A stretch of 64,000 nt of DNA from Bradyrhizobium barranii subsp. barranii (GTDB taxonomy: Bacteria; Pseudomonadota; Alphaproteobacteria; Rhizobiales; Xanthobacteraceae). A program made the translations under genes and the position numbers. The notes under the pieces were generated by a model, which saw nothing but the letters and a program-made list of their open reading frames with translations, did no database searches and was not told where the DNA came from. Positions 1 through 64,000 of the stretch are shown in pieces; the first letter of the stretch is position 1; the number at the start of each line of letters is the position of its first letter. The DNA is taken from positions 3,207,501-3,271,500 of the forward strand of contig NZ_CP086136.1 of assembly GCF_017565645.3 (NCBI RefSeq), read 5' to 3'.

Positions 1-266
1 AAGCCGATCGAGGCGCCGAGCACGGCCCACCCCGCCGCTATGCCCGACTGAAACGCTTCCTGCGCCGTGCCGACGGCCGATTTGGCGCCGACGAATTCAG
101 ACATCATCAGCACGCCGACGACCACCGCCGGCATCGCGCGTGCGCCCGTCATGAACTGATCGCTGGTCCTGCTGCGCAGCCTGAACGTGAGCCAGGACGT
201 GAAGGCGATGTAGGCGACGATCATCGCGACGATGAGCGTGCTGTCGCCATTGAGGATGGCTTGCAT
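1..266 (-). CDS. sodium:solute symporter family protein, N-terminal fragment
   Basis: The first 88 codons of a gene that runs off the left edge. Translated from the ATG at 264-266 it begins MQAILNGDSTLIVAMIVAYI and shows one complete hydrophobic segment, a short basic turn (FRLRSRTSDQFMTGARAM) and the start of a second segment rich in G, A and V (VVVGVLMMSEFVGAKSAVGTAQ). This start, with an outward N-terminus and a first cytoplasmic loop ending in a D-x-F-x-x-G-R-like stretch, is typical of the sodium:solute symporter (SSSF) family, which couples Na+ entry to uptake of small organic solutes. It lies downstream of an amidohydrolase and an enolase-superfamily enzyme on the same strand, so it may import their substrate. 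The substrate cannot be told from the fragment. Confidence 0.7.
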   Translation of the reverse strand, partial: MQAILNGDSTLIVAMIVAYIAFTSWLTFRLRSRTSDQFMTGARAMPAVVVGVLMMSEFVGAKSAVGTAQEAFQSGIAAGWAVLGASIG

Positions 267-330
267 CGATGACGTTTCCTCTGGTGGCGCGGATGCGGTG
301 TTGTGAGCCCGCTTGGTCCCGCTGCAGTTT

Positions 331-353
331 GTTCGGAATGCGAACAATTGTTC
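331..353. promoter_or_regulatory. overlapping palindromes upstream of the symporter gene (candidate operator)
   Basis: GTTCG-N5-CGAAC (331-345) overlaps a perfect 12-bp palindrome GAACAATTGTTC (342-353), 65 to 88 bases upstream of the symporter start. GTTCG-N5-CGAAC resembles sites bound by IclR-type regulators; that attribution is inference. The rest of the 293-base gap between the symporter and the amidohydrolase shows nothing I recognise. Confidence 0.4.
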
Positions 354-559
354 TTTAATTTCATTATTCCTGCCCGCACGTCCCGCGTCAAGCGCGCGCA
401 GCGGTGCGGTGCTGCAACGCACCCGGTCGGGCAGTCATCGCCGCTGCATGTTCAAAGGGTTGCAGGCCAAAGAAAAAGTGTCGGTGGGACAGTGCGGCGG
501 GACGGTCGGCGCACGGCCGACGTCATGCGCAGGGAATCCGAGGTCCTGCCGTTCCGGGG

Positions 560-1708
560 TCAGTTCGACTTCAGCGCCACCTTGGCGACCTCGGCCATCC
601 AGCTCGAGGCGACCGGCAAAATCGCGTCGTTGAAATCGTAGCGCGGGCCGTGCAGCTCGGCGCCGTCGCGCAATTCACCGTTGCCGATCCAGGCGAAGGC
701 GCCGGGGCACTGCTTGAGGAAGAAGGCGAAATCCTCGCCGGCCATGCTCGGCGCGAGATCGCGTCGCACCTCGGTCTGCACCCTCTCCGCGGCAAGGCGC
801 GCCAGGCCCGCCTCGGCAGGCGTGTTGACCACCACGCCGACGCCCATGACGATTTCGGGCGTGACCTTGACGCCGAAGGTCGTTGCAATGCCTGCGCAGA
901 CCTCTCCGATCCGCGCCAGGATGACGTCCTTCACCGCGTCGCGATGATACCGCAGCGTGCCGCCGATGGTGACGCGTCCTGCGATCTGGTTGCGCGCCGT
1001 GCCGCCTTCGAGCGTGCACAGCGAGAGCACGGCGGTGTCGAGCGGATCGATGCTGCGCGACACGACCGATTGCAGCGCCACGATCAGGTGTCCCGCCGCC
1101 ATGACGGGATCGCGGGTCAGATGCGGCATGCCGGCATGTCCGGCATGGCCGTCGATGGTGATGCTGACGCGTCCGCCGGAGGCCATCACGACGCCGTCGT
1201 GGACCGCAATGGTGCCGGCTGCGAGCCCGGGCCAGTTGTGGAAGCCGAACACCCGCGTCATCGGAAAGCGGTCGAACAGGCCGGCGCCGACCATCGCGCG
1301 CGCGCCGCCAAGTCCTTCCTCGGCCGGCTGGAAGATGAAGTCGACGGTGCCGCTCCAGCCGGTGTCGGCCACCAGCAGCGCGGCCGCGCCGAGCAGCGAG
1401 GCGGTGTGCCCGTCATGACCGCAGGCATGCATCACGCCTGATGTCGTCGAGGCGTAGGGCAGGCCGGTGTCCTCGGTGATCGGCAGCGCATCCATGTCGG
1501 CGCGCAGGCCGACGCGGCCCTGCGCCGCCCCTCGCGTCAGCGTCGCAACGACGCCGTGGCCGCCGATGCCCGCTTCGAAGGGAATGCCGAGCTCGGTGAG
1601 CTTCTCCTGCACGAAGGCCGAGGTGGCCTTCTCGTGGAGGCCCAGTTCCGGGTGCGCATGCAGATGCCGGCGCCACTGGGTCAGTTTCTGGTGCAGCTCG
1701 GGGGGCAA
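560..1708 (-). CDS. M20 family metallo-amidohydrolase (hippurate hydrolase-like)
   Basis: A 382-residue protein of the M20D amidohydrolase family, cytoplasmic zinc or manganese enzymes that cleave N-acyl amino acids and similar amides. The di-metal site is visible as C96-G-H98-D-G-H101, with the general base pair in QPAEEG further on and the lid-domain glycine/histidine stretch GHAGHAGMP. The length is normal for the family. The start is a TTG at 1706-1708, because no ATG or GTG lies in frame close upstream and the N-terminus (PPELHQKLTQWRRHLHAHPELG) aligns with the usual family start; the ribosome site is poor, so the true start is uncertain. It sits between an enolase-superfamily gene and a symporter gene on the same strand, which suggests a scavenging pathway for an amide or an acylated acid. 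The exact substrate is unknown. Confidence 0.85.
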   Translation of the reverse strand: MPPELHQKLTQWRRHLHAHPELGLHEKATSAFVQEKLTELGIPFEAGIGGHGVVATLTRGAAQGRVGLRADMDALPITEDTGLPYASTTSGVMHACGHDGHTASLLGAAALLVADTGWSGTVDFIFQPAEEGLGGARAMVGAGLFDRFPMTRVFGFHNWPGLAAGTIAVHDGVVMASGGRVSITIDGHAGHAGMPHLTRDPVMAAGHLIVALQSVVSRSIDPLDTAVLSLCTLEGGTARNQIAGRVTIGGTLRYHRDAVKDVILARIGEVCAGIATTFGVKVTPEIVMGVGVVVNTPAEAGLARLAAERVQTEVRRDLAPSMAGEDFAFFLKQCPGAFAWIGNGELRDGAELHGPRYDFNDAILPVASSWMAEVAKVALKSN

Positions 1709-1810
1709 AGCGGGGATCTTTCGTAAGGAGGGCCGGCTAATGCCAGCATAGCCGAATATTGAGCCGACCCGTCAAGCGCCTGCGAGTGTCTCGCGTGCAG
1801 CAACATCGTC

Positions 1811-1978
1811 ATGGCCGGGCATAGCCGTCCGAAGGACGGCGTCGCTTCCGCTCGCCATAGCCGTCCGAAGGACGGCGTCGCTTCCGCTCGCCATAGCCGT
1901 CCGAAGGACGGCGTCGCTTCCGCTCGCCATAGCCGTCCGAAGGACGGCGTCGCTTCCGCTCGCCTATGACCCGGCCAT
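1811..1978. repeat. four perfect 36-bp tandem repeats inside a palindromic intergenic element
   Basis: Four head-to-tail 36-bp copies occupy 1820-1855, 1856-1891, 1892-1927 and 1928-1963 with no visible differences. Each contains the hairpin GCCGTCC-GAA-GGACGGC. The array is bounded by near-perfect inverted ends, ATGGCCGGGCATAG at 1811 and CTATGACCCGGCCAT ending at 1978. It fills most of the 301-base gap between the two flanking genes. There are no spacers, so it is not a CRISPR array. Mobile palindromic intergenic elements of this kind are common in Bradyrhizobium. Confidence 0.9.
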
Positions 1979-2009
1979 CCACGTCTTGCTTCGGCCATGA
2001 CGAATTGCC

Positions 2010-3098
2010 CTACGGCGAGAGCTTCGCCAGCCCTTTCCAGTCGAAGCTGATGCCATGGCCCGGACGGTCCGGCGCCAGCGCCTTGCCGTCCTCGAGCACC
2101 AGCGGGTGCTCGATATACTTGTCCAGCCCGAATCCATGCGCTTCCAGATACGAGCGGTTCGGGCAGGCCGCGAGCAGATGCACCGTGATGTCGTGCGCGC
2201 CGTGGCTGGTGACCGGGAGATTGAACGCCTCCGCCAGCCGCGCGATCTTCATGAACGCACTCACGCCACCGCAATTGGTGACGTCAGGCTCGGGATAGGA
2301 TACCGCGCCGGCGACGATGTAGTTCTTGAACTCCCACAGCGAGCGCAGATTCTCGCCGGCCGCGATCGGCACGCCGCCGGCCTGCATGATGCGGGCATGG
2401 CCCGCGACGTCGTCGGGGATAACAGGCTCCTCGAGCCAGGTGAGGTCGTAGGGGACGAAGGCGCGGGCGGCGCGGATCGCGTCCTCGACCGTCCATTTCA
2501 TGTTGGCGTCCGCCATCAGCGGAAAGCCGTCGCCGAGATGTTTGCGCATGGCCGCGACGCGCGCGACGTCGGATTTGAGATCGGGCCGGCCGACCTTCAT
2601 CTTGATGGCGCGAAAGCCCTTGGCGAGGTTGCCGTCGGTCTGGGCGAGCAGCGCCTCGACGGAGAGATCGAGGTCGATGCCGCCGGCATAGCAGGGCACG
2701 TGCGCATCGAAGCCGCCGAGCAGGTGGAACAGCGGCAATTTCGCGCGCCGCGCCTTCAGGTCCCACAACGCGATGTCGAGCGCGGACAGCGCCAGCACCG
2801 CCGGTCCGCCGCGCCCGCCATAATGCAGGCCCCACCAGACGTGATGCCAGATCGCTTCGGTGTCGTCGGCCTCGCGTCCTTCGACGAGTGGCGGGATCTC
2901 GCGCTTGAGGATGTCCGCAGTCGCCCCGCCATTGCGCCCGACCGTGTAGGTGTAGCCGACGCCTTCCGCGCCGTCGGCATCGCGGATGCGGCAGGTGATC
3001 AGCTCGAATGCCGCGATCTCGCCATGCGTGGAGTCGGACAGCGTGACGGGGAGAGGGATCCGGTAGAACCCGGTCTCGATTGTCGAGATGCGTGCCAT
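2010..3098 (-). CDS. mandelate racemase/muconate lactonizing (enolase superfamily) enzyme
   Basis: A 362-residue cytoplasmic enzyme of the enolase superfamily, which abstracts a proton next to a carboxylate and stabilises the enolate on a Mg2+ ion. The catalytic K166-M-K168 motif on barrel strand 2, metal ligands D197, E223 and E249, and the histidine of SHG (H299), with D272 as its likely partner, mark the mandelate racemase subgroup. That subgroup includes racemases and acid-sugar dehydratases. The start is the ATG at 3096-3098 behind a good GGAAGG ribosome site; a longer in-frame extension upstream covers low-complexity sequence and repeats and is not credible. It is the first of a possible three-gene run with the amidohydrolase and the symporter, although a 300-base repeat element intervenes. 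The substrate is not predictable from sequence alone. Confidence 0.88.
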   Translation of the reverse strand: MARISTIETGFYRIPLPVTLSDSTHGEIAAFELITCRIRDADGAEGVGYTYTVGRNGGATADILKREIPPLVEGREADDTEAIWHHVWWGLHYGGRGGPAVLALSALDIALWDLKARRAKLPLFHLLGGFDAHVPCYAGGIDLDLSVEALLAQTDGNLAKGFRAIKMKVGRPDLKSDVARVAAMRKHLGDGFPLMADANMKWTVEDAIRAARAFVPYDLTWLEEPVIPDDVAGHARIMQAGGVPIAAGENLRSLWEFKNYIVAGAVSYPEPDVTNCGGVSAFMKIARLAEAFNLPVTSHGAHDITVHLLAACPNRSYLEAHGFGLDKYIEHPLVLEDGKALAPDRPGHGISFDWKGLAKLSP

Positions 3099-3228
3099 GT
3101 TTCCTTCCTGCTTTTCCTTGCAGGCTAGGCCGGCCGCGCGGTGCGGGCAATCCGCCTCGAGCGGGAGGCAGGTCTGCCGCCGTATCGGCCGGGTGCGTCG
3201 TCGCGACGCGGTTCGCCGAGCGGCAGTT

Positions 3229-3317
3229 CGTAGGGTGGGCAAAGGAGCGCAGCGACGTGCCCACCATCGCGCGACAAACGGACACTGGTGGGCGCGCTTC
3301 GCTTTGCCCACCCTACG
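3229..3317. repeat. palindromic intergenic repeat (CGTAGGGTGGGCAAAG type)
   Basis: The arm CGTAGGGTGGGCAAAG at 3229 returns inverted as CTTTGCCCACCCTACG ending at 3317, with a second inner pair (GTGCCCACCA / TGGTGGGCGC). This could fold into a long hairpin. It lies between the enolase-superfamily gene and the small exported protein gene and looks like a mobile palindromic repeat. Confidence 0.85.
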
Positions 3318-3364
3318 AGACCGGCTCCAGGTCTGGATCATCGATCCGGCGCGGGTGATCCCGC

Positions 3365-3910
3365 TCAGCGCTTGGTGGCGTAATAATTGATGCTGATCGA
3401 GGCCCGGTACGGCGAGGTTCGCCACATCGACATCTCAAGCGTGTCGCCACTGCCGGCGCCGACTTGCCAGCTCGCCAGACGATGATTGTCGTCGTTGGAC
3501 GGCTTGTCGGTCCGCTCACGGGCCTTCAAGGATGTCTCGATCAGGCCGGGCAGCGCGTCGGCCGAGATGCCGACGGCCGACACGGTGCAGGTCACGCTCG
3601 GACCATCGTCGGGACCTGCGAAATAGGCCGTCATGCTCCCGAGACTCTCGCCCCGCCTGATCAGCTTGGCCGAGTAGAGAACGTCGATTTTTGCTCCACG
3701 CTCCATCTCGGCCGTGATCGGGCTGCCGTCACTGACAAAGCCCAGACCCGCTGCGATGCGCTCGACCTGGCTCGGCCTGGCCGGCTTGGGCGCGCAGATC
3801 CTTGCGAACAGATCAACCAGCAGGGCGCTGTTGTCCTCTTCCGCGCCGGCCGCGCTCGCAAGCGCCAGCAGCGCAAATCCCGCGAGCGCGAACCGGACCA
3901 CGCGCCTCAC
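3365..3910 (-). CDS. small exported protein of unknown function
   Basis: A 181-residue protein that I do not recognise. The best start is the GTG at 3908-3910, which overlaps the stop codon of the PepT-like peptidase (GTGA), so the two genes are translationally coupled. From there the product begins MRRVVRFALAGFALLALASAAGA, a clear Sec signal peptide with cleavage expected after AGA. The mature part contains single cysteines in LFARICAPK and SVTCTVSAVG and ends in a beta-rich stretch (TLEMSMWRTSPYRASISINYYATKR). It is probably periplasmic. Coupling to the peptidase suggests co-expression but not a specific role. An ATG farther upstream would lie inside the peptidase gene and is rejected. Confidence 0.7.
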   Translation of the reverse strand: MRRVVRFALAGFALLALASAAGAEEDNSALLVDLFARICAPKPARPSQVERIAAGLGFVSDGSPITAEMERGAKIDVLYSAKLIRRGESLGSMTAYFAGPDDGPSVTCTVSAVGISADALPGLIETSLKARERTDKPSNDDNHRLASWQVGAGSGDTLEMSMWRTSPYRASISINYYATKR

Positions 3911-5100
3911 CGCATTGTCGCGAGCTGCACGGCCAGCGCGCAGGCGCGGTCGTATTCGTCGAGGTTGATCCACTCGTCGATCGTGTGCGCCTCGTTCTGG
4001 CCGGCACCGAAGGTCACGGTGGGAACGCCGTGGCGGACCATCCAGTTGGCATCGAGGCCGCCATTGGCGGTGCGGACGTTCGGGGTGCCGCCGATCGCGG
4101 ACACCGCCTCGACCGCGCGTTTGACGACGGGGAGATTGTCCTTCATGCGGAACGGAAAATAGTCGGTCTCGGCCTTGAACTTGACCTTGCCGGACTTGCC
4201 TTGCGCGTTCGTCACCTTCTTGGCGGCCTTCTCGAACGCGGCCTTGTAGGCCTTGGTGATCTCCTTGAAGAATTTGCCGTCGTGGCTGCGGCTCTCGCCG
4301 CGCACATGGACGTAGTCGGTGACGACGTTGGTGGCATCGCCCGCCGGGCGGCCCTCGCCGCCGGTGACGGGGCCGACATTGCTGGTGCCTTGGCTCTTGC
4401 CCTTCACGACCTTGCCGAACCAGCCGCCGGCCTTCACGTCCGCGAGCGCGAGCGCCATGATCATGGTCGAGGAGATGCCGCGCTCCGGTGCGACGCCCGC
4501 ATGCGAGGCGCGGCCGAAGATCTCGACATTCCAGCGGTCCGCGCCGACGGCGCCGATGATGACGTTGGAGGCCGAGCCGCCGTCATAATTGAAGGCCATC
4601 GCCGGCGAGCCGAGCTCGTCGAGCTTGACGTGGCGCGCGCCGTAGAGCCCGCTCTCTTCGCGCACGCAGAACAGCAGCGTGATCGGGGGATGATCGAGCT
4701 TCTGCTTGGCGAGCTCGGCGGCCAGCGTCACCAGCACGCCGCAGCCGCAGCGGTTGTCGCCGCCGAGTGCGGTCTTGGCCTCGTTGACGATCTTGCGGCC
4801 GGACTTCTTCGGCTTGGCGCCGGCACACAGCGGCACGGTGTCCATGTGGGTCATGAACATGATGCGCGGCTGGTTGTGCAGCGCGCCGCGGCCGGGCAGG
4901 TCGACGATGAGGTTGCCGGTCTCGGTCGGCACGGGAATGCGGGTGTTGGCGTCGTCGAGCCGGATCGCCTTCGCCGGCACGCCGCTCTCCTTTAGCGCGG
5001 CGGTGAGCTCACGCCCGATCGCCGCCTCCTGTCCGGTGACGCCCTCGACGGCGAGGAAGCGCATGAGGCGGTCGGTGGCGGCTTTGGTGTCGACAGGCAT
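3907..5100 (-). CDS. M20 family peptidase, tripeptidase T-like
   Basis: A 397-residue cytoplasmic M20 metallopeptidase related to peptidase T. The metal-site motif THMDTVP places H85 and D87, the bridging aspartate lies in ALGGDNRCGCGVL, the catalytic glutamate pair in REESGLYG, and further ligands in NYDGGSA and near AHTIDEWI. The dimerisation domain motif GRASHAGVAPERG sits mid-protein. The protein is slightly shorter than E. coli PepT. The ATG at 5098-5100 is used. It would release amino acids from tripeptides. A small exported protein gene overlaps its stop codon. Confidence 0.87.
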   Translation of the reverse strand: MPVDTKAATDRLMRFLAVEGVTGQEAAIGRELTAALKESGVPAKAIRLDDANTRIPVPTETGNLIVDLPGRGALHNQPRIMFMTHMDTVPLCAGAKPKKSGRKIVNEAKTALGGDNRCGCGVLVTLAAELAKQKLDHPPITLLFCVREESGLYGARHVKLDELGSPAMAFNYDGGSASNVIIGAVGADRWNVEIFGRASHAGVAPERGISSTMIMALALADVKAGGWFGKVVKGKSQGTSNVGPVTGGEGRPAGDATNVVTDYVHVRGESRSHDGKFFKEITKAYKAAFEKAAKKVTNAQGKSGKVKFKAETDYFPFRMKDNLPVVKRAVEAVSAIGGTPNVRTANGGLDANWMVRHGVPTVTFGAGQNEAHTIDEWINLDEYDRACALAVQLATMR

Positions 5101-5279
5101 GAGGTGGTCCTTTGATGCACGGTACGCGTCAGCATCCTTCGCTGCGCCGTGTTTCGCAAGGCCTCTCGGACAGTCCGGTGAGTTTTAGGGCGGGGCGGGG
5201 ACGACCGCATCAAAGCCACGGCGGTTGCTGGCGGCGGCGCGCCGAACACGACGCGCCGCCGACGCTTTCGGCACAAAAA

Positions 5280-6042
5280 TCAGTATCGCGCGACGAGCGG
5301 GGTGAGGGCAGAATTGAATCGCCAATTCACGCCCAGCATGACGGTTTGCATGTTCTGCCGGACGGTGGCCGGGAAGAAGGGAGTAGCACATCCGGGACTG
5401 CTGGTGCAGTTCAGGGTGTAGCCGTTCGTTCCAAAGTCGAAATAATTGTATTCGGCCTTCAACGACAGGTTTGGCAGCAGCGCATATTCGAGGCCGGCGC
5501 CGACGACGAATCCCGTCACATCGCGCGACCCCTTGAAATCAACCGAGAAGGCGGCAGAAATCGGTCTGCGTCATCTGATAATTGAAGTGGGCGAAGGCGG
5601 CGCCGCCCTTGGCGTAAAACAGCACGCGATCGAAGGCGTAGCCGATGCGGCCGGTCGCGGTGGCGACGCGATCGAGCTGGGTCGTCAGCAGGAAGCCGGC
5701 GGCGCCGCCCGGAATCAGTGTCGTGCTGGTGTCCTTCATATCGGCCCAGTCGAACTGGCCTTCGAGGCCGACCACGAGGGAGCCGACCTGATAGTCGCAG
5801 CCGCCCTGCACACCGGCGAGCCAGCCGCTGTTGTGATTGGCGGTGAATGCTTGCCCGACGATGGGCTGCTGCTCGTTGACCCCGCGGCCACCGCCGCCAT
5901 TGCCGCCGACATAGCAACCGGTCCAGGAGAAGGCCGGGGCCGCAGGCGCCGCCTTGTACGGCATCGACACGTCCGCCGCCATGGCCGAGGTCAACGTCGA
6001 AACGGCCAGCGCAATGGCGCTGAAAAGGGTTTTGGTGGTCAT
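5280..6042 (-). pseudogene. outer-membrane beta-barrel protein (Omp25/RopB-like), frameshifted
   Basis: The first part (ATG at 6040-6042, ribosome site AAGGAAG) encodes a Sec signal peptide ending SAMAADV and then a glycine- and aromatic-rich small outer-membrane barrel: FSWTGCYVGGNGGGG, GWLAGVQGGCDYQVG, ATGRIGYAFDRVLFYAKGGAAFAHFNY. The frame stops at about 5539. The next frame continues the same barrel (SVDFKGSRDVTGFVVGAG, then the terminal strands NYFDFG and MLGVNWRF, ending at 5280). Removing one T from the TTT run (AAA on the plus strand, 5558-5560) rejoins both halves smoothly as TDSAAFSVDFKG. The gene is therefore either broken by a one-base insertion or carries a sequencing error. When intact it belongs to the abundant Rhizobiales outer-membrane immunogenic protein family. 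Confidence 0.85.
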
Positions 6043-6148
6043 GCGAGGATCTTCCTTCAACTAACGGCAATGGCGCCTGAGGCGCATCGTGCGTGTCGGC
6101 ATCGCACAGGCCAGCGACTTCATCTGGTGAGTTGTCCGACTTCGCGAT

Positions 6149-6201
6149 CGGGTCACAGTATCCGGCGAGTCACGCGGCGGCTGTAACCACCGGGTCACAG
6201 T
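6149..6201. promoter_or_regulatory. paired direct repeat CGGGTCACAGT upstream of the barrel gene
   Basis: CGGGTCACAGT occurs at 6149-6159 and again at 6191-6201, exactly 42 bases apart (four helical turns), with the related inverted CTGTAACC at 6181-6188. The sites lie about 110 to 160 bases upstream of the barrel gene start, which fits a regulator binding site. No regulator is identified. Confidence 0.3.
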
Positions 6202-6300
6202 GGAAATAACGGCCACTGCAGGTTGCGACTTTTCACAGAGGCTGGCGCGACAGGAAGAATCGGGAGCATCCCCTGCGCCACGCTGTTGTACGAGGCTGCT

Positions 6301-7545
6301 TCACGCAGTGCGCGTATAGGCCAGGAAGATCAGCGCGCCCAGAAGTAGCGCCGCCGCCATGAACAGCAGCACCGCCGGCAGCCCCGCGAATGCCGCCACC
6401 GCGCCTGTCATCGACTGCATCAGGGCGGCGCCGAGGAAGAAGGCGAGGTTGATCGCCGCGAGCGCCTTGCCCGCGGTTTGCGCATCGACCAGCTGCCGCG
6501 ACATGCCGAACAGCAGCGGCTGGGCGGAGGTCGCAAGGCCGATGAGCACGAACAGCACGAGATCATATTGTGGCGGCATCACGGGAACGCCGAACAGGAT
6601 CGCGACTGCATAATGCGGCGCCCCCAGCGCCATCAGCGCCAGCAGCAGCGCGCCGACCATATGCGTGCCCGCCACCAGCTCGCGGCGGCGACTGAGCCTG
6701 CGGTCGATCATGCCGATGCACAGGGGACCTGCGATCATCGCCAGCGTGAACGCGCCGAGCTGGTTGCCGGCCTCGACCCGCGTCAGTCCCTTGATCTCCA
6801 TCAGCCAAGGTCCGCCCCACAGGCCGCGCAGCACCAGCGAGGTCGCGAGCGACACCAGCGCCAGCGCGATCAGGCCACGCAGGGGGCGCGAGAGTCCGAG
6901 CCTGAGCACCTCGATCATCTGCGACAGCGGCGAGGACTCGTCCTTGTGCTCGGCCGGCTGCCTCGGCACCAGCACGAACACCGCGAGCGCGACGAGGACG
7001 CCGCCGAGCGCCGAGATCCAGAATCCGGCGCGCCAGCCGTAGTGATCGACCACGAAGGCGAGCGGGCTCGACGACAGCAGCATGCCGATATTGCCGATCG
7101 AGAGGATCGCGCCGGACCACAGCCCGAACCGCGCCGCCGACAATTGCTTGGCCGCCAGCGTCATTGGGCACATCAGCATGCCTGATGTCGCGATGCCGAG
7201 CATCACCTGCCCGACCGCAAAACTTTCCGGCCCCGTCGCGAATCCCGACGCGATGGCGCCGATCACGGTTCCCGCAAGCAGGCTCAGCGACACCGGCCGC
7301 ACGCCAAAGCGATCCATCGCCGCGCCGACCGGAATCTGCGCGGCGGCAAAGGCAAAGGGATAGACCGAGGTGAGGCTCGCCAGCGCCTGCGGCTCGATGT
7401 GGAAATCCGCCGCCATCAGGTCGAGGCTGACGGCGGGAATCGTGCGCAGCAGGGTCGAGAGCATGTGCCCGCAGGCGAGCGCAAGCAGCGCAAAGATCAG
7501 CGCGCGGGTGCCATCTCCCGCGTTATCAGTGGCAACCGCACTCAT
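6301..7545 (-). CDS. MFS transporter
   Basis: A 414-residue inner-membrane protein with about twelve hydrophobic segments in two halves, typical of the major facilitator superfamily. The loop between segments 2 and 3 reads GAAMDRFGVRPVSL, matching the MFS G-x-x-x-D-R-x-G-R/V-R signature, and the charged central loop PRQPAEHKDESS separates the halves. The ATG at 7543-7545 is used. The cytoplasmic N-terminus is short and no extra domains are present. The gene stands alone on the minus strand, with the small membrane protein gene 196 bases upstream. The substrate is unknown; the family includes drug exporters and metabolite porters. Confidence 0.85.
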   Translation of the reverse strand: MSAVATDNAGDGTRALIFALLALACGHMLSTLLRTIPAVSLDLMAADFHIEPQALASLTSVYPFAFAAAQIPVGAAMDRFGVRPVSLSLLAGTVIGAIASGFATGPESFAVGQVMLGIATSGMLMCPMTLAAKQLSAARFGLWSGAILSIGNIGMLLSSSPLAFVVDHYGWRAGFWISALGGVLVALAVFVLVPRQPAEHKDESSPLSQMIEVLRLGLSRPLRGLIALALVSLATSLVLRGLWGGPWLMEIKGLTRVEAGNQLGAFTLAMIAGPLCIGMIDRRLSRRRELVAGTHMVGALLLALMALGAPHYAVAILFGVPVMPPQYDLVLFVLIGLATSAQPLLFGMSRQLVDAQTAGKALAAINLAFFLGAALMQSMTGAVAAFAGLPAVLLFMAAALLLGALIFLAYTRTA

Positions 7546-7741
7546 CAGCGTCCCGTCCCGGCGAGGGTTTCGGCCGAGTTACACGATTGGCGGGACGGTG
7601 CCAATGGGGTCTTCCGGACCTTCGTTCCTCGTTGAAGGCAAGCCGGACATCGCTGACATCCGTGCGAACGCCGGTTGGCCGACACGCCTGCCGCTGAAAC
7701 TGCGATTCGTCGTTACGTCGTCAGTTGATGACGAACGCTGT

Positions 7742-8026
7742 TCAATTCTTGCATTCCGATTTATCGAAGCAAAGGTTCGATTGCTCGAGCCTGGAAAAGT
7801 CCTCTGTTGCAATGAATACGAGAAGCCCGAGCAGAACCATTGCCGCGATGTTGGAACGCATGCTGGGGCGGCTCTCGACAGTGGCGCGATGGTGTTCGAA
7901 CTTCGAGAGGTCGAGCATGCGCAAGATGTTGTCGGGCCGTGCATCATCGACCGGATCTCTGCCGCCTCCCGATCGCGTTCGAAACGGTACGACATTTCCC
8001 TGGTGGTTCGGTTGATCAGCCTTCAT
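7742..8026 (-). CDS. small single-span membrane protein, hypothetical
   Basis: A 94-residue protein starting at the ATG at 8024-8026 behind GAGG, beginning MKADQPNHQGNVVPFRTRSG. The N-terminal half is polar and cytoplasmic with VVPF and DLSKFEHHRA stretches. One membrane segment follows (SNIAAMVLLGLLVFIATEDF), then a short tail with two cysteines (SNLCFDKSECKN). I recognise this shape (MKADQPNHQGNVVPFR, then a single span, then a two-cysteine tail) as a small conserved protein of Bradyrhizobium, from memory only. The function is unknown. An upstream ATG at 8044 has no ribosome site. It is divergent from the RND efflux operon. Confidence 0.6.
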   Translation of the reverse strand: MKADQPNHQGNVVPFRTRSGGGRDPVDDARPDNILRMLDLSKFEHHRATVESRPSMRSNIAAMVLLGLLVFIATEDFSRLEQSNLCFDKSECKN

Positions 8027-8381
8027 CCCGCGCCTCGTTCCCATCAAGCAGCGCTTGCTGAGTTTCAATGATAAGGCCTGACTTGAGGCGAGCGATCCTG
8101 AAATTCGCGAGCGCTGGCGCAATTCAGCGTGATGCCGCGGTGACCTCTCACGTCTCTCCATTTCGTTTCTGTTTGTTTCTGCCTCTCCTTCGTTGGACGG
8201 CTTTGATCGAGCGACTGCGTTTTGCGGCGAGCGAACATGAAAATTTGTACAGATTTTCGCACGCGATCGTCATTTTGACGCTGGGATTTTGTCCGCGATA
8301 CTTCCAATCAGAGGCGGCGGTTTCACCTGCAATCAGTCGGGTCACCCGTAGGCAGGTACAAACAGTTAGAGGGCCATCAAT
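8027..8381. other. divergent intergenic region upstream of the RND operon
   Basis: This is 355 bases of lower-GC sequence between divergent genes. It holds an inverted repeat GAAAAT-N8-ATTTTC at 8239-8258, with GTACA inside the spacer, that could be an operator for the efflux operon. No reading frame with coding character was seen. Confidence 0.4.
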
Positions 8382-9590
8382 TTGTCAACGCGACCGAAGC
8401 TCAGCGTTGCGCTGTTTGGAATCCTTGCAATAGCCGCGGTGGCCTATGGCGTATGGTATGAGCTCCTCGGGGGCGTCAAGCCAGCCGCAGCGGCCGCCCA
8501 AAGCGCTGCCAGTCAGGCCGCGGCGAAGATTCCCGTCACCTCGTTCGTAGTGAAGAAGGCCGACTTTCCCGTGCGCGCCTACGGTCTCGGAGTCGTCTCG
8601 CCGTTCAAGACGGTGACGGTCAAGAGCCGCGTCGACGGTCAGATCATCAAGGTGTTCTTCAAACAGGGGCAGATGGTGAAGGAGGGCGATCCACTTCTGG
8701 AGATCGATCAACGCCCCTTTACCGCGGCTCTCGAGCAGGCGGTGGCGAAGAAGGCCCAGGACGAGGCCAATCTGAGGAACGACCGGTTGAACCTGGAGCG
8801 CTTTCAGAAGCTCGCGAAGCAGCAATTCGAGACCCAGCAAAATCTCGATACCCAGCAGGCCCTGGTCGATCAGATGATCGCGCAGGTGAAGGGCGACGAG
8901 GCCGCCATCGACAATGCGCAGACCAATCTCGGCTACACCTCGATCAAGGCGCCGATCAGCGGACGAACGGGTTTCCGGCTGGTTGACCCCGGCAACATCG
9001 TGCATGCCGCGGATACGACGGGGATCGTCACCATCGCCCAGCTTCAGCCGATCGCCGTGCAGTTCACGGAGCCTGAAGAGCAATTGCAGGCCATCGACAA
9101 GGCCTTTGACGCCGGCGAGGTGCCCGTCGAGGCGCTGACCTCGGACGGAACCAGGACACTGTCGCAAGGCAGGCTCGTGGTCATGGACAATTCGGTGAAC
9201 CAGGCCACCGGGACCATCAGCCTGAAAGCGCGCTTCGACAACAAGGACAATGCGCTGTGGCCCGGCCTGTCGGTCACTACGCGGATGCTGATCGATACGC
9301 GCAAGGACGTCATCGTCGTGCCGCAGGATGGCGTGCAGCACGGGCCGTCGGGTCTGTTCGCCTACATGATAGGCGACAATGGCAAGGTCAGCGCGAGGCC
9401 GATCAAGGTCAGCCAGAGTGGCGACGCGAATGCCGTGGTCTCCGAAGGGCTGAACGTCGGAGACAGGATCGTCGTGGCCGGGCAGTCGCGCCTGTTCGAT
9501 GGCGCGCTGGTCGACGACAAGCCGCAGGCCGCGCCGACGGCGGATGCGAGCGCCAGTGCCACCCAGGTCAAGACCGGATCGGCTGACTGA
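8382..9590 (+). CDS. RND efflux periplasmic adaptor (membrane fusion protein)
   Basis: A 402-residue adaptor of the HlyD/AcrA family that bridges an inner-membrane RND pump to an outer-membrane channel. It starts at the TTG at 8382-8384, after AGAGGG at about 8368. Residues 1-30 form a signal-anchor (LSVALFGILAIAAVAYGVWYE). The biotinyl-lipoyl half-motifs VKSRVDGQIIKVFFKQGQMV and YTSIKAPISGRTGFRLVDPG flank a long alpha-hairpin with coiled-coil character (EQAVAKKAQDEANLRNDRLN). Beta-barrel and membrane-proximal domains follow, and an alanine-rich tail (PTADASASATQVK) ends the protein. It is nearest in type to MdtA. The RND pump gene begins one base after its stop codon. No outer-membrane factor gene is present, so a shared TolC-like channel is expected. 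Confidence 0.9.
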   Translation: MSTRPKLSVALFGILAIAAVAYGVWYELLGGVKPAAAAAQSAASQAAAKIPVTSFVVKKADFPVRAYGLGVVSPFKTVTVKSRVDGQIIKVFFKQGQMVKEGDPLLEIDQRPFTAALEQAVAKKAQDEANLRNDRLNLERFQKLAKQQFETQQNLDTQQALVDQMIAQVKGDEAAIDNAQTNLGYTSIKAPISGRTGFRLVDPGNIVHAADTTGIVTIAQLQPIAVQFTEPEEQLQAIDKAFDAGEVPVEALTSDGTRTLSQGRLVVMDNSVNQATGTISLKARFDNKDNALWPGLSVTTRMLIDTRKDVIVVPQDGVQHGPSGLFAYMIGDNGKVSARPIKVSQSGDANAVVSEGLNVGDRIVVAGQSRLFDGALVDDKPQAAPTADASASATQVKTGSAD

Positions 9591-9591
9591 C

Positions 9592-12500
9592 ATGGCTGGC
9601 GGTATCTCGGCTCCCTTCATTCGCCTCCCCATCGCGACGTCGCTGCTGATGGTCGGCATCGTCTTCGTCGGGATCATCGCCTATCCGCAATTGCCGGTGG
9701 CGCCGCTGCCGGAAGTCGACTTCCCCACCATCCAGGTCTCCGCCAACCTTCCCGGCGCGGATCCGGAAACGATGGCTTCTTCGGTGGCGCAACCGCTCGA
9801 ATCGCAGTTTGCGCTCATTCCCGGCGTCTCGGAGATGACGTCGCAGAGCCAGACCAGTTCGACCCAGATCGTTCTGCAGTTCGATCTCTCGCGCAACATC
9901 GATGGCGCCGGCTCCGACGTGCTCGCCGCCATCAATGCCGCGAGCGGGCAATTGCCCAAGAACATGCCGACCCCGCCGACCTACAGAAAGGTCAATCCGG
10001 CCGACTCACCCATTCTCACGCTCGGTGCCACATCGACGACGCTGCCGATGACGCAGGTGTCCGACGAGACCTACACCAAGCTCGCGCAGGCGATCAGCCA
10101 TATCAGCGGCGTCGGCCAGGTCAGTGTCGGTGGACAGCAGGCGCCGTCGATCCGTGTCCAGATCGATCCCGCCAAGCTGGTGGCCAAGGGCCTGTCGCTG
10201 GAGGACGTGCGCACCCCGCTCTCTGTGATCACCGTCAACAATCCCAAGGGAACCCTCAACGGCGACACCCGCACCTACACCGTCTATGCCAACGACCAGT
10301 TCACCAAGGCCGAGGCCTGGAACGACATCGTCATCGCCTATCGGAACGGCAGTCCCGTCCGTGTCGGCGACATCGGCCATGCCGTGAGTGCACCGCTGGA
10401 CAATACCCAATACGGCTGGGTTGACGGCAAGCCCGGCGTCTTCCTGGTCATCTTCAAGCAGCCGGGCGCCAACGTCATCGACACCGTCGACAGCGTCATG
10501 AAACAGCTTCCGCATCTGCAGGCCGGTATCTCGCCGGCCATCAAGGTCTCGGTGCTGTCGGACCGCACGCAGACGATCCGCGCGGCGGTGAAGGACGTGC
10601 AGTTCACGCTGCTGCTGACGATCGGCCTCGTCGTGATGGTGATCTTCGTCTTCCTGCGCAGCGTCTGGGCCACTATTATTCCGTCGATCACGGTGCCGCT
10701 TGCGTTGCTGGGCGCCTGCGCGCTGATGTGGATAGCCGGCTACAGCCTCGACAATCTGTCACTGATGGCTCTCACCATCGCGGTCGGCTTCGTGGTCGAC
10801 GATGCAATCGTGATGCTGGAGAACATCACCCGCTACATCGAGGAGGGCGAGACGCCGATGGCCGCCGCGCTCAAGGGCGCCAGCGAAATCGGCTTCACGA
10901 TCATCTCGATCTCCGTTTCGCTGATCGCGGTCTTGATTCCGCTATTGCTGATGAGCGGGATTATCGGCCGCCTGTTCCGCGAATTTTCGGTGACGCTCGC
11001 GATGACGATCGCCGTGTCGGCCCTGGTATCGCTGACGTTGACGCCGATGATGGCGTCGCGCTTCCTCAAATCGCACGACGAGGAGCATCACGGCAGGCTC
11101 TATATGCTCAGCGAGCGGATGTTCCAGGCCCTCGTGAACGGCTACGAGCGAGGCCTCGACCTCGTGCTGCGTTTCCGCTTCATCACCTTGATGGTGTTCT
11201 TCGCGACGATCGCGCTGACGGTCTATCTCTTCGTGATCATCCCCAAAGGGTTCTTTCCGCAGCAGGATACCGGGCTGATCACCGGAATCGTCGAAACGTC
11301 GCAGGACGTGTCGATCGCCGATATGGCGAAGCACATGCAGGAGATCGGCGCGATCGTGCTGAAGGATCCGGCGATCGACCACATGGCGATGCGGATGGGC
11401 GGAAGCGGCAATACGCTCAACGACGGCACGATGTACATTACGTTGAAGCCGCGGGATGAACGCACCGACTCGGCCGACCAGGTCATCCGTCGTCTGCAGG
11501 TCCAGACGGCGAAGGTCCAGGGCGCGCGGCTCTATCTCCAGTCGGCGCAGGACGTACGTGTCGGCGGCCGGGCGTCCCGGACGCAATTTCAGTTCACCCT
11601 GCAGTCGACCGACATGGACCAGCTCAACGCATGGGCCCCGAAGCTGCTCGCGAAGATGAAGGAGATGCCCGAGCTTCGCGACGTCGCGTCCGACCAGCAG
11701 ACGTCGGGCACGACGCTGACGCTGTCGATCGACCGCAACCAGGCCGCGCGTTTCGGGATCACGCCCGACGTGATCGACGCGACCCTGTATGACGCATTCG
11801 GGCAGCGGGAGATCGCGACATATTTCACCCAATTGTCCACCTACTATGTCGTCCTCGAGGTGCTGCCCTCGCTGCAGAAGAATCCGTCCACGCTGGAGCA
11901 GATCTACCTCCGTTCCCCGACGACGGGAGGCGAGGTGCCGCTGTCGGCGTTCACCAAGTGGACCACGGCTCCGGTCCGGCCTCTGGCCATCAACCATCAG
12001 GGCCAGTTTCCCGCGGTGACGATCTCCTTCAACCTCGCGCCCAACGTCGCGCTCGGCCAGGCGACGCAGGCGATCGACGCGATGGAACAGCAGATGAACG
12101 TGCCGGCCGCGATCACCTCGACTTTCGCAGGCACGGCGAAGGCGTTCCAGGAGTCTCTCTCCTCCGTGCCTTTGCTAATCGTGGCGGCGCTGATCGTGGT
12201 CTATCTCATTCTCGGCGTGCTCTACGAGAGCTACATTCACCCCTTGACGATTCTGTCGACCCTGCCGTCGGCCGGTGTCGGCGCTCTGGCGACGCTCCTC
12301 ATCTTCCATTTCGACTTCAGCCTGATCGGGTTGATCGGCCTCGTCCTGCTGATCGGCATCGTCAAGAAGAACGGCATCATGCTGGTCGACTTCGCGATCG
12401 CTGCGGAGCGGGATCAGGGCCTGTCGCCGGTTGAGGCCATTCGAAGGGCATGCCTGCTGCGCTTCCGTCCGATTCTGATGACCACGATGGCGGCGGTGCT

Positions 12501-12774
12501 CGGCGGCGTGCCGCTGATGCTCGGCCACGGCACCGGCTCGGAGCTGCGTCAACCGCTCGGCTACGCCATGGTCGGCGGTCTCTTGGTCAGCCAGGTCCTG
12601 ACGCTCTTCACCACGCCGGTTGTCTATCTTTATCTGGACCGTGTCTCGCAATGGTTCAGTCCGAAACCACACGCAGGAAGCGATCCTCAGGAAGAGGACG
12701 TTGTCGACGACGGCGATCTGGACGTCGTCGAAAAGCTGGACCCGAAGAAATCAAGGGTCTTTGCGGCAGAATGA
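9592..12774 (+). CDS. RND multidrug efflux transporter, inner-membrane subunit (MdtB/C-like)
   Basis: A 1060-residue hydrophobe/amphiphile efflux (HAE1-type) RND pump with the usual two-fold plan: one membrane helix, a large periplasmic loop, helices 2-7, a second loop and helices 8-12. The start is the ATG at 9592-9594, one base after the adaptor gene ends, giving MAGGISAPFIRLPIATSLLM. Helix 4 carries the proton-relay pair in VGFVVDDAIVMLENI, and the second half shows GIVKKNGIMLVDFAI, with the conserved lysine. GSGNTLNDG and GTGSELRQPLG are typical loop motifs. The family exports drugs, bile salts or metals using the proton gradient. The substrate here is not known, and no local regulator gene adjoins it, although the upstream region has an inverted repeat. 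Confidence 0.93.
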   Translation: MAGGISAPFIRLPIATSLLMVGIVFVGIIAYPQLPVAPLPEVDFPTIQVSANLPGADPETMASSVAQPLESQFALIPGVSEMTSQSQTSSTQIVLQFDLSRNIDGAGSDVLAAINAASGQLPKNMPTPPTYRKVNPADSPILTLGATSTTLPMTQVSDETYTKLAQAISHISGVGQVSVGGQQAPSIRVQIDPAKLVAKGLSLEDVRTPLSVITVNNPKGTLNGDTRTYTVYANDQFTKAEAWNDIVIAYRNGSPVRVGDIGHAVSAPLDNTQYGWVDGKPGVFLVIFKQPGANVIDTVDSVMKQLPHLQAGISPAIKVSVLSDRTQTIRAAVKDVQFTLLLTIGLVVMVIFVFLRSVWATIIPSITVPLALLGACALMWIAGYSLDNLSLMALTIAVGFVVDDAIVMLENITRYIEEGETPMAAALKGASEIGFTIISISVSLIAVLIPLLLMSGIIGRLFREFSVTLAMTIAVSALVSLTLTPMMASRFLKSHDEEHHGRLYMLSERMFQALVNGYERGLDLVLRFRFITLMVFFATIALTVYLFVIIPKGFFPQQDTGLITGIVETSQDVSIADMAKHMQEIGAIVLKDPAIDHMAMRMGGSGNTLNDGTMYITLKPRDERTDSADQVIRRLQVQTAKVQGARLYLQSAQDVRVGGRASRTQFQFTLQSTDMDQLNAWAPKLLAKMKEMPELRDVASDQQTSGTTLTLSIDRNQAARFGITPDVIDATLYDAFGQREIATYFTQLSTYYVVLEVLPSLQKNPSTLEQIYLRSPTTGGEVPLSAFTKWTTAPVRPLAINHQGQFPAVTISFNLAPNVALGQATQAIDAMEQQMNVPAAITSTFAGTAKAFQESLSSVPLLIVAALIVVYLILGVLYESYIHPLTILSTLPSAGVGALATLLIFHFDFSLIGLIGLVLLIGIVKKNGIMLVDFAIAAERDQGLSPVEAIRRACLLRFRPILMTTMAAVLGGVPLMLGHGTGSELRQPLGYAMVGGLLVSQVLTLFTTPVVYLYLDRVSQWFSPKPHAGSDPQEEDVVDDGDLDVVEKLDPKKSRVFAAE

Positions 12775-12947
12775 CTGTTTGACATCCGCGCCGACGACGG
12801 CGAGCGCGGCGATCTGGCTCATGTATGCATGGCCAACGCGCGGCGGCTAACCATGCGCAAATTCGGACTGGTTGTACCTGATTTTCGTGATTGTCGGACC
12901 GTTTGACGATCAGCATTTCAGCTTCCGTCTGACAGTCTCCCCCTGCT

Positions 12948-13655
12948 TCACGCCACCGCCTGGGCAATGAAGTTGCGGACGATCTTCGAGGTCTCGCCAC
13001 GCCGGAACGCCAGAGCCAAGCGCACGATTGGAGCGATCCCTTTGACCTCACGATAGGTGACGCCGGTTACATGAAGCTGGCGCATTGACGCCGGCACGAG
13101 CGAAAAGCCAAGCTCAGCTGCCACCAGGCTGACGACAGAGCTGATCTGCGGCGCGGACTGCCCGAGGGTCGGCTCGAAGCCCGCCCGCCGACAGGCCGCG
13201 ATGACTGTGTCAACCCAGGCCGATCCGCGCGGCGTCAGAATGAGCGGATCCCCCTTCAGCCTGATAAGATCGATTTCAGTCGACTTCGCCACCGGATGGC
13301 TTGCGGGCAATACGACGAGCATCGGCTCGTTGGAGAGACGCCGAAACTGTAGATCGTCCTCGCCCTCATCGGGGCGCAGGAACACCGCGTCCCGCTCTCC
13401 TTCCCGAAGGCCCGCAAGGAGGCGGGATGTGCTTGCTTCCTCCAACGTCAGATCCACATCGGGATAAGCTCGGCGAAACGATCGGATTGTCGAGGTAACA
13501 ACGGGATTAAATGGTGCCGAGTTGGTAAAGCCCACCCGCAGCGAACCGATTTGACCCCGCGCAGCCCTCTGCGCGGCGCGAATGGAGCGCTCCGTCGGCC
13601 TTGTCCGACAAAGCGCTGTCAAAAAAGATTGATGGGCGAAATCGCTTGCAGCCAA
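12948..13655 (-). pseudogene. LysR-type regulator remnant lacking the DNA-binding domain
   Basis: The reading frame encodes a complete LysR substrate-binding domain: it opens with the linker-helix end ERSIRAAQRAARG, then GSLRVGFTNSAPFNPVV, the two alpha/beta lobes (LVVLPASHPVAKS, LILTPRGSAWVDTVI) and a normal C-terminus. The winged-helix N-terminal domain of about 65 residues and most of the linker helix are absent. The sequence upstream of about 13592 does not encode them in any frame I could see. A regulator without its reader head should not bind DNA, so this is most likely a 5'-truncated pseudogene. The break lies beside a TetR-type operator, so a recombination event that brought in the neighbouring gene set may have deleted the 5' end. 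Confidence 0.75.
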
Positions 13656-13665
13656 GCCGAATACG

Positions 13666-13679
13666 AGACGATCGGTCTA
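13666..13679. promoter_or_regulatory. candidate TetR-family operator, copy 1
   Basis: AGACGATCGGTCTA, with inverted AGAC/GTCT arms, lies about 150 bases before the small exported protein gene. The same 14 bases occur at 16165-16178, directly before the tetR gene. Two identical 14-mers at these two positions strongly suggest that the repressor controls both promoters. The motif resembles NemR/AcrR-type boxes (inference). Confidence 0.65.
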
Positions 13680-13829
13680 ATTTATGGCACCTCGGAAAAG
13701 CGCGGTGAAATCAGCTTTGGTTGGGGCTCGGTCGCTACCGAGCGCTGACTGGTTGATGAGGGAATCTTCAACAAACATCGTCCGACCATATCTTCATGGT
13801 TGGGTGGATTTCAGCATGAGAGGTCACGC

Positions 13830-14348
13830 ATGTTTCGCAGTATCGCGCTTGGAATGATGATCACTCTCGCAATGGCTCTAACCGCGCCGGTGGCCATTGC
13901 GCAGCAAAAGCACCACGTCAGCTATGATACGCCGGCAACTCAGACGGTATACACCCAACAACACGTCATCGACGTTGGCGACATTCCGGGACATCAAGCT
14001 CGGCTCTTCGAAATTCGGCGGACCTATGGTGACGATGCCCCCCTTATCAACGGATCGAGGTTGAAGGAGCAGTGGACACGCGGCATGTCGGACTACATCG
14101 ACAACAACGGTCCGGCTCTCATCTACAACGTTTGGATACTGGAGAACGGGGAGAAGTTTTTTGTCAGGACATCTCTGGTCGCTCAAAGCAGTGGAGATGG
14201 GAAACTTACGAACATGACATCGGGCGTCATTACCGGTGGCACGGGTAGCCTCGCCAGAATGCGTGGCATCATCAGCAGTCATGGCCCGTCCGAGCCGAAG
14301 GCCGGCACCAATGCAAATCAGACGGACATCGACTATTGGATGGAGTGA
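13830..14348 (+). CDS. small exported protein, possible allene oxide cyclase-like barrel
   Basis: A 172-residue protein starting at the ATG at 13830-13832, after GAGAGG. A clear Sec signal peptide (MFRSIALGMMITLAMALTAP, then VAIAQQ) is followed by a polar beta-rich domain. The stretch VITGGTGSLARMRGIISS resembles the GGTG-x-F-x-G-A-x-G strand of allene oxide cyclase-like and dirigent-like barrels, small beta barrels that bind hydrophobic or reactive small molecules. That assignment is by eye and tentative. It leads a set with a secreted alpha/beta hydrolase and a TetR repressor and has the repressor motif upstream. The product is expected in the periplasm. Confidence 0.7.
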   Translation: MFRSIALGMMITLAMALTAPVAIAQQKHHVSYDTPATQTVYTQQHVIDVGDIPGHQARLFEIRRTYGDDAPLINGSRLKEQWTRGMSDYIDNNGPALIYNVWILENGEKFFVRTSLVAQSSGDGKLTNMTSGVITGGTGSLARMRGIISSHGPSEPKAGTNANQTDIDYWME

Positions 14349-14472
14349 GAAGGCCTTCGCCATAGGCGATGGACCGGTGAAAAAGTTGCCGGTCCATCAT
14401 GTCCGTTCTGATACGGCGTGTCGTGATCAAAAAATGCTCGAAACCAGCCGCTATCCCCTATGGAGAATTCTC

Positions 14473-16062
14473 ATGCCGCACCGTCGAAACGGGCGAATTG
14501 TGATGTTCTTGTTTTGCGTGTTCAGCCTGATCTCTACGGCGCGGCCAGTGAGCGCAGAAGTTACCCGGATCGAGTTCACGTCGAAGCAGCCTTACGGCAC
14601 ATTTCGCGCCGGCGACTATGTGATCTGGCAGGGCAAGATCCGCGGCGACCTATCGCCGCAAGAAGCCATCCCTGGGATCAACAAGGCGCCGCGCAATGAA
14701 CGCGGGCGCGTCGACTACGCGGCGAAGGTCATTCTCATGATGCCGGCGGCTCCGCGCGGGGAAAACGGCGCGTTGCTGGTAGACGTACCCAACCGCGGGC
14801 AAGTCTGGGCCGAGGCGATCTACAACTCGCCACGCGACGTGCGGTTTCTCCCGGGCACGCTGGAGCAGGGCACCGGCTTTCTTCAAGACCATGGTTTCGC
14901 GGTTGCGGAGGTATTTTGGGAGCTTGGACAGAGTGCGGACCTGCCTTCGTTCGCTGACGCCGATGGCAAGACACGGTTCGTCGAGGGAGTGGGCTTTGCG
15001 ATCGTCCGCGATGCCGCGGATTTCTTCGCGCATGCAGCTTCTGACAAGGGTGGAACGCCCAACCCGCTCAAGGGAGCGATCAACCGCGTGCTCGCGAGCG
15101 GCAGGTCGCAGGATGGACGATTCCTGAAGACCTTTCTCCTGAACGGCTTCAACATGATGGGCAACCGGCGCGTCTTCGACGGAATGCATGTGTTCGTCTC
15201 GGCCGCTGGCCTTCTACCGATCCTGCAGACGGGCCTTGGACCAATGTCGAGCGCCGAGGGGGCTCCAACATTCGACAACCCGGATTTTCCCGGCGTGAAT
15301 GACGGACCGCTCACGATCGGGGAGATCACGGCCAAGGTCGAGGCGCGCGGCGAGGTGCCTCCGAGGATGATACTCGTGAGCTCCACCACGGACTACTATT
15401 CGCTGCGCGCTTCGCTTGGCCGCACGGGCGCGTCCGGAACCGCGGATCAGCCACTGCCCGCCAATGTGCGGATGTACGATATCGCGGGAGGCCCGCATAT
15501 ACCCGCCCCCAAGGCACCGGCCTGCACACTGACGCCAGGCCGCCTCGATTGGTCGCCGCTGTCGCGGGCCCTCCTGCTGCACCTTGATGCCTGGGTAAGC
15601 CGCGGCACCAAGCCGCCCGCCAGCGAGCTGATGTCGCTTGAAGCCGCGGGCGGCGAGCCACCTGCGCTGCGCGCCCCGACTCGGCTTTCCGCCGCAGTGA
15701 TACAAGTGCCAAAGCGCGATCAGGACGGCAATGCGCTCGGCGGCGTGCGGCTGCCGGATGTCGCGGTGCCGACCGGCACCAATGGCGCCCAGAACCAGCC
15801 GCAGACATTCACCTGCATGCTGATCGGGTCCTTCTCGCCATTCGCAGCGACGAAAGCGGAACGAGAGCGTACCGGTGACGCCCGCCCGTCGATCGAAGAG
15901 CGCTATCACGGCCGCGACGATTACGTGAACCGGATCCGGATCGCCGCCCAGGATCTGCTAGCGCGTGGGTTTCTGCTGCCGGAAGACGCGGCAGTGATCG
16001 TTCAGGAAGCCGCGTCGACTAACCTGTTCGCGCCCGCACCAACGAATGCCGAGCCACGTTGA
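14473..16062 (+). CDS. secreted alpha/beta hydrolase domain protein (Abhydrolase_10 type)
   Basis: A 529-residue exported hydrolase. The ATG at 14473-14475 follows GGAG, and the N-terminus is a signal peptide (GRIVMFLFCVFSLISTARPV, cleaved near SAE). The nucleophile elbow is ASGRSQDGRF (G-R-S-Q-D-G), preceded by a domain with VDVPNRGQVWAEAIYN and followed by NGFNMMGNRRVFDGMH. The likely histidine is in DIAGGPHIPAPKAP. These features match the large alpha/beta hydrolase domain family (PF20091), whose members are mostly uncharacterised esterase-like proteins. The length is near the family norm. It lies 124 bases after the small exported protein gene and 127 before tetR. It may hydrolyse the compound the repressor senses (inference). 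Confidence 0.8.
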   Translation: MPHRRNGRIVMFLFCVFSLISTARPVSAEVTRIEFTSKQPYGTFRAGDYVIWQGKIRGDLSPQEAIPGINKAPRNERGRVDYAAKVILMMPAAPRGENGALLVDVPNRGQVWAEAIYNSPRDVRFLPGTLEQGTGFLQDHGFAVAEVFWELGQSADLPSFADADGKTRFVEGVGFAIVRDAADFFAHAASDKGGTPNPLKGAINRVLASGRSQDGRFLKTFLLNGFNMMGNRRVFDGMHVFVSAAGLLPILQTGLGPMSSAEGAPTFDNPDFPGVNDGPLTIGEITAKVEARGEVPPRMILVSSTTDYYSLRASLGRTGASGTADQPLPANVRMYDIAGGPHIPAPKAPACTLTPGRLDWSPLSRALLLHLDAWVSRGTKPPASELMSLEAAGGEPPALRAPTRLSAAVIQVPKRDQDGNALGGVRLPDVAVPTGTNGAQNQPQTFTCMLIGSFSPFAATKAERERTGDARPSIEERYHGRDDYVNRIRIAAQDLLARGFLLPEDAAVIVQEAASTNLFAPAPTNAEPR

Positions 16063-16164
16063 GTGAGCCAAGCCGGAGCCTAGGCCTACCACCGAACTGG
16101 TGGATGGAGTGAGAGGGTTTCCGCCACCTGCAGAACGCCGCATCACGGGCAGTTTGCTTCTTCT

Positions 16165-16178
16165 AGACGATCGGTCTA
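16165..16178. promoter_or_regulatory. candidate TetR-family operator, copy 2
   Basis: AGACGATCGGTCTA (within TAGACGATCGGTCTA, 16164-16178) ends 11 bases before the tetR start codon, an ideal autoregulatory position. It is identical to the motif at 13666-13679. Confidence 0.7.
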
Positions 16179-16189
16179 TTACGATTTGC

Positions 16190-16822
16190 ATGAGCAAGAC
16201 GCTGCCTCGCCGCCGTCGCGGGCGACCTCCTAAGGAACTTGCCGGCACCAGCGCGACCCGTGACGCGCTTGTCCGTGCAGGTGTCGTTATGCTGACGGAG
16301 AAGGGCTATTCCGCGACGGGGATCGAGGAAGTCTTGCGGAGCGTCGACGTGCCAAAGGGGTCGTTCTACCACTACTTTCCGAGCAAAGAGGCATTTGGAG
16401 CGGAGCTGATCGACAGCTACGCTGGCTACTTTTCGCGAAAGCTCGACAGCTTCTTCCTGAACGAGCAGCATTCCCCGCTCGAAAGGCTCAGAAGTTTTAC
16501 CGACGATGCTACGTCCGCCATGAAGCGCTTCCGTTATGCGCGAGGCTGTTTGGTGGGCAATCTTGGGCAGGAGATGAGCGTACTTCCACAATCATTTCGC
16601 CAGCAGCTGTTCGATGTGTTCATCGACTGGCAGCAGCGCACTGCCAAGTGCTTGAGAGCTGCCCAGGCTACTGGTGCAATCTCTTCCAACCAAGATTGCG
16701 ACTGGCTTGCCGAGTTCTTCTGGATCGGTTGGGAGGGCGCGGTTCTTCGCGCCAAACTCGAACGCCGTTCCGAACCGCTTCATTCCTTCTCGAAGGGCTT
16801 TTTCAAGCTCCTCGGTGAATGA
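16190..16822 (+). CDS. TetR/AcrR family repressor (NemR/AcuR-like)
   Basis: A 210-residue regulator. A basic N-terminal tail (PRRRRGRPPKE) precedes the helix-turn-helix at residues about 20-65, ending in the diagnostic EVLRSVDVPKGSFYHYFPSK. The ligand domain contains FRYARGCLVGNLGQEMS and WQQRTAKCLRAAQATG, similar to the NemR/AcuR branch, whose members sense electrophiles or acrylate-like compounds, partly through cysteines; cysteines are present in RGCLVG and KCLRAA. The start is the ATG at 16190-16192, 11 bases after the operator copy. It probably represses itself and the hydrolase gene set upstream. The ligand is unknown. Confidence 0.9.
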   Translation: MSKTLPRRRRGRPPKELAGTSATRDALVRAGVVMLTEKGYSATGIEEVLRSVDVPKGSFYHYFPSKEAFGAELIDSYAGYFSRKLDSFFLNEQHSPLERLRSFTDDATSAMKRFRYARGCLVGNLGQEMSVLPQSFRQQLFDVFIDWQQRTAKCLRAAQATGAISSNQDCDWLAEFFWIGWEGAVLRAKLERRSEPLHSFSKGFFKLLGE

Positions 16823-16863
16823 GTCGTTTTTCGTGTAGATGGCCGAAGGCACAATCCACCACA

Positions 16864-16990
16864 CTATCTCCGCGCTATCATTTCAACCGACTTGATCAGC
16901 CGCTCGCGCTCGGCCGCGAGAGCCTGCCGATCTAGAGCATCCCGTTGAGCTGATCGATCTCATGCTCGTGGCAAACGGCGCTAAGGTTGC
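16864..16990 (-). pseudogene. decayed C-terminal fragment of peptide deformylase
   Basis: On the minus strand one frame reads NLSAVCHEHEIDQLNGML and then stops (TAG at 16932-16934). After a one-base shift it continues DRQALAAERERLIKSVEMIA and ends at 16864. Together these align with the end of peptide deformylase (E. coli ...LLAICIQHEMDHLVGKLF...[20 protein letters not shown], recalled from memory). The metal-binding HEMDH has become HEIDQ, and the N-terminal two thirds are missing. This is a dead remnant. The rest of the 16823-17146 gap shows nothing else. Confidence 0.5.
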
Positions 16991-17146
16991 GATTCTTGGT
17001 TTTGCAAGTGCATCCCCGAGTTGATCTGAATAAATGTCGCCTTCTGGCCCATCGCGACCTCTTGCCTTGCCGCACGAACCTGGTCGCTATTGGGGCAACG
17101 CAGACGTAGCCTTCGCATCACGCCGCGGGGTTTATGGGCACACGGC

Positions 17147-17416
17147 CTAGCCCAGCTCCTGCAGCAGCTTCCGCGTCTCGCCCAGCAACGCCCGTATCGC
17201 CCTTCGTTCTGCGATCCGGTCCTGCGTGAATAGCCCATGCTTCCGCGCATTTTGATTTCCCTTCGGTGCGCCTGATCTCGCGGCGCTGCCATGCATGCGG
17301 CAGCGGGTCTTGCCGTGCACCGCCGGCGCGAGGCAGGCGCTGCCGCTGCGTGTCCTGGCGCCGCAGCGTGGACTCGCCAGCATCGCAGCCATGATGCGGG
17401 GGTGATCGCCGCTCAT
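17147..17416 (-). CDS. HGG-motif small protein, phage-associated type
   Basis: An 89-residue basic protein with a cysteine/histidine cluster (PRCGARTRSGSACLAPAVHG, then KTRCRMHGSAARSGAPKGNQ and NARKHGLFT). This is the C-G-A-x-T-R-x-G-x-x-C ... R-C-R-M-H-G-G ... G-N-x-N-A-x-K-H-G pattern found in many small alphaproteobacterial and phage proteins, here with HGS instead of HGG. The four cysteines and histidines could bind zinc. A short helical tail (DRIAERRAIRALLGETRKLL) follows. The ATG overlaps the stop codon of the upstream gene (ATGA), so the two are co-translated. The biochemical role is unknown. Confidence 0.65.
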   Translation of the reverse strand: MSGDHPRIMAAMLASPRCGARTRSGSACLAPAVHGKTRCRMHGSAARSGAPKGNQNARKHGLFTQDRIAERRAIRALLGETRKLLQELG

Positions 17417-18084
17417 GCGGTGGCACCTTGTGCGGCATCGACCAGTTCATGTTCGCCTTCGCCGGCTTCGTGAGGCGAGACCGATCCTGCTCCCATCGGC
17501 GTGTCCGCGACGCTTTGCTCCGTTACGATCATGCCCGTGTGCTGGACGGGGTGGCTCGCGATGGCTCCTGCGCCATCCTGCACCGTCAGACTCTCCACCG
17601 TGATCGCCCGCTCGCCATTGTTGCGGTACCGGTTGAGCGCCTCGACCTGGGCCGGAAAGATTCGCGCCAGCTTGGCGAGCGCGCGTGAGGCGCTGTCCTG
17701 CCGCGGGATGTCGTCAGCGAAGGCGAGGCGATGGGCGCAGCGCATCGCCAGGACGTGAATGGAGACCATCTGTGCCGCCAGCATGGCCTCGATGGAGTCC
17801 CTCGGCGCGATGCTCTTCATCATCGAGATCATGAAGGCGAGATTGGCCTCGTCCGGCTTCTGCGCAGTCACGCTGGCCTTCACCAATTGCTTCAGGATGC
17901 CTTGCAACGCGTCACGGTCGACGGCACCGAGCGCGTCGGCTAGCAGCCGTTCGCCGGTTCTCGGGTCGGGATGATCGATGGCAATGCGCCGCCTGTAGAG
18001 TTTGACGCGCGGGCTCGCAGCCGGGTCGCTGCGATCGTTTGCCGCAACCGGCGGCGTGGTGTGGCGATCGGGGGATGTCGTCAT
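17413..18084 (-). CDS. hypothetical protein, partner of the HGG-motif protein
   Basis: A 223-residue protein that I cannot assign to a characterised family. The N-terminus is disordered and proline-rich (TTSPDRHTTPPVAANDRS). A helical middle (AVDRDALQGILKQLVKASVT, IEAMLAAQMVSIHVLAMRCA, SASRALAKLARIFPAQVEAL) leads into NRYRNNGERAITVESLTVQD, which resembles a strand-forming motif I associate with prophage-borne rhizobial proteins (from memory, unverified). The tail is acidic and alanine-rich. It overlaps the downstream HGG-motif gene by four bases. The pair stands alone without phage structural genes, so it may be a relic of an integrated element. Confidence 0.6.
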   Translation of the reverse strand: MTTSPDRHTTPPVAANDRSDPAASPRVKLYRRRIAIDHPDPRTGERLLADALGAVDRDALQGILKQLVKASVTAQKPDEANLAFMISMMKSIAPRDSIEAMLAAQMVSIHVLAMRCAHRLAFADDIPRQDSASRALAKLARIFPAQVEALNRYRNNGERAITVESLTVQDGAGAIASHPVQHTGMIVTEQSVADTPMGAGSVSPHEAGEGEHELVDAAQGATA

Positions 18085-18506
18085 GTGTCGTGTCCTTTAC
18101 CGGCGCAGGTGCGCGAACGACCGCTCGCGTGCTGCGCGCGGCTACGAATTTTGAGATGTCGATGAGAGGCTTGCGCGCGATCGCGGCGAGGCGGCCGTGG
18201 AGCGGGCGGCGTGGACGCTGGCGATTGTTGCGATGATGCCATCATGCCGGTGTTTTGCCCGACGTGTCAAATTGCATTTCGTGGTATCCGAAGGTGCTTG
18301 TCCTGCGCAAGTCCTTGTCCTGACCGGGGCCGGCTACTGTGCATGGGGTTGTTTTCGCATTTTTTGTTTGGATGCGGCTCTCGCGTGCCGCGCGACGGAA
18401 TGCCGGCGTGCAAACGCGATTGCGAAATCCGGCGCGGCCGCTAATCATGATCTCCAGAGGCGCCGCACCATGCAAAAGCGGCAGCGCGGGTCCGGGGAGA
18501 GAACGA
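18085..18506. other. 422-base intergenic region
   Basis: This is GC-rich sequence between divergent genes. It holds a duplicated TTGTCCTG at about 18299 and 18316. A 77-codon frame with two CxxC pairs occurs here but lacks a ribosome site and looks accidental. I see no convincing gene or promoter. Confidence 0.4.
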
Positions 18507-19481
18507 ATGCAACGAACGCTTCGCCTGCTGGCGATTGTCGCCGGATTGTGCGTGACGACCGAGGCTCTCGCGCAGAAATATCCGACGCGTCCGTTCAAGA
18601 TCATGGTCGGCTTCAGCGCGGGCGGCCCGGTCGATGTGGTCGCGCGCATCATCGGCGACCGGCTGAGCAACAAGCTAGGCCAGCCCTTCGTGGTCGAGAA
18701 CCGCGCCGGCGCCAACGGCATGATCGCAGCCGAGGGCGTGGCGCGCGCGGACGCGGACGGCTACACCATCCTCGCCTGCAACTCGTCCACCATCACGCTC
18801 AACAAGACGCTGTTCAAGGACGCCCGCTACGATCCGCAAGGGGACTTTGCGCCGCTCACCACCGTCATCTCGGCGCCGCTGGTTCTCGTGGTCAATCCCG
18901 AGAATCCCAAGACGGCCAACATCAATACCGTCGCCGATCTGGTCGCGGCGGCGAAGGCCGCGCCGGGCGCGCTCGCCTACGGCTCGGGCGGCAACGGCAA
19001 CCTTGCCCATCTCGCCATGGAGCTGCTCAGCCAGAAGGCCGGCATCAAGCTGATCCACGTGCCCTATCGTGGCGGCGCGGCGTCCGAGGTCGGCATCCTC
19101 GCGCAGGAGGTTTTGGCGGTGTTCGATCCCTTGTCCGCCGTGCCGCTGGTGAAGGCCGGCAAGCTGCGCGCGCTCGCGGTGTCATCGGCCGAGCGGCTGC
19201 CGGCGCTGCCTGATGTGCCGACCGTCGCGGAGGCCGGCTATCCCGGCTTCGACATCTCGTTCTGGGTCGGCTTCTTCATGCCGAAGGCCGTGCCCGTGCC
19301 GATCCGTGAGACGCTGCACCGTGAGATCGTCGCCGCCGCCAAACATCCGGCGGTGCAGGAGCGCCTGGAGTCGCAAGGCGTCGTCAGCGTGCTCAGTCCG
19401 GCCGACTATGCCGCGAAGATCGCGAAGGAGACGACGGAGCTTGCCGAGGTCGTCGCGGCCGCGAACATCAAGGCGGAGTAG
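18507..19481 (+). CDS. Bug/TctC family periplasmic substrate-binding protein
   Basis: A 324-residue tripartite tricarboxylate transporter binding protein of the Bug family. The ATG at 18507-18509 follows GGGGAGAGAAC, and the product begins with a Sec signal peptide (MQRTLRLLAIVAGLCVTTEA, then LAQK). The family signature K-Y-P-T-R-P-F-K-I-M-V-G-F-S-A-G-G-P-V-D follows at once, with the R-I-I-G-D-R-L and NRAGANGMIAAEGVARADAD motifs. YRGGAASEVGILAQEV and VPTVAEAGYPGFD are further conserved loops. These proteins bind carboxylates or other small acids. No TctA or TctB membrane genes are adjacent, which is common for orphan Bug proteins. The ligand is unknown. Confidence 0.93.
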   Translation: MQRTLRLLAIVAGLCVTTEALAQKYPTRPFKIMVGFSAGGPVDVVARIIGDRLSNKLGQPFVVENRAGANGMIAAEGVARADADGYTILACNSSTITLNKTLFKDARYDPQGDFAPLTTVISAPLVLVVNPENPKTANINTVADLVAAAKAAPGALAYGSGGNGNLAHLAMELLSQKAGIKLIHVPYRGGAASEVGILAQEVLAVFDPLSAVPLVKAGKLRALAVSSAERLPALPDVPTVAEAGYPGFDISFWVGFFMPKAVPVPIRETLHREIVAAAKHPAVQERLESQGVVSVLSPADYAAKIAKETTELAEVVAAANIKAE

Positions 19482-19639
19482 GGGGCGTCACGGCGAGAGG
19501 ATCTGCTTGCGGTAGCGGATCAGCGCTCGCTCGATGCAAGGCGGATGGCGCGGGCCTTCGCGCCGGTCGTCTTCCTCGATGCGCCGACGGAATCCTCATT
19601 AAAGCAGCAGGGAAAACCGGCCGCGAAGCGGGCTTCGAG

Positions 19640-19915
19640 CTAGTCCTTGGGAAAGTCTTTGCGCATCGCGATCTCGGCGGCGTCGCCGGGCGACAGTACG
19701 GTCTGCTCGAACGCCGCTTGCGGCTTCGTCATGATGTCGTAGAGCGAGATGCCCTTGATCGGCTTATCCATGAGCACGCGAACGCAGTCGGCGAGCGTGC
19801 CGTTGTAGGCGAGATAAGGCGGACCCCGGTCCTTCTGTCTCTCGCCTTTCAGCGACGGCCACTTCTTCAGTTCGGCCGGCGCGTCGTAGGCGATCGGCGA
19901 TTCCTCTTTGAACAT
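19640..19915 (-). CDS. conserved hypothetical protein
   Basis: A 91-residue soluble, charged protein starting at the ATG at 19913-19915 (MFKEESPIAYDAPAELKKWP). It has no cysteine beyond one in LADCVRVLMDKP and no membrane segment. The stretch GPPYLAYNGTLADCVRVLM and the end DAAEIAMRKDFPKD give it coding character, with good codon use and no repeats. I know no function. It may be a small cytoplasmic factor. It sits alone between the Bug protein gene (convergent) and the VOC gene. Confidence 0.5.
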   Translation of the reverse strand: MFKEESPIAYDAPAELKKWPSLKGERQKDRGPPYLAYNGTLADCVRVLMDKPIKGISLYDIMTKPQAAFEQTVLSPGDAAEIAMRKDFPKD

Positions 19916-19994
19916 GCGCTTGGCCTCGGGCGGCGTGAAAAGCCCGAAAAGCCTAGGCTTGCCCGGTAAACGCTCGTTAAAGAATTAGTTCAAA

Positions 19995-20852
19995 TCAGCC
20001 GGCAACGAAGGCGAGCAGGGTGCCGTTGGCCTTGGCCGGTGGCACCACGATTGCGGTCCCGCTTCGTACCGCGGCCGGACCCAGCGCCTTCTCGGTGGCT
20101 GCGAGATCGCCGCTGACGAGGACCAGGGCCGCGCCACCGCGCGCGGAAAGACCGGTGAGCGGCACGCCGGGATAGCGTTTGCCGAGCTGCTCCAGCGTCA
20201 GATAGACGAAGTCGGCGCGGTCGCCGCCGGACGGCACGGCGACTGCACCATCGGCTTCCGTCCTCGGTTCGCGGTCGATCAGGCGGCCGAGATGCGCCGC
20301 ATCCTGCGCGGGCTCGGGCGTTGCGATCAGCGTCTGCCTGATCCGCTTCGCCGCATTGGCGTGCTTCATCAATTCAGGAATCCACACCGTCTCGCGGGTC
20401 TTGTGCTGGCAGGCGAAGATGCGCACGCCGCCGGGCGCCTCAGCGGTCGGCCACATGAAGGTGCGGAATTTTGCCGCCGAGATCGTGCCATCGGGCAGCG
20501 TCACCGGCCGTTCGAAATCGGTCGGGCCGATCGGCGTCAGGCCGCGCGCACGGATCTCCTCGGCGCCTGCTGCGCTGTCTACCGCCGTGAAGGCGATGCG
20601 CTCGATGCCCTCGCCGTGCCTGTCGACGAAGGCGCGGGCAGGTGCGTTGTGCTCGGTCGCCACCAGCACGCCGAGCAGCTCCATATAGTCGGGGTCGAAC
20701 ATGATGGTGTAATTGCCGGTGCCCATATGCGCGCTGTGGGTGCCGCGCGGCGACAGGGTGAAACCGAGCTGCCTGTAGTTTTCGGCGGCCTTGTCGAGGT
20801 CCGGAACCATGACCACGGCGTGGTCGATACCGATGATGTTCTTGAGGGCCAC
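19995..20852 (-). CDS. VOC superfamily (glyoxalase-like) protein
   Basis: A 285-residue protein with a vicinal-oxygen-chelate fold at the N-terminus: IGIDHAVVMVPDLDKAAENY, LGFTLSPRGTHSAHMGTGNY, then FDPDYMELLGV. The first histidine (IDH) and a later ELLG glutamate are typical metal ligands of glyoxalase_3-like proteins. A second, weaker module follows after residue 150. The protein is about twice the size of a single VOC domain. The ATG at 20850-20852 is used. Members include dioxygenases, isomerases and antibiotic-binding proteins, so no reaction can be assigned. Confidence 0.8.
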   Translation of the reverse strand: MALKNIIGIDHAVVMVPDLDKAAENYRQLGFTLSPRGTHSAHMGTGNYTIMFDPDYMELLGVLVATEHNAPARAFVDRHGEGIERIAFTAVDSAAGAEEIRARGLTPIGPTDFERPVTLPDGTISAAKFRTFMWPTAEAPGGVRIFACQHKTRETVWIPELMKHANAAKRIRQTLIATPEPAQDAAHLGRLIDREPRTEADGAVAVPSGGDRADFVYLTLEQLGKRYPGVPLTGLSARGGAALVLVSGDLAATEKALGPAAVRSGTAIVVPPAKANGTLLAFVAG

Positions 20853-21004
20853 TGTTCTTTCCCCGCAGCAAATGCAAATTACGACCTGGACCGCGCCGGC
20901 GGCCGCTGGCCCTGTCTACGCCGGATAGGCGATCAAGTCATTTTCAAATCGGCGCTAGATGCGGAATTTCATTTCGCGAAATGCGGTATCGACGCGTGAT
21001 GGCG

Positions 21005-22195
21005 TCACTGCGCCTGCTCGATATAGGCGGCGAGGATGGCGCGCTCCTCGCTGGTCATGTCGGTGATGTTGCCCGGCGGCATCGCATTGGACCACGCCGC
21101 CACGCGGCCGATCAGGCGGATGTTGCGATGGATGTGCTCGGGCGCGTCGAGCAAGATGCCCTTGGGCGCGGTCACGATGCCGGCCCAGACCGGCTCTGCC
21201 GCGTGGCACATGCTGCAACGGGACATCACGATCTCCTCGACATTGGCGCGCGTCGGCTGTGCCGACAGCGCGCCCGTCTTGACCTCGCGGGGGCCTGCGG
21301 CGGAGAGCAAGAGGATCGCGATCACGCCCAACGCGGCGACACCCCACACCCACCACGGCGATTTGCGCCCCGCGTGCCGCTCGTTGAAGAAGTGGCGGAT
21401 CACGGGGCCGAGCGCCAGAATGATCGCGACGATGATCCAGTTGAAGCGCGTCGCGTAGAGCAGAGGATAGTGATTGCTGATCATCAGCACGACGACGGGC
21501 AGGGTCAGGTAGTTGTTGTGAACCGAGCGTTCCTTGCTGGCCTTGCCGAGCTTCGGATCGGGCGCCTCTCCCGCGATCAGGCTGGCGACGATCTTCTTCT
21601 GGTTCGGGATGATCAGTGCGAAGACGTTGGCGACCATGATGGTGCCGATGATCGCCCCAATCTGGTTGAAGGCGCCGCGCCCGCTCAGGACGTGGGTGAA
21701 GGCGTAAGTGAGCGCGACCAGGAACAGATAGCCGCCGATGGCAAAGGGCAGCTCGCGCTGCGCAAGCCCGGTGCGGCAGGCCGCCTCATAGAGCAGCCAT
21801 GCCAGCGCCAGGCTGCAGAAGCTGAACAGCCCGGCCTGGACCGGTGTGAGGTCGAGAATCGACTTGTCGACCAGGAACAGGTCGGCATCGAGATAGTACA
21901 CCACCACCATCAGCGCGAAGCCGGACAGCCAGGTGGTGTAGGCCTCCCATTTGAACCAGGTCAGCTCCTCCGGCATCTGGCTCGGAGCCACCAGATATTT
22001 CATGATCCGGTAGAAGCCGCCGCCATGGACCTGCCAGGCTTCGCCCTGCACGCCGTCCGGCAGGTCAGTCTTCGGCTTCAGGCTGAGATCGAGGGCGATG
22101 AAGTAGAAGGAACTGCCGATCCAGGCGATCGCCGCGACCACGTGCAGCCAGCGCAGCAGCAGGCTCGCCCATTCCGATATGATGGATCCCCACAT
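21005..22195 (-). CDS. puuD: urate hydroxylase PuuD
   Basis: A 396-residue membrane protein that oxidises urate to 5-hydroxyisourate in purine breakdown. The start is the ATG at 22193-22195 (MWGSIISEWASLLLRWLHVV). About eight hydrophobic segments occupy residues 1-300, including WIGSSFYFIALDLSLKP, a motif typical of the family, and GAIIGTIMVANVFALIIPNQ. The C-terminal 100 residues form a cytochrome c domain with one heme site (C-S-M-C-H in EEIVMSRCSMCHAAEP) and a methionine ligand in NAMPPGNITDMT. This is the cofactor-bearing membrane alternative to soluble uricase. It is divergent from a PQQ-type sugar dehydrogenase gene. No other purine-ring genes are adjacent. Confidence 0.93.
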   Translation of the reverse strand: MWGSIISEWASLLLRWLHVVAAIAWIGSSFYFIALDLSLKPKTDLPDGVQGEAWQVHGGGFYRIMKYLVAPSQMPEELTWFKWEAYTTWLSGFALMVVVYYLDADLFLVDKSILDLTPVQAGLFSFCSLALAWLLYEAACRTGLAQRELPFAIGGYLFLVALTYAFTHVLSGRGAFNQIGAIIGTIMVANVFALIIPNQKKIVASLIAGEAPDPKLGKASKERSVHNNYLTLPVVVLMISNHYPLLYATRFNWIIVAIILALGPVIRHFFNERHAGRKSPWWVWGVAALGVIAILLLSAAGPREVKTGALSAQPTRANVEEIVMSRCSMCHAAEPVWAGIVTAPKGILLDAPEHIHRNIRLIGRVAAWSNAMPPGNITDMTSEERAILAAYIEQAQ

Positions 22196-22431
22196 GATCA
22201 CCCCATCAATTGCGACCTGGATGCCGCAGCTTTGATGACCGCAACCGGCGGTCGCGCCCTTACAATGTGTCGCACCGATCTGCCGCATTTTCCAGTACGA
22301 TGGGCCGCGGCTGATGCACATCGTGCGGGCATGAGCTGACGTGGGATTCGGCAGGTGTTTGAACTGCCGCAGAACATTTGCGGACCTATAAGCGTCGACG
22401 TTCAGGACGCGCTGGCTGGGAGGAAGACGAC

Positions 22432-23772
22432 GTGAAAAGCAGGATCTCGTCCGCAGCAACGGCTGCGGGATTGCTGGTCGCGGTTGCTGCCAGCGCGCAG
22501 GCCGAGCCGATTCTGCAGGGCAAGGACGCCTATGGCGATTGGCAGGCCGACAAGCCCGGCACGGTCAGGTTGATCCGGCCGCAGGACCTCGTCAGGCCCG
22601 GCGCGACACGGTCGGTTGCGAGCACCGCGCGTGTGGCGTCGCGACCGCCGGAGGCCCCGCCACGTGTGCCGGCGGGTTTCAAGATCGAGCTGTTCGCCGA
22701 AGGCTTGCGCGCGCCGCGCATTGTGAGGGTCGCGCCGAACGGCGATGTCTTCGTCGCGGAGACGCGGGCCGACGCCATCCGCGTGCTGCGCGCCGGGGAT
22801 GACGGCAAGGCCGCGACCAACGAGGTGTTTGCCAGCGGATTGAGACGGCCGTTCGGCATCGCCTTCTTTCCGAACGGCGACAATCCGCAATGGGTCTATA
22901 TCGCCAACACCGACAGCGTCGTCCGGTTTCCCTATCAGGCCGGCGATCTCAAGGCGCGCGGCAGGGCGGAGACGATCGTGGCAAGCCTGCCGCAGGACGG
23001 CAGCCATTCCACCCGCGACATCGTCTTCACGCCCGACAACAAGCGCATGCTGGTCTCGGTCGGCTCGCTCAGCAACGTCGCCGAGGGCATGGGGACGCCG
23101 CCGGGCGGGTTGGATGGCTGGTCGAAGACGCAGCCGCTCGGCGCGGCCTGGGCCAGTGAGCTCGAGCGCGCCACCGTGATGGCCTTCACGCCTGACGGCA
23201 AGGACCGGAAGATTTATGCCACCGGCATCCGCAATTGCGTCGGTCTTGCGATCGAGCCGCAGAGCGGGCTGCCCTGGTGCTCGACCAATGAGCGCGACGG
23301 GCTCGGCGACGATCTCGTGCCCGATTACGTCACCAGCGTGAAGGAGGGCGCGTTCTACGGCTGGCCGTGGTTCTATATCGGCGGCAACGAAGATCCGCGT
23401 CACGCCGGCGCGCGGCCGGATCTCAAGGACAAGGTGACGGTGCCCGACGTGCTGATCCAGCCGCACTCGGCTTCGCTCGGCATGACTTTCTATCAGGGCA
23501 CGCAGTTTCCGTCCGACTATCAAGGCGATGCCTTCGCCGCTGAGCACGGCTCCTGGAACCGCTCCAAGCGCACCGGCTACAAGGTGATCCGTATCAGGAT
23601 GAAGGACGGCAAGCCCACCGGCGAGTACGAGGATTTCGTCACGGGGTTTGTCGTGAGTGACACGGAAGTCTGGGGAAGGCCGGTTGGTGTCGCCGTGGCG
23701 AAGGATGGATCGCTGCTGGTGTCGGAGGACGGCAATGGCACCATCTGGCGGGCGACGCGCGCACCGCAGTGA
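22432..23772 (+). CDS. PQQ-dependent sugar (sorbosone) dehydrogenase family protein
   Basis: A 446-residue exported six-bladed beta-propeller enzyme. The GTG at 22432-22434 follows GGGAGGAAG, and the product opens with a signal peptide (VKSRISSAATAAGLLVAVAA, then SAQAEP). Blade motifs include GFKIELFAEGLRAPRIVRVA, PNGDVFVAETRADAIRVLRA, GLRRPFGIAFFPNGDNPQWV, SHSTRDIVFTPD and AEHGSWNRSKRTGYKVIRI. The pattern matches the sorbosone/soluble glucose dehydrogenase family, which oxidises sugars in the periplasm with PQQ. There is no cytochrome domain. It is divergent from puuD. The substrate is not known, and PQQ synthesis genes are not in the window. Confidence 0.88.
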   Translation: MKSRISSAATAAGLLVAVAASAQAEPILQGKDAYGDWQADKPGTVRLIRPQDLVRPGATRSVASTARVASRPPEAPPRVPAGFKIELFAEGLRAPRIVRVAPNGDVFVAETRADAIRVLRAGDDGKAATNEVFASGLRRPFGIAFFPNGDNPQWVYIANTDSVVRFPYQAGDLKARGRAETIVASLPQDGSHSTRDIVFTPDNKRMLVSVGSLSNVAEGMGTPPGGLDGWSKTQPLGAAWASELERATVMAFTPDGKDRKIYATGIRNCVGLAIEPQSGLPWCSTNERDGLGDDLVPDYVTSVKEGAFYGWPWFYIGGNEDPRHAGARPDLKDKVTVPDVLIQPHSASLGMTFYQGTQFPSDYQGDAFAAEHGSWNRSKRTGYKVIRIRMKDGKPTGEYEDFVTGFVVSDTEVWGRPVGVAVAKDGSLLVSEDGNGTIWRATRAPQ

Positions 23773-23780
23773 CGCTGTTT

Positions 23781-23801
23781 CCCTCCCCCTCCAGGGGAGG
23801 G
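23781..23801. terminator. GC-rich hairpin between convergent genes
   Basis: A perfect 8-bp stem, CCCTCCCC-CTCCA-GGGGAGGG, lies between the convergent sugar dehydrogenase and SDR genes. No clear T-tract follows on either strand, so terminator function is tentative. Confidence 0.4.
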
Positions 23802-23818
23802 TAAGCAGCGCGCTCGAA

Positions 23819-24619
23819 TTACCCCCGTCTCACACTCGCGCCACCATCCACCGGCAGCGTCACGCCCGTGATGAAATTCGCCTCGTCCGACGCCAAAAAC
23901 AGTGCGGCATTCGCGACGTCCCAGCCGGTGCCCATCTTCCTGCGCAGTGGCACCTTGCTGTCGCGCTCGGCTTCGACTTCAGCGCGGGGCTTGGACCATT
24001 CGCGGGCGCGGGTGTCGACGGCCATCGGCGTGTTCATCAGGCCGGGCAGGATGACGTTGGCACGGATGCCGTATTCGGCGTTCTGGTAGGCGAGCTGCTC
24101 GGTGAAGGCGATCATGGCCGACTTCGTCGCCTTGTAGGCGACGTAAGGATAGGTCGTGATCGCGGCCATCGAGGAGATGTTGACGATGGCGCCGCTTCCT
24201 TGCGCGCGCATGATCGGGATCACTTCCTTCGCTGCCAGAATACAGCTCTTCAGATTGATGGCGACGACATGGTCGAACGCCTCCTCGGTGATTTGAAGCA
24301 GCTCGGCATCGCCACCGGACAGGCTGACGCCGACATTATTGTGCAGCACGTCGATGCGGCCCCAGCGCGCCAGCGCATCCGCGACCATCGCCTTGATGTC
24401 CGCGGATTTGGTCACGTCGGCCTTGAAAGCCGCGGCGGTGCCTTGCTCCGCTGCGATCAGATCGACGGTTTCCTGCGCCGATTCCAGGTGATGGTCGACG
24501 CACAGCACTTTGGCACCCTCGCGCGCGAAGGTCAGCGCGGTGGCGCGGCCGTTGCCCATGCCTTCACCGGGGCTCTGGCCGGCGCCGACGACGATCGCGA
24601 CCTTGTCCTTCAAGCGCAT
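23819..24619 (-). CDS. SDR family oxidoreductase
   Basis: A 266-residue short-chain dehydrogenase/reductase. The nucleotide-binding glycine motif is in VAIVVGAGQSPGEGMGNGRA, with DVTKSADIKAM and HNNVGVSLSGG following. The catalytic residues are S (NISSMAAITTYP), Y and K in YVAYKATKSAM (Y-x-x-x-K). The glycine-rich loop is longer than usual, a feature shared with the second SDR of the same operon. The ATG at 24617-24619 is one base after the carboxymuconolactone decarboxylase-like gene, so the three genes form one minus-strand operon. The substrate is unknown; the pair may act on successive alcohol and ketone intermediates. Confidence 0.88.
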   Translation of the reverse strand: MRLKDKVAIVVGAGQSPGEGMGNGRATALTFAREGAKVLCVDHHLESAQETVDLIAAEQGTAAAFKADVTKSADIKAMVADALARWGRIDVLHNNVGVSLSGGDAELLQITEEAFDHVVAINLKSCILAAKEVIPIMRAQGSGAIVNISSMAAITTYPYVAYKATKSAMIAFTEQLAYQNAEYGIRANVILPGLMNTPMAVDTRAREWSKPRAEVEAERDSKVPLRRKMGTGWDVANAALFLASDEANFITGVTLPVDGGASVRRG

Positions 24620-24620
24620 G

Positions 24621-25175
24621 TCACTTCACTCCCGGGATCGGGTACTGCTGGAGTACCTCTTTGTAATACGGTTCGTTGTCGATCTTCATAGTGGCGAGCA
24701 CGCGTACCACGCCGCAATAGAAGGCGATGGTGAGCACGAGGTCGACCATGTGCTCGTCGGAGAGATCTTTCTTGATCTCGGCGAAGGTCGCGTCCGACAT
24801 CGTGAGCTCGCGCACCATCTCGCGGGCGCCTTTCAGGATCGCCCTGGCGAGCGGCTCCAGCTTCGACGGCTTGCCGTCGGTCTCCGCCATCAGACCTGCG
24901 ATGTCCTCGTCGGTGACGCCGAACTCCTTGCCGATCTTCACATGGTGGGTGAATTCGTATTCCGACTTCTCCATCCAGCCGACCTGGAGGATCGCGAGCT
25001 CCCGCAACCGCGGGTCGAGCTTGCTCTTGAAGCGAATATAGCTGCCGATGCCGTTGAAGGCGCGCGCCATCTCCGGCGAGTTGACCAGCAGCTTGTGCAG
25101 GTTGGTGTTGCGCTTGAGCATGTCGCGATATTCGGGCGCGACCTGGTCGGCCTCGAGATAGGGCAGGCGGGCCAT
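24621..25175 (-). CDS. carboxymuconolactone decarboxylase family protein
   Basis: A 184-residue all-helical protein of the CMD/AhpD-like fold. The typical region reads LRELAILQVGWMEKSEYEFT followed by HHVKIGKEFGVTDEDIAGLM. The redox CxxC of AhpD is absent, so it belongs to the non-thiol branch, whose members act as decarboxylases or have no known activity. The start is the ATG at 25173-25175 with a ribosome site (AAAGGAAC). It lies between two SDR genes, with gaps of 1 and 11 bases, so all three are likely one pathway, perhaps for an aromatic or terpenoid ketone (inference). Confidence 0.86.
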   Translation of the reverse strand: MARLPYLEADQVAPEYRDMLKRNTNLHKLLVNSPEMARAFNGIGSYIRFKSKLDPRLRELAILQVGWMEKSEYEFTHHVKIGKEFGVTDEDIAGLMAETDGKPSKLEPLARAILKGAREMVRELTMSDATFAEIKKDLSDEHMVDLVLTIAFYCGVVRVLATMKIDNEPYYKEVLQQYPIPGVK

Positions 25176-25186
25176 CCGTGTTCCTT

Positions 25187-25999
25187 TCAGTGTTCCTGTG
25201 ATTCACGTTCCGGCGCTTGCAGCGTCACGCCGCCGTCCACCACCAGCACCTGGCCGGTGATATAGCGTGCGAAGTTGCTGAGCAGGAATTTGACGGCGTG
25301 GCCGACATCCCAGCCGGTGCCTTCGGTCTTGAGCAGGGAGGCCCTGGCGCGGTTGGCGCGGGCCTGCTCGCTCATGCCGCGGGCATAGACCATCGGCGTG
25401 TACATCGGTCCGGGGCAGATGCAGTTGACACGGATGTTATCGCGACCGTGATCGACCGCCATCGCGCGGGTCAGGCCGATGATCGCAGCTTTTGAGGTCG
25501 TGTAGGTCGTGAGCCCGCGCGGCCGCAGCGCCGAGATCGAGGAGATATTGACGATCGCGCCGCCCTTGGCGGTCTTGATCATCGCGGGGATCGCGTGCTT
25601 GGAGAGCAGGAACATGGTCTCGACGTTGACCTGCATGACGCGGCGATACTGCTCGGGCGTCTCGTCGACCACGCTGCCGCGGCTGCCGATGCCGACATTG
25701 TTGTCGAGGAAATCGAGCCGGCCCCAGCGGTCGAGCGCGGCCTCGACCAGTGTCTTGCAATCGGCTTCGCTGGTGATGTCGCCGCCATGCGCTGATGCCG
25801 TGCCGCCCTCGGCCATGATCATCTCCACGGTGCGCTCGGCGAGCTTGAGGTCGCGATCGGCCACCAGCACTTTTGCGCCGGCGCGGGCCAACAGAATTGC
25901 TGCAGCGCGGCCGTTGCCGATGCCGTCGCCAGCGGCGCCGCCGCCGCTGATCAGCGCCACCTTGCCGGCGAGGCCGGCATCGTCCTCGGGGCCCTGCAT
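25187..25999 (-). CDS. SDR family oxidoreductase
   Basis: A 270-residue short-chain dehydrogenase. The coenzyme motif is VALISGGGAAGDGIGNGRAA, with ADRDLKLAERTVEMIM giving the acidic residue after strand 2 that favours NAD(H). The catalytic serine is in NISSISALRPRG, and the Y-x-x-x-K motif is TYTTSKAAI. It shares the unusual G-x-G-N-G-R-A loop with the SDR at 23819-24619, so the two are probably paralogues. It is the first gene of the three-gene minus-strand operon and uses the ATG at 25997-25999. The substrate is unknown. Confidence 0.88.
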   Translation of the reverse strand: MQGPEDDAGLAGKVALISGGGAAGDGIGNGRAAAILLARAGAKVLVADRDLKLAERTVEMIMAEGGTASAHGGDITSEADCKTLVEAALDRWGRLDFLDNNVGIGSRGSVVDETPEQYRRVMQVNVETMFLLSKHAIPAMIKTAKGGAIVNISSISALRPRGLTTYTTSKAAIIGLTRAMAVDHGRDNIRVNCICPGPMYTPMVYARGMSEQARANRARASLLKTEGTGWDVGHAVKFLLSNFARYITGQVLVVDGGVTLQAPERESQEH

Positions 26000-26232
26000 G
26001 TCGTTTCATCCCAATTATTTTCGTGCAGATTAGCAATCGCCCTGACAGGAGAGAAGGCCGGTGGTCCCGCGCAGATGTCATTGACATCGCATGGAATTGC
26101 ATGCCGCCGGGCGGCACGGCGCACAATTAAGCGGGCGTATCGCGGAACCGTTCTGCCGAGCTTGCGTTTGTTGCGGGGGCTTTTCCGCGCTAGGCTCTCG
26201 CCTGGGGTTTCCCAATCGCCAGTGGCTTGCCG

Positions 26233-27066
26233 ATGAATCTGCTCGATCCAAAAGGGCCGGTGGCTGCCGCCAACAGCACCATCCTGGTCGATTCCGTCTT
26301 CATCATGCTCGTGATCGTGGTGCCGACCATTTTCGCGATTTTGGCCTTTGCGTTCTGGTTTCGCGCGTCCAATCCGAGAGCACGTTACCAGCCTGACTTC
26401 GTCTATTCCGGCCGCGTCGAGATGGTGGTGTGGGCGATCCCCGCGCTCACCGTGATCCTGCTCGGAGGCGTCGCCTGGATCGGCTCGCACCAACTCGATC
26501 CCGCCGCGCCCGTGCCGGGCACCGGCAGTCCGGTCCGCATCCAGGCGGTCTCGCTCGACTGGAAATGGCTCTTCATCTATCCGGACCAGCGCATCGCCAC
26601 CGTCAACACGCTGACGGTGCCGGCCGGTGCCGAGCTGAATTTCCAGCTGACGTCGTCGAGCGTGATGAACGTGTTCTTCATCCCGCAGCTCGGCAGCATG
26701 ATCTACACCATGAACGGCATGGTGACGAAGCTGAACCTGCGCGCCGACAATGAGGGCAAGTTGCAGGGTCTGTCGGCGCATTTCTCCGGCGACGGCTTTC
26801 CCGACATGATGTTCGACGTCAACGTGATCTCGCCGCTCGCGTTCCCGGATTGGGTCGCGACCACGGCGAAGACCGATGCCGTGCTGAACGAGGAGAGCTA
26901 CACGAAGCTGATGCAGCAGGGCATCGAGAAGAACAGGCTGACCTTTCGCCTGGACGATCCCCGTCTGTTCGACCTGATCGCAACCCAGCACATTCCGCCA
27001 GGGCCCGGCCCGGAGCTGCTCTCCGATGCCGGCAGGCCGCACAGTGGAGGCCACGATGCTCGGTAA
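26233..27066 (+). CDS. cyoA: cytochrome bo quinol oxidase subunit II
   Basis: A 277-residue subunit of the cytochrome bo3-type quinol oxidase, a proton-pumping terminal oxidase. Two N-terminal membrane helices ([40 protein letters not shown]) anchor a periplasmic cupredoxin domain. The region [20 protein letters not shown] lacks the CuA ligands of cytochrome c oxidases, which identifies a quinol oxidase. The ATG at 26233-26235 gives [20 protein letters not shown]. The lipoprotein signal seen in most CyoA proteins is missing, because an in-frame TAG lies 45 bases upstream of that ATG, so the N-terminus may be truncated. The stop overlaps the start of cyoB by 11 bases. Confidence 0.92.
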
Positions 27067-29056
27067 GCTCGATTGGTCGGCGATTCCGTTCGACCAGCCG
27101 ATACCCCTCGTCGCGGGTGCCGTGGTGCTGGTCGCGATCCTCGGCGTGCTGATCTGGGTCGTCGTGAAAGGGCATTTGCCGTATCTCTGGCACGAATGGA
27201 TCACCAGCGTCGATCACAAGCGCATCGGCGTGATGTACATCCTGCTCGCTTCGGTCATGCTGCTGCGCGGCGGCAGCGACGCCATCATGATGCGGCTCCA
27301 GCAGGCGGTCGCCTACCAGTCACAAGGCTATCTCCCGCCGGAGCACTACAACCAGATCTTCTCGGCGCACGGCACCATCATGATCTTCTTCACGGCGATG
27401 CCGTTCGTGATCGGGCTGATGAACCTGATCGTGCCGCTTCAACTCGGCGTGCGCGACGTTGCTTTCCCGACGCTGAATTCGGTCGGCTTCTGGCTGACAG
27501 CGACCGGCGCGCTGCTGGTCAATATCTCGCTCGTGGTCGGCGAGTTCGCGCGCACCGGCTGGCTGGCTTTTCCGCCGCTGTCGGAACTGTCCTATTCGCC
27601 GGGCGTCGGCGTCGACTACTACGCCTGGTCTCTCCAGATCTCCGGCGTCGGCACCCTGGTCGCCGGCATCAATCTGGTGACCACCGTGCTGAAGCTGCGC
27701 ACCAAGGGCATGAACTATCTGCGCATGCCGATGTTCTGCTGGACCACGCTGGCCTCCAACCTGCTCATCGTCGCCGCCTTTCCGATCCTCACCGCCACGC
27801 TCGCGATGCTGCTGCTCGACCGTTACCTCGGCTTCCACTTCTTCACCAATGAAGCCGGCGGCAACGTCATGATGTTCATGAACCTGATCTGGGCCTGGGG
27901 GCACCCGGAGGTCTATATCCTCGTATTGCCGGCCTTCGGCATCTTCTCCGAGGTGGTGTCGACCTTCTCGGGCAAGGCGCTGTTCGGCTACCGCTCGATG
28001 GTGCTCGCGACCATGGCGATCTGCGTCATCTCCTTCATGGTCTGGCTGCACCATTTCTTCACGATGGGCGCTGGCCCCGACGTCAACGCCATCTTCGGCA
28101 TCGCCAGCATGATCATCGCGATACCGACGGGCGTGAAGATCTACAACTGGCTGTTCACGATGTATGGCGGCCGCATCCGCTTTGCGACGCCGATGCTGTG
28201 GGCGGTCGGCTTCATGGTCACCTTCATCATCGGCGGATTGACGGGCGTGCTGGTCGCCGTGCCGCCGGCCGACTTCATGCTCCACAACAGCATGTTCCTG
28301 GTGGCGCACTTCCACAACGTCATCATCGGCGGCGTGCTGTTCGGCGCCTTCGCCGGCTTCGAGTACTGGTTCCCGAAGGCGTTTGGCTTTCGTCTCGACG
28401 AGCGCTGGGGCAAGGCCGCGTTCTGGTTCACCTTCCTCGGCTTCTACGTCACCTTCATTCCGCTCTACATCGCCGGCATGCTCGGCATGACCCGGCGCAT
28501 GCAGCATTACGACGTCGCGGCCTGGCGGCCATGGATGTTCGTGGCGGCCGCCGGCATGGCCGTGCTGTCGATCGGCGTGATCTGCCAGATCGTGCAGCTC
28601 GTGGTCAGCATCCGCAACCGCGAGGCCCTGCGCGACCGCACCGGCGATCCCTGGGACGGCCGCTCGCTGGAATGGGCGACCTCGTCGCCGCCGCCCGTGT
28701 TCAACTTCGCCTTCTATCCGGATGTGCGCGGCGAGGATGCTTATTGGGATCAGAAGGCCCATGCCAAGCAGCAGCAGCTCGAGCATGATCGGCCGGAGTA
28801 TCAGGATATCGACATGCCCAGGAATTCACCGACCGGCTTCGTCTGCGCGTTCTTCGCCACCATCATGGGCTTCGCGCTGATCTGGCACATCTGGTGGATG
28901 GTGATTTTGGGCGGCATCGGCGCATTCGCGACCTTCGTCGTGTTCGCCTGGCGCGACCATGACGAATACATCATTCCGGCCGACGAGGTCGCTCGCATCG
29001 ACCGCATCAATCTCGAGGAACGGCGCAGCCTCGTCAGCATGGCGGGAGCGCTCTGA
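27056..29056 (+). CDS. cyoB: cytochrome bo quinol oxidase subunit I
   Basis: A 666-residue heme-copper oxidase subunit with about 14-15 membrane helices. The heme b ligand is in [18 protein letters not shown], the CuB site in [18 protein letters not shown] (the His-Tyr crosslink pair with the nearby Glu) and WLHHFFTMG, and the heme o and heme b ligands in [11 protein letters not shown]. All key histidines are present. Start ATG at 27056-27058, inside the end of cyoA. It oxidises quinol and reduces oxygen to water while pumping protons. The stop overlaps the cyoC ATG (TGATG), which indicates translational coupling. Confidence 0.96.
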
Positions 29057-29697
29057 TGTCGATGACGGCGACAGCCGGCCGCGCGCATGCCGACCCCCAC
29101 CACATCGGGCTCGTCGTCGAGCATCCAGGCCCGGCATCGAAGCGCATCGTGACCGCCTACGGCTTCTGGGTCTTCCTGCTCTCCGATATCGTAATGTTCT
29201 CCTGCTTCTTCGCGGCCTATGCGGTGCTGTCCGGCCAGACCGCGGGTGGCCCCAGCGGCTCGGAGATCTTCGAGCAGCGAAACGTCGCGATCGAGACGGT
29301 CTGCCTGCTGCTGTCGAGCTTCACCTGCGGCATGGCCAGCATTGCCGCCGACGTACGCAACCGGTTCTGGTTCTATCTCGGCATGACCGTGACCTGCGTG
29401 CTCGGACTGATCTTTCTCACCATCGAGTTCCGCGAGTTCGCCGACCTCGTTGCACGCGGCTATGGCCCGTCGCGCAGCGCGTTCCTGACGTCGTTCTTCT
29501 CGCTGGTGGGCTGCCACGGCCTGCACGTCTCGGCCGGCATATTGTGGCTGCTCACCATGATGGCCCAGGTCTTTGCAAAGGGCTTTCGCGCCGACGTCCT
29601 GCGCCGGATGATGTGCTTTGCGCTGTTCTGGCATGCGCTTGACATCGTCTGGGTCGGGGTCTTCTCCGTCGTCTACCTGCTTGGGAGTGCCGTATGA
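29056..29697 (+). CDS. cyoC: cytochrome bo quinol oxidase subunit III
   Basis: A 213-residue membrane subunit with five helices (FWVFLLSDIVMFSCFFAAYA; TVCLLLSSFTCGMASIAADV; FYLGMTVTCVLGLIFLTIEF; and the last two in GCHGLHVSAGILWLLTMMAQ and ALDIVWVGVFSVVYLLGSAV). The pattern HGLHVSAG ... FWHALDIVWVGVF is conserved in subunit III of heme-copper oxidases. It stabilises the complex without redox centres. It overlaps cyoB by one base and cyoD by four. Confidence 0.94.
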   Translation: MSMTATAGRAHADPHHIGLVVEHPGPASKRIVTAYGFWVFLLSDIVMFSCFFAAYAVLSGQTAGGPSGSEIFEQRNVAIETVCLLLSSFTCGMASIAADVRNRFWFYLGMTVTCVLGLIFLTIEFREFADLVARGYGPSRSAFLTSFFSLVGCHGLHVSAGILWLLTMMAQVFAKGFRADVLRRMMCFALFWHALDIVWVGVFSVVYLLGSAV

Positions 29698-30083
29698 GCG
29701 ATCAGACGCATGTGCGGACCGGACACGATCTCGCACCGGGCGAGGAAGAGCAACACAGCGTCGGCGAGCGGGTGCTCGGCTACGTCGTTGGTCTCGGCCT
29801 CGCGCTATTGCTCACGGCAACGTCATTCTTCATCGCTGGAACCGACCTGGTCTGGCAACCATCGATCCCTGTTGCTCTGATCGTGCTGGCGATCGCGCAG
29901 ATGGGCGTGCACCTCGTGTTCTTCCTGCACATCACGACCGGGCCTGACAATACCAACAACGTGCTGGCGCTCGCCTTCGGCCTTCTGGTCGTCTTCCTGG
30001 TCGTCGGCGGCACCGTCTGGATCATGGGGCATCTGAACGCGAACATGCCGCCGATGGACCAGATTATGCCGATGCGGAAATAG
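29694..30083 (+). CDS. cyoD: cytochrome bo quinol oxidase subunit IV
   Basis: A 129-residue subunit with three membrane helices (GYVVGLGLALLLTATSFFIA; ALIVLAIAQMGVHLVFFLHI; LALAFGLLVVFLVVGGTVWI) and the family motif MGVHLVFFLHITTGPDNTNN. The polar N-terminus (GHDLAPGEEEQHSVGERVLG) is cytoplasmic. It is the last gene of cyoABCD; no heme O synthase gene (cyoE) follows. The start overlaps cyoC (ATGA). Confidence 0.92.
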   Translation: MSDQTHVRTGHDLAPGEEEQHSVGERVLGYVVGLGLALLLTATSFFIAGTDLVWQPSIPVALIVLAIAQMGVHLVFFLHITTGPDNTNNVLALAFGLLVVFLVVGGTVWIMGHLNANMPPMDQIMPMRK

Positions 30084-30101
30084 GGCGCACAAAAAAGAAG
30101 A

Positions 30102-30123
30102 GCCGCTTGTTTTGACAAGCGGC
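30102..30123. terminator. hairpin after cyoD
   Basis: A 9-bp stem GCCGCTTGT-TTTG-ACAAGCGGC lies 19 bases after the cyoD stop. The A-rich run before it (AAAAAAGAAG) becomes a T-tract on the minus strand, so it is best placed to stop minus-strand transcription from the thermonuclease gene, and it may work in both directions. Confidence 0.55.
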
Positions 30124-30297
30124 CCAAGTCTAGGGAGGAAACGCCCGAGCAAAGCAATCGGACCGAAGCCGGATTGCTGCCAAGGAACGCTCGCGCAAAG
30201 CGCTTGCGTACATATTAGATGTAGCAACCACCGAGAGAGTTCAATTCCGGATCAATACTGTCTCCGGCTACCGCTCACATGCTCGTGACGGGCTTCC

Positions 30298-31086
30298 TCA
30301 TTTCGGCCGACGGCAATTGTAGGCCTTGCGGAAGCCGGCGGCCTGCGCGTCGTCCTCCGAGCAGAACCAGCGGTCCGGCTTGGTGGTCGCGGGATAGCTC
30401 GGGCAGCCCCTCAAGTGATAGATGCCGATATTGCCGGTGACGCGTGCGCGCACGGCGAGCTTGCCCTTGATGCTGCAACTCGGCGGCATGGTCAGCTCCT
30501 CCGGAAACAGCGCCGCGCGGATTTCCTTGTCGCGGTCGGCGCGGCAGGCGGCGCCGAGCAGCGTGCCGTCCTTCTTGCCCATGCGGAATTCTTGCGGTGC
30601 AACAAAGCAGCCCTTCCAGATGCCGGCTGACGCGGTTTTGGCATCGGCCGCGGCAGCCTTGACGTTCGCCTTGATCGGCTCGCGGGCGATGCCATAGCCA
30701 AGCTTGACCAGCTGCTCGTTCAACGAGACCTTGTCGCCCTCGGCGGTGCAGATCGCCCGGTGCCGTTTGCCGAAGCTCTTTTCCGGCCCGACATCGTCAC
30801 AACGCACGCTGCGTTTGTTGATCAGCTTCGCCAACTGGTCGCGGGCCTCGATGCCGCAGGTCCAGGGATCGGCGTGATCGTCGATGCAGACCTGGTCCAG
30901 CTCGGGCGCGTCGACGCCGTCGAGGCGGTAGGTGACGTCGCCGAGCTGGATCGAATTGGCGTCCCGGACGGTCGCCGCCGCCGTCAGCGCGGAGGCCGGC
31001 CCGGAAGAGGCCAGAAACCCGGAGAGAGCGAGAAACGAAACAAGCGCGAAGGCGCGGGCGGCGGCAAATGAATTCCTAAGGGACAT
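30298..31086 (-). CDS. exported thermonuclease family protein with C-terminal Ada-like metal-binding module
   Basis: A 262-residue secreted nuclease-like protein. The ATG at 31084-31086 opens a long signal peptide ending near SALTAAA. The SNase fold follows: [15 protein letters not shown] (first active-site arginine and glutamate), then [20 protein letters not shown], with the second arginine in KRHR, and [11 protein letters not shown]. The last 60 residues, [20 protein letters not shown] and then [33 protein letters not shown], form a separate cysteine-rich module like the Ada-type zinc-binding repeat often fused to rhizobial SNases. It likely cuts or binds nucleic acid in the periplasm or outside the cell. 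Confidence 0.85.
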
Positions 31087-31287
31087 AACGTCTCGCTATC
31101 GATTGCTCTGGCGCCTCGTTCCTAGCATCCGGAGGTCGCGATACCAATGGTCTGCGCCCTGCGAAGTGCGACATTCGCGGGCCAGCCTTTACTGACCGGC
31201 CGGTCTGCCCCTATCGTTCGGCACGATCAAAAACCTGCGTAGACCGAATCGCCCTTGAAGCGGCGAGGGCGGGAGGAAGAAAGTTCG

Positions 31288-32886
31288 ATGAAAGACCCCG
31301 TGGACGTCCTGATCATCGGCGCCGGCGCTTCAGGTGCCGCGATCGCGTGGTCGCTGGCCGAGACCAAGATGCACATCCTCTGCCTGGAGCAGGGCGGCTG
31401 GATGAACCCGGCGGCATATCCCAGCACGGGCCGCGACTGGGAGGCCAAGTTCTACGGGGAGTGGTCGTCGAGCCCGAATGTCCGCGGCCGGCCCGAGGAC
31501 TATCCGATCAACGACGACAATTCGCCGATCAAGGTCGTCAACTACAACGCGGTCGGCGGCTCGACGGTGATGTACACCGCGCACTGGCCGCGGCTGCATC
31601 CCTCCGACTTCAAGGTGAAGACGCTCGACGGTGTCGCCGACGACTGGCCGATCGACTACGACGCGCTGACGCCGTTCTTCGAAGAGAACGACCGCATCAT
31701 GGGCACGTCTGGGCTATCGGGCGATCCGCTGTCGCCGCTGACGCATCCGCCGATGCCGCAGCAGCCGATGGGATTGTCCGGCGCCATCATCGGCAAGGCC
31801 ATGAACAAGCTCGGCTGGCACTGGTGGCCGTCGGATACGACAGTCGCGACCACGGACTATGAGGGCCGCGCGCGTTGTATCAATCTCGGCCATTGCACGC
31901 CGGCCTGCGCCCAAGGCGCAAAATCCTCGACCGACATTACCTATTGGCCGCACGCTATCCGCGCCGGCGTCGAGCTTCGCACGCATTGCCGGGTGCGCGA
32001 GATCACCACCGACGAGAACGGCATGGCCTCGGGCGTGGTCTATTACGACAAGGACGGCGTCGAGCAGTTCCAGCCGGCGCATGTCGTCATCATCGCCTGC
32101 AATGGCGTCGGCACGCCGCGGCTGCTGCTCAACTCGGCATCCAACCGCTTCCCGCACGGTCTTGCCAATTCGTCGGGCCTCGTCGGCAAGAACCTGATGT
32201 TCCATCCCTATGCGCAGATCTATGGCTATGTGAAGGAGCCAACCGACAGCAACCGCGCGCCGCCGACCTGCCTATGGAGCAAGGAATGGTATGACACCGA
32301 CCTGTCGCGCGGTTTCGTACGCGGCTACGGCGTCCAGTTCGTGCGCGGGGCAGGGCCGGTGTTCGAGGCTGTCGTGAGCGAGCAGAGGGGCATTTTGCCG
32401 TGGGGCGCGGATCATCACCGCGTCTTCCGCAAGCTCAATGGCCATCGGCTGGGATTCTCCGCGATCTGCGAGGACCTGCCGGAGGAGCACAATCGCGTCA
32501 CGCTCGATCCTGTCCTGAAGGACAGCCACGGCATTCCAGCGCCGAGGATCGACTACACCATCAGCGAGAACAGCCGGAAGATGATGGAGCATGCGCTCGC
32601 GCGCGGCCGCGAGGTTCTGGAAATGGCGGGGGCGACCGACATCTGCGTCAACTCGCCGATCCCGTGGGGCGGCTGGCATCTGCTCGGCACCGCGCGGATG
32701 GGCACCGACCCCGAACGCTCCGTCGTCAACGAATGGGGCCGCACGCACGACGTGAAAAATCTCTTCATCGTCGACGGCAGCATCTTCGTCACCTCGGGCG
32801 GCGTCAATCCGACGTCCACCATCCAGGCCCTCGCGCTCTACATCGCCGACCAGATGAAGCAGCGCCTCGCAAACTTGTTCGACTGA
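31288..32886 (+). CDS. GMC family FAD-dependent oxidoreductase (gluconate dehydrogenase large subunit-like)
   Basis: A 532-residue flavoprotein. The start ATG at 31288-31290 follows GGGAGGAAG. The FAD motif is VDVLIIGAGASGAAIAWSLA, followed by AVGGSTVMYTAHWPRLHPSD and the C-terminal catalytic region GGWHLLGTARMGTDPERSVV and NPTSTIQALALYIAD. Cysteines occur in RARCINLGHCTPACAQGA. No signal peptide is present. Members oxidise alcohols or sugar acids; a small partner subunit gene follows after 7 bases, as in gluconate 2-dehydrogenase operons, but no cytochrome subunit gene is here. The substrate is unknown. Confidence 0.88.
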   Translation: MKDPVDVLIIGAGASGAAIAWSLAETKMHILCLEQGGWMNPAAYPSTGRDWEAKFYGEWSSSPNVRGRPEDYPINDDNSPIKVVNYNAVGGSTVMYTAHWPRLHPSDFKVKTLDGVADDWPIDYDALTPFFEENDRIMGTSGLSGDPLSPLTHPPMPQQPMGLSGAIIGKAMNKLGWHWWPSDTTVATTDYEGRARCINLGHCTPACAQGAKSSTDITYWPHAIRAGVELRTHCRVREITTDENGMASGVVYYDKDGVEQFQPAHVVIIACNGVGTPRLLLNSASNRFPHGLANSSGLVGKNLMFHPYAQIYGYVKEPTDSNRAPPTCLWSKEWYDTDLSRGFVRGYGVQFVRGAGPVFEAVVSEQRGILPWGADHHRVFRKLNGHRLGFSAICEDLPEEHNRVTLDPVLKDSHGIPAPRIDYTISENSRKMMEHALARGREVLEMAGATDICVNSPIPWGGWHLLGTARMGTDPERSVVNEWGRTHDVKNLFIVDGSIFVTSGGVNPTSTIQALALYIADQMKQRLANLFD

Positions 32887-32893
32887 GGCCGTC

Positions 32894-33343
32894 ATGTCCG
32901 CAGACAATCAACTCAACCGCGCCCAATGCAACGATCTCCGCACCATCGCTGCGATGATCGTTCCCGCCAGCGATGAGTACAAGGTGCCCGGCGCCGACGA
33001 TCCCGCGGTCCAGACCGACATCCTGACGACGCTGGGCCGCGACACCAAATTGGTGGCGGCGGCGCTGGACCATCTGGCGCGGCTCGCGGGGCAACCGCTC
33101 GCCGGGCTCGATGCCGCCAGGCGCGATGCGGTGGCGCAGGAGTTCCGCAGCTCCGGCGGCGCGGCTGCCGCAACGCTCGTCCGCGTCGTCCTGCAATGCT
33201 ACTACCGCGACGACCGGGTGCTGCGCTCGCTCGGGCTCGAGCTGCGCGCGCCGTTCCCCAAGGGTTACGTGCTCCCGGACGGCGACTGGTCGCTGCTCGA
33301 CCCGGTTAAGGCGAGGGCGGGCACGCTGCGGCGGGCGCCCTAG
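32894..33343 (+). CDS. small subunit of the GMC oxidoreductase (gluconate 2-dehydrogenase subunit 3-like)
   Basis: A 149-residue helical protein starting at the ATG at 32894-32896, seven bases after the GMC enzyme. The N-terminal helix LRTIAAMIVPASDEYKVPGA and the later DHLARLAGQPLAGLDAARRD and LVRVVLQCYYRDDRVLRSLG are characteristic of gluconate 2-dehydrogenase subunit 3 proteins. Unlike many relatives it lacks a twin-arginine signal, consistent with its partner also lacking one. It should form a complex with the enzyme above. Confidence 0.8.
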   Translation: MSADNQLNRAQCNDLRTIAAMIVPASDEYKVPGADDPAVQTDILTTLGRDTKLVAAALDHLARLAGQPLAGLDAARRDAVAQEFRSSGGAAAATLVRVVLQCYYRDDRVLRSLGLELRAPFPKGYVLPDGDWSLLDPVKARAGTLRRAP

Positions 33344-33449
33344 CCACCTTGGTAGGTCAAGTCCTGACAGCCCAGCCTTGCGCCCCAGGCGGGTCCCTTG
33401 CGCTGGCAGGAACAGGCCACCATTTGTGTGAGCCTCAAGGACTCTTGCC

Positions 33450-34469
33450 ATGCTGGATTTTACCTCAGACATCGTCGATGACGCCGCGTCATCGCGAGCG
33501 ACAGCGTCTGCCCCGGTCGACGACCGGGCCCTGCTGGACGCCTATTCCAATGCCGTGATCGACGTGACCGACCGTGTCGGTCCCGCCGTCGTGCGCGTCG
33601 AGACCGGGCCAAAGGTGCCGAACGGCCGCGAGCGCGGCGGGCTCGGCTCCGGCATCGTGATCTCGCCGGACGGGCTCGTGCTCACCAACAGCCACGTGGT
33701 CGGTTCCTCCAAGGAGATCCGGCTGCGGGACGTCGAGGGTAACGTCGGTGAGGCCCGGGTGCTCGGCGTCGATCCCGACACCGATCTGGCGCTGCTCCGC
33801 GCCAACGGCGTGCGCGACTTGCCCTATGCCGCGCTCGGCAACTCCAAGACCCTGCGGCGCGGCCAGCTCGTGATCGCGATCGGCAATCCGCTCGGCTTCG
33901 AGTCGACCGTGACCGCCGGCGTGGTTTCGGCGCTGGGGCGCTCGATCCGCTCGGTGAGCGGCCGCACGATCGAGGACGTGATCCAGACCGATGCTGCGCT
34001 CAACCCCGGCAATTCCGGCGGTCCGCTGGTGTCGTCGAATGCCGAGGTGATCGGCATCAACACCGCCATCATCAACGGTGCGCAAGGCATCTGCTTCGCG
34101 GTCGCCAGCAACACCGCGCAGTTCGTGCTGTCGGAGATCATCCGCCACGGCTATGTCCGCCGCGCCTATGTCGGCGTCGCCGGGCAGACTGCACCGGTGC
34201 CGCGGCGGCACGCGGTGCTGGCCGGTGTCGACAACAAGATGGGCGCGCTCTTGATGCAGATCGAGCCGGACGGACCGGCGGCGAAGGCGGGCCTGTTGCC
34301 CGGCGACGTCGTCATCAAGCTCGACGGCGTCGAGATCAACGGTGTCGACGATCTGATCCGCGTGCTCGACCGCGACCGGATCGACCGGCGGCTCGCCATG
34401 GACGTGCTGCGGCTCGGCCGTTTGCGGGCGATCAATATCGACCCGATCGAACGCAAGCCGGCGCGCTAG
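33450..34469 (+). CDS. HtrA/DegP-like S1C serine protease, no signal peptide
   Basis: A 339-residue trypsin-like protease with one PDZ domain. The catalytic triad is H82 (TNSHVV), D112 (DPDTDLALL) and S189 (NPGNSGGPL). The PDZ domain begins near residue 235, with GALLMQIEPDGPAAKAGLLP and GDVVIKLDGVEINGVDDLIR. The ATG at 33450-33452 gives an N-terminus (MLDFTSDIVDDAASSRATAS) with no signal or membrane segment, so the protein looks cytoplasmic, unlike classical DegP. The stop codon TAG (34467-34469) straddles the left edge of an IS630 element; the TA is the target site and the G is the first IS base, so the protein end is unchanged. Confidence 0.88.
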   Translation: MLDFTSDIVDDAASSRATASAPVDDRALLDAYSNAVIDVTDRVGPAVVRVETGPKVPNGRERGGLGSGIVISPDGLVLTNSHVVGSSKEIRLRDVEGNVGEARVLGVDPDTDLALLRANGVRDLPYAALGNSKTLRRGQLVIAIGNPLGFESTVTAGVVSALGRSIRSVSGRTIEDVIQTDAALNPGNSGGPLVSSNAEVIGINTAIINGAQGICFAVASNTAQFVLSEIIRHGYVRRAYVGVAGQTAPVPRRHAVLAGVDNKMGALLMQIEPDGPAAKAGLLPGDVVIKLDGVEINGVDDLIRVLDRDRIDRRLAMDVLRLGRLRAINIDPIERKPAR

Positions 34470-35586
34470 TACCCGGAATCAGAGCTGAGTGATACGGCGG
34501 CCTTTGAAACGGCGTTGACGGACCTTTTTCTTGGTCCAGACGAAGGGCTCGGCTCTGTCGTTGTATGCGTTGACGTAGGCATCGATGTGTTCCTGAAGCT
34601 GCTTGAGGCTCGTGAAGGAGGTGCCGCTGAGCGACTGCCCCTGCAAGATGGAAAACCATACTTCGACCTGATTGAGCCATGACGCACTTGTCGGCGTGAA
34701 ATGAAATTGCACGTTGGGGTGGGCCTTGAGCCAGTCCTCGTTCTTTTTATGGGTGTTGAGGTTGTCGAGGATGACGTGAAGCTTGCGGTTCGGAAAAGTC
34801 GCGGTGACGCTGTTCATGAAATCGAGAAACTCGACGCGGCGCCGGCGTTTTGAATGGGTCGCGATGATCTTTCCGGTGGCGACTTCGAGCGCCGCAAACA
34901 ATGTTGTGGTGCCATGCCGCTTGTAATCGTGGCTTTGGCCGGTTAAGGCGCGGCCATTGGGCAACTTCAGATAACCCTGCGCTCGCTCCAAAGCCTGGAT
35001 CGAGGGCTTCTCGTCCACGCACAGCACAATGGCCTTCGCCGGCGGCGCGACATAGAGGCCGACAACATCGGCGGCTTTGGCCGTAAAGTTCGGGTCGTTG
35101 CTCTCGCACCAGGACTTGCGAGCCACCAGGTCAATCTTGTGGCTGCGCAGGAACCGCCAGACATATTGGACATCGACATCGCCCAGCGCCTCGGCCAGCA
35201 GGGGGCCGGTCCAGCGCGCAAACCCTTGCGGTGGCGGCTTATCCAGCAGCTTCAGAATCCGCTTGTCGGTCGTCTTCGTATAGATCGGCTGCTTGCCAGG
35301 CCGCGGCTTGTCTTGCAGCCCTTCAAGGCCATGGTCGGCATAGCGATGCCGCCAAAGGCTGACAATCCGCGGCTGGACCCCAACTTCCTTGGCGATCGAC
35401 CGGGTGCTGCGCCCATCCGCCGCCAACAGAACTATCCGCGCCCGCTTCAAATCGCGCTGCAACGTCACCGGTGAGCGACAGCACGCCTCAAGCACCTTGC
35501 GATCTTTCCTCGAAAGGTGGACTTCTCTTGCTTCGGGTATCATCCCGACCTTGAATCACGACTCACGTTCCAAGAAAAGTGGGTAC
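34469..35586. mobile_element. IS630 family insertion sequence with TA target duplication
   Basis: The element is 1118 bp, with ends GTACCC (34469) and GGGTAC (35586) as short inverted repeats, flanked by TA duplicates (34467-34468 and 35587-35588). It carries one intact transposase gene on the minus strand. TA duplication is the hallmark of IS630/Tc1-mariner elements. It lies between htrA and the FAD dehydrogenase gene, which would have been about 60 bases apart before insertion. Confidence 0.9.
34479..35543 (-). CDS. IS630 family transposase
   Basis: A 354-residue transposase, complete and without frameshift. The N-terminal half holds helix-turn-helix elements (RDLKRARIVLLAADGRSTRS; VGVQPRIVSLWRHRYADHGL). 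The DDE catalytic acids are D in LCVDEKPSIQAL, D in VILDNLNTHK and E in WLNQVEVWFSILQG. The protein ends VRQRRFKGRRITQL near the left terminal repeat. It should be able to move the element. Confidence 0.93.
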   Translation of the reverse strand: MIPEAREVHLSRKDRKVLEACCRSPVTLQRDLKRARIVLLAADGRSTRSIAKEVGVQPRIVSLWRHRYADHGLEGLQDKPRPGKQPIYTKTTDKRILKLLDKPPPQGFARWTGPLLAEALGDVDVQYVWRFLRSHKIDLVARKSWCESNDPNFTAKAADVVGLYVAPPAKAIVLCVDEKPSIQALERAQGYLKLPNGRALTGQSHDYKRHGTTTLFAALEVATGKIIATHSKRRRRVEFLDFMNSVTATFPNRKLHVILDNLNTHKKNEDWLKAHPNVQFHFTPTSASWLNQVEVWFSILQGQSLSGTSFTSLKQLQEHIDAYVNAYNDRAEPFVWTKKKVRQRRFKGRRITQL

Positions 35587-35648
35587 TAGCGTTGGTGCCT
35601 CCGGGCGAGGTATGACGGTGTCATGCCTCGTTCCCGGACCCTTGCCGC

Positions 35649-37379
35649 ATGATGCCGGCGCATGAGACCTACGATGTCATCTTCGTCGGCGCTGGTGCCG
35701 GCGGCATGACGGCCGCGGCCGTTGCCGCCGCTGAAGGCTTGCGCGTGCTGGTGATCGAGAAGACGGCGTACGTCGGCGGCACCACCGCCTGGTGCGACGG
35801 CATGGTCTGGATCCCCGCCAATCCCAAGATGAAGGACGTCGGGCTGTCCGACAGCATCACGGACGCGGTCCGGTATCTGTCGAGCACGGTGCCGGAGCCT
35901 GCCAATGCCGGCTTGCGCGCTGCCTTCCTCGCGCGCGGGCCGGAGGCGGTCGCCTATCTCGAAGCCAACACGGAAGTGCGCCTCCAGCCGGTGAAAGCCT
36001 GTCCGGACTGTTATCCGGAGCGGTTGGGCGCAACGCCCGGCGGGCGCGTGCTGGAGCCGGTCGCGTTCGACGGCGCCCGGCTCGGCGCGCCTGTCGCACG
36101 GCTGCGCGCGCCGCTGCCGGAGTTCACGCTGTTCGGCGGGATGATGGTCAACCGCCTCGACATCCCGCATCTACGCCGGGCCGGAAAATCGTTGCGTTCG
36201 ACCCTGCGCGCGGCGCGGCTGGTTTCCGAATATGCGTTGCAGCGGCTGCGCAACCGGCGCGGCACGACGCTGCATCTCGGCAACGCGCTCGCGGCGCGGC
36301 TCTATGCCTCGCTGCTGGCGCGGCAGGTCGAGATTCTCTTCTGCGCCGATGTCGAGGACCTGTCGATGCAGGGCGATCGCGTCGGCGGCGTTGTCATCCG
36401 CCACGGCTCCCGCGACCGCCTGATCGCCGCGCGTCGCGGCGTGGTGGTTGCGACCGGCGGCTTTTCGCACGCCGCTGTGTTGCGCAAACGCTTCTTCCCG
36501 GCCGCGGCTGGTTTCGTCTCGGCGGCCAGCACCGCTGGCACTGGCGACGGGCTCCGGCTTGCGGCCACGGCCGGTGCCGCGCTCAACACGGAGGCGACGA
36601 GTCCGGCCTATTGGGTGCCGGCCTCGCTGTTCCGCCGCGACGATGGCAGCCGAGGCGTTTTTCCGCATACGGTGACCGACCGCGCCAAGCCCGGCGTGAT
36701 CGCCATCAACGCGGCCGGCCGTCGTTTCGTCAACGAGGCGCAGTCGCACCATGAGTTCGTGCTGGCGATGTTGCGCGACGGCAATGGCGAGCCGGACCGG
36801 CCGTTTTATCTCGTCTGCGACCGTCAGTTCCTGTGGAGCTATGGCCTCGGCCGCATCAAGCCGTTTACGCTCAACCTCCGGCGCTATGTGGCGGGCGGCG
36901 AGTTGCTCAAGGCTCCCGACATCGCGCAGCTCGCGGCGAAGATTGGCGTCAATCCGTCCGTGCTCACGGCGACGATCGCAGGTTACAACGTTGATGCGGA
37001 GCAGGGCCGCGATCCCGAATTCGGTCGCGGCAGCACCATCAATCAGCGCCACCTCGGCGATGCCACCCACAAGCCCAATCCCTGTGTCGCACCGATCCTC
37101 CGCGCGCCGTTCTTCGCGATGCGTATCTATCCGGCCGATCTCGGCACGGCCATCGGCATGAAGGTGGATGCCCAGGCGCGCGTGTTGCGCGAGGACGGCA
37201 CGCCGGTCGCGGGGCTCTATGCGTGTGGCAATGACATGGGCTCGATCATGAATGGGAATTATCCGGGGCCGGGGATCATGCTCGGGCCGGCGCTGACGTT
37301 CGGGTATATCGCGGGGCGGCATCTGGCGGAGGGTGGTGCGGCGCGTGAGACGGCTGCCGGCGTGTCAGCTTCGGTCTAG
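35649..37379 (+). CDS. FAD-dependent dehydrogenase (3-ketosteroid dehydrogenase/fumarate reductase flavoprotein type)
   Basis: A 576-residue flavoprotein. The FAD motif near the N-terminus is FVGAGAGGMTAAAVAAAEGL, followed by TAYVGGTTAWCDGMVWIPAN, a loop typical of 3-ketosteroid-Delta1-dehydrogenase and related proteins. RRGVVVATGGFSHAAVLRKR and the C-terminal GLYACGNDMGSIMNGNYPGP match the same group. There is no signal peptide. The first two codons are both ATG. Members dehydrogenate steroid or terpenoid ketones or reduce enoates; the substrate here is unknown. It was probably co-transcribed with htrA before the IS630 insertion. Confidence 0.82.
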   Translation: MMPAHETYDVIFVGAGAGGMTAAAVAAAEGLRVLVIEKTAYVGGTTAWCDGMVWIPANPKMKDVGLSDSITDAVRYLSSTVPEPANAGLRAAFLARGPEAVAYLEANTEVRLQPVKACPDCYPERLGATPGGRVLEPVAFDGARLGAPVARLRAPLPEFTLFGGMMVNRLDIPHLRRAGKSLRSTLRAARLVSEYALQRLRNRRGTTLHLGNALAARLYASLLARQVEILFCADVEDLSMQGDRVGGVVIRHGSRDRLIAARRGVVVATGGFSHAAVLRKRFFPAAAGFVSAASTAGTGDGLRLAATAGAALNTEATSPAYWVPASLFRRDDGSRGVFPHTVTDRAKPGVIAINAAGRRFVNEAQSHHEFVLAMLRDGNGEPDRPFYLVCDRQFLWSYGLGRIKPFTLNLRRYVAGGELLKAPDIAQLAAKIGVNPSVLTATIAGYNVDAEQGRDPEFGRGSTINQRHLGDATHKPNPCVAPILRAPFFAMRIYPADLGTAIGMKVDAQARVLREDGTPVAGLYACGNDMGSIMNGNYPGPGIMLGPALTFGYIAGRHLAEGGAARETAAGVSASV

Positions 37380-37393
37380 CCACTACCTCCACC

Positions 37394-37481
37394 GTCATGC
37401 CCCGCGAAGGCGGGGCATCCAGTACGCCGCGGCCTATCGATTCAACCACAACCGCCTCGGAGTACTGGAACGCCCGCCTTC
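37394..37481. repeat. palindromic intergenic repeat interrupted by the IS481 element (left part)
   Basis: GTCATGCCCCGCGAAGGCGGGGC begins a hairpin-rich repeat (in pieces: GTCATGC, then GCCCCGC-GAAG-GCGGGGC, with AGTACGCCGCGGC and later CGGAGTACTGG as inverted arms). The right part resumes after the IS at 38751 (CCGGGCGATGACA). Joining the two flanks makes CGCCCGCCTT-C-AAGCCGGGCG, a near-palindrome, so the IS landed in the loop. Confidence 0.65.
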
Positions 37482-38750
37482 TGTTTAGCCCGGACAGATC
37501 ACTGACGGGTGTTCGGAGACATAGCTGACACATCAACATTGGCTGGATTGGTCCGATTCGGGAGGCCGTCCATGCCTTGGAGCGAGGTGTCAGTGATGGA
37601 TCAGCGTCACGAGTTTGTGCGGCTGGCTTTGCAGGAGGGCGCCAACCGGCGCGAACTGTGCCGTCGGTTCAACGTCAGTCCTGACGTCGGCTACAAGTGG
37701 CTGGCGCGCTGGCAGGCCGGCGATCGGGAGCTGGCCGACCGCTCCCGGCGCCCGCATGCGATGCCCAAGCGGAGTGAGGCTGCGGTCGAAGTAGAAGTCC
37801 TGGCTGTACGCGACAAGCATCCGGCTTGGGGAGCACGGAAGATTGCCCATTGCCTGAAGCGGGGCGGGCAGACGGTGCCTGTGCCATCAACGGTGCACCA
37901 GATCCTGTGTCGGAACGGCCGGGTCAAACCGAGTGAGAATGCGCCGCCCAATCCGGGCCACCGGTTCGAGAAGGAAGCTCCCAATCTGCTGTGGCAGATG
38001 GACTTCAAGGGCCACCTGCCGCTGGCCGACGGGACACGATGCCATCCGCTGACCATCGTCGACGATCACTCGCGCTACGTGCTGTGCCTGAAGGCATGTG
38101 CCGACGAGCAGCGTCTCACCGTGCAGAATCACCTGTCGACGACGTTCCGCTGCTATGGCCTGCCAGAGGCCTTCTACACCGACAATGGCTCACCCTGGGG
38201 CGATACGTCCGGCATTCGTTGGACCGGACTGAAGGTGTGGCTGCTCAAGCTTGGCGTCAGGGTGGTGCACGCCAGGCCATGCCACCCACAGGCCCGCGGC
38301 AAGAACGAGCGCTTCCATCGCACCCTGAAGGCCGAGGTGTTTGCAATGCGCCGCTTCCGAACTCTCCCGGAAGTCCAGCGCGCCTTCGACGCCTGGCGGC
38401 CGGTCTACAATCTGGAGCGGCCTCACCAAGGCCTCGATATGCAGGTCCCTGCCGATCGCTTCCGGCCAAGTGCTCGCCCCATGCCGGCCCGCGTTCCGAA
38501 CGTCGAATACGACAGCGGCGAGATCGTGCGCAGGGTCTCATCGACAAGACCCTACATCTCCTTCAAGGGACGCTTCTGGAAAGTTCCCCAGGCCTTCGCC
38601 CGCGAACGCCTTGCCATCCGGCCACTGGTTCGTGACGGCCACTACGGAATCTTCTTCGCCAGCTGGCAGGTCGCATCGATCGACTTGACCAATGGCCAAC
38701 CTGTCAGTGATGTGTCCGAACAGGTGTCAGCCATGTCTCCGGACTAAACA
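37482..38750. mobile_element. IS481 family insertion sequence
   Basis: The element is 1269 bp. Both ends read TGTTTAG(C/T)CCGGA inward. Each end also carries a second, inner copy of a roughly 20-bp site. The left inner site (CGGAGACATAGCTGACAC) resembles the right outer one, and the left outer site (CGGACAGATCACTGACGG) resembles the right inner one. The single transposase gene is intact. The duplicated target is short or unclear (TTC before, TC after). Confidence 0.85.
37572..38747 (+). CDS. IS481 family transposase
   Basis: A 391-residue DDE integrase-core transposase. The start ATG at 37572-37574 follows GGGAGG. An N-terminal helix-turn-helix (ANRRELCRRFNVSPDVGYKW) leads to the rve domain with D in NLLWQMDFKGHLP, D in EAFYTDNGSPWG and E in GKNERFHRTLKAE. 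The C-terminal part binds DNA ends. The stop lies three bases before the right end of the element. Confidence 0.92.
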   Translation: MPWSEVSVMDQRHEFVRLALQEGANRRELCRRFNVSPDVGYKWLARWQAGDRELADRSRRPHAMPKRSEAAVEVEVLAVRDKHPAWGARKIAHCLKRGGQTVPVPSTVHQILCRNGRVKPSENAPPNPGHRFEKEAPNLLWQMDFKGHLPLADGTRCHPLTIVDDHSRYVLCLKACADEQRLTVQNHLSTTFRCYGLPEAFYTDNGSPWGDTSGIRWTGLKVWLLKLGVRVVHARPCHPQARGKNERFHRTLKAEVFAMRRFRTLPEVQRAFDAWRPVYNLERPHQGLDMQVPADRFRPSARPMPARVPNVEYDSGEIVRRVSSTRPYISFKGRFWKVPQAFARERLAIRPLVRDGHYGIFFASWQVASIDLTNGQPVSDVSEQVSAMSPD

Positions 38751-38794
38751 TCAAGCCGGGCGATGACACCGAGAATGAGGCGACAGCTCCCCCG

Positions 38795-41700
38795 CTACTC
38801 CGCAGCCGCGGCAAAGCGGCTGTTCTCCAGCTCGGCCGCCAGCCGCGCTGTCTCGGCCGCCGCCAGCTTGATGTTGGCTTCCTTGACGTGGCCGAAGCCG
38901 CGGATCGTCTCGGGTACGCGGGCGAGCCGCGCCAGCAGCGGGATCTGCTCCGCCTTCAGCCCGGCCATCCGCTGGTCGATCATACCGAGATAATCCGCGA
39001 CCAGCTTCCGCTCGGTCCGGCGCTCTTCGGTGCGGCCGAACGGGTCGAACGCGCCGCCCCGCAGGAATTTCAGCTTGGCGAGAACGCGGAAGGCGTGGAC
39101 CATCCAGCCGCCGAACTCCTTCTTCTGAAGGTGTCCGGTCGTCTTGTCGCGCTGCGCGAAGATCGGCGGGGCGAGGTGGTATTTCAGCGTGAAGTCGCCG
39201 TCGAACTTCTCGGATACCTTCCTGGCAAAGCTGCCGTCGGTGTAGAGCCGCGCAACCTCGTATTCGTCCTTGTAGGCCATCAGCTTGAACAGGTTTTTCG
39301 CGACCGCCTCGGTCAGCTCGGTGGAGGCGGGCGAGACTGTGCTCTCCGCCTTGCGCACCTTGGCGACGGCTGCGAGGTAACGGTCGGCGTAGGCCTTGTC
39401 CTGATAGCCGGTCAGAAACTCCGCGCGGGTCGCGATGACGTCGTCGAGCGACTTCGTCGGCGCGGAAGCGCGGCTCTTGAACTGGAGGACGCTGCGCACC
39501 CGCGACATGTCGTGGGCGGCCAGCCGTCCCCAGGTGAAGGCGAGCTTGTTCATCTCGATCGCCGCGCCGTTGATCTCGATGGCGCGGAGCAGGGCCTCCA
39601 GCGACAGCGGGATCGCGCCCTTTTGGAAGGCGAAGCCGAGCGTGAAGGGATTGGTCGCGATGCTGTCACCCATCAGGGCCGAGGCAATGCCTGTCGCGTC
39701 GATGATGTCGAGGTTCTTGTCGCCGACGGCGTCGCGCAGCACGGTCTGCATCGTGCCCATCTCGAAGTCGAGATCGGGGTTTTGCACGAAGCTCGCGGTC
39801 GGCTGCAGGTCGGCGTTGATATAGGCCTTGGTCACGCCGCGCTCGGCACGGCTCAGCGCGGCGGGACCTGCCGAGACGATCATGTCGCAGCCGAGAATGA
39901 CGTCGGCGCCGCCGGTGGTGATGCGGACCGCGGAGATATCCTCCGGCCTCTGTGCGATGCGGACATGGCTCATCACTGCGCCGTTCTTCTGCGATAGGCC
40001 GGTGAAGTCGAGCGCCGAGCAGCCGCGGCCGTCGACATGGGCCGCCATGCCGAGCAGCGCGCCGATGGTGATGACGCCGGTGCCGCCGATGCCGGTGACG
40101 AGGATGTTGTACGGCGCCTCGAGCTCGCGGGCAGGAGGCAGCGGCAGGTCGGCGAACAACTGTCCGGAGTCGACCGCCGACGTCTTCATCCGCTTCAGGC
40201 TACCGCCATGTACGGTGACGAAGCTCGGGCAAAAACCTTCGACGCAGGAAAAGTCCTTGTTGCAGTTGGACTGGTCGATCTGCCGCTTGCGGCCGAACTC
40301 GGTCTCCAGCGGCTGCACCGAGACGCAGTTGGAGGCCTGCGAGCAATCGCCGCAGCCTTCGCAGACGAGCTCGTTGATGAAGGCGCGCTTGGCGGGATCG
40401 GGATAGAGACCGCGCTTGCGGCGGCGGCGCTTCTCCGCCGCGCAGGTCTGGTCGTAGATGACGACCGTGAGGCCCTTGATGTCGCGCAGCTCGCGCTGGA
40501 CGGCATCGAGCTCGCGGCGGTGATGGATGGTTGCGCCCTGCGGGAAGTAATTGCCTTCCGGATATTTCGTCGGATCGTCCGAGACGATTGCCAGCCGCTT
40601 GACTCCCTCGGCCCAGACCTGGTGCGCAATCTGCGCGACGTTGAAGGCGCCCTCGGCGGGCTGGCCGCCGGTCATCGCGACGGCGTCGTTGTAGAGGATC
40701 TTGTAGGTGATGTTGATGCCGGCCGCGGAAGCCGCGCGCAGCGCGAGCAGGCCGGAGTGGGTGTAGGTGCCGTCGCCGAGATTCTGGAAAATGTGCTTCT
40801 CGGTGGTGAAGGGTGACTGGCCGATCCAGTTCACGCCCTCGGCGCCCATATGCGAGATCAGATCGGTCCGGCGGGTCGGCATGCTCAAGGCCATGCCGTG
40901 GCAGCCAATGCCGGCCATGGCGCGGCTTCCTTCGGGCACGCGCGTCGAGGAGTTGTGCGGGCAGCCCGAGCAGAAGAACGGCGTGCGCGCGAGCTTGATC
41001 TGCGTGCTTGATGTGACGGGATTGTCGAAAGCCTCGAGCCGGGCGAGGCGCTGCTCCAGCACCGGGCTGTGATGGCCGAGCTTGCGCAAGCGCGCCACCA
41101 GCGCCCCTGCGACAATGGTCGGCGTCAGCTCGCCTTCGCTCGGCAACAGCGGCGCGCCGCGCTCATCGCGCTTGCCCGTGACGGTCGGGCGCTTCGATGC
41201 ATCGATATTGTAGAGGATGCGCATCAGCTGGTCTTCGATGAAGCCGCGCTTCTCCTCGACCACGAGCACATCCTGAAGACCTTCGGCAAAACGCTTCGCG
41301 CCGCTTTCCTCCAGCGGCCAGGTCAGCGCGACCTTGTAGATGCGCAGGCCCAGGTCCTGCGCGTCCTTGTCGGTAATGCCTAAGTCAGCGAGCGCCTGGC
41401 GGAGGTCGAGATAGGCCTTGCCGGTCGCGACGATGCCGAGCCGGGCCGGCTTGGAATCGAGCACGATGCGATCGAGCTGGTTGGCGCGGGCGAAGGCCTG
41501 TACGGCGGCCATCTTCGGGCCGAACAGACGCCTCTCGGCCTCTAGCGGCGGATCGGGCCAGCGGATGTTGAGGCCGCCGGGCGGCATCTCGAAATCGTCG
41601 GGAAGCTTGATCTGGATGCGCCCGGGATCGCTGTCAATCGAGGCCGAGCTCTCCACCGTCTCGCTGATCGCCTTGAAGCCGACCCAGCAGCCGGAGAAGC

Positions 41701-42271
41701 GCGACAGCGCGAAGCCGTAGAGGCCGAGATCGAGATAGTCCTGGAGCGTCGCCGGATTGATCACGGGGATCAGCGCCGCCGCGAACACCTGCTCGCTCTG
41801 ATGCGCCAGCGTCGAGGACTGGCAGCCATGGTCGTCGCCGGCGAGCGCAAGCACGCCGCCATTGAGCGAGGTACCGGCCGCATTCGCATGCTTGAGCGCG
41901 TCGACCGAGCGGTCGACGCCGGGGCCCTTGCCGTACCAGATGCCGAACACGCCATCGACCTTGGCGCCGGGAAACAGGCCGACCTGCTGGCTGCCCCAGA
42001 CCGCGGTCGCCGCCAGATCCTCGTTGAGGCCGGGGACAAAAGCGATGTCGTGCTGCTGGAGGTGCGACTTCGCGCGCCGCAGCGCGTGGTCATACATGCC
42101 GAGCGGGGAACCGCGATAGCCCGAGATGAAGCCGCCGGTGTTGAGGCCCTGAAGCCGGTCGCGTTCGCGCTGCAACATGGGCAACCGAACCAGCGCCTGC
42201 GTGCCGGACAGGAAGATCCGCTTCGATTCGAGCCGGTATTTGTCGTCCAGCTCGACCTGCATCAGCGTCAT
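38795..42271 (-). CDS. indolepyruvate ferredoxin oxidoreductase family protein (fused alpha/beta)
   Basis: A 1158-residue fused 2-oxoacid:acceptor oxidoreductase that oxidatively decarboxylates aryl pyruvates from aromatic amino acids to acyl-CoA, passing electrons to ferredoxin or a flavoprotein. Domains in order are a pyrimidine-binding domain (GLNTGGFISGYRGSPLGMYD), a TPP-binding domain (AGIGCHGMALSMPTRRTDLI; NLGDGTYTHSG), a cysteine-rich segment (INELVCEGCGDCSQASNCVS) that may hold Fe-S clusters, and the gamma-type domain (ILVTGIGGTGVITIGALLGM; LDFTGLSQKNGAVMSH). The length fits the single-chain aerobic type. It stands alone on the minus strand, downstream of an IS481 insertion. Confidence 0.92.
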   Translation of the reverse strand: MTLMQVELDDKYRLESKRIFLSGTQALVRLPMLQRERDRLQGLNTGGFISGYRGSPLGMYDHALRRAKSHLQQHDIAFVPGLNEDLAATAVWGSQQVGLFPGAKVDGVFGIWYGKGPGVDRSVDALKHANAAGTSLNGGVLALAGDDHGCQSSTLAHQSEQVFAAALIPVINPATLQDYLDLGLYGFALSRFSGCWVGFKAISETVESSASIDSDPGRIQIKLPDDFEMPPGGLNIRWPDPPLEAERRLFGPKMAAVQAFARANQLDRIVLDSKPARLGIVATGKAYLDLRQALADLGITDKDAQDLGLRIYKVALTWPLEESGAKRFAEGLQDVLVVEEKRGFIEDQLMRILYNIDASKRPTVTGKRDERGAPLLPSEGELTPTIVAGALVARLRKLGHHSPVLEQRLARLEAFDNPVTSSTQIKLARTPFFCSGCPHNSSTRVPEGSRAMAGIGCHGMALSMPTRRTDLISHMGAEGVNWIGQSPFTTEKHIFQNLGDGTYTHSGLLALRAASAAGINITYKILYNDAVAMTGGQPAEGAFNVAQIAHQVWAEGVKRLAIVSDDPTKYPEGNYFPQGATIHHRRELDAVQRELRDIKGLTVVIYDQTCAAEKRRRRKRGLYPDPAKRAFINELVCEGCGDCSQASNCVSVQPLETEFGRKRQIDQSNCNKDFSCVEGFCPSFVTVHGGSLKRMKTSAVDSGQLFADLPLPPARELEAPYNILVTGIGGTGVITIGALLGMAAHVDGRGCSALDFTGLSQKNGAVMSHVRIAQRPEDISAVRITTGGADVILGCDMIVSAGPAALSRAERGVTKAYINADLQPTASFVQNPDLDFEMGTMQTVLRDAVGDKNLDIIDATGIASALMGDSIATNPFTLGFAFQKGAIPLSLEALLRAIEINGAAIEMNKLAFTWGRLAAHDMSRVRSVLQFKSRASAPTKSLDDVIATRAEFLTGYQDKAYADRYLAAVAKVRKAESTVSPASTELTEAVAKNLFKLMAYKDEYEVARLYTDGSFARKVSEKFDGDFTLKYHLAPPIFAQRDKTTGHLQKKEFGGWMVHAFRVLAKLKFLRGGAFDPFGRTEERRTERKLVADYLGMIDQRMAGLKAEQIPLLARLARVPETIRGFGHVKEANIKLAAAETARLAAELENSRFAAAAE

Positions 42272-42435
42272 TTCAGGAATCCTCGTCTCTCGTTCGGCGT
42301 GGGGGTTTGCGCTGCGGGAGGGATAGCGGCGGCGCGACGCGAATTGTGACAGTCAAAAGCATGGGCTAGCGAAGTCAATACGGCTAGCCGCATCCGTGGC
42401 GCTCCTGCTAGTCATGGCTTCCAGTGGAGAACGCC

Positions 42436-43386
42436 ATGGCTGCAAACGCATTCGACACCGAGATCGCAGAAACGGCTGGAGCCCTTGTCGGGCCGTGGCG
42501 CCAGCCGCGGCAGATGCTCCACGCGCAGACTTATGACGCGCACGCCTCCATCCACGACGACGCCACCGCGCAGAAGCTCGGCTTCAAGGGCGGCACCATC
42601 GAGGGCCCGACCCATTTCAGCCAGTTCGCCCCGCTGGGCGCTCGGCTGTGGGGAGATGCCTGGTTCGAGAGCGGGTGCCTCTCTGTGCATTACCGCAACG
42701 CCTGTTTCGAAGGCGAAGAGGTGCAGGCGATCATGTTGGCATCCTCGGCTGAGCAGCAGCCCGAGTGTCAGATCCAGATGTTCAAGCGGGACCGCACCGA
42801 GGTGCTGCGCGGCACGGCCGATATAGTTGGTGCGCCGACCGCGCTCGACGTGCGCCTTCGCGAACTCAAGCCGCTCGCGGACCCCGTGATCCTCCAAGAT
42901 TTGAAAGTTGGCATGAAGTGGAAGAGGCAGACGGTGCGGATGGCGTTCGACCAGAACATGGGCGACCTCTATCCGTTCTCGCTGCGGCAAAAGCTCGCCG
43001 TCATCACCGAGAACTCGCCGTATTATTCCGGAGCGGATAACCCGTGGGGCAAGGCCATCATCCCGATGGAGATGCTGAGCGTGTTGTTCCAGTACCGCTC
43101 CAAGGACGATCCGCTGCCGGCGAAGGGGCCGGCGGTCGGTCTGTTCGCTGACCAGGAGATCAGGCTGATCAAGGGACCGCTCTTCGTCGATGAGGCGTAT
43201 GAAATCGAGCGCGAGGTTGTCGCGCTCTCCGGCAGCCGCCGCACCGAGAGCGCCTGGGTGAAGACCCGCCTGTTCGACAAGGCGAACACGGTGGTCGCGA
43301 CCATGCTGCTCAACATGGCGACGCTGAAGGACTCCTATGCGCCGTATGAGAATGAGTATCGGCAGCTGTACGGCGCGGGGCGGTAG
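42436..43386 (+). CDS. MaoC-like hotdog fold protein
   Basis: A 316-residue protein with two hotdog-like halves. The N-terminal part has HDDATAQKLGFKGGTIEGPT, then HFSQFAPLGARLWG, which resembles the R-hydratase motif region of MaoC dehydratases, although the full D-x-N-x-x-H motif is not clear. The C-terminal half (VGLFADQEIRLIKGPLFVDE, AYEIEREVVALSGSRRTESA) looks like a second hotdog. The ATG at 42436-42438 is preferred over an ATG 12 bases upstream because GGAG sits 7 bases before it. It may act on acyl-CoA thioesters. It is divergent from the indolepyruvate oxidoreductase gene, 165 bases away. Confidence 0.75.
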   Translation: MAANAFDTEIAETAGALVGPWRQPRQMLHAQTYDAHASIHDDATAQKLGFKGGTIEGPTHFSQFAPLGARLWGDAWFESGCLSVHYRNACFEGEEVQAIMLASSAEQQPECQIQMFKRDRTEVLRGTADIVGAPTALDVRLRELKPLADPVILQDLKVGMKWKRQTVRMAFDQNMGDLYPFSLRQKLAVITENSPYYSGADNPWGKAIIPMEMLSVLFQYRSKDDPLPAKGPAVGLFADQEIRLIKGPLFVDEAYEIEREVVALSGSRRTESAWVKTRLFDKANTVVATMLLNMATLKDSYAPYENEYRQLYGAGR

Positions 43387-43394
43387 GCTCCGCT

Positions 43395-43500
43395 CGTCAT
43401 TCCGGGGCGCGCGTAGCGCGAACCCGGAATCCATTTCACCTCACACATTGCGGCCCGATGGATTCTGGGCTCGACGCTTACGCGTCGCCCCGGAATGACG
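43395..43500. repeat. palindromic intergenic repeat (CGTCATTCCGGGGCG type)
   Basis: CGTCATTCCGGGGCG at 43395 returns inverted as CGCCCCGGAATGACG ending at 43500, with inner arms (AACCCGGAATCCAT / ATGGATTCTGGGCT). This is a classic mobile palindromic repeat of Bradyrhizobium. It occupies the first third of the 322-base gap before the cysteine hydrolase gene; the rest holds the sigma-54 promoter. Confidence 0.88.
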
Positions 43501-43642
43501 GCTGATGGAATGTCTCGTCCCCGCTCATCCTTTAAGCAACTGCACGTCGCAAAGCCGCCGCACAGGGAATAAGCAACCGCCTGTCGCGGACGTAAGCTTC
43601 TGACCGTACAGTGAATTCTCTCGCGGCCCGCGCTCCCCCGCT

Positions 43643-43654
43643 ATTGTACACAAT
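43643..43654. promoter_or_regulatory. ATTGT-AC-ACAAT inverted repeat overlapping the sigma-54 promoter
   Basis: The inverted arms ATTGT/ACAAT, spaced by AC, end on the first base of the -24 element. A repressor bound here would block the promoter. GntR-family regulators use similar TTGT..ACAA half-sites (inference). Confidence 0.4.
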
Positions 43655-43669
43655 GGCACGGCGTTTGCA
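43654..43669 (+). promoter_or_regulatory. sigma-54 (RpoN) promoter
   Basis: TGGCACGGCGTTTGCA matches the -24/-12 consensus TGGCACG-N4-TTGC(A/T) at every defined base, with the GG and GC elements exactly 12 bases apart. Transcription should start near 43680, about 29 bases before the cysteine hydrolase ATG. RpoN dependence suggests nitrogen control through an activator such as NtrC; no NtrC site was spotted upstream. Confidence 0.85.
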
Positions 43670-43708
43670 GAACTCCTGGCAAAGAGAGTTCTCGCGAGGG
43701 CGGGCGTC

Positions 43709-44413
43709 ATGTTGAACTCAACCAAGCCGACACTGGGCGTCATCAGCGCCGAGCCCGAGCCGATCAGGCTCGACTGGCCTGCCACCGCGCTTCTCATCAT
43801 CGACATGCAGCGGGATTTCATGGAGCCGGGCGGCTTCGGCGAGACGCTGGGCAACGATGTCAGCCAGCTCGCGCGCGCGGTGAAGCCGATCGGCGCGGTG
43901 CTGAAGGCGGCACGTGACACCGGCATGCTGGTGATCCATACGCGCGAGGGGCATTTGCCCGATCTGTCCGACGCGCCGTCGGCGAAAGTCGAGCGCGGCG
44001 CGCCGTCCTTGCGCATCGGCGATCCCGGCCCGATGGGGCGCATTCTCATTCGCGGCGAGGCCGGCCACGACATCATTCCCGAGCTTTATCCGCTCGACAG
44101 CGAAGTCGTGATCGACAAGCCCGGCAAGGGCGCGTTCTACGCCACTGAGCTCACCGACGTGCTGGAGAAATACGGCATCGAGAACTTGCTCGTATGCGGC
44201 GTCACGACTGAGGTGTGCGTCAACACCACCGTGCGCGAGGCCAATGACCGTGGCTATCGCTGCGTCGTCATCTCGGACGGCTGCGCGTCCTACTTCCCCG
44301 AGTTTCACGAGATGGGCCTGAAGATGATCAAGGCCCAGGGCGGCATCTTCGGCTGGGTCGCGGACTCAGCCGCAGTCTTGGAGGCAATGAAGACTTCGAC
44401 CACACAGGGGTAG
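43709..44413 (+). CDS. cysteine hydrolase, isochorismatase superfamily (biuret amidohydrolase-like)
   Basis: A 234-residue cytoplasmic amidase. The catalytic triad is D32 ([10 protein letters not shown]), K137 or K140 ([10 protein letters not shown]) and C170 ([10 protein letters not shown], then [10 protein letters not shown]). The stretches [12 protein letters not shown] and [14 protein letters not shown] align closely, as I recall it, with rhizobial biuret hydrolase, and ureidoacrylate amidohydrolase is also related. It would release ammonia or an amino group from a small amide such as biuret or a ureide. Its sigma-54 promoter and the permease gene 2 bases downstream point to nitrogen scavenging. 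The exact substrate is inference. Confidence 0.82.
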
Positions 44414-44415
44414 CA

Positions 44416-46083
44416 ATGAGCACATTGACAGGGACGGCCGGCAGATCTGATCTGAACAAGTCCGAGTTCAAGCCGGCACTATGGACATCGGGCGACTGGA
44501 ACGCGTTCTTCGGCTTCGGCACCAACATCCTCGTCAACATGCTGGTGCTCACGGGCCTGCTGCGCTTCGTCCTGAAGATGCCTGATAGTCTCGTGTTCGG
44601 CCGCATCCTGCCCGCGCTCGGGCTGATGATGTGCCTCTCCACCTTCTACTACGCTTACCTCGCCTATCGCCTCGCGCAGAGGACCGGCCGCAACGATGTC
44701 TGCGCACTGCCGTCGGGCGTCAGCGTGCCGCACATGTTCATCGTCACCTTCGTGATCATGCTGCCGATCACGATCAAGACCGGTGATCCGCTCAAGGGCT
44801 GGTCGGCTGGCCTCGTCTGGGTGTTCTTCCAGAGCTTCATCCTGATGATCGGCGGCTTCATCGCGCCGTTCATCCGCAGGATCACGCCGCGTGCGGCGCT
44901 GCTCGGCACGCTCGCCGGCGTCTCCATCACCTTCATCTCGATGCGTCCTGCGTTAGAGATGTACATGACGCCGCAGATCGGCCTGGTCTGCTTCGCCATC
45001 ATCCTGGTGAGCTGGTTCGGCGGCGTGAAATACTGGCGCGGCATCCCTGCCGGTCTCGTCGCGATCGCGGTCGGCATGGTCATCGCCTGGGGCTCGAACC
45101 TGTTCGGGCTCGGCCTCGGTGGGTTGAGCATCGCGGGCGTCGGCGCTGCCTTTGCCAATTTCGGCTTCTCGGTGCCGATCCCGGCCGTGGGCTACGTCTT
45201 CTCCGGCTTCGAATTCCTCGGCATCATCCTGGTCACCGCCATTCCGTTCGGCATCTACGACCTCGTCGAGGCCATGGACAATGTCGAGAGTGCGGAAGCG
45301 GCCGGTGACGAATATCCGACCACGCGGGTGCTCACCGCCGACGGCGTCGTCAGCCTGATCGGCTGCCTGATGGGCAACCCCTTCATCAACGCCGTCTATA
45401 TCGGTCATCCCGGCTGGAAGGCGATGGGCGGCCGCATCGGTTACTCGGCGGCGACCGGCATCATGGTGGTGGTGCTGGCCTGGTTCGGCATCATCTCGGT
45501 GCTGCTGGCGCTGGTGCCCGTCGTCGCGATCTCGCCGATCCTGCTCTATATCGGCATGCTGATCGGCGCGCAGGCATTCCAGACCACGCCGGTCAAGCAC
45601 GCGCCCGCGATCGTGCTGGCGCTGACGCCGCATCTTGCCGCCTGGGCCAAGCTCCAGATCGACACCATGCTCGGCTCGACCATGATGGCGGCGACCTCTG
45701 TCGGCGGTCTTGCCGCCGACAAGGCCGACGCGGTCAAGGCCGCCGCGATCGCCGCGCTGCCACAGCAGGGCGTGTTCTATCATGGCTTGGAGGTGATGGG
45801 CGGCGGCTCCATCCTCGGCGGCCTCATCCTCGGCGCGATCGGCGTCTTCATCATCGAGCGCGACTTCGAGAAGGCCTCGGCCTTCGCGCTGGTTGGTGCC
45901 GTGCTCACTTACTTCGGCTTCATGCATGGCGAAGCCGTCGGCATCGGCGGCGGCTTCGGCGTCACGCCCGCGGTGGCGTTCGCCTACGCGGTGATGGCGG
46001 CGGGACTGTTTTCCGCCAGCAAGCTCGGCGCCACCGAGCATTATGCCACCCATCCGGAGATGCACGCCGCGCCTGCGGAGTAG
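44416..46083 (+). CDS. NCS2/AzgA-like permease
   Basis: A 555-residue inner-membrane transporter with about 12-14 hydrophobic segments. It begins with a polar tail (TLTGTAGRSDLNKSEFKPAL) and shows CALPSGVSVPHMFIVTFVIM, FGIYDLVEAMDNVESAEAAG, GCLMGNPFINAVYIGHPGWK and a late LQIDTMLGSTMMAATSVGG loop. The acidic pair in VEAMDNVESAEA and the P-S-G-V loop recall nucleobase permeases of the NCS2/AzgA group. It is co-transcribed with the cysteine hydrolase and most likely imports the hydrolase's nitrogen-rich substrate (inference). Confidence 0.82.
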   Translation: MSTLTGTAGRSDLNKSEFKPALWTSGDWNAFFGFGTNILVNMLVLTGLLRFVLKMPDSLVFGRILPALGLMMCLSTFYYAYLAYRLAQRTGRNDVCALPSGVSVPHMFIVTFVIMLPITIKTGDPLKGWSAGLVWVFFQSFILMIGGFIAPFIRRITPRAALLGTLAGVSITFISMRPALEMYMTPQIGLVCFAIILVSWFGGVKYWRGIPAGLVAIAVGMVIAWGSNLFGLGLGGLSIAGVGAAFANFGFSVPIPAVGYVFSGFEFLGIILVTAIPFGIYDLVEAMDNVESAEAAGDEYPTTRVLTADGVVSLIGCLMGNPFINAVYIGHPGWKAMGGRIGYSAATGIMVVVLAWFGIISVLLALVPVVAISPILLYIGMLIGAQAFQTTPVKHAPAIVLALTPHLAAWAKLQIDTMLGSTMMAATSVGGLAADKADAVKAAAIAALPQQGVFYHGLEVMGGGSILGGLILGAIGVFIIERDFEKASAFALVGAVLTYFGFMHGEAVGIGGGFGVTPAVAFAYAVMAAGLFSASKLGATEHYATHPEMHAAPAE

Positions 46084-46101
46084 GCATCGGCCAGTATTGA
46101 T

Positions 46102-46140
46102 CGCCGCCGGGTGACACCATGTCGCCCGGCGGCGTTTTTT
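46102..46140 (+). terminator. rho-independent terminator after the permease gene
   Basis: The stem CGCCGCCGGG / CCCGGCGGCG, with an inner GAC/GTC pair, is followed by TTTTTT (46135-46140), 19 bases after the stop codon. The minus-strand peptidase gene stops at 46140, so the element separates two convergent genes. Confidence 0.92.
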
Positions 46141-48071
46141 CAGGCGACGCCCAGATCGGACAGGATATCGGCCCCGGCACGAACCTCGTGACTGGATCCC
46201 CGGAAATCCTCGCCAACGGGCTCGCAGGCGCCACCCAGATGCCGTGCAAAGAACGCCTCGGCAATTGCGAGATAGGAGAGCTGGTTCGGCGGCCTCTGGA
46301 ATCCGTGCCCCTCATCGGGATAGACGATGTAGGTCACGGGAATGCCTTTCGCCTGCATAGCCGCTGCGATGGTGTCGCTTTCCGCGATCTTGCAGCGAAC
46401 GTCGTTGGCGCCATGAAAGATCAGCATGGGCTTCTTGATGTTGTCGACCTTGTTGATCGGTGAACGTTCGGCGAGCAGCTTGCGGCCTTCCTCGGTGCGG
46501 GGATCGCCGTAGCTGCGATACATGAATTCCGCAAAGCCGGCCCAATAGGGTGGCATCGACTCCAGCAGGGTTTGCAGGTTGGAGATGCCGACGACCGGCA
46601 CGGAACAGCAGAAGACGTCCGGCGTGAAGGTTGCGCCGACGAACGAGGCCAGGCCGCCGTAGGACAGGCCGAAAATCGCGACTTTGTCCTTTTGCGCGAT
46701 GCCTTCGGCGATCGCCCAATCGACCATGTCGATGAGATCGTCGTGCATCTTTCGCGCATGCTCTTTCTCGCTCGCCGCGACAAACGCCTTGCCGAAGCCC
46801 GTCGATCCCCGATAGTTGACCGAAAGCACGGCGTAGCCGCGATCGGCCAGCCATTGGTGATCCCTGCAATAGCCGTAGATATCCCGTCCCCACGGACCGC
46901 CGTGGACGATGAGGACCATCGGCAGCGGCCGAGGCGGGCGATCGCCATCGATGTCGGCGGGCAGCGTGAGGTACGAGACGAGGGGCAGGCCGTCGCGCGA
47001 TTTGCCTTGCACTTCCTGCATCGAAGCGAGGCGGTAGGGCTTCAGCTCGGGGCGCGCCGAAAACAGCTCGGTGATGGTCTGCTTGTCGCGGTCAAGGAGA
47101 TGATATGTGATGGGTTGATCCGGCGCGTGGCTCGCCACGACCCATCGGCGGCCATCGTCGCTTTGGCTCTCCACATAAAACGCGTGGTCGCGTAGTCGCG
47201 CCTTGATCAGATCAAGCTCGGCCGCAATCGCAGGCGTCAAAGCCGTCCATTCCTGCCGACCGGGATCGATGCAGACCGCTTCGGGTTCGAGTGTCCGGGT
47301 GTTGAATATGGCTCCCGTCACATCGGCGCGGTCGCTTGCGAACAAGACACGTTCGTCACCCGTGGACCAGTTGATGCTTAGCAGGGCCGACTTGTCGTGC
47401 GTGACGCTCGAAGTCATATGGAGGTAGTTGCCCTCCGCGTCGAAATTCCAGGGCCGGGTGCTGATGTAGGCCTCGTATGAGGTATCGCGCCAATGCGTGA
47501 CCTCGCCGTCGTCAATACGCCAGAGCCGTGTGCCTCCGTCAGGCGCGTTGCTGTGCGCGTAGCGCGGCTTCAACTGCCAGTCGAGCCCGACGTAGTGGAA
47601 CTCCTGGCGATTTTCCCAAACCAGGCTGCGTTCGCCGGTTGCGAGGTCGAGCACGTAGACATCGTGCCAGCGCGGGTCGCGATCGTTGAGGCTGACTGCA
47701 ATCTTGTCGGGAACCATGTGCGACCAGTGCGTCGGCATCGCTCGGACATTGGCAAAGGGCGTGAGATCCCGGAGCTCTGAACTGCGGGGATCGACGACGA
47801 ACAGGCGCAGATTCTCATCGCCGTTCTCGTCGTTGAGAAACATGATGTAGCGGCCGTCCGGGCTCCAACTCTGCCAGTTGATTGGTCGGCCCGTGGTGCG
47901 TGTTACGGGCTGGCCCGCCGCAATGCTGTCGACCGGAGAAACCCAGACGTTCAGAACGTCATCGACAGGGGCGAGCCAGGACAGCCATTGCCCATCTGGT
48001 GACAACTTGGTGCCGACGTAGGTCGGATTGCCAAACAGTTTTCGGCGCGGAATCAGAGGGCGAGCTGACAT
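46140..48071 (-). CDS. S9 family peptidase (prolyl oligopeptidase/acylaminoacyl peptidase type)
   Basis: A 643-residue serine peptidase. The N-terminal half is a beta-propeller with repeated blade signatures (GTKLSPDGQWLSWLAPVDDV; WSPDGRYIMFLNDENGDENL). The alpha/beta hydrolase domain contains the nucleophile in IFGLSYGGLASFVG, the aspartate in FHGANDVRCK and the histidine in VYPDEGHGFQRP. No signal peptide is present, so it acts in the cytoplasm on short peptides. The ATG at 48069-48071 is used; an inverted repeat TCGTAG-TG-CTACGA lies 38 bases upstream. The gene stands alone. Confidence 0.9.
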   Translation of the reverse strand: MSARPLIPRRKLFGNPTYVGTKLSPDGQWLSWLAPVDDVLNVWVSPVDSIAAGQPVTRTTGRPINWQSWSPDGRYIMFLNDENGDENLRLFVVDPRSSELRDLTPFANVRAMPTHWSHMVPDKIAVSLNDRDPRWHDVYVLDLATGERSLVWENRQEFHYVGLDWQLKPRYAHSNAPDGGTRLWRIDDGEVTHWRDTSYEAYISTRPWNFDAEGNYLHMTSSVTHDKSALLSINWSTGDERVLFASDRADVTGAIFNTRTLEPEAVCIDPGRQEWTALTPAIAAELDLIKARLRDHAFYVESQSDDGRRWVVASHAPDQPITYHLLDRDKQTITELFSARPELKPYRLASMQEVQGKSRDGLPLVSYLTLPADIDGDRPPRPLPMVLIVHGGPWGRDIYGYCRDHQWLADRGYAVLSVNYRGSTGFGKAFVAASEKEHARKMHDDLIDMVDWAIAEGIAQKDKVAIFGLSYGGLASFVGATFTPDVFCCSVPVVGISNLQTLLESMPPYWAGFAEFMYRSYGDPRTEEGRKLLAERSPINKVDNIKKPMLIFHGANDVRCKIAESDTIAAAMQAKGIPVTYIVYPDEGHGFQRPPNQLSYLAIAEAFFARHLGGACEPVGEDFRGSSHEVRAGADILSDLGVA

Positions 48072-48108
48072 GTGGCGTCTCGTACGCAGGCGCGACTTCC
48101 ATCACGCA

Positions 48109-48122
48109 TCGTAGTGCTACGA
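48109..48122. promoter_or_regulatory. inverted repeat upstream of the S9 peptidase gene
   Basis: TCGTAG-TG-CTACGA, perfect 6-bp arms, lies 38 to 51 bases upstream of the peptidase start. The position suits an operator. Confidence 0.3.
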
Positions 48123-48231
48123 CATGTAGCATATACACGCGAAAACCTTGCGTCAACTCCAAGTAGAGCGCGTGCTCGTGGCGCGGGAAGCGCGCAAGAG
48201 TGCGCTCCCCAGAGGATTGAGATTGGCGCAG

Positions 48232-49086
48232 CTACCCGCCCTTGACGGCGCCCGCAGTGAGCCCCGCCACGATCTGTCGCTGGGCGAACACCGTGAGCAG
48301 CAGCACCGGGAGAGTGACGATTAGCGCGGCGGCGGCCAGGGGTCCCCAGCTCAACTGGTCGAACGAGATCATGTTGTAGACGGCGACGGGCAGGGTGCGC
48401 GTCTCGCGTCCAGCCAGCACGATGCCGAACACAAAATTGTTCCAGGAGAAGATCACGGCGAGGATGAAGGCGACCGCGATCCCGGGCTTGGCGATCGGCA
48501 GGGCGACATGGCGAAAGACCTGCCAGCGCGTGGCGCCGTCAATGAGGGCGGCTTCCTCCAGCTCCAGCGGCGTGGTCTCGAAATAGCCGATCATGATCCA
48601 GATCACGATCGGCACCGTCACGACGAGATGGATGATGATCTGCGGCACCAGCGTTCCGAGCAATCCCAGCCATTGGAACAGCAGGAACAGCGGGATCAAA
48701 TAGGACAAGCCGGGCGTGATGCGCGCGATCAGGATCACGATCGCGGATTTGTGCGCGGCCATGCGCGCGATGCCGTAGCCGGCGGGAACGCCGACGAGCA
48801 GGGCCAGCGTGGTCGCGCCGCCGGTGACGATCAGGCTGTTGACGAAATAGGTCAGGAAGCGGTTGGAAGCGAGCACGTCGGCATAGTTCTTCCAGGCGAT
48901 GCGATCGGGGATAAACACCGGCGGGTAGGCGGCATTGTCGACCTCGAACTTGAGCGACAGAGACGCCATCCAGAGGAAGAACAGGATCGCCGGCGACACG
49001 ATGACGAACACCGACAGCCACAGACCGATCCTGCCAATGACCTGACGTAGGTTGATTTGACTTGGGCTGATTTGACCTGGGTTCAT
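48232..49086 (-). CDS. ABC transporter permease, CUT1 (MalG-like)
   Basis: A 284-residue inner-membrane permease of the carbohydrate uptake 1 family, with six helices beginning GRIGLWLSVFVIVSPAILFF. The EAA loop that contacts the ATPase is LELEEAALIDGATRWQVFRH (E-A-A-x-x-D-G-A). The ATG at 49084-49086 overlaps the stop of the MalF-like gene (ATGA). It is the last gene of a binding protein, permease, permease operon. No ATPase gene is present, so a shared ATPase encoded elsewhere is expected. Confidence 0.92.
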   Translation of the reverse strand: MNPGQISPSQINLRQVIGRIGLWLSVFVIVSPAILFFLWMASLSLKFEVDNAAYPPVFIPDRIAWKNYADVLASNRFLTYFVNSLIVTGGATTLALLVGVPAGYGIARMAAHKSAIVILIARITPGLSYLIPLFLLFQWLGLLGTLVPQIIIHLVVTVPIVIWIMIGYFETTPLELEEAALIDGATRWQVFRHVALPIAKPGIAVAFILAVIFSWNNFVFGIVLAGRETRTLPVAVYNMISFDQLSWGPLAAAALIVTLPVLLLTVFAQRQIVAGLTAGAVKGG

Positions 49087-50021
49087 GCGCCGCTCGCAAT
49101 TTCGGTCCACAGCATGCGCTGGCGGGCATAGAGCATCACGGCCGCCAGGGCGACGATGAGGAGGAAGAACACCACCGCGATCGCCGAGCCGTAGCCGAGG
49201 TCGTAATAGGTGAAGGCGACGCTGTAGAGATAGATGTTGATCGTCTCCGACGCCGAGCCCGGTCCTCCCTGCGTGATCGCGAAGATGATGTCGAAACTCT
49301 TCACGGCATCGATCATGCGGATCATGCCGGCGATGAACAGGAACGGCATGATCAGCGGCAGCGTGATGAAGCGGAACACCTGCCAGAAGCTGGCGCCGTC
49401 GATCTGCGCGCTTTCATAGGGCTCGGTCGGGATGGCGGCGAGGCCGCCGAGCACGATCAGCATGACCAGCGGCGTCCATTGCCAGGTCTCGACCAGCACG
49501 AGCGAGGGGATGACGGTCGCGGGGTGGAAGACCCAGAGCTGCGCAGGTATCCCGACCAGCGACAAGAGGTAGTTCAGCACGCCGAGCTGCGGGTGGAACA
49601 TCATGGTCCAGACCAGCGCGATCGCGACGGGGGTCGCCATCATCGGCATGATGAAAATACCGCGCAGAAAGCCGCGGCCGGCGAATTTCTGGTGAAACAC
49701 CACGGCTGAGGCCGTGCCGAGGATCAGGGGCAGCGCCACCGACAGCACGGTGTAGACCATGGTATGGCCCACCGCCTCAATGAAGCGCGGATCGCTCGTC
49801 AGCCGCAGATAGTTGGAAAACCCGACGAAGGTGGTCGGTGAGCCGACCTTCCACTCGTTCAGGCTCATCCAGATGGTGAAGACCCACGGGAAGATGATGA
49901 TCGCGAGCACGACGACCAGCGCCGGCACCACGAACGGCCAGTAGGATGGCGGCCGCAACGCCTTCTCCGGCGCGGCATCAGACTGTGCCGCGGCCGGAGT
50001 CGATTGTGTCAACGCACTCAC
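49083..50021 (-). CDS. ABC transporter permease, CUT1 (MalF-like)
   Basis: A 312-residue permease starting at the GTG at 50019-50021, which overlaps the stop codon of the binding protein gene (GTGA). The product begins VSALTQSTPAAAQSDAAPEK and then has six membrane helices. The EAA loop is PYESAQIDGASFWQVFRFIT. GGPGSASETINIYLYSVAFT is a conserved loop of sugar permeases. It pairs with the MalG-like permease. Confidence 0.92.
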   Translation of the reverse strand: MSALTQSTPAAAQSDAAPEKALRPPSYWPFVVPALVVVLAIIIFPWVFTIWMSLNEWKVGSPTTFVGFSNYLRLTSDPRFIEAVGHTMVYTVLSVALPLILGTASAVVFHQKFAGRGFLRGIFIMPMMATPVAIALVWTMMFHPQLGVLNYLLSLVGIPAQLWVFHPATVIPSLVLVETWQWTPLVMLIVLGGLAAIPTEPYESAQIDGASFWQVFRFITLPLIMPFLFIAGMIRMIDAVKSFDIIFAITQGGPGSASETINIYLYSVAFTYYDLGYGSAIAVVFFLLIVALAAVMLYARQRMLWTEIASGA

Positions 50022-51343
50022 GCTTTTTCGCTGCGCTCCAGGATCGGCCGGTACTGATCGTGAGCCTTCTTCAACTCGGTCGCGGGATCGGCGCCCGATA
50101 GTGTCGAGGTGAGGGCCGCGCCGACGAGATCGCGGAATTCGGCGACCGGGATCACGACGGGAAGGCCGAGCTTGCTGATCTTGGCGGAATCGATCACCGA
50201 CTGCAGCCACTCCTTGGGCATCTTCACGCCGTTCTGGACCTCGGGATCGCCGAGGATCGAGTTGCGGAACGGCACGCCGCCGCCGGCCTGCAGCAGCCGC
50301 GCGCCCTGCTGCTTCGAGACTGCCCACTGGCAGAGCAGATAGGCGGCTTCCTTGTTCTTGCTCGCCGCGGCAATGCCGATGCCGTCGCCATAGGTGGCCG
50401 AATATTGCCCCTTCGGTCCGGCCGGGACGACGGTGTAGCCGACCTTGCCGACGACGCGCGAGGCGGCGGGGTCCTCCAGCGGCGGCGCCCAGCCGACGCC
50501 GTCGATCCACATCGCCGAACGTCCTTGCGTGAACGAGGCCATCGACTCCATCCAGTTGAAGCCGGCGACGCCTGGCGGGGCGACCTTCGTCAGCAGCGTC
50601 TGATAGAGCTTTGTCGCCGCGACCGCCTCTGGACCGTCGGTCAGGATGTTGCCCTTGGCGTCGAGGAATTCGCCGCCATAGTTGAGGAAGAAGTTGGTCC
50701 ACAACGTCATGTTGGCGTTGCGCAGGCCCCGTCCGACGAAACCGTAGGTGCCTTCCTTGGTGTCGGTCAGTTTTTCGGCGGCCGCGACCATCTCGTCGAG
50801 GGTCTTGGGGACCGCGACGCCCTTCTTCTGGAACAGCTCCTTGTTGTAGTAGAGGATGAAGTAATCGACCGACCAGGGCAGCGACAGCATCTGGCCCTTG
50901 TCGTTCTTGGCGTATTGCAAGCCGGCGGCCGAGAAATCGCTCTCGACGAGATCGGGTGCCGTCAGCGTCGGATCCTTCATGAAGGGCGTCAGGTCGGCGA
51001 GCCAGCCCCCCTTTTCGAACTGCCGCTTCTGGACGTGATAGCTGAGATGGACGACGTCGAAGCTCGGCCGGCCCGAGGTCAGCTCGATCACCACTTTCTG
51101 GCGCTGCTGCTGCTCCGGGATCTGTTCGGATTCCACCTGGATGCCGGTGAGCTCGGTGAACTCCTTGATGTTTTTTTGCAGGTTGTCGCCGCGCGGACCC
51201 TTGGCGAGGATCACCTCCAGCTTGGTCCCGGCGTATTTCTTCCAGTTGACCTCGGCGCGTGCCGGTAGTCCGGTCAGGCTGAGCGCGCCAGCCGCGGCGG
51301 TCCCCGTCAACAGCGTGCGGCGCGAGATGTTATGGTTGGCCAC
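50018..51343 (-). CDS. ABC transporter sugar-type substrate-binding protein (family 1)
   Basis: A 441-residue periplasmic protein. The GTG at 51341-51343 follows GAGGGAGGG, and the N-terminus ANHNISRRTLLTGTAAAGAL is a twin-arginine-like export signal ending at PARAEV. Family 1 binding-protein features are visible: IPEQQQRQKVVIELTSGRPS, FDVVHLSYHVQKRQFEKGGW and FTQGRSAMWIDGVGWAPPLE. It would deliver a sugar or sugar-like solute to the two permeases that overlap downstream. The ligand is unknown. Confidence 0.93.
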   Translation of the reverse strand: MANHNISRRTLLTGTAAAGALSLTGLPARAEVNWKKYAGTKLEVILAKGPRGDNLQKNIKEFTELTGIQVESEQIPEQQQRQKVVIELTSGRPSFDVVHLSYHVQKRQFEKGGWLADLTPFMKDPTLTAPDLVESDFSAAGLQYAKNDKGQMLSLPWSVDYFILYYNKELFQKKGVAVPKTLDEMVAAAEKLTDTKEGTYGFVGRGLRNANMTLWTNFFLNYGGEFLDAKGNILTDGPEAVAATKLYQTLLTKVAPPGVAGFNWMESMASFTQGRSAMWIDGVGWAPPLEDPAASRVVGKVGYTVVPAGPKGQYSATYGDGIGIAAASKNKEAAYLLCQWAVSKQQGARLLQAGGGVPFRNSILGDPEVQNGVKMPKEWLQSVIDSAKISKLGLPVVIPVAEFRDLVGAALTSTLSGADPATELKKAHDQYRPILERSEKA

Positions 51344-51425
51344 GTCAAATCCCTCCCTCTGATTCATTTTCTTTGGGAGGGATACTAACGGCCGTGCCAC
51401 GCCTGCCTAGTCCTAATCTGGGGAC

Positions 51426-52205
51426 TCAGGGACGCACGGCAGGCGTCTCCATCGGCAGGCCGCGCGCCCGCGACATCAGGTAGAGTTCAAGCGCGAGCAG
51501 CTCGGGCGCGCCGTAATCATAGGCCTGGGCGCGTACGCCGGTCATGCAACTGCGCAACCTTCGCTCGATCGACCCCAGCGTCTGCCACTCCAGGCGGTAG
51601 AGCGGATAGCCGGTCGGCTGCGCTTGCGTGATCGGCGCGCCCGCAAGACGCTTGTCGAAATTGTCGTCGTGGCAATTGGTGCAGGCGAGGTTGAGCTGGC
51701 CCTCGCGCCGCATGAAGAGGTCGCGGCCCTGCGCCACGAAAGGTTTCAGCTCCGGATCATCGCCGGCCGTGATCGCGACGCCGCGGGACTGGTGGGCGAC
51801 GAAGGCGGACAGCGCCAGGAGGTCGCGGCTCTCGTAGGGCAGCGCCGGCGCCTGCTGATGATTGGCACGGCAGAGGTTGATGCGCTGGTCGAGGGTGACG
51901 GGGCGCGCCAGCGCCTTGTCGAAGGCCGGATAGCGCGCCGCGACGCCCTTCATGCTGGTCGTTGCATCGCCGTGGCAGTCCGCACAGGCCTTGTCGGCGC
52001 TGCCGGCCTTCTTCGCCCAGAGCGCCTCGCCGTCGAGCACGAAAAGCATGCCCGGATTGGACGTGTCGTCATCCTGCATCGCGCGCGTGTCCGGCCCCAT
52101 GAACGAATAGCCGGAGCGGCGCGCGTCCGGCGGAATTTCGCCGGCGAGCAGGGCAGGGGCCGCGGCCAACAATGTTGCCGCCGCTATCGCGCGCCAAAAG
52201 ATCAT
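51426..52205 (-). CDS. soxA: sulfur oxidation diheme cytochrome SoxA
   Basis: A 259-residue c-type cytochrome that, with SoxX, joins thiosulfate to the SoxY carrier in the periplasm. The ATG at 52203-52205 overlaps the soxZ stop (ATGA). A signal peptide (IFWRAIAAATLLAAAPALLA) is followed by two heme sites, CADCH and CTNCH. The likely active-site cysteine is in RRLRSCMTGVRAQAYDYGAP. ARSGYSFMGPDTRAMQDDD-type text near the start (RRSGYSFMGPDTRAMQDDDT) is typical of SoxA. It is the last gene of the sox operon here; soxB is not in the window. Confidence 0.93.
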   Translation of the reverse strand: MIFWRAIAAATLLAAAPALLAGEIPPDARRSGYSFMGPDTRAMQDDDTSNPGMLFVLDGEALWAKKAGSADKACADCHGDATTSMKGVAARYPAFDKALARPVTLDQRINLCRANHQQAPALPYESRDLLALSAFVAHQSRGVAITAGDDPELKPFVAQGRDLFMRREGQLNLACTNCHDDNFDKRLAGAPITQAQPTGYPLYRLEWQTLGSIERRLRSCMTGVRAQAYDYGAPELLALELYLMSRARGLPMETPAVRP

Positions 52206-52519
52206 TCGACCGTGATCGAGGCCGATGCGGTCGACGAATAGCCGTTGTCGCCGATCCATTCGAATTCGAACTTGCCGCTCTCCTTCGCGACCGTGAAAAA
52301 GGAGAGATATGGGTTGGCCGCGATCGCCGGAAACAGGTCGGCGCGGAAAACTTCGGTGCCATTGTAGCGGCACGTAAAACTCGTGATGATGTCGCGTGGC
52401 ACCAGCGCGCCGTCCGCGGTGTGGCGGAAGCCCGTTTCCATGATGTGCGAGGTCAGCGTGCGGATCTCGATGACATCGCCGCGTTTGGCTTTTGCCGGGA
52501 CGTTGATGAGCGCGGCCAT
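52202..52519 (-). CDS. soxZ: sulfur carrier complex subunit SoxZ
   Basis: A 105-residue immunoglobulin-like partner of SoxY. It begins MAALINVPAKAKRGDVIEIR and contains HIMETGFRHTADGALVPRDI and FRADLFPAIAANPYLSFFTV, all diagnostic. There is no signal peptide; it is exported with SoxY through the Tat system. The start overlaps the soxY stop by one base. Confidence 0.95.
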   Translation of the reverse strand: MAALINVPAKAKRGDVIEIRTLTSHIMETGFRHTADGALVPRDIITSFTCRYNGTEVFRADLFPAIAANPYLSFFTVAKESGKFEFEWIGDNGYSSTASASITVE

Positions 52520-52986
52520 CAGTTCATCTCCTCGGTACAGGCGGCCAGCGTCACGACGATGTCGGCGGCGACCTGCCAGAAAGTGTCATCGGACATGCGT
52601 GCGATTGCCACCACCTTCTGGGTGTCGGCGAGCCGGATCCGGGTCGAGACCTGGGCGCGGCCGGAGGAGGGGTTGAGATAGAAATTGCCGATGTTCGGCT
52701 GCGGGTTCTTCTCGTTGAAGACGTGGATGCTCTTGACGTAGTCGTTTGCGGTCATCGGGCTTGCGACACTCACCGTCATCGGCACCGTGTTGCCGTTCTC
52801 GACCAGCGGTGGAATGTCGAGCTTGACCTTGCCGGTGCGAATCTGGGCTTCGCCGACGACGTTGCGGATGGCGGTGCTGAGCATCGCGGGCGTCGCTTCC
52901 AGCGGTCGCAGCGTGACGATCGGAATCGTTCCGGCGACCGTCGCGCCGCCTGCAATACTCAGGAATTGTCGTCGCGTGGTTGGCAT
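52519..52986 (-). CDS. soxY: sulfur carrier protein SoxY, variant C-terminus
   Basis: A 155-residue carrier that holds sulfur intermediates on a C-terminal cysteine. A twin-arginine signal (TTRRQFLSIAGGATVAGTIP) is followed by the SoxY fold (TGKVKLDIPPLVENGNTVPM; VSVASPMTANDYVKSIHVFN). The family normally ends G-G-C-G-G, but here the end reads VTLAACTEEMN: the cysteine remains, with alanines in front and a charged tail behind. This could alter how the swinging arm enters partner enzymes. It lies four bases after soxX and overlaps soxZ. Confidence 0.92.
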   Translation of the reverse strand: MPTTRRQFLSIAGGATVAGTIPIVTLRPLEATPAMLSTAIRNVVGEAQIRTGKVKLDIPPLVENGNTVPMTVSVASPMTANDYVKSIHVFNEKNPQPNIGNFYLNPSSGRAQVSTRIRLADTQKVVAIARMSDDTFWQVAADIVVTLAACTEEMN

Positions 52987-52990
52987 GAAG

Positions 52991-53443
52991 CTAGTTCCGA
53001 AGCGTTACAAGAAAGGCCACGATGTCTTCGATCTCCGCGGCGGATAATATCGGCTTGCCGGCAAAATTGCGCCCGACCCGGACCAGCCCGTCGTTGCGAT
53101 AATAGGACGGCATGATGGTCTGCGGGTTGTAGCGCGATGCATCGACCAGCCGCAGCCGCAACTGGCCCGCCGACCACCAGTTTCCGGTGCCGGTGAGATC
53201 GGGTGCGAGGTCACCCTGGAACCGCGCCTCCGGGAACGGACCGGAATGGCAAAGGATGCAGGTCGTGGTGCGCGCAACCACCAGCGCGCGTCCACGCGCG
53301 GGATCGGCTGGTGAGCCCGTGAGCGGCTCCGGGATGGTGTCACCGATGATCTTGTAGGGCACGAGCTCGTCGGCTCTTGCGCCGCAAGCCAAGGCAACGC
53401 CGGTGGCGATCAGCGCTGCGATATGAAGGAATTCTCTAGCCAA
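52991..53443 (-). CDS. soxX: sulfur oxidation c-type cytochrome SoxX
   Basis: A 150-residue monoheme cytochrome, partner of SoxA. The heme site is CILCH (VVARTTTCILCHSGPFPEAR), and the axial methionine is probably in NPQTIMPSYYRND, a SoxX signature. The most likely start is the TTG at 53441-53443, which overlaps the stop of the flavoprotein gene and gives a signal peptide (LAREFLHIAALIATGVALAC). No ATG lies close in frame, so the start is uncertain. Confidence 0.9.
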   Translation of the reverse strand: MAREFLHIAALIATGVALACGARADELVPYKIIGDTIPEPLTGSPADPARGRALVVARTTTCILCHSGPFPEARFQGDLAPDLTGTGNWWSAGQLRLRLVDASRYNPQTIMPSYYRNDGLVRVGRNFAGKPILSAAEIEDIVAFLVTLRN

Positions 53444-54710
53444 AGGTGTCCGCCGTGATGGTTTGAAACCAGCGTTCTGCCTCCGCGGCCTCGCGGGCGC
53501 GCAGCTCGCGCGGCGCATCGACCGGGCTGGTCGCGCCGCCCTCGACCTCGGCAAAGATGTCACCCCTGGGCTGGTAATTGCCGGCGAGCGAGAAGCCGTA
53601 GCCGGGCGCGGCGGTTGTATAGCAGACGCCGGTCAGCCGCGGCGCTTCCGGCGCGCGGCCCGCGAACAGGTTGACGATGGCGGCGGCGCAGGCCTTGCCC
53701 TGTGCGCTCGCGGCCGACGCCGATTTGGGAATGCCGCCGCCGAGGCAGGCATCGCCGATGACGTGGATGTTCGGGACGAGCTTCGACTCGAAGGTCACGG
53801 GATCGATCGGGCACCAGCCGGTCGCATCCGCCGCGCCCGCGATCTCGGCGATGCGGCCGGCGCGTTGCGGCGGGATGACGTTGGCGACATCAGGCGTGTA
53901 GTTGCCGAACTCGGTGATGATGGTCCTTGTCGAAGGATCGACCGAGGTGACGCGACCGCCCTGCGACAGCGCGATGCGCTCGATCATGTCGCCATAGAGC
54001 TCCTTCCACGCCTTCTCGAACAGCCGCTGCTGCGAAAAACTGTCCTTGGCATCGAGGACCAGCACCTTCGAGCGCGGCTTCTTCGTCTTCAGGTAATGAG
54101 CGATCAGGCTGGCGCGTTCGTAGGGCGCGGGCGGGCAGCGCGAGGGATTGGCCGGGATCGCGATGGCGACCGTGCCGCCGTCCGCCATTGCCTCCAGCTG
54201 CCTGCGCAGCAGCAGCGTCTGCGCCCCGGCCTTCCAGGCGTGCGGCATTTTTTCGGATGCCGCTTCGTCATAGCCGGGCAGGGCCTCGAAATGGAAGTCG
54301 ATGCCAGGGGAGAGTACGAGACGGTCATAGGGCAGCGCGACGCCGTCGGTCGTCACGACGCTGCGCCGCTGCGGCTCGATCGTGGTGACGGCCTCGCCGA
54401 TCACGGTGATGCCCTCGGCGGCCAGCTTGTCATAGTCAAACTGCTGCGCGTCGATCTCACGCAGGCCCGCAATCACCTCGTTGCTGAAGGGGCAGGAGGT
54501 GAAGACCGTGTTCGGTTCGATCAGGATGATTTGCAGGTTTTCCTGCGCGCGTTTCAGCGCGCGGGCGCAGGCCGCGCCGCCGAACCCGCCGCCGACCACG
54601 ACGATACGTGCTGCCGATTGCGCGCGCGGGACCGATGGCCGCGCCAGCGTTGCGGCGGCCGCGGTGATGCCGAGCACGGCATTCCGCCGTGTCACCGGGC
54701 GCGTGGTCAT
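53436..54710 (-). CDS. soxF: sulfide dehydrogenase-type flavoprotein (SoxF/FccB)
   Basis: A 424-residue exported flavoprotein of the flavocytochrome c sulfide dehydrogenase family. The ATG at 54708-54710 (another lies nine bases upstream) opens a twin-arginine signal (TTRPVTRRNAVLGITAAAAT). The FAD motif is ARIVVVGGGFGGAACARALK. Redox cysteines lie in NTVFTSCPFSNEV and GVCYTTAAPGYGFS, and the second FAD contact is in NIHVIGDACLGGGIPKSA. It oxidises sulfide and passes electrons to a cytochrome. It heads the soxF-X-Y-Z-A run, starting just after a strong terminator. Confidence 0.9.
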   Translation of the reverse strand: MTTRPVTRRNAVLGITAAAATLARPSVPRAQSAARIVVVGGGFGGAACARALKRAQENLQIILIEPNTVFTSCPFSNEVIAGLREIDAQQFDYDKLAAEGITVIGEAVTTIEPQRRSVVTTDGVALPYDRLVLSPGIDFHFEALPGYDEAASEKMPHAWKAGAQTLLLRRQLEAMADGGTVAIAIPANPSRCPPAPYERASLIAHYLKTKKPRSKVLVLDAKDSFSQQRLFEKAWKELYGDMIERIALSQGGRVTSVDPSTRTIITEFGNYTPDVANVIPPQRAGRIAEIAGAADATGWCPIDPVTFESKLVPNIHVIGDACLGGGIPKSASAASAQGKACAAAIVNLFAGRAPEAPRLTGVCYTTAAPGYGFSLAGNYQPRGDIFAEVEGGATSPVDAPRELRAREAAEAERWFQTITADTFG

Positions 54711-54725
54711 CAGGATCATCCAGGC

Positions 54726-54760
54726 AAAAATGCCGCGGCGGCCGTTGCAGCCGCCGCGGC
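54726..54760 (-). terminator. rho-independent terminator between the molybdenum hydroxylase and soxF
   Basis: On the minus strand an 11-bp perfect stem, GCCGCGGCGGC / GCCGCCGCGGC with a 7-base loop, is followed by ATTTTTG. It starts six bases after the hydroxylase gene and ends 15 bases before the soxF start. Confidence 0.9.
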
Positions 54761-54765
54761 GTTTC

Positions 54766-56952
54766 TCAGGCGAAGGTGATGTTCTGGTCGCGCAGCGGCA
54801 CCGAGCGGATGCGCTTGCCCGTCGCCGCGAAATAGGCGTTGAGCACCGCCGGCGCCGCGACGCCGATGGTCGGCTCGCCGACGCCGCCCCAGAACCCGCC
54901 GCTCGGCACCATCACCGATTCCACCTTCGGCATCTCGTTGATGCGCATCGAGTTGTAGGTGTCGAAGTTGGTTTGCTCGATCTTGCCGTCCTTGACGGTG
55001 CAGCCGCCGTAGAACAACGCGGACAGGCCATAGACGAAGGAGCCGGCGATCTGCCGCTCCACCTGCGCCGGATTGACGACGTAGCCGGGATCGGTGGAGG
55101 CAACGATGCGATGCACCTTGATCTTGTTGCCGTCGGTCACCGAGATCTCGGCGGCGCCGGCGACATAGCTGCCATAGCCCATGACCTGCGCGATGCCGCG
55201 ATAGACGCCCTGCTGCGCCGGTTTGTCCCAGCCGATCTTCTCGGCCACGGCATTGAGCACCGCCAGATGCTTGGGATGGTTGCCCATCAGCTTGCGGCGG
55301 AATTCGAGCGGGTCCTGACCTGCGGCCTGGGCCAGCTCGTCCATGAAGCATTCCATGTAGATCGCGTTATGATTGACGTTCACGCCGCGCCAGAAGCCGG
55401 GCGGAACGTGCGGGTTGCGCATCGCATGCTCGACCAGGAGGTTCGGCACCGAATAGCCGAACGCGGCTTCGCCGGACTGGGCGACGCCCTGGAATGCGGC
55501 CGGATCCATACCGTTCTGCAGCGCTTCGGGGCGCAGCGAGAACAGGATCGACTGCCCGGACAGGCGGTAGTGCAGCGCCACCAGATTGTTGTTCGCGTCG
55601 AACGCGCCGGTCATCTTGCACTGGGTGATCGGGTGATACCTGCCGTGCGCCATGTCCTCTTCGCGCGACCACAACAGCTTGATCGGCACGCCCGGCATCT
55701 GCTTGGCGATCATGACCGCCTGGCGGACATAGTCGGTCTGGCCGCGCCGGCCGAAGCCGCCGCCGGGCATCACCTTGTACATGTCGCACTTCTCTGCCGG
55801 CAGGCCGGAGGCTTCCAGCACCGCCGCGAAGACGGCCTCGCCGTTCTGCGTGCCGCACCAGACCTCGCATTTGTCGGCCGTGTAGAGCGCGGTGGCGTTC
55901 ATCGGCTCCATCGTGGCGTGGTTCTGGTAGGGGTAGTTGTAGACGGCTTCGACTTTCTTCGCGGCGCCGGCAATCGCGGCTTTGACATCGCCGTTCTTGT
56001 TGCCGACATAGGCCGGCTGCGCGTCGTCGAGGCCCTCAGCCAGCCACTTCGCGATCGACTCGCTGGAGACCTTGGCATTCTCGCCCTCGTCCCAGACGAT
56101 CGGCAGCGCTTCCAGCGCGGTCTTGGCGTGCCACCAGGTGTCGGCAACGACCGCAACCGCGGTATCGCCGACCTTGACGACCTTCTTGACGCCTTTCATG
56201 CCGGTGATCTTGGCTTCGTCATAGCTCTTCAGCTTGCCGCCAAACACCGGGCAGTCCTTGATTGCGGCGTTCAGCATGCCCGGCAGCTTGATGTCGATGC
56301 CGTAGACCATCGTGCCGGTGGTCTTGTCGGCGGTGTCGAGCCGCAACAGGCCCTTGCCTGCGATGGTCCAGTCCTTGGGATCCTTGAGCTTGACGTCCGC
56401 CGGCGGCGTCAGCTTGGCGGCGGCTTCGGCGACCTTGCCGTAAGTTGTCGTCTTGCCCGACGCCTTGTGGGTGATGACGCCCTTGGCGACGGTGCATTCG
56501 GAGGCCGGCACCTTCCACTCGTTCGCGGCGGCCTCGATCAGCATCACGCGCGCGGTGGCGCCGCCCTTGCGGACATAGTCTTGTGAGCTGCGGATGCCGC
56601 GGCTGCCGCCGGTCGAGAAATCACCCCAGACGCGCTTGCGGGCGACGCTCTGGCCGGGAGTCGGGTATTCGGTCGTGACCTTCGACCAGTCGCATTCGAG
56701 TTCCTCGGCGACCAGCTGGGCCAGGCCGGTGAGCGAGCCCTGGCCCATCTCCGAGCGGGCGATGCGGATCACGACGGTGTCATCGGGCCTGACTACGACC
56801 CAGGCGTTGACTTCCGGCGCGCCGTCGGCCGCGCGGACCACGGCGGGGCCACCGAAGGGGAGATCGAGCCCGATGGCGAGGCCGGCGCCGACAGCGGCGG
56901 TGCCGATGACGAAGGCGCGACGGTTCATCTTGGGAGTAACATGCTTGTTCAT
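54766..56952 (-). CDS. molybdopterin-binding subunit, xanthine dehydrogenase family (isoquinoline 1-oxidoreductase beta-like)
   Basis: A 728-residue large subunit of a molybdenum hydroxylase. The ATG at 56950-56952 leads to a twin-arginine signal (MNRRAFVIGTAAVGAGLAIG), so the enzyme is periplasmic. Cofactor motifs include KVMPGGGFGRRGQTDYVRQA, GFWRGVNVNHNAIYMECFMD and the catalytic glutamate in GGVGEPTIGVAAPAV. The split into a large subunit plus a small 2Fe-2S subunit without a FAD subunit matches the isoquinoline 1-oxidoreductase/aldehyde dehydrogenase type. The substrate, probably an aldehyde or N-heterocycle, is unknown. The small-subunit gene lies 11 bases upstream. Confidence 0.9.
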   Translation of the reverse strand: MNKHVTPKMNRRAFVIGTAAVGAGLAIGLDLPFGGPAVVRAADGAPEVNAWVVVRPDDTVVIRIARSEMGQGSLTGLAQLVAEELECDWSKVTTEYPTPGQSVARKRVWGDFSTGGSRGIRSSQDYVRKGGATARVMLIEAAANEWKVPASECTVAKGVITHKASGKTTTYGKVAEAAAKLTPPADVKLKDPKDWTIAGKGLLRLDTADKTTGTMVYGIDIKLPGMLNAAIKDCPVFGGKLKSYDEAKITGMKGVKKVVKVGDTAVAVVADTWWHAKTALEALPIVWDEGENAKVSSESIAKWLAEGLDDAQPAYVGNKNGDVKAAIAGAAKKVEAVYNYPYQNHATMEPMNATALYTADKCEVWCGTQNGEAVFAAVLEASGLPAEKCDMYKVMPGGGFGRRGQTDYVRQAVMIAKQMPGVPIKLLWSREEDMAHGRYHPITQCKMTGAFDANNNLVALHYRLSGQSILFSLRPEALQNGMDPAAFQGVAQSGEAAFGYSVPNLLVEHAMRNPHVPPGFWRGVNVNHNAIYMECFMDELAQAAGQDPLEFRRKLMGNHPKHLAVLNAVAEKIGWDKPAQQGVYRGIAQVMGYGSYVAGAAEISVTDGNKIKVHRIVASTDPGYVVNPAQVERQIAGSFVYGLSALFYGGCTVKDGKIEQTNFDTYNSMRINEMPKVESVMVPSGGFWGGVGEPTIGVAAPAVLNAYFAATGKRIRSVPLRDQNITFA

Positions 56953-56963
56953 GGGGCGGCTCC

Positions 56964-57413
56964 TCAGGCGCTGGCGATCGTGTGGATCGCTTCGCGCACC
57001 TGCTGGAAGGTGCCGCAGCGGCAGATATTGGTGATGGCCTCGTCGATATCGGCGTCGGTCGGCTTCGGCTTTTCGGCGAGGAGTGCGGCCACCGCCATGA
57101 TCATGCCGCTCTGGCAATAGCCACATTGCGGAACGTCCTTGGCGATCCAGGCTGCCTGCACCTTGTGCAGCGTGTCGCCGGATGCGAGCCCCTCGATTGT
57201 GGTGATCTTCTTGCCTTCGGCCTCGCTGACCGAAATCCCGCAGGAACGGGTGGCAACGCCGTCCATGTGAACGGTGCAGGCGCCGCATTGCGCAATGCCG
57301 CAGCCATATTTGGTGCCGGTCAGGCCGGCATTTTCTCGAATCGCCCAGAGCAGCGGCGTATCCGGCTCGACGTCGAGCGTGAAGGTTTTTCCGTTGATTG
57401 TTAGGTTTGCCAT
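56964..57413 (-). CDS. (2Fe-2S)-binding subunit of the molybdenum hydroxylase
   Basis: A 149-residue iron-sulfur subunit. The plant-ferredoxin-type cluster uses C38, C43, C46 and C58 ([20 protein letters not shown]), and the second cluster uses the cysteines of PQCGYCQSG and NICRCGT. The ATG at 57411-57413 is used. There is no signal peptide; it is presumably carried out with the Tat-exported large subunit. It passes electrons from the molybdenum centre to an outside acceptor. Confidence 0.94.
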
Positions 57414-57624
57414 CGCAAGTCCCCTGATTGGCCCAATCCACCGATCGGACTCAGGGAACAATGTGTCTGGCAAATTGGAACTGTTCAAATCAATAGTCCG
57501 AGGGGTGGCCAACAGCGAGGCTGGCATGCGCGGGGAAGAATGTTGGAAGCGCGGTGTTGCGTTGTGAACGGCGGTGCAAATCCGCAGCCGTTGGTCGCAT
57601 CGAATTCGTTTGACTATCTGAGGG

Positions 57625-57663
57625 TATTGTACAACCTTTGGTTTGATGGATCATTAGTCCATC
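57625..57663. promoter_or_regulatory. two palindromes upstream of the candidate precursor peptide gene
   Basis: A perfect 8-bp palindrome TTGTACAA (57627-57634) is followed by GATGGA-N7-TCCATC (57645-57663). The second ends just before the ribosome site (AAGGGAG) and could act as an operator or as a small hairpin in the leader RNA. No clear -35/-10 pair was found. The 266-base gap from 57414 holds no other gene that I can support. Confidence 0.35.
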
Positions 57664-57679
57664 CTAAGGGAGAATCTTC

Positions 57680-57934
57680 ATGGGCCGCATCGTCACGATC
57701 GATCTCGAAAAAGTTCTCGCGTCAGGTAACGATCTCAAAGCCAAGTCACCGTCCGGACTCACCACCCACGCCGATCTGCTCAGCCTTGCCAGCGACGTCA
57801 GCAAGGACCCGGTCTCCTATCTGAGCAGCGTTGGCGTACAGCTCGACGACCAGACGGCGTCGATGCTGCGGAACAAGCTGGCCACGCGTAGCGGCGGCGT
57901 ACAGGCCGGTACGATCCATATCGACATCCTCTGA
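57680..57934 (+). CDS. candidate RiPP precursor peptide
   Basis: An 84-residue peptide with a strong ribosome site (AAGGGAG, then ATG at 57680). It starts MGRIVTIDLEKVLASGNDLK and ends GGVQAGTIHIDIL. It has no cysteine or tryptophan, several serines and threonines, and a mostly helical, leader-like middle (DPVSYLSSVGVQLDDQTASM). A Gly-Gly at residues 72-73 would leave an 11-residue core (residues 74-84). It matches no family that I know. The precursor role is inferred from its size and from its position directly before four co-translated peptide-modifying enzyme genes. It could instead be a small partner protein. Confidence 0.7.
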   Translation: MGRIVTIDLEKVLASGNDLKAKSPSGLTTHADLLSLASDVSKDPVSYLSSVGVQLDDQTASMLRNKLATRSGGVQAGTIHIDIL

Positions 57935-57958
57935 TCCCGCATCTGCAGATCACGATGG

Positions 57959-57986
57959 CCGGCTGACCGGTTCGCCGGGCAGCCGG
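57959..57986 (+). promoter_or_regulatory. stable UUCG-loop hairpin between precursor and enzyme genes
   Basis: CCGGCTG-A-CCGG-TTCG-CCGG-G-CAGCCGG forms a 12-position stem with a single A/G mismatch and a UUCG tetraloop, one of the most stable RNA hairpins. No T-tract follows, so it is more likely an attenuator or 3'-end stabiliser that raises precursor mRNA over enzyme mRNA than a full terminator. It ends 18 bases before the preferred start of the next gene. Confidence 0.65.
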
Positions 57987-58004
57987 GATATGAGGTCGTC
58001 GGCC

Positions 58005-59063
58005 ATGGCGTTCGGCGCACAATTTTTATCCGATTTCCGCGCGGCCAGGGTGACGCCTACCAATCTCGTTCTGAACGTCACTCTGAAATGCCCGCTCAAA
58101 TGTTCGCATTGCTGCTTTTCATCTGACATGTTTCACGGCGGGCACCTGTCCGCCGCGGACGTTCATCGTTGCATTCAGCAGGCCGCACAGATCCCGTCGA
58201 TGGAGATCATCCATTTCGTCGGGGGTGATCCGATGCTGCATGCGGATATCGTTGCCGACGCCGTGGCACTGGCCGCGTCGCTGGGCTTGCGCGCGGGTAT
58301 CACCACGAGCGCGTTCTGGGCCAAGTCGCCCGCGCGCGCAACGGCGGCTGTTCGGCAATTGCGCGCGGCCGGGCTCACCGAAATGACCTTGTCTTACGAC
58401 GATCCCCACGCCGAGTTCGTGCCGCTGAATTTCATTGCCAACGCGGTCGCGGCTGCGCGCGAATGCGGCCTGCTGCTTCGGATCGCCGTGGTGGTCGAGG
58501 CGGGTTCGAAGATCACCGCCGCCAGCCTGCGCGCCGATCTCGATCTTCAGGACGAGCCCGGCATCAACATCTATGAGACCGTCGCCAACTCGACCGGACG
58601 CGGCGAGGGCACGGACGAGGACACGCAGGCGGGGCGCGTTCGCCACGCCTCGGCCTATCGCGGTCCCTGCGAGTCCGTTCTCCACACCGTCACGGTCGAT
58701 CACGAGGGCGGCATCCGGCCCTGCTGCGGCGTGCTTCCCCATTACGACTCGCTGAAGGTCGGCCACATCGCGAAGGAAGGGATCGAGGCCGCGATGCGGG
58801 CGGCCGCGGACGATCCGCTCTACAGATGGATCAGGCTCGAGGGACCCGTCGCCATCCTCGCCGCAGTCACGGCCGCCGATCCCGTGCCGATGCGCGTTGA
58901 GGATTTCGACGGCATCTGCACCGCCTGCGACCGCATCTTCCGCTCGCCAGAGCTGCTGGCGCGCGTGCGCGAAGCCGCCGAAGCGCGCCGCGGCCAGATC
59001 GAAACCTGCGAAATCCTGCTGGACGGGCAAGCCGCATCGGCCAACCTCGTGGCCGCACAATGA
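58005..59063 (+). CDS. radical SAM protein with SPASM-like C-terminus
   Basis: A 352-residue radical SAM enzyme. The cluster motif is CPLKCSHC (C-x3-C-x2-C, residues about 29-36) in LVLNVTLKCPLKCSHCCFSS. HFVGGDPMLHADI corresponds to the GGEP motif, with D replacing E. The C-terminal cysteines (RGPCESVLHTVTVDHEGGIR, then PCCGV, and ICTACDR) suggest extra Fe-S binding of SPASM type. The start at 58005 has GAGG upstream; an ATG at 57990 is an alternative but sits only four bases after the hairpin. It overlaps the next gene (ATGA). A role in modifying the candidate peptide is inferred from position. Confidence 0.85.
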   Translation: MAFGAQFLSDFRAARVTPTNLVLNVTLKCPLKCSHCCFSSDMFHGGHLSAADVHRCIQQAAQIPSMEIIHFVGGDPMLHADIVADAVALAASLGLRAGITTSAFWAKSPARATAAVRQLRAAGLTEMTLSYDDPHAEFVPLNFIANAVAAARECGLLLRIAVVVEAGSKITAASLRADLDLQDEPGINIYETVANSTGRGEGTDEDTQAGRVRHASAYRGPCESVLHTVTVDHEGGIRPCCGVLPHYDSLKVGHIAKEGIEAAMRAAADDPLYRWIRLEGPVAILAAVTAADPVPMRVEDFDGICTACDRIFRSPELLARVREAAEARRGQIETCEILLDGQAASANLVAAQ

Positions 59064-61024
59064 GCGTCGATGTCCTCTTCTGCTCGGCGCCGGTAATGTC
59101 CGTGGTGCGGCCGTCGGCGGCGCTCGGCCTGTTGCAGGCCCTGCTGCGGCAGAAGGGCATTCGGGCCAAGACGCTCTATCTGAACCTGCTCTTCGCCGAC
59201 CGCATCGGGCTCGATCCGAACGAGCAGCTTGCGGAGAAGCTGCCGAGCCACCTCCTCGCCGGCGATTGGCTGTTCGGCGATTGCCTGGGCGTGCGGCCGG
59301 ACCGGCCGCAGGCGCAACGTCATCTGAGCGAGCTCAGCGCCGCCATCGAGCGCAAGGGGCTGGACCAGCTCTACGAGATCCGCCGCAGCCTGATTCCGTC
59401 CTTCGTGGCGGAAGCGGCCGACCGGCTGCTCGAACGCACCCCCAAGATCATCGGCTTCACCTCGATGTTCGAGCAGACGGCCGCTTCGCTCGCGATCGCG
59501 GCCGCGGTCAAGGCGCGCGATCCGTCCGTCGTCGTCTGTTTCGGCGGCGCCAATTGCCATGGGCCGATGGGCGCGGTGCTGCTGAAGAACTTTGCGCAGA
59601 TCGACTATGTCTTCAACGGCGAGGCCGATACCGTGTTCGGGCCGGCCGTCGAGGCAATCCTGCGCGGCGAAGCGCCCCGCGGCCTCCCGGGATGCCTGTC
59701 CCGCGACCAGCCGGCTGCTGGCGCAGCAGCCGGTCCGACCGCGATGGATGCGCTGCCGATTCCCGACTACGCCGACTATTTCGCGCAACTGCCCTGGATG
59801 TCCGAAGCCGCGCGCGTGCGTCCCTCTATTCCGTTCGAGTCCTCGCGCGGCTGCTGGTGGGGACAAAAGCATCACTGCACCTTCTGCGGCCTCAACGGCG
59901 ATGGCATGGCGTTCAGGGCCAAGTCGGCGCCGCGCGTGCTCAGCGAGATCGAGACCCTGCATGCGGAGTTTGGCATCGGCCGCTTTGCCGCGACCGACAA
60001 CATCCTGGGCATGTCCCATATCGACGGCGTGCTGGGCAGGCTCGCCGAACGCCCGGCGCACGGCTTTCGCTTCTTCTACGAGATCAAGGCCAATATGGAC
60101 GAGGCGCAGCTCGAGAAGCTGGCGCTCGCGGGAACGGTCTGGTTGCAGCCCGGCATCGAGAGCCTGTCGGATCCGGTGCTGCATCTCATGCGCAAGGGCG
60201 TGAGCGCGCTGCTCAACCTCCGCCTGCTGCGCAATTGCCGCGAGCTCGGCGTCGGGCTGGTCTGGTCGATCCTGTACGGATTTCCCGGCGAGCCCCGCGA
60301 CGCCTACGACGCCGTCGCAAAAATGGTTCCGCTGCTCGAACATCTTCAGCCGCCGGTCGGCTGCGGCCGTATCCGGCTCGACCGGTTCAGCCCCAATTTC
60401 GAGCGCGCCGCCGAGATCGGATTCCGCAACGTCACGCCGATGCCGGCCTATGGCGCGATCTACGATGTCCCTGACGAGGATCTCTTCGATCTCGCTTATT
60501 TCTTCGAGGGCGACGCACCCGATGCCGCGCGCGAGCAGGATCTGGTGTCGCTCAAGGCCGCGAGCGCGGCCTGGCGTGCGCGCTGGTTCGATCAGCCCTT
60601 TGCGCCGCAATTGACGATGACGGCGGTCGGCACGGCGCATCTCGTCAGCGACACCCGGGCCTGCGCGCTCCAGCCGTTCTATTGCCCGACACCGGCCGAG
60701 ATCGCCGTGCTCAATCTGCTGCGCAATCCCTGCACGCGACTGAGCGTCATTGAACAGCTTGCCGATCGTTTGGATGCGGCATCAGTCGAGGCCGCACTGG
60801 ATACGATTCTGGCGCGACGGTTCGCGATCGAAATCGACGGCAGAGTGTTGTCGCTCGTCACCGAGGCCGGCAGGGAGATTTTTGACGCCGACGCCCGCGC
60901 CGAATTTCCACTCGGATTCGTCCTGCCACGCGAGCGTATCGCGCTGCCGGAAGCAGACGGGTTGCTCGCGGCCTTGACGAATGCCCGCGACGAGCCGGCT
61001 GACCTCGAACGGGTGCAGCCATGA
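59060..61024 (+). CDS. RiPP maturation radical SAM C-methyltransferase
   Basis: A 654-residue protein. Residues 1-220 resemble a cobalamin-binding domain (PSAALGLLQALLRQKGIRAK; VVVCFGGANCHGPMG; VFNGEAD). The radical SAM core carries the distinctive SSRGCWWGQKHHCTFCGLNG (residues about 261-280; cluster cysteines C-x7-C-x2-C), the hallmark of the RiPP maturation rSAM protein 1 family, many members of which are C-methyltransferases. WLQPGIESLSDPVLHLMRKG and YGFPGEPRDAY are further family motifs. The C-terminal 130 residues look like a winged-helix or PqqD-like peptide-binding module (LSVIEQLADRLDAASVEAAL), though this is uncertain. It overlaps its neighbours on both sides by four bases. Confidence 0.88.
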   Translation: MSVDVLFCSAPVMSVVRPSAALGLLQALLRQKGIRAKTLYLNLLFADRIGLDPNEQLAEKLPSHLLAGDWLFGDCLGVRPDRPQAQRHLSELSAAIERKGLDQLYEIRRSLIPSFVAEAADRLLERTPKIIGFTSMFEQTAASLAIAAAVKARDPSVVVCFGGANCHGPMGAVLLKNFAQIDYVFNGEADTVFGPAVEAILRGEAPRGLPGCLSRDQPAAGAAAGPTAMDALPIPDYADYFAQLPWMSEAARVRPSIPFESSRGCWWGQKHHCTFCGLNGDGMAFRAKSAPRVLSEIETLHAEFGIGRFAATDNILGMSHIDGVLGRLAERPAHGFRFFYEIKANMDEAQLEKLALAGTVWLQPGIESLSDPVLHLMRKGVSALLNLRLLRNCRELGVGLVWSILYGFPGEPRDAYDAVAKMVPLLEHLQPPVGCGRIRLDRFSPNFERAAEIGFRNVTPMPAYGAIYDVPDEDLFDLAYFFEGDAPDAAREQDLVSLKAASAAWRARWFDQPFAPQLTMTAVGTAHLVSDTRACALQPFYCPTPAEIAVLNLLRNPCTRLSVIEQLADRLDAASVEAALDTILARRFAIEIDGRVLSLVTEAGREIFDADARAEFPLGFVLPRERIALPEADGLLAALTNARDEPADLERVQP

Positions 61025-62181
61025 CCGTCGAAGTCCGCCCCCTCGGCGACAAGTGCAACATCAAGTGCCGCTACTGCTATCAGGAGGGCATCCGCACCGC
61101 CGGCAACGTGCCGACGCGTTACGATCTCGATGCGATCATGGCGACGCTGGACAGATTGGCGGAGCCCTTCAGCCTGTTCGGCGGCGAGATCATGCTGACG
61201 CGCCGGCCCGATCTCGAGCGCCTGATGCAGCTTGGCTTCGACCGCCATGGCGGCGTCGGCATGCAGACCAACGGCACGCTGATCGAGGAGCGCGACATCG
61301 AGCTCTTCAGGAAATACCACGTGCGCATCGGCATCTCGATCGACGGGCCGGGACCGCTCAACGATGCCCGCTGGGCCGGCAGCCTGCCGGCGACGCGGCG
61401 TGCGACGGCGCGCATCGAGGCGGCGATCGAGACGCTGTGCCGGGAGGGCATGCCGCCGAACGTGATCGTGACGCTCAACCGGATGAACGCCACGCCGGCT
61501 CGGCTCGGCGTGCTGTGCGAGTGGATCGGGTTTCTCGGCAGCCTTGGCGTGCGCAAGCTGCGCCTGCACCTGCTGGAGCAGGACGAAACGGAAAGGGGCG
61601 AGGGTCTCGCGCTCACCGCGCAGGAGAACCTTGCGGCTTTGAGGCGACTGCGCCGGCTCGAACAGGAGCTGCCGTCGGTTCAGTTCGACATCTTCGCCGA
61701 GATGGCCGCGATGCTCAGGGGCGATGACGCGCAGACCTCATGCGTCTTCCACGCCTGCGATCCCTATGCAACGCGCGCCGTGGTGGGTGTCGAGAGCGAT
61801 GGCCGGCTCGGCAATTGCGGCCGCACCAACAAGGATGGTGTGACCCATCTGCGTGCCGGCCGCGAGGCCTTCGAGCGCCAGCTCTCGCTTTACAGGACGC
61901 CGCAGGCCGATGGCGGATGCGAGGGGTGCCGGTTCTTCCTCGCGTGCAAGGGCAATTGTCCGGGCACCGCGATCGACGGCGACTGGCGGATGCGCTCGAT
62001 CGATTGCCCGGTGTGGTTCGGCTTGTTCGAGGACATCGAGACCGAGCTTCAGGCGAACGATGAGGTCGCGATCAGCCGGTCGGAGCGCCGGTCCGATCTC
62101 GAAGCGAAGATGATCGCCGCCTGGTCGATCGGTGACAATCCGACCCTGCATTCATTGCTCCAGCAGGCGGACGCACCATGA
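61021..62181 (+). CDS. radical SAM/SPASM peptide-modifying enzyme
   Basis: A 386-residue enzyme. The radical SAM cluster is C12-N-I-K-C16-R-Y-C19 in LGDKCNIKCRYCYQEGIRTA. GGE is present in FSLFGGEIML, and MQTNGTLI and GISIDGPGPLND are typical of the sulfatase-maturase-like SPASM group. The C-terminal SPASM cysteines lie in CVFHACDPY, GRLGNCGRTN, GGCEGCRFFLACKGNCPGTA and SIDCPVWF. Such enzymes install carbon-carbon, carbon-oxygen or epimerised residues in peptides. It overlaps both neighbouring genes by four bases. Confidence 0.88.
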   Translation: MTVEVRPLGDKCNIKCRYCYQEGIRTAGNVPTRYDLDAIMATLDRLAEPFSLFGGEIMLTRRPDLERLMQLGFDRHGGVGMQTNGTLIEERDIELFRKYHVRIGISIDGPGPLNDARWAGSLPATRRATARIEAAIETLCREGMPPNVIVTLNRMNATPARLGVLCEWIGFLGSLGVRKLRLHLLEQDETERGEGLALTAQENLAALRRLRRLEQELPSVQFDIFAEMAAMLRGDDAQTSCVFHACDPYATRAVVGVESDGRLGNCGRTNKDGVTHLRAGREAFERQLSLYRTPQADGGCEGCRFFLACKGNCPGTAIDGDWRMRSIDCPVWFGLFEDIETELQANDEVAISRSERRSDLEAKMIAAWSIGDNPTLHSLLQQADAP

Positions 62182-63611
62182 CGTCCGCCTGGCCGACCTG
62201 CTGGCTGACCTGGCCCCGTCCTCCGCTCGCGGCCGCACCGCGGGAGCCGGCCGTCGCCAAGGCAGTGACGCAGCGCATCAGCTTCACTGGCCCGCAGGCG
62301 CGCGCGCTCTGGCAGCCGCGTCTGGATCGCCTCAGGCATGCGGCGCTAGCGATCGAATTCGAGATGGTGCGCCGGAAGCGCATCCCGGCCACGCTGGTGT
62401 GGACTGGCTATGATGGCATCGACGCCCTGACCGAGCGGGCGCGCGCGATTGGCCTCGAGGCCAAGCCGGTCAAGGCGTCGCTCGGCTATGCCGCCGACTG
62501 GCCGCTTGAGGCATCGATCGCCGAACCGAAGCGGCTGCTCGACTATGCGTTCCTGATCGGCGCCGCGCCGCTCGACACATCGATCGCTGAGCCCGCGCCG
62601 GACGGCCTGGAGCAGGCCGCGATACGGTTCGGCTATCCCGCATGCTGCGCAAGGTCCTGGGCGGACTATCTTGGGCGCGGCGGAAGCGATCCGTTGGCCG
62701 GCATCCTCGCGCGCGCGGACAAGGCGGCCGTACCTGCTCATGTCGCGCTCGCGGTTCTGGGACTGGGGCCGGTGAGACACGCGCCTTGTTCTGCCGACTG
62801 TTCCACTACGCGCGATCTTTCGCGTGAGTTCATCGATCTCGGCCGCCAGCTGGGATTGGCCGAGGAAATGAGTTGGCTGGAAGAGATGGCGGATTGGACG
62901 ATGGGGGCGTCGCTGGTCAATGGCATTGCCGAAATTGCGACGGCCGCCTTCCGCTGCACATGGCTGTCCGACGAGGGCACACCGTCGCATCGGCGGCCTC
63001 GTCAGCGCGCGGCGGCGGCGCACCTGGACAAGCGAAAGGCCGCAGCGGTCGAGCCCGCGGACAGCGCCGGTATCCTCACCGAACTCGGCGGCGGATTTGA
63101 AGCGGCCGGTTTCGAGAACCCCTTCGCCATGCGCTCGCGCTTCAGCACGGTGGTCTGGGAGCAGACCGCTGCGCTACGCCGCGCGGGATCGGCCGTGCAT
63201 GTCGGATGCGGCGATGGCTTGCTGCTGGAATTGATCGCGCAGACGAGGCCAAAGCTGAGATTATACGGTGCCGAGGAAGATGCCGCGCTAGCTGAAGCCG
63301 CGCGCCGGCGCCTCGGTGCGTCATTGCCGGTGCTCGGTGGGACAAGCATCGCGGCGATTGCGGCGCTGTCGCGTCTCGCGCCTGATGGCGTCGACCTCGC
63401 TTTCGTCGATCCGGAACGGCTTGGCGGCCGCGAAGCGCTTGCCGCTGTCCGCGCGATCGCGAAATCAGTGATCGTGATCGGCACCGACCGATCGCTGCAC
63501 CGGCTTGGGGATATGGACACGCTTGCGGCATCGATGGGATTTGCCTTGCTGCCTGGACGCGCAGGGCGGGTCTCCGCGGCCCTCTCGGCGACGAGTGGTC
63601 GTCCGCACTGA
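62178..63611 (+). CDS. DUF483-like domain fused to an SAM-methyltransferase-like domain
   Basis: A 477-residue protein. Residues about 140-250 carry AIRFGYPACCARSWADYLGR and VRHAPCSADCSTTRDLSREF, the paired-cysteine motifs of DUF483-like proteins, possibly a metal site. Residues about 330-440 form a Rossmann-like domain with AVHVGCGDGLLLELIAQT (a glycine-rich SAM motif) and VDLAFVDPERLGG. The pairing is unfamiliar to me. As part of the translationally coupled cluster it may methylate or otherwise finish the peptide, for example at the backbone or a side chain. That is inference. Confidence 0.72.
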   Translation: MTSAWPTCWLTWPRPPLAAAPREPAVAKAVTQRISFTGPQARALWQPRLDRLRHAALAIEFEMVRRKRIPATLVWTGYDGIDALTERARAIGLEAKPVKASLGYAADWPLEASIAEPKRLLDYAFLIGAAPLDTSIAEPAPDGLEQAAIRFGYPACCARSWADYLGRGGSDPLAGILARADKAAVPAHVALAVLGLGPVRHAPCSADCSTTRDLSREFIDLGRQLGLAEEMSWLEEMADWTMGASLVNGIAEIATAAFRCTWLSDEGTPSHRRPRQRAAAAHLDKRKAAAVEPADSAGILTELGGGFEAAGFENPFAMRSRFSTVVWEQTAALRRAGSAVHVGCGDGLLLELIAQTRPKLRLYGAEEDAALAEAARRRLGASLPVLGGTSIAAIAALSRLAPDGVDLAFVDPERLGGREALAAVRAIAKSVIVIGTDRSLHRLGDMDTLAASMGFALLPGRAGRVSAALSATSGRPH

Positions 63612-63633
63612 CCGGTTCGAAGGAGAGATCGCC

Positions 63634-64000
63634 ATGGACGCGACGTCGATTGACTGGGAACGCACAGCACGACCGCAGGCCGACGGCTACGATACCGCCG
63701 TCGCCCTCGGCCTGATCGAAACCGAGCCGACGCCGTGGCGGCCGCTGCCGCCGCAGCGTCCCCCGGTGAACGGCGCACCGGCCATCGCGGAGGGTAGGGT
63801 TGCCCTGCGCACGGAGGATCCGCTGCTGCCGGCGCCGCGGTTTGTCCCCGACGCGCAAGCCGTCCCTGCGCTGGAGCAGGCGCTGCATTACGTCCGCCGC
63901 TGGCCGCTCGCTGCGAAACAATGGCCTGATATCGTGCACACCATCCAGTGCTATCACGACACCGAGCAGCCGACCGAGGGGCCCGGCCGGCTCGGCTCGG
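63634..64000 (+). CDS. partial gene, possible HExxH-type peptide modification protein
   Basis: The gene opens behind a strong ribosome site (AAGGAG) with the ATG at 63634-63636, giving MDATSIDWERTARPQADGYD, and continues past the window edge (122 codons seen). A proline-rich early region (PTPWRPLPPQRPP) is followed by ALEQALHYVRRWPLAAKQWP and DIVHTIQCYHDTEQPTEGPG. This resembles the part just before the catalytic HExxH in the putative aKG-HExxH-type peptide hydroxylase family, as I remember it; the motif itself is outside the window. It lies 22 bases after the DUF483 gene and is probably in the same operon. Confidence 0.5.
   Translation, partial: MDATSIDWERTARPQADGYDTAVALGLIETEPTPWRPLPPQRPPVNGAPAIAEGRVALRTEDPLLPAPRFVPDAQAVPALEQALHYVRRWPLAAKQWPDIVHTIQCYHDTEQPTEGPGRLGS

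Follow-up and report, generated by a model that had tools for sequence, protein, structure and literature searches.

Genes A to F of Bradyrhizobium barranii subsp. barranii form a cassette at the right end of the analysed window, i.e. the whole stretch of 64,000 nucleotides, and probably encode the production of a RiPP (probability about 0.6). According to this reading, the C-terminus of precursor peptide A is modified at an H-x-D motif by D and E, and is tailored by B, C, and F. Sequence comparison brings out the gene content, its collinearity, the fixed H-I-D of A, and the tie of D and E relatives to H-x-D-rich proteins. The coordinates of the features are given in Table 1.

Table 1. Features of the cassette and its left flank, in positions of the window.
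Feature	Position	Strand	Remarks
Left flank common to sites without the cassette	57412..57510	.	similarity ends near 57510
7-bp hairpin, 5' leader, directly upstream of the ribosome site of A	57645..57663	+	nearly invariant in 9 loci
A, putative precursor peptide, 84 aa	57680..57934	+	ORF; no family match
Second H-x-D of A (HAD, residues 30-32)	57767..57775	+	segment absent or altered in diverged homologues P0008-P0011 and P0044-P0046
Putative core of A, residues 74-84, VQAGTIHIDIL	57899..57931	+	H-I-D at 57917-57925, retained in 18/18 aligned homologues
UUCG-capped 7+4 bp hairpin, A-B gap	57959..57986	+	invariant in 9 aligned loci
B, radical SAM protein, EpeE/YydG type	58005..59063	+	possible alternative start 57990
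C, TIGR03975 RiPP maturation B12-radical SAM C-methyltransferase	59060..61024	+	596.3 bits vs cut-off 281.85
D, radical SAM/SPASM protein	61021..62181	+	CNIKCRYC; C-x2-C-x5-C-x3-C at 300-313
E, DUF483-like N-terminal domain + class I methyltransferase	62178..63611	+	fold, profile-profile match, sub-cut-off DUF483 in relatives
F, TIGR04267 aKG-HExxH-type peptide beta-hydroxylase, first part	63634..64000	+	continues to window-equivalent 64473 (L009:7135-7974)

The peptide ORF A is followed by the radical SAM genes B, C, and D, the two-domain methyltransferase gene E, and F, which starts 22 bases past E. The first-pass annotation had located the peptide ORF, three radical SAM genes, and E correctly, and the overlaps it described prove to be three 4-base junctions (ATGA at B/C, C/D, and D/E) tying four enzymes together. 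B, C, and D each exceed the Pfam cut-off for Radical_SAM. The cassette ends outside the window at window-equivalent 64473, and the right flank picks up again at about 64520. It sits at one fixed site and is absent from 14 relatives examined at that site. The gene after F, encoding a B12-radical SAM protein, is retained in 12 of these cassette-free relatives and is a resident of the site, not part of the cassette. Two observations indicate that the gene set is more than a chance assembly: genes A to G are collinear in all seven named Bradyrhizobium loci, and purifying selection acts on A (NG86 mean dN 0.045, dS 0.392; 28 pairs of 8 sequences, with the identical L019 copy omitted). The locus shows the general hallmark of RiPPs, in that a small precursor gene is conserved jointly with neighbouring enzymes dedicated to peptide modification. 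The cassette occurs in some soil Bradyrhizobium. Profile searches across A to F gave zero matches to protease, exporter, or RRE models. Of the two hairpins, the one upstream of A does not fold above shuffled sequences (z -0.05), while the UUCG-capped one reaches a z of about -1 against shuffles.

A is in all likelihood a RiPP precursor, judging from its sequence and that of its homologues. It has zero family matches in Pfam and NCBIfam at E up to 0.1, and these searches revealed no nitrile-hydratase-like leader as in proteusins. Cys is absent from A, which thus lacks the residues for the thioether bonds of sactipeptides and ranthipeptides. A contains only two H-x-D motifs (HAD 30-32 and HID 80-82), which include both of its His residues, and H80 is the sole ring side chain among residues 74-84. 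HAD is lost in diverged homologues. The C-terminal H-I-D is retained in 18/18 aligned homologues (14 alignment rows, P0044-P0046, and L159), including two with a leader identity of 26-34%, and therefore the C-terminus is the fixed part of A. In P0045, nine of nine core residues are kept compared with 21/61 in the leader (Fisher 2.2e-4), and in P0046 nine of nine compared with 16/61 (Fisher 3.1e-5). In P0010, P0011, and P0044, core conservation is no higher than that of the leader. The earlier expectation of a variable peptide C-terminus thus does not hold.

Alternatively, A could be a small protein acting as a partner to the enzymes, with the substrate located elsewhere. Its full-length conservation in Bradyrhizobium (96% mean column identity), unlike that of many antimicrobial RiPP precursors, would fit such a role. 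However, diverged homologues retain H-I-D despite a drifting leader that has lost a segment, A is the first gene, and relatives of D adjoin H-x-D proteins, which makes a partner protein very improbable.

Residues 21-317 of B align with EpeE structures. The cysteines of B comprise CxxxCxxC at 29-36, C222, C240-C241, and C305/C308, with the C-C and CxxC positions of EpeE retained. Cys241 is aligned to the CC pair of 8ai1 at its second Cys, which is equated with Cys223 via an assumed tagged-chain offset of 25. Cys223 of EpeE is described as the H-donor Cys of the epimerase mechanism in the accessible text of PMC8326336. Counting against an epimerase, B has Thr opposite the EpeE residue that is Asp in 8ai1 and Ala in 8ai6. 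The YydG equivalog cut-off (TIGR04078) is not reached by B (91.7 bits, cut-off 300). From its sequence, B has about an even chance of being an epimerase. It would remove an alpha hydrogen and invert a residue, most plausibly Ile or Val flanking the ring proposed below. C lies above the TIGR03975 cut-off and carries the CWWG...HCTFC motif noticed earlier (C265, C273, C276); it would place a methyl group on an unactivated carbon. The family of C is a broad RiPP methyltransferase subfamily.

D fits the cysteine pattern of radical SAM and SPASM proteins when its Cys positions are searched by regex; the Pfam SPASM model itself gave no match. The SPASM maturase motif is present in 20/20 D-clade rows checked. 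D remains far below the cut-off of every named cyclophane maturase model, the best being DynA (66.1/450) and AmcB (62.4/425), and its score against the anaerobic sulfatase maturase model (63 bits) is nearly equal to that of DynA. The D clade of the tree excludes the named cyclophane enzymes, which are on long branches, and is adjoined by a sulfatase maturase.

These scores also bear on the idea that the cassette represents a described class, such as an epipeptide, proteusin, or triceptide, with extra tailoring. The resemblance of B to the epipeptide epimerase, the membership of C in its broad subfamily, and the match of H-I-D to the triceptide grammar speak for it. Yet A belongs to no NCBIfam or Pfam family, B and D stay under the model cut-offs, and no such gene set was found in the literature searched, so a described class is improbable.

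E consists of an N-terminal DUF483-like domain (about residues 32-265) and, by fold, a class I methyltransferase (about 297-471). CC 156-157, C204, and C208 are invariant across 17 aligned rows. No Pfam model scores above its cut-off for the E of the window, and PF04467 (DUF483) is not listed for it. In 4/10 relatives of E, DUF483 appears below the cut-off with E-values of 10 or less (best 0.099), and viral relatives score 13.9-24.8 bits (cut-off 25). In a profile-profile comparison, E matches viral DUF483-methyltransferase proteins with a probability of 100 (E 1.8e-44, 423 columns). The DUF483-methyltransferase fusion proposed earlier is thus borne out by a weak but recurrent resemblance and by this match.

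Relatives of D with 36-47% identity occur in 16 viral contigs (12 distinct). A DUF483-like gene is found in 13 of them, in several cases fused to an E-like methyltransferase; the other three contigs end at the D genes. All 16 contain an ORF dense in [HYFW]-x-[DN], mostly H-x-D, which directly adjoins the D gene in 13/16. In the 343-aa protein of Thermus phage Cumys, 54/54 His lie within H-x-D. An excess of the motif above 5 sd was found in an ORF of 16/18 D-relative loci (19/77 ORFs tested), as well as in Cumys and the haloarchaeal L167, compared with 0/98 background ORFs. The excess falls at spacing i,i+2, with a fainter echo at longer spacings owing to repeats. The repeat protein of L178 is HxN rather than HxD (16 vs 1). 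In the stretches read, no H-x-D-rich ORF was found in the D-relative loci L168 and L197 (Thermus phage phiLo) or in the distant matches L190 and L191. The H-x-D-rich neighbours are tail-fibre-like and are present in bacterial phages and a haloarchaeal plasmid. Because relatives of D and E are associated with such proteins, D and E are proposed to act on H-x-D, and by this comparison the motif is very probably their site of action.

In the Thermus phage paper, DNA modification was suggested for the rSAM-DUF483 module, and the part consulted reports relatives among deazapurine genes in cyanobacteria (PMC11437467). Against this stand the H-x-D-rich proteins adjoining the module, the SPASM maturase motif throughout the D-clade rows checked, and the location of the Bradyrhizobium module inside a peptide-modification operon; DNA as the substrate is scarcely credible.

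With H-x-D of the peptide as the preferred target, D and the DUF483-like domain of E would act jointly on the C-terminal V-Q-A-G-T-I-H-I-D-I-L. A cyclophane is slightly favoured as their product, most likely a three-residue ring with the His ring bonded to the beta carbon of Asp at i+2. Cross-links from His C2 to Cbeta at i,i+2 by HaaB, YhhB, and ScaB provide a precedent in the accessible portion of PMC11002830. Alternatively, D and E may act on H-x-D without forming a cyclophane, e.g. with D oxidising or otherwise attacking the side chain of Asp or His and E methylating it, which would yield another kind of modified residue both in phage fibres and in A. D being about equally close to sulfatase maturases (Cys/Ser oxidation) and cyclophane enzymes, and DUF483 carrying a fused methyltransferase, are consistent with this. 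It is nevertheless rather unlikely, as a strict i,i+2 pairing of H, Y, F, or W as ring residue with D/N is the known grammar of three-residue cyclophanes in that same portion (PMC11002830).

In the cyclophane proposal, the methyltransferase half of E would methylate at or near H-x-D, and F would hydroxylate there. F exceeds the TIGR04267 aKG-HExxH cut-off (89.6 bits vs 40), and its HExxH motif is HEMAH (residues 150-154, outside the window), with His 150 and 154 conserved in 8/8. A sequence comparison of F with solved structures gave zero matches. As a precedent, the available text of PMC12636437 has HExxH enzymes that beta-hydroxylate Asp and His following cyclophane formation. We infer the processing of A, H-x-D as the substrate, each of these reactions, their order, and the leader cut.

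One locus (L174) has the order D, E, F, with the F relative above cut-off. D, E, and F are probably bacterial counterparts of a phage module located beside a tail-fibre-like protein in which H-x-D recurs dozens of times. Tentatively, this D-E(-F) module is viral in origin or spread via viruses, where it would make chains of side-chain rings from the His-x-Asp repeats of tail-fibre-like proteins. Bradyrhizobium would have recruited it, together with an epimerase-like enzyme and a B12 methyltransferase, for a single fixed-core peptide, perhaps a metal ligand or cofactor-like compound rather than a variable antibiotic. The invariant C-terminus points to one fixed product in a soil bacterium. If correct, DUF483 would have a function for the first time, that of a partner to a radical SAM enzyme that modifies peptides, and one motif would link a new RiPP class, this function, and a post-translational modification, so far unrecognised, of tail-fibre-like proteins in phages.

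Overall, the first-pass annotation of an unfamiliar RiPP operon with a DUF483-methyltransferase stands, with C and F above family cut-offs, A without a family match, and A to G collinear; its variable C-terminus does not. F as an HExxH hydroxylase, the resident B12-radical SAM gene, and the phage relatives of D-E(-F) were missing from it, since they lie outside the window.

In the literature searched, neither the A-F gene set nor the H-x-D link was found. In TIGR03975 loci, a TIGR03975 gene likewise follows an 86-aa peptide (L082) or an EpeE-like gene (L084), but their putative precursors lack H-I-D and are unlike A. Epipeptides (EpeX/EpeE, YydFG) share the EpeE-type enzyme to which B aligns over most of its length, whereas A is unlike their precursor, B falls short of the YydG cut-off, and four more enzymes are present here. 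ChlBH and the PflC/PosC enzymes share TIGR04267 with F and hydroxylate Asp/His on a cyclophane peptide (PMC12636437, in part); F differs in being stand-alone, in its precursor, and in having no sequence match to solved structures. Triceptides (XyeA/B, OscB, HaaB, YhhB) also rely on a SPASM radical SAM enzyme and pair a ring residue at i with D/N or another residue at i+2, with His examples in the portion of PMC11002830 cited above, but D is placed apart from the named enzymes by the tree and scores under their cut-offs, and its partners are epimerase-like, B12 methyltransferase, DUF483, and HExxH proteins. In the module of Thermus phages Cumys and phiMa, the gene for a D-like radical SAM protein adjoins that for a DUF483 protein, and there is a third gene; the consulted part of the Thermus phage paper also mentions DUF483-methyltransferase fusions in InterPro (PMC11437467). 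Unlike the Bradyrhizobium cassette, it comes without an A-like precursor, B, or C, and its third gene encodes the 343-aa H-x-D repeat protein.

Radical SAM enzyme D of the RiPP cassette (genes A to F) has viral relatives that are accompanied by proteins rich in His-x-Asp (H-x-D) motifs. A profile of haloarchaeal D proteins retrieved 18 loci from viral contigs. Sixteen of these (L174–L189) are 36–47% identical to D, two over 54–56 residues only, and removal of near-copies leaves 12 distinct loci. All 16 hold an ORF in which [HYFW]-x-[DN] lies more than 5 sd over shuffles, the excess being located at i,i+2, and in 13 this ORF directly adjoins a D gene. None of the 98 background ORFs (window plus 29 non-viral loci) shows such an excess. 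In the Thermus phage Cumys, 54 of 54 histidines fall in H-x-D, while the repeat protein of L178 uses HxN. The phage repeat proteins start with GS-x-W-x-E-type repeats and carry up to 77 [HYFW]-x-[DN] motifs. Within the stretches read, no H-x-D-rich ORF was found at L168, at the distant loci L190 and L191, or in the Thermus phage phiLo (L197), where transposase genes adjoin the radical SAM gene.

A DUF483-like ORF is present in 13 of the 16 viral loci; the contigs of the remaining three break off inside the D genes or immediately past them. Methyltransferase signals were detected with Pfam in all five long viral DUF483-like ORFs scanned, and enzyme E matches a profile of these long proteins over 423 columns (E-value 1.8e-44). 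A relative of F scores over the cut-off in L174, in the order D, E, F; those in the near-copies L181 and L182, cut by a contig or locus end, fall below it. A, B, C and the B12-radical SAM gene G have no match in 17 viral loci at an E-value of 1e-5. Two tandem D-like genes stand beside a single H-x-D protein at L181:2734-7362 and L183:6001-8914, and a 673-aa D-like copy in L181 and L182 bears an H-x-D-rich stretch of its own.

Among plasmids (12 records matched), the only full-length relatives of D are haloarchaeal, and in both haloarchaeal plasmids the next gene encodes a stand-alone DUF483-like protein. The preceding gene in Halomicrococcus, in a phage-like region, encodes a 206-aa protein whose second half has Asp at i+2 of 23 of its 27 ring residues (0 of 10,000 shuffles).

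Database searches yielded 11, then 14, homologues of peptide A. H-I-D (residues 80–82) is invariant in all 18 aligned sequences, a set of 14 plus three plus one from separate alignments in which some rows may be one protein from different sources. Homologues P0045 and P0046, with leaders only 34% and 26% identical to that of A, keep nine of nine residues of VQAGTIHID. In P0010, P0011 and P0044 the core is conserved no better than the leader, yet H-I-D is retained. The pattern QAG[TS][IV]HID occurs in three of 315 genomes of the family, each time in a copy of A, and its reversed control in none. A lacks Cys, both of its His residues sit in H-x-D, and His80 is the sole ring residue among the last eleven. 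D and E probably act at H-x-D, given that viral relatives of D and viral DUF483-like proteins accompany H-x-D-rich proteins and that H-I-D is fixed in A.

Genes of the cassette and its surroundings, with the related phage and archaeal modules
Feature	Location	Strand	Length	Description
A	from 57680	+	84 aa	putative precursor peptide
B	from 58005	+	352 aa	radical SAM
C	after B	+	654 aa	radical SAM
D	after C	+	386 aa	radical SAM
E	after D	+	477 aa	DUF483-like/methyltransferase
F	after E, runs out of window	+	279 aa	aKG-HExxH
G	outside window, after F			B12-radical SAM protein
MFS transporter	outside window, beyond G	opposite		
Isocitrate dehydrogenase-like gene	outside window, after MFS transporter			
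Phage module	L174-L189; L192:4937-8167 (Thermus phage Cumys)			H-x-D repeat protein, radical SAM/SPASM, DUF483(-methyltransferase)
Archaeal module	L167:5338-8498, Halomicrococcus plasmid			H-x-D/Y-x-D repeat 206-aa protein, D-like radical SAM, DUF483-like protein

The genome that holds the window measures 11.4 Mb, and its nearest named relative at the locus is B. barranii subsp. apii (E 97% identical). Four-base overlaps join B/C, C/D and D/E. The A–B gap contains a perfect hairpin with a UUCG cap (window 57959-57986). It is identical in nine loci and may serve to hold the level of precursor mRNA above that of the enzyme mRNA. Order and neighbours of the seven genes A–G are identical in all seven named Bradyrhizobium loci. 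Of 15 further relatives read at this site, picked from those with both flanking genes, one (G022) has A–F and 14 lack it. A–F is a unit and G a resident of the site, since G remains directly after a 2Fe-2S gene with conserved upstream sequence in 12 of the 14 cassette-free relatives. G (L009:8161-9783 and relatives) carries DUF4070, and its conserved upstream block (GACAGTTTGTCC ... TACACTG) is also found at cassette-free sites. On the flanking-gene tree (23 rows) the cassette must have been gained or lost four times or more, with two of these events forced by well supported branches; its distribution is patchy, through loss or exchange. Enzyme E was matched in 8 of 197 relatives at an E-value of 0.001 or better, six full-length (own genome included).

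C belongs to TIGR03975 (596 bits against a cut-off of 282). B is closest to the peptide epimerase YydG/EpeE, at 91.7 bits and below the cut-off of 300; its residues 21–317 align with EpeE crystal structures, and the radical SAM cysteines, a CC pair and a C-terminal CxxC are common to both. The second Cys of the pair aligns with what is presumably EpeE Cys223 (the numbering offset is our own), described as the H-donor (PMC8326336). The epimerase reading is weakened because the EpeE position that differs between 8ai1 and 8ai6 corresponds to Thr in B. In the B. barranii subsp. apii copy of B (L019), Tyr replaces the second Cys of CxxxCxxC, kept in seven of eight orthologues, and this copy may be inactive. 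Another EpeE-like and TIGR03975 pair (L084:5406-9507) follows a 262-aa protein that has a Cys-rich stretch and may be a precursor, and a solitary TIGR03975 gene (L082:6978-9216) follows an 86-aa peptide of similar leader layout (DP...L..G....GG). Two Bradyrhizobium genomes, including the one that the window comes from, carry a TIGR03975 gene broken by transposon-like genes (L080:6637-7449, L081:6869-10901).

D has a complete SPASM cysteine pattern and exceeds no model's cut-off, with nearly equal scores for DynA, sulfatase maturase and AmcB. In a tree, 20 D-like rows group apart from GrrM/OscB, XyeB, HaaB/FxsB and sulfatase maturase (98/98, subject to a long-branch warning), and the window's D is nearest to L174. 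E combines a DUF483-like domain with a class I methyltransferase, and F is assigned to TIGR04267, aKG-HExxH (89.6 against a cut-off of 40). We infer every enzymatic reaction assigned to the cassette.

The Thermus phage trio of radical SAM, DUF483 and a third gene was already noticed, with DNA modification as the authors' guess (PMC11437467); the portion of that paper available to us makes no mention of H-x-D repeats. Within the open-licence PMC literature, DUF483 and radical SAM appear together only there, and no article joining radical SAM, tail fiber and cyclophane was found. Backbone cleavage at small residues is another reaction open to HExxH enzymes (PMC12636437), and such a cut by F could, speculatively, release the putative core of A (residues 74–84, VQAGTIHIDIL), a route considered because A–F holds no protease gene. 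An HExxH enzyme is further described to hydroxylate Asp and His once a three-residue cyclophane has formed (PMC12636437). Unlike RiPPs with variable cores, A keeps H-I-D fixed. Three-residue cyclophanes with His are known (PMC11002830), and their grammar, a ring residue followed by Asp or Asn at i+2, is that of H-x-D.
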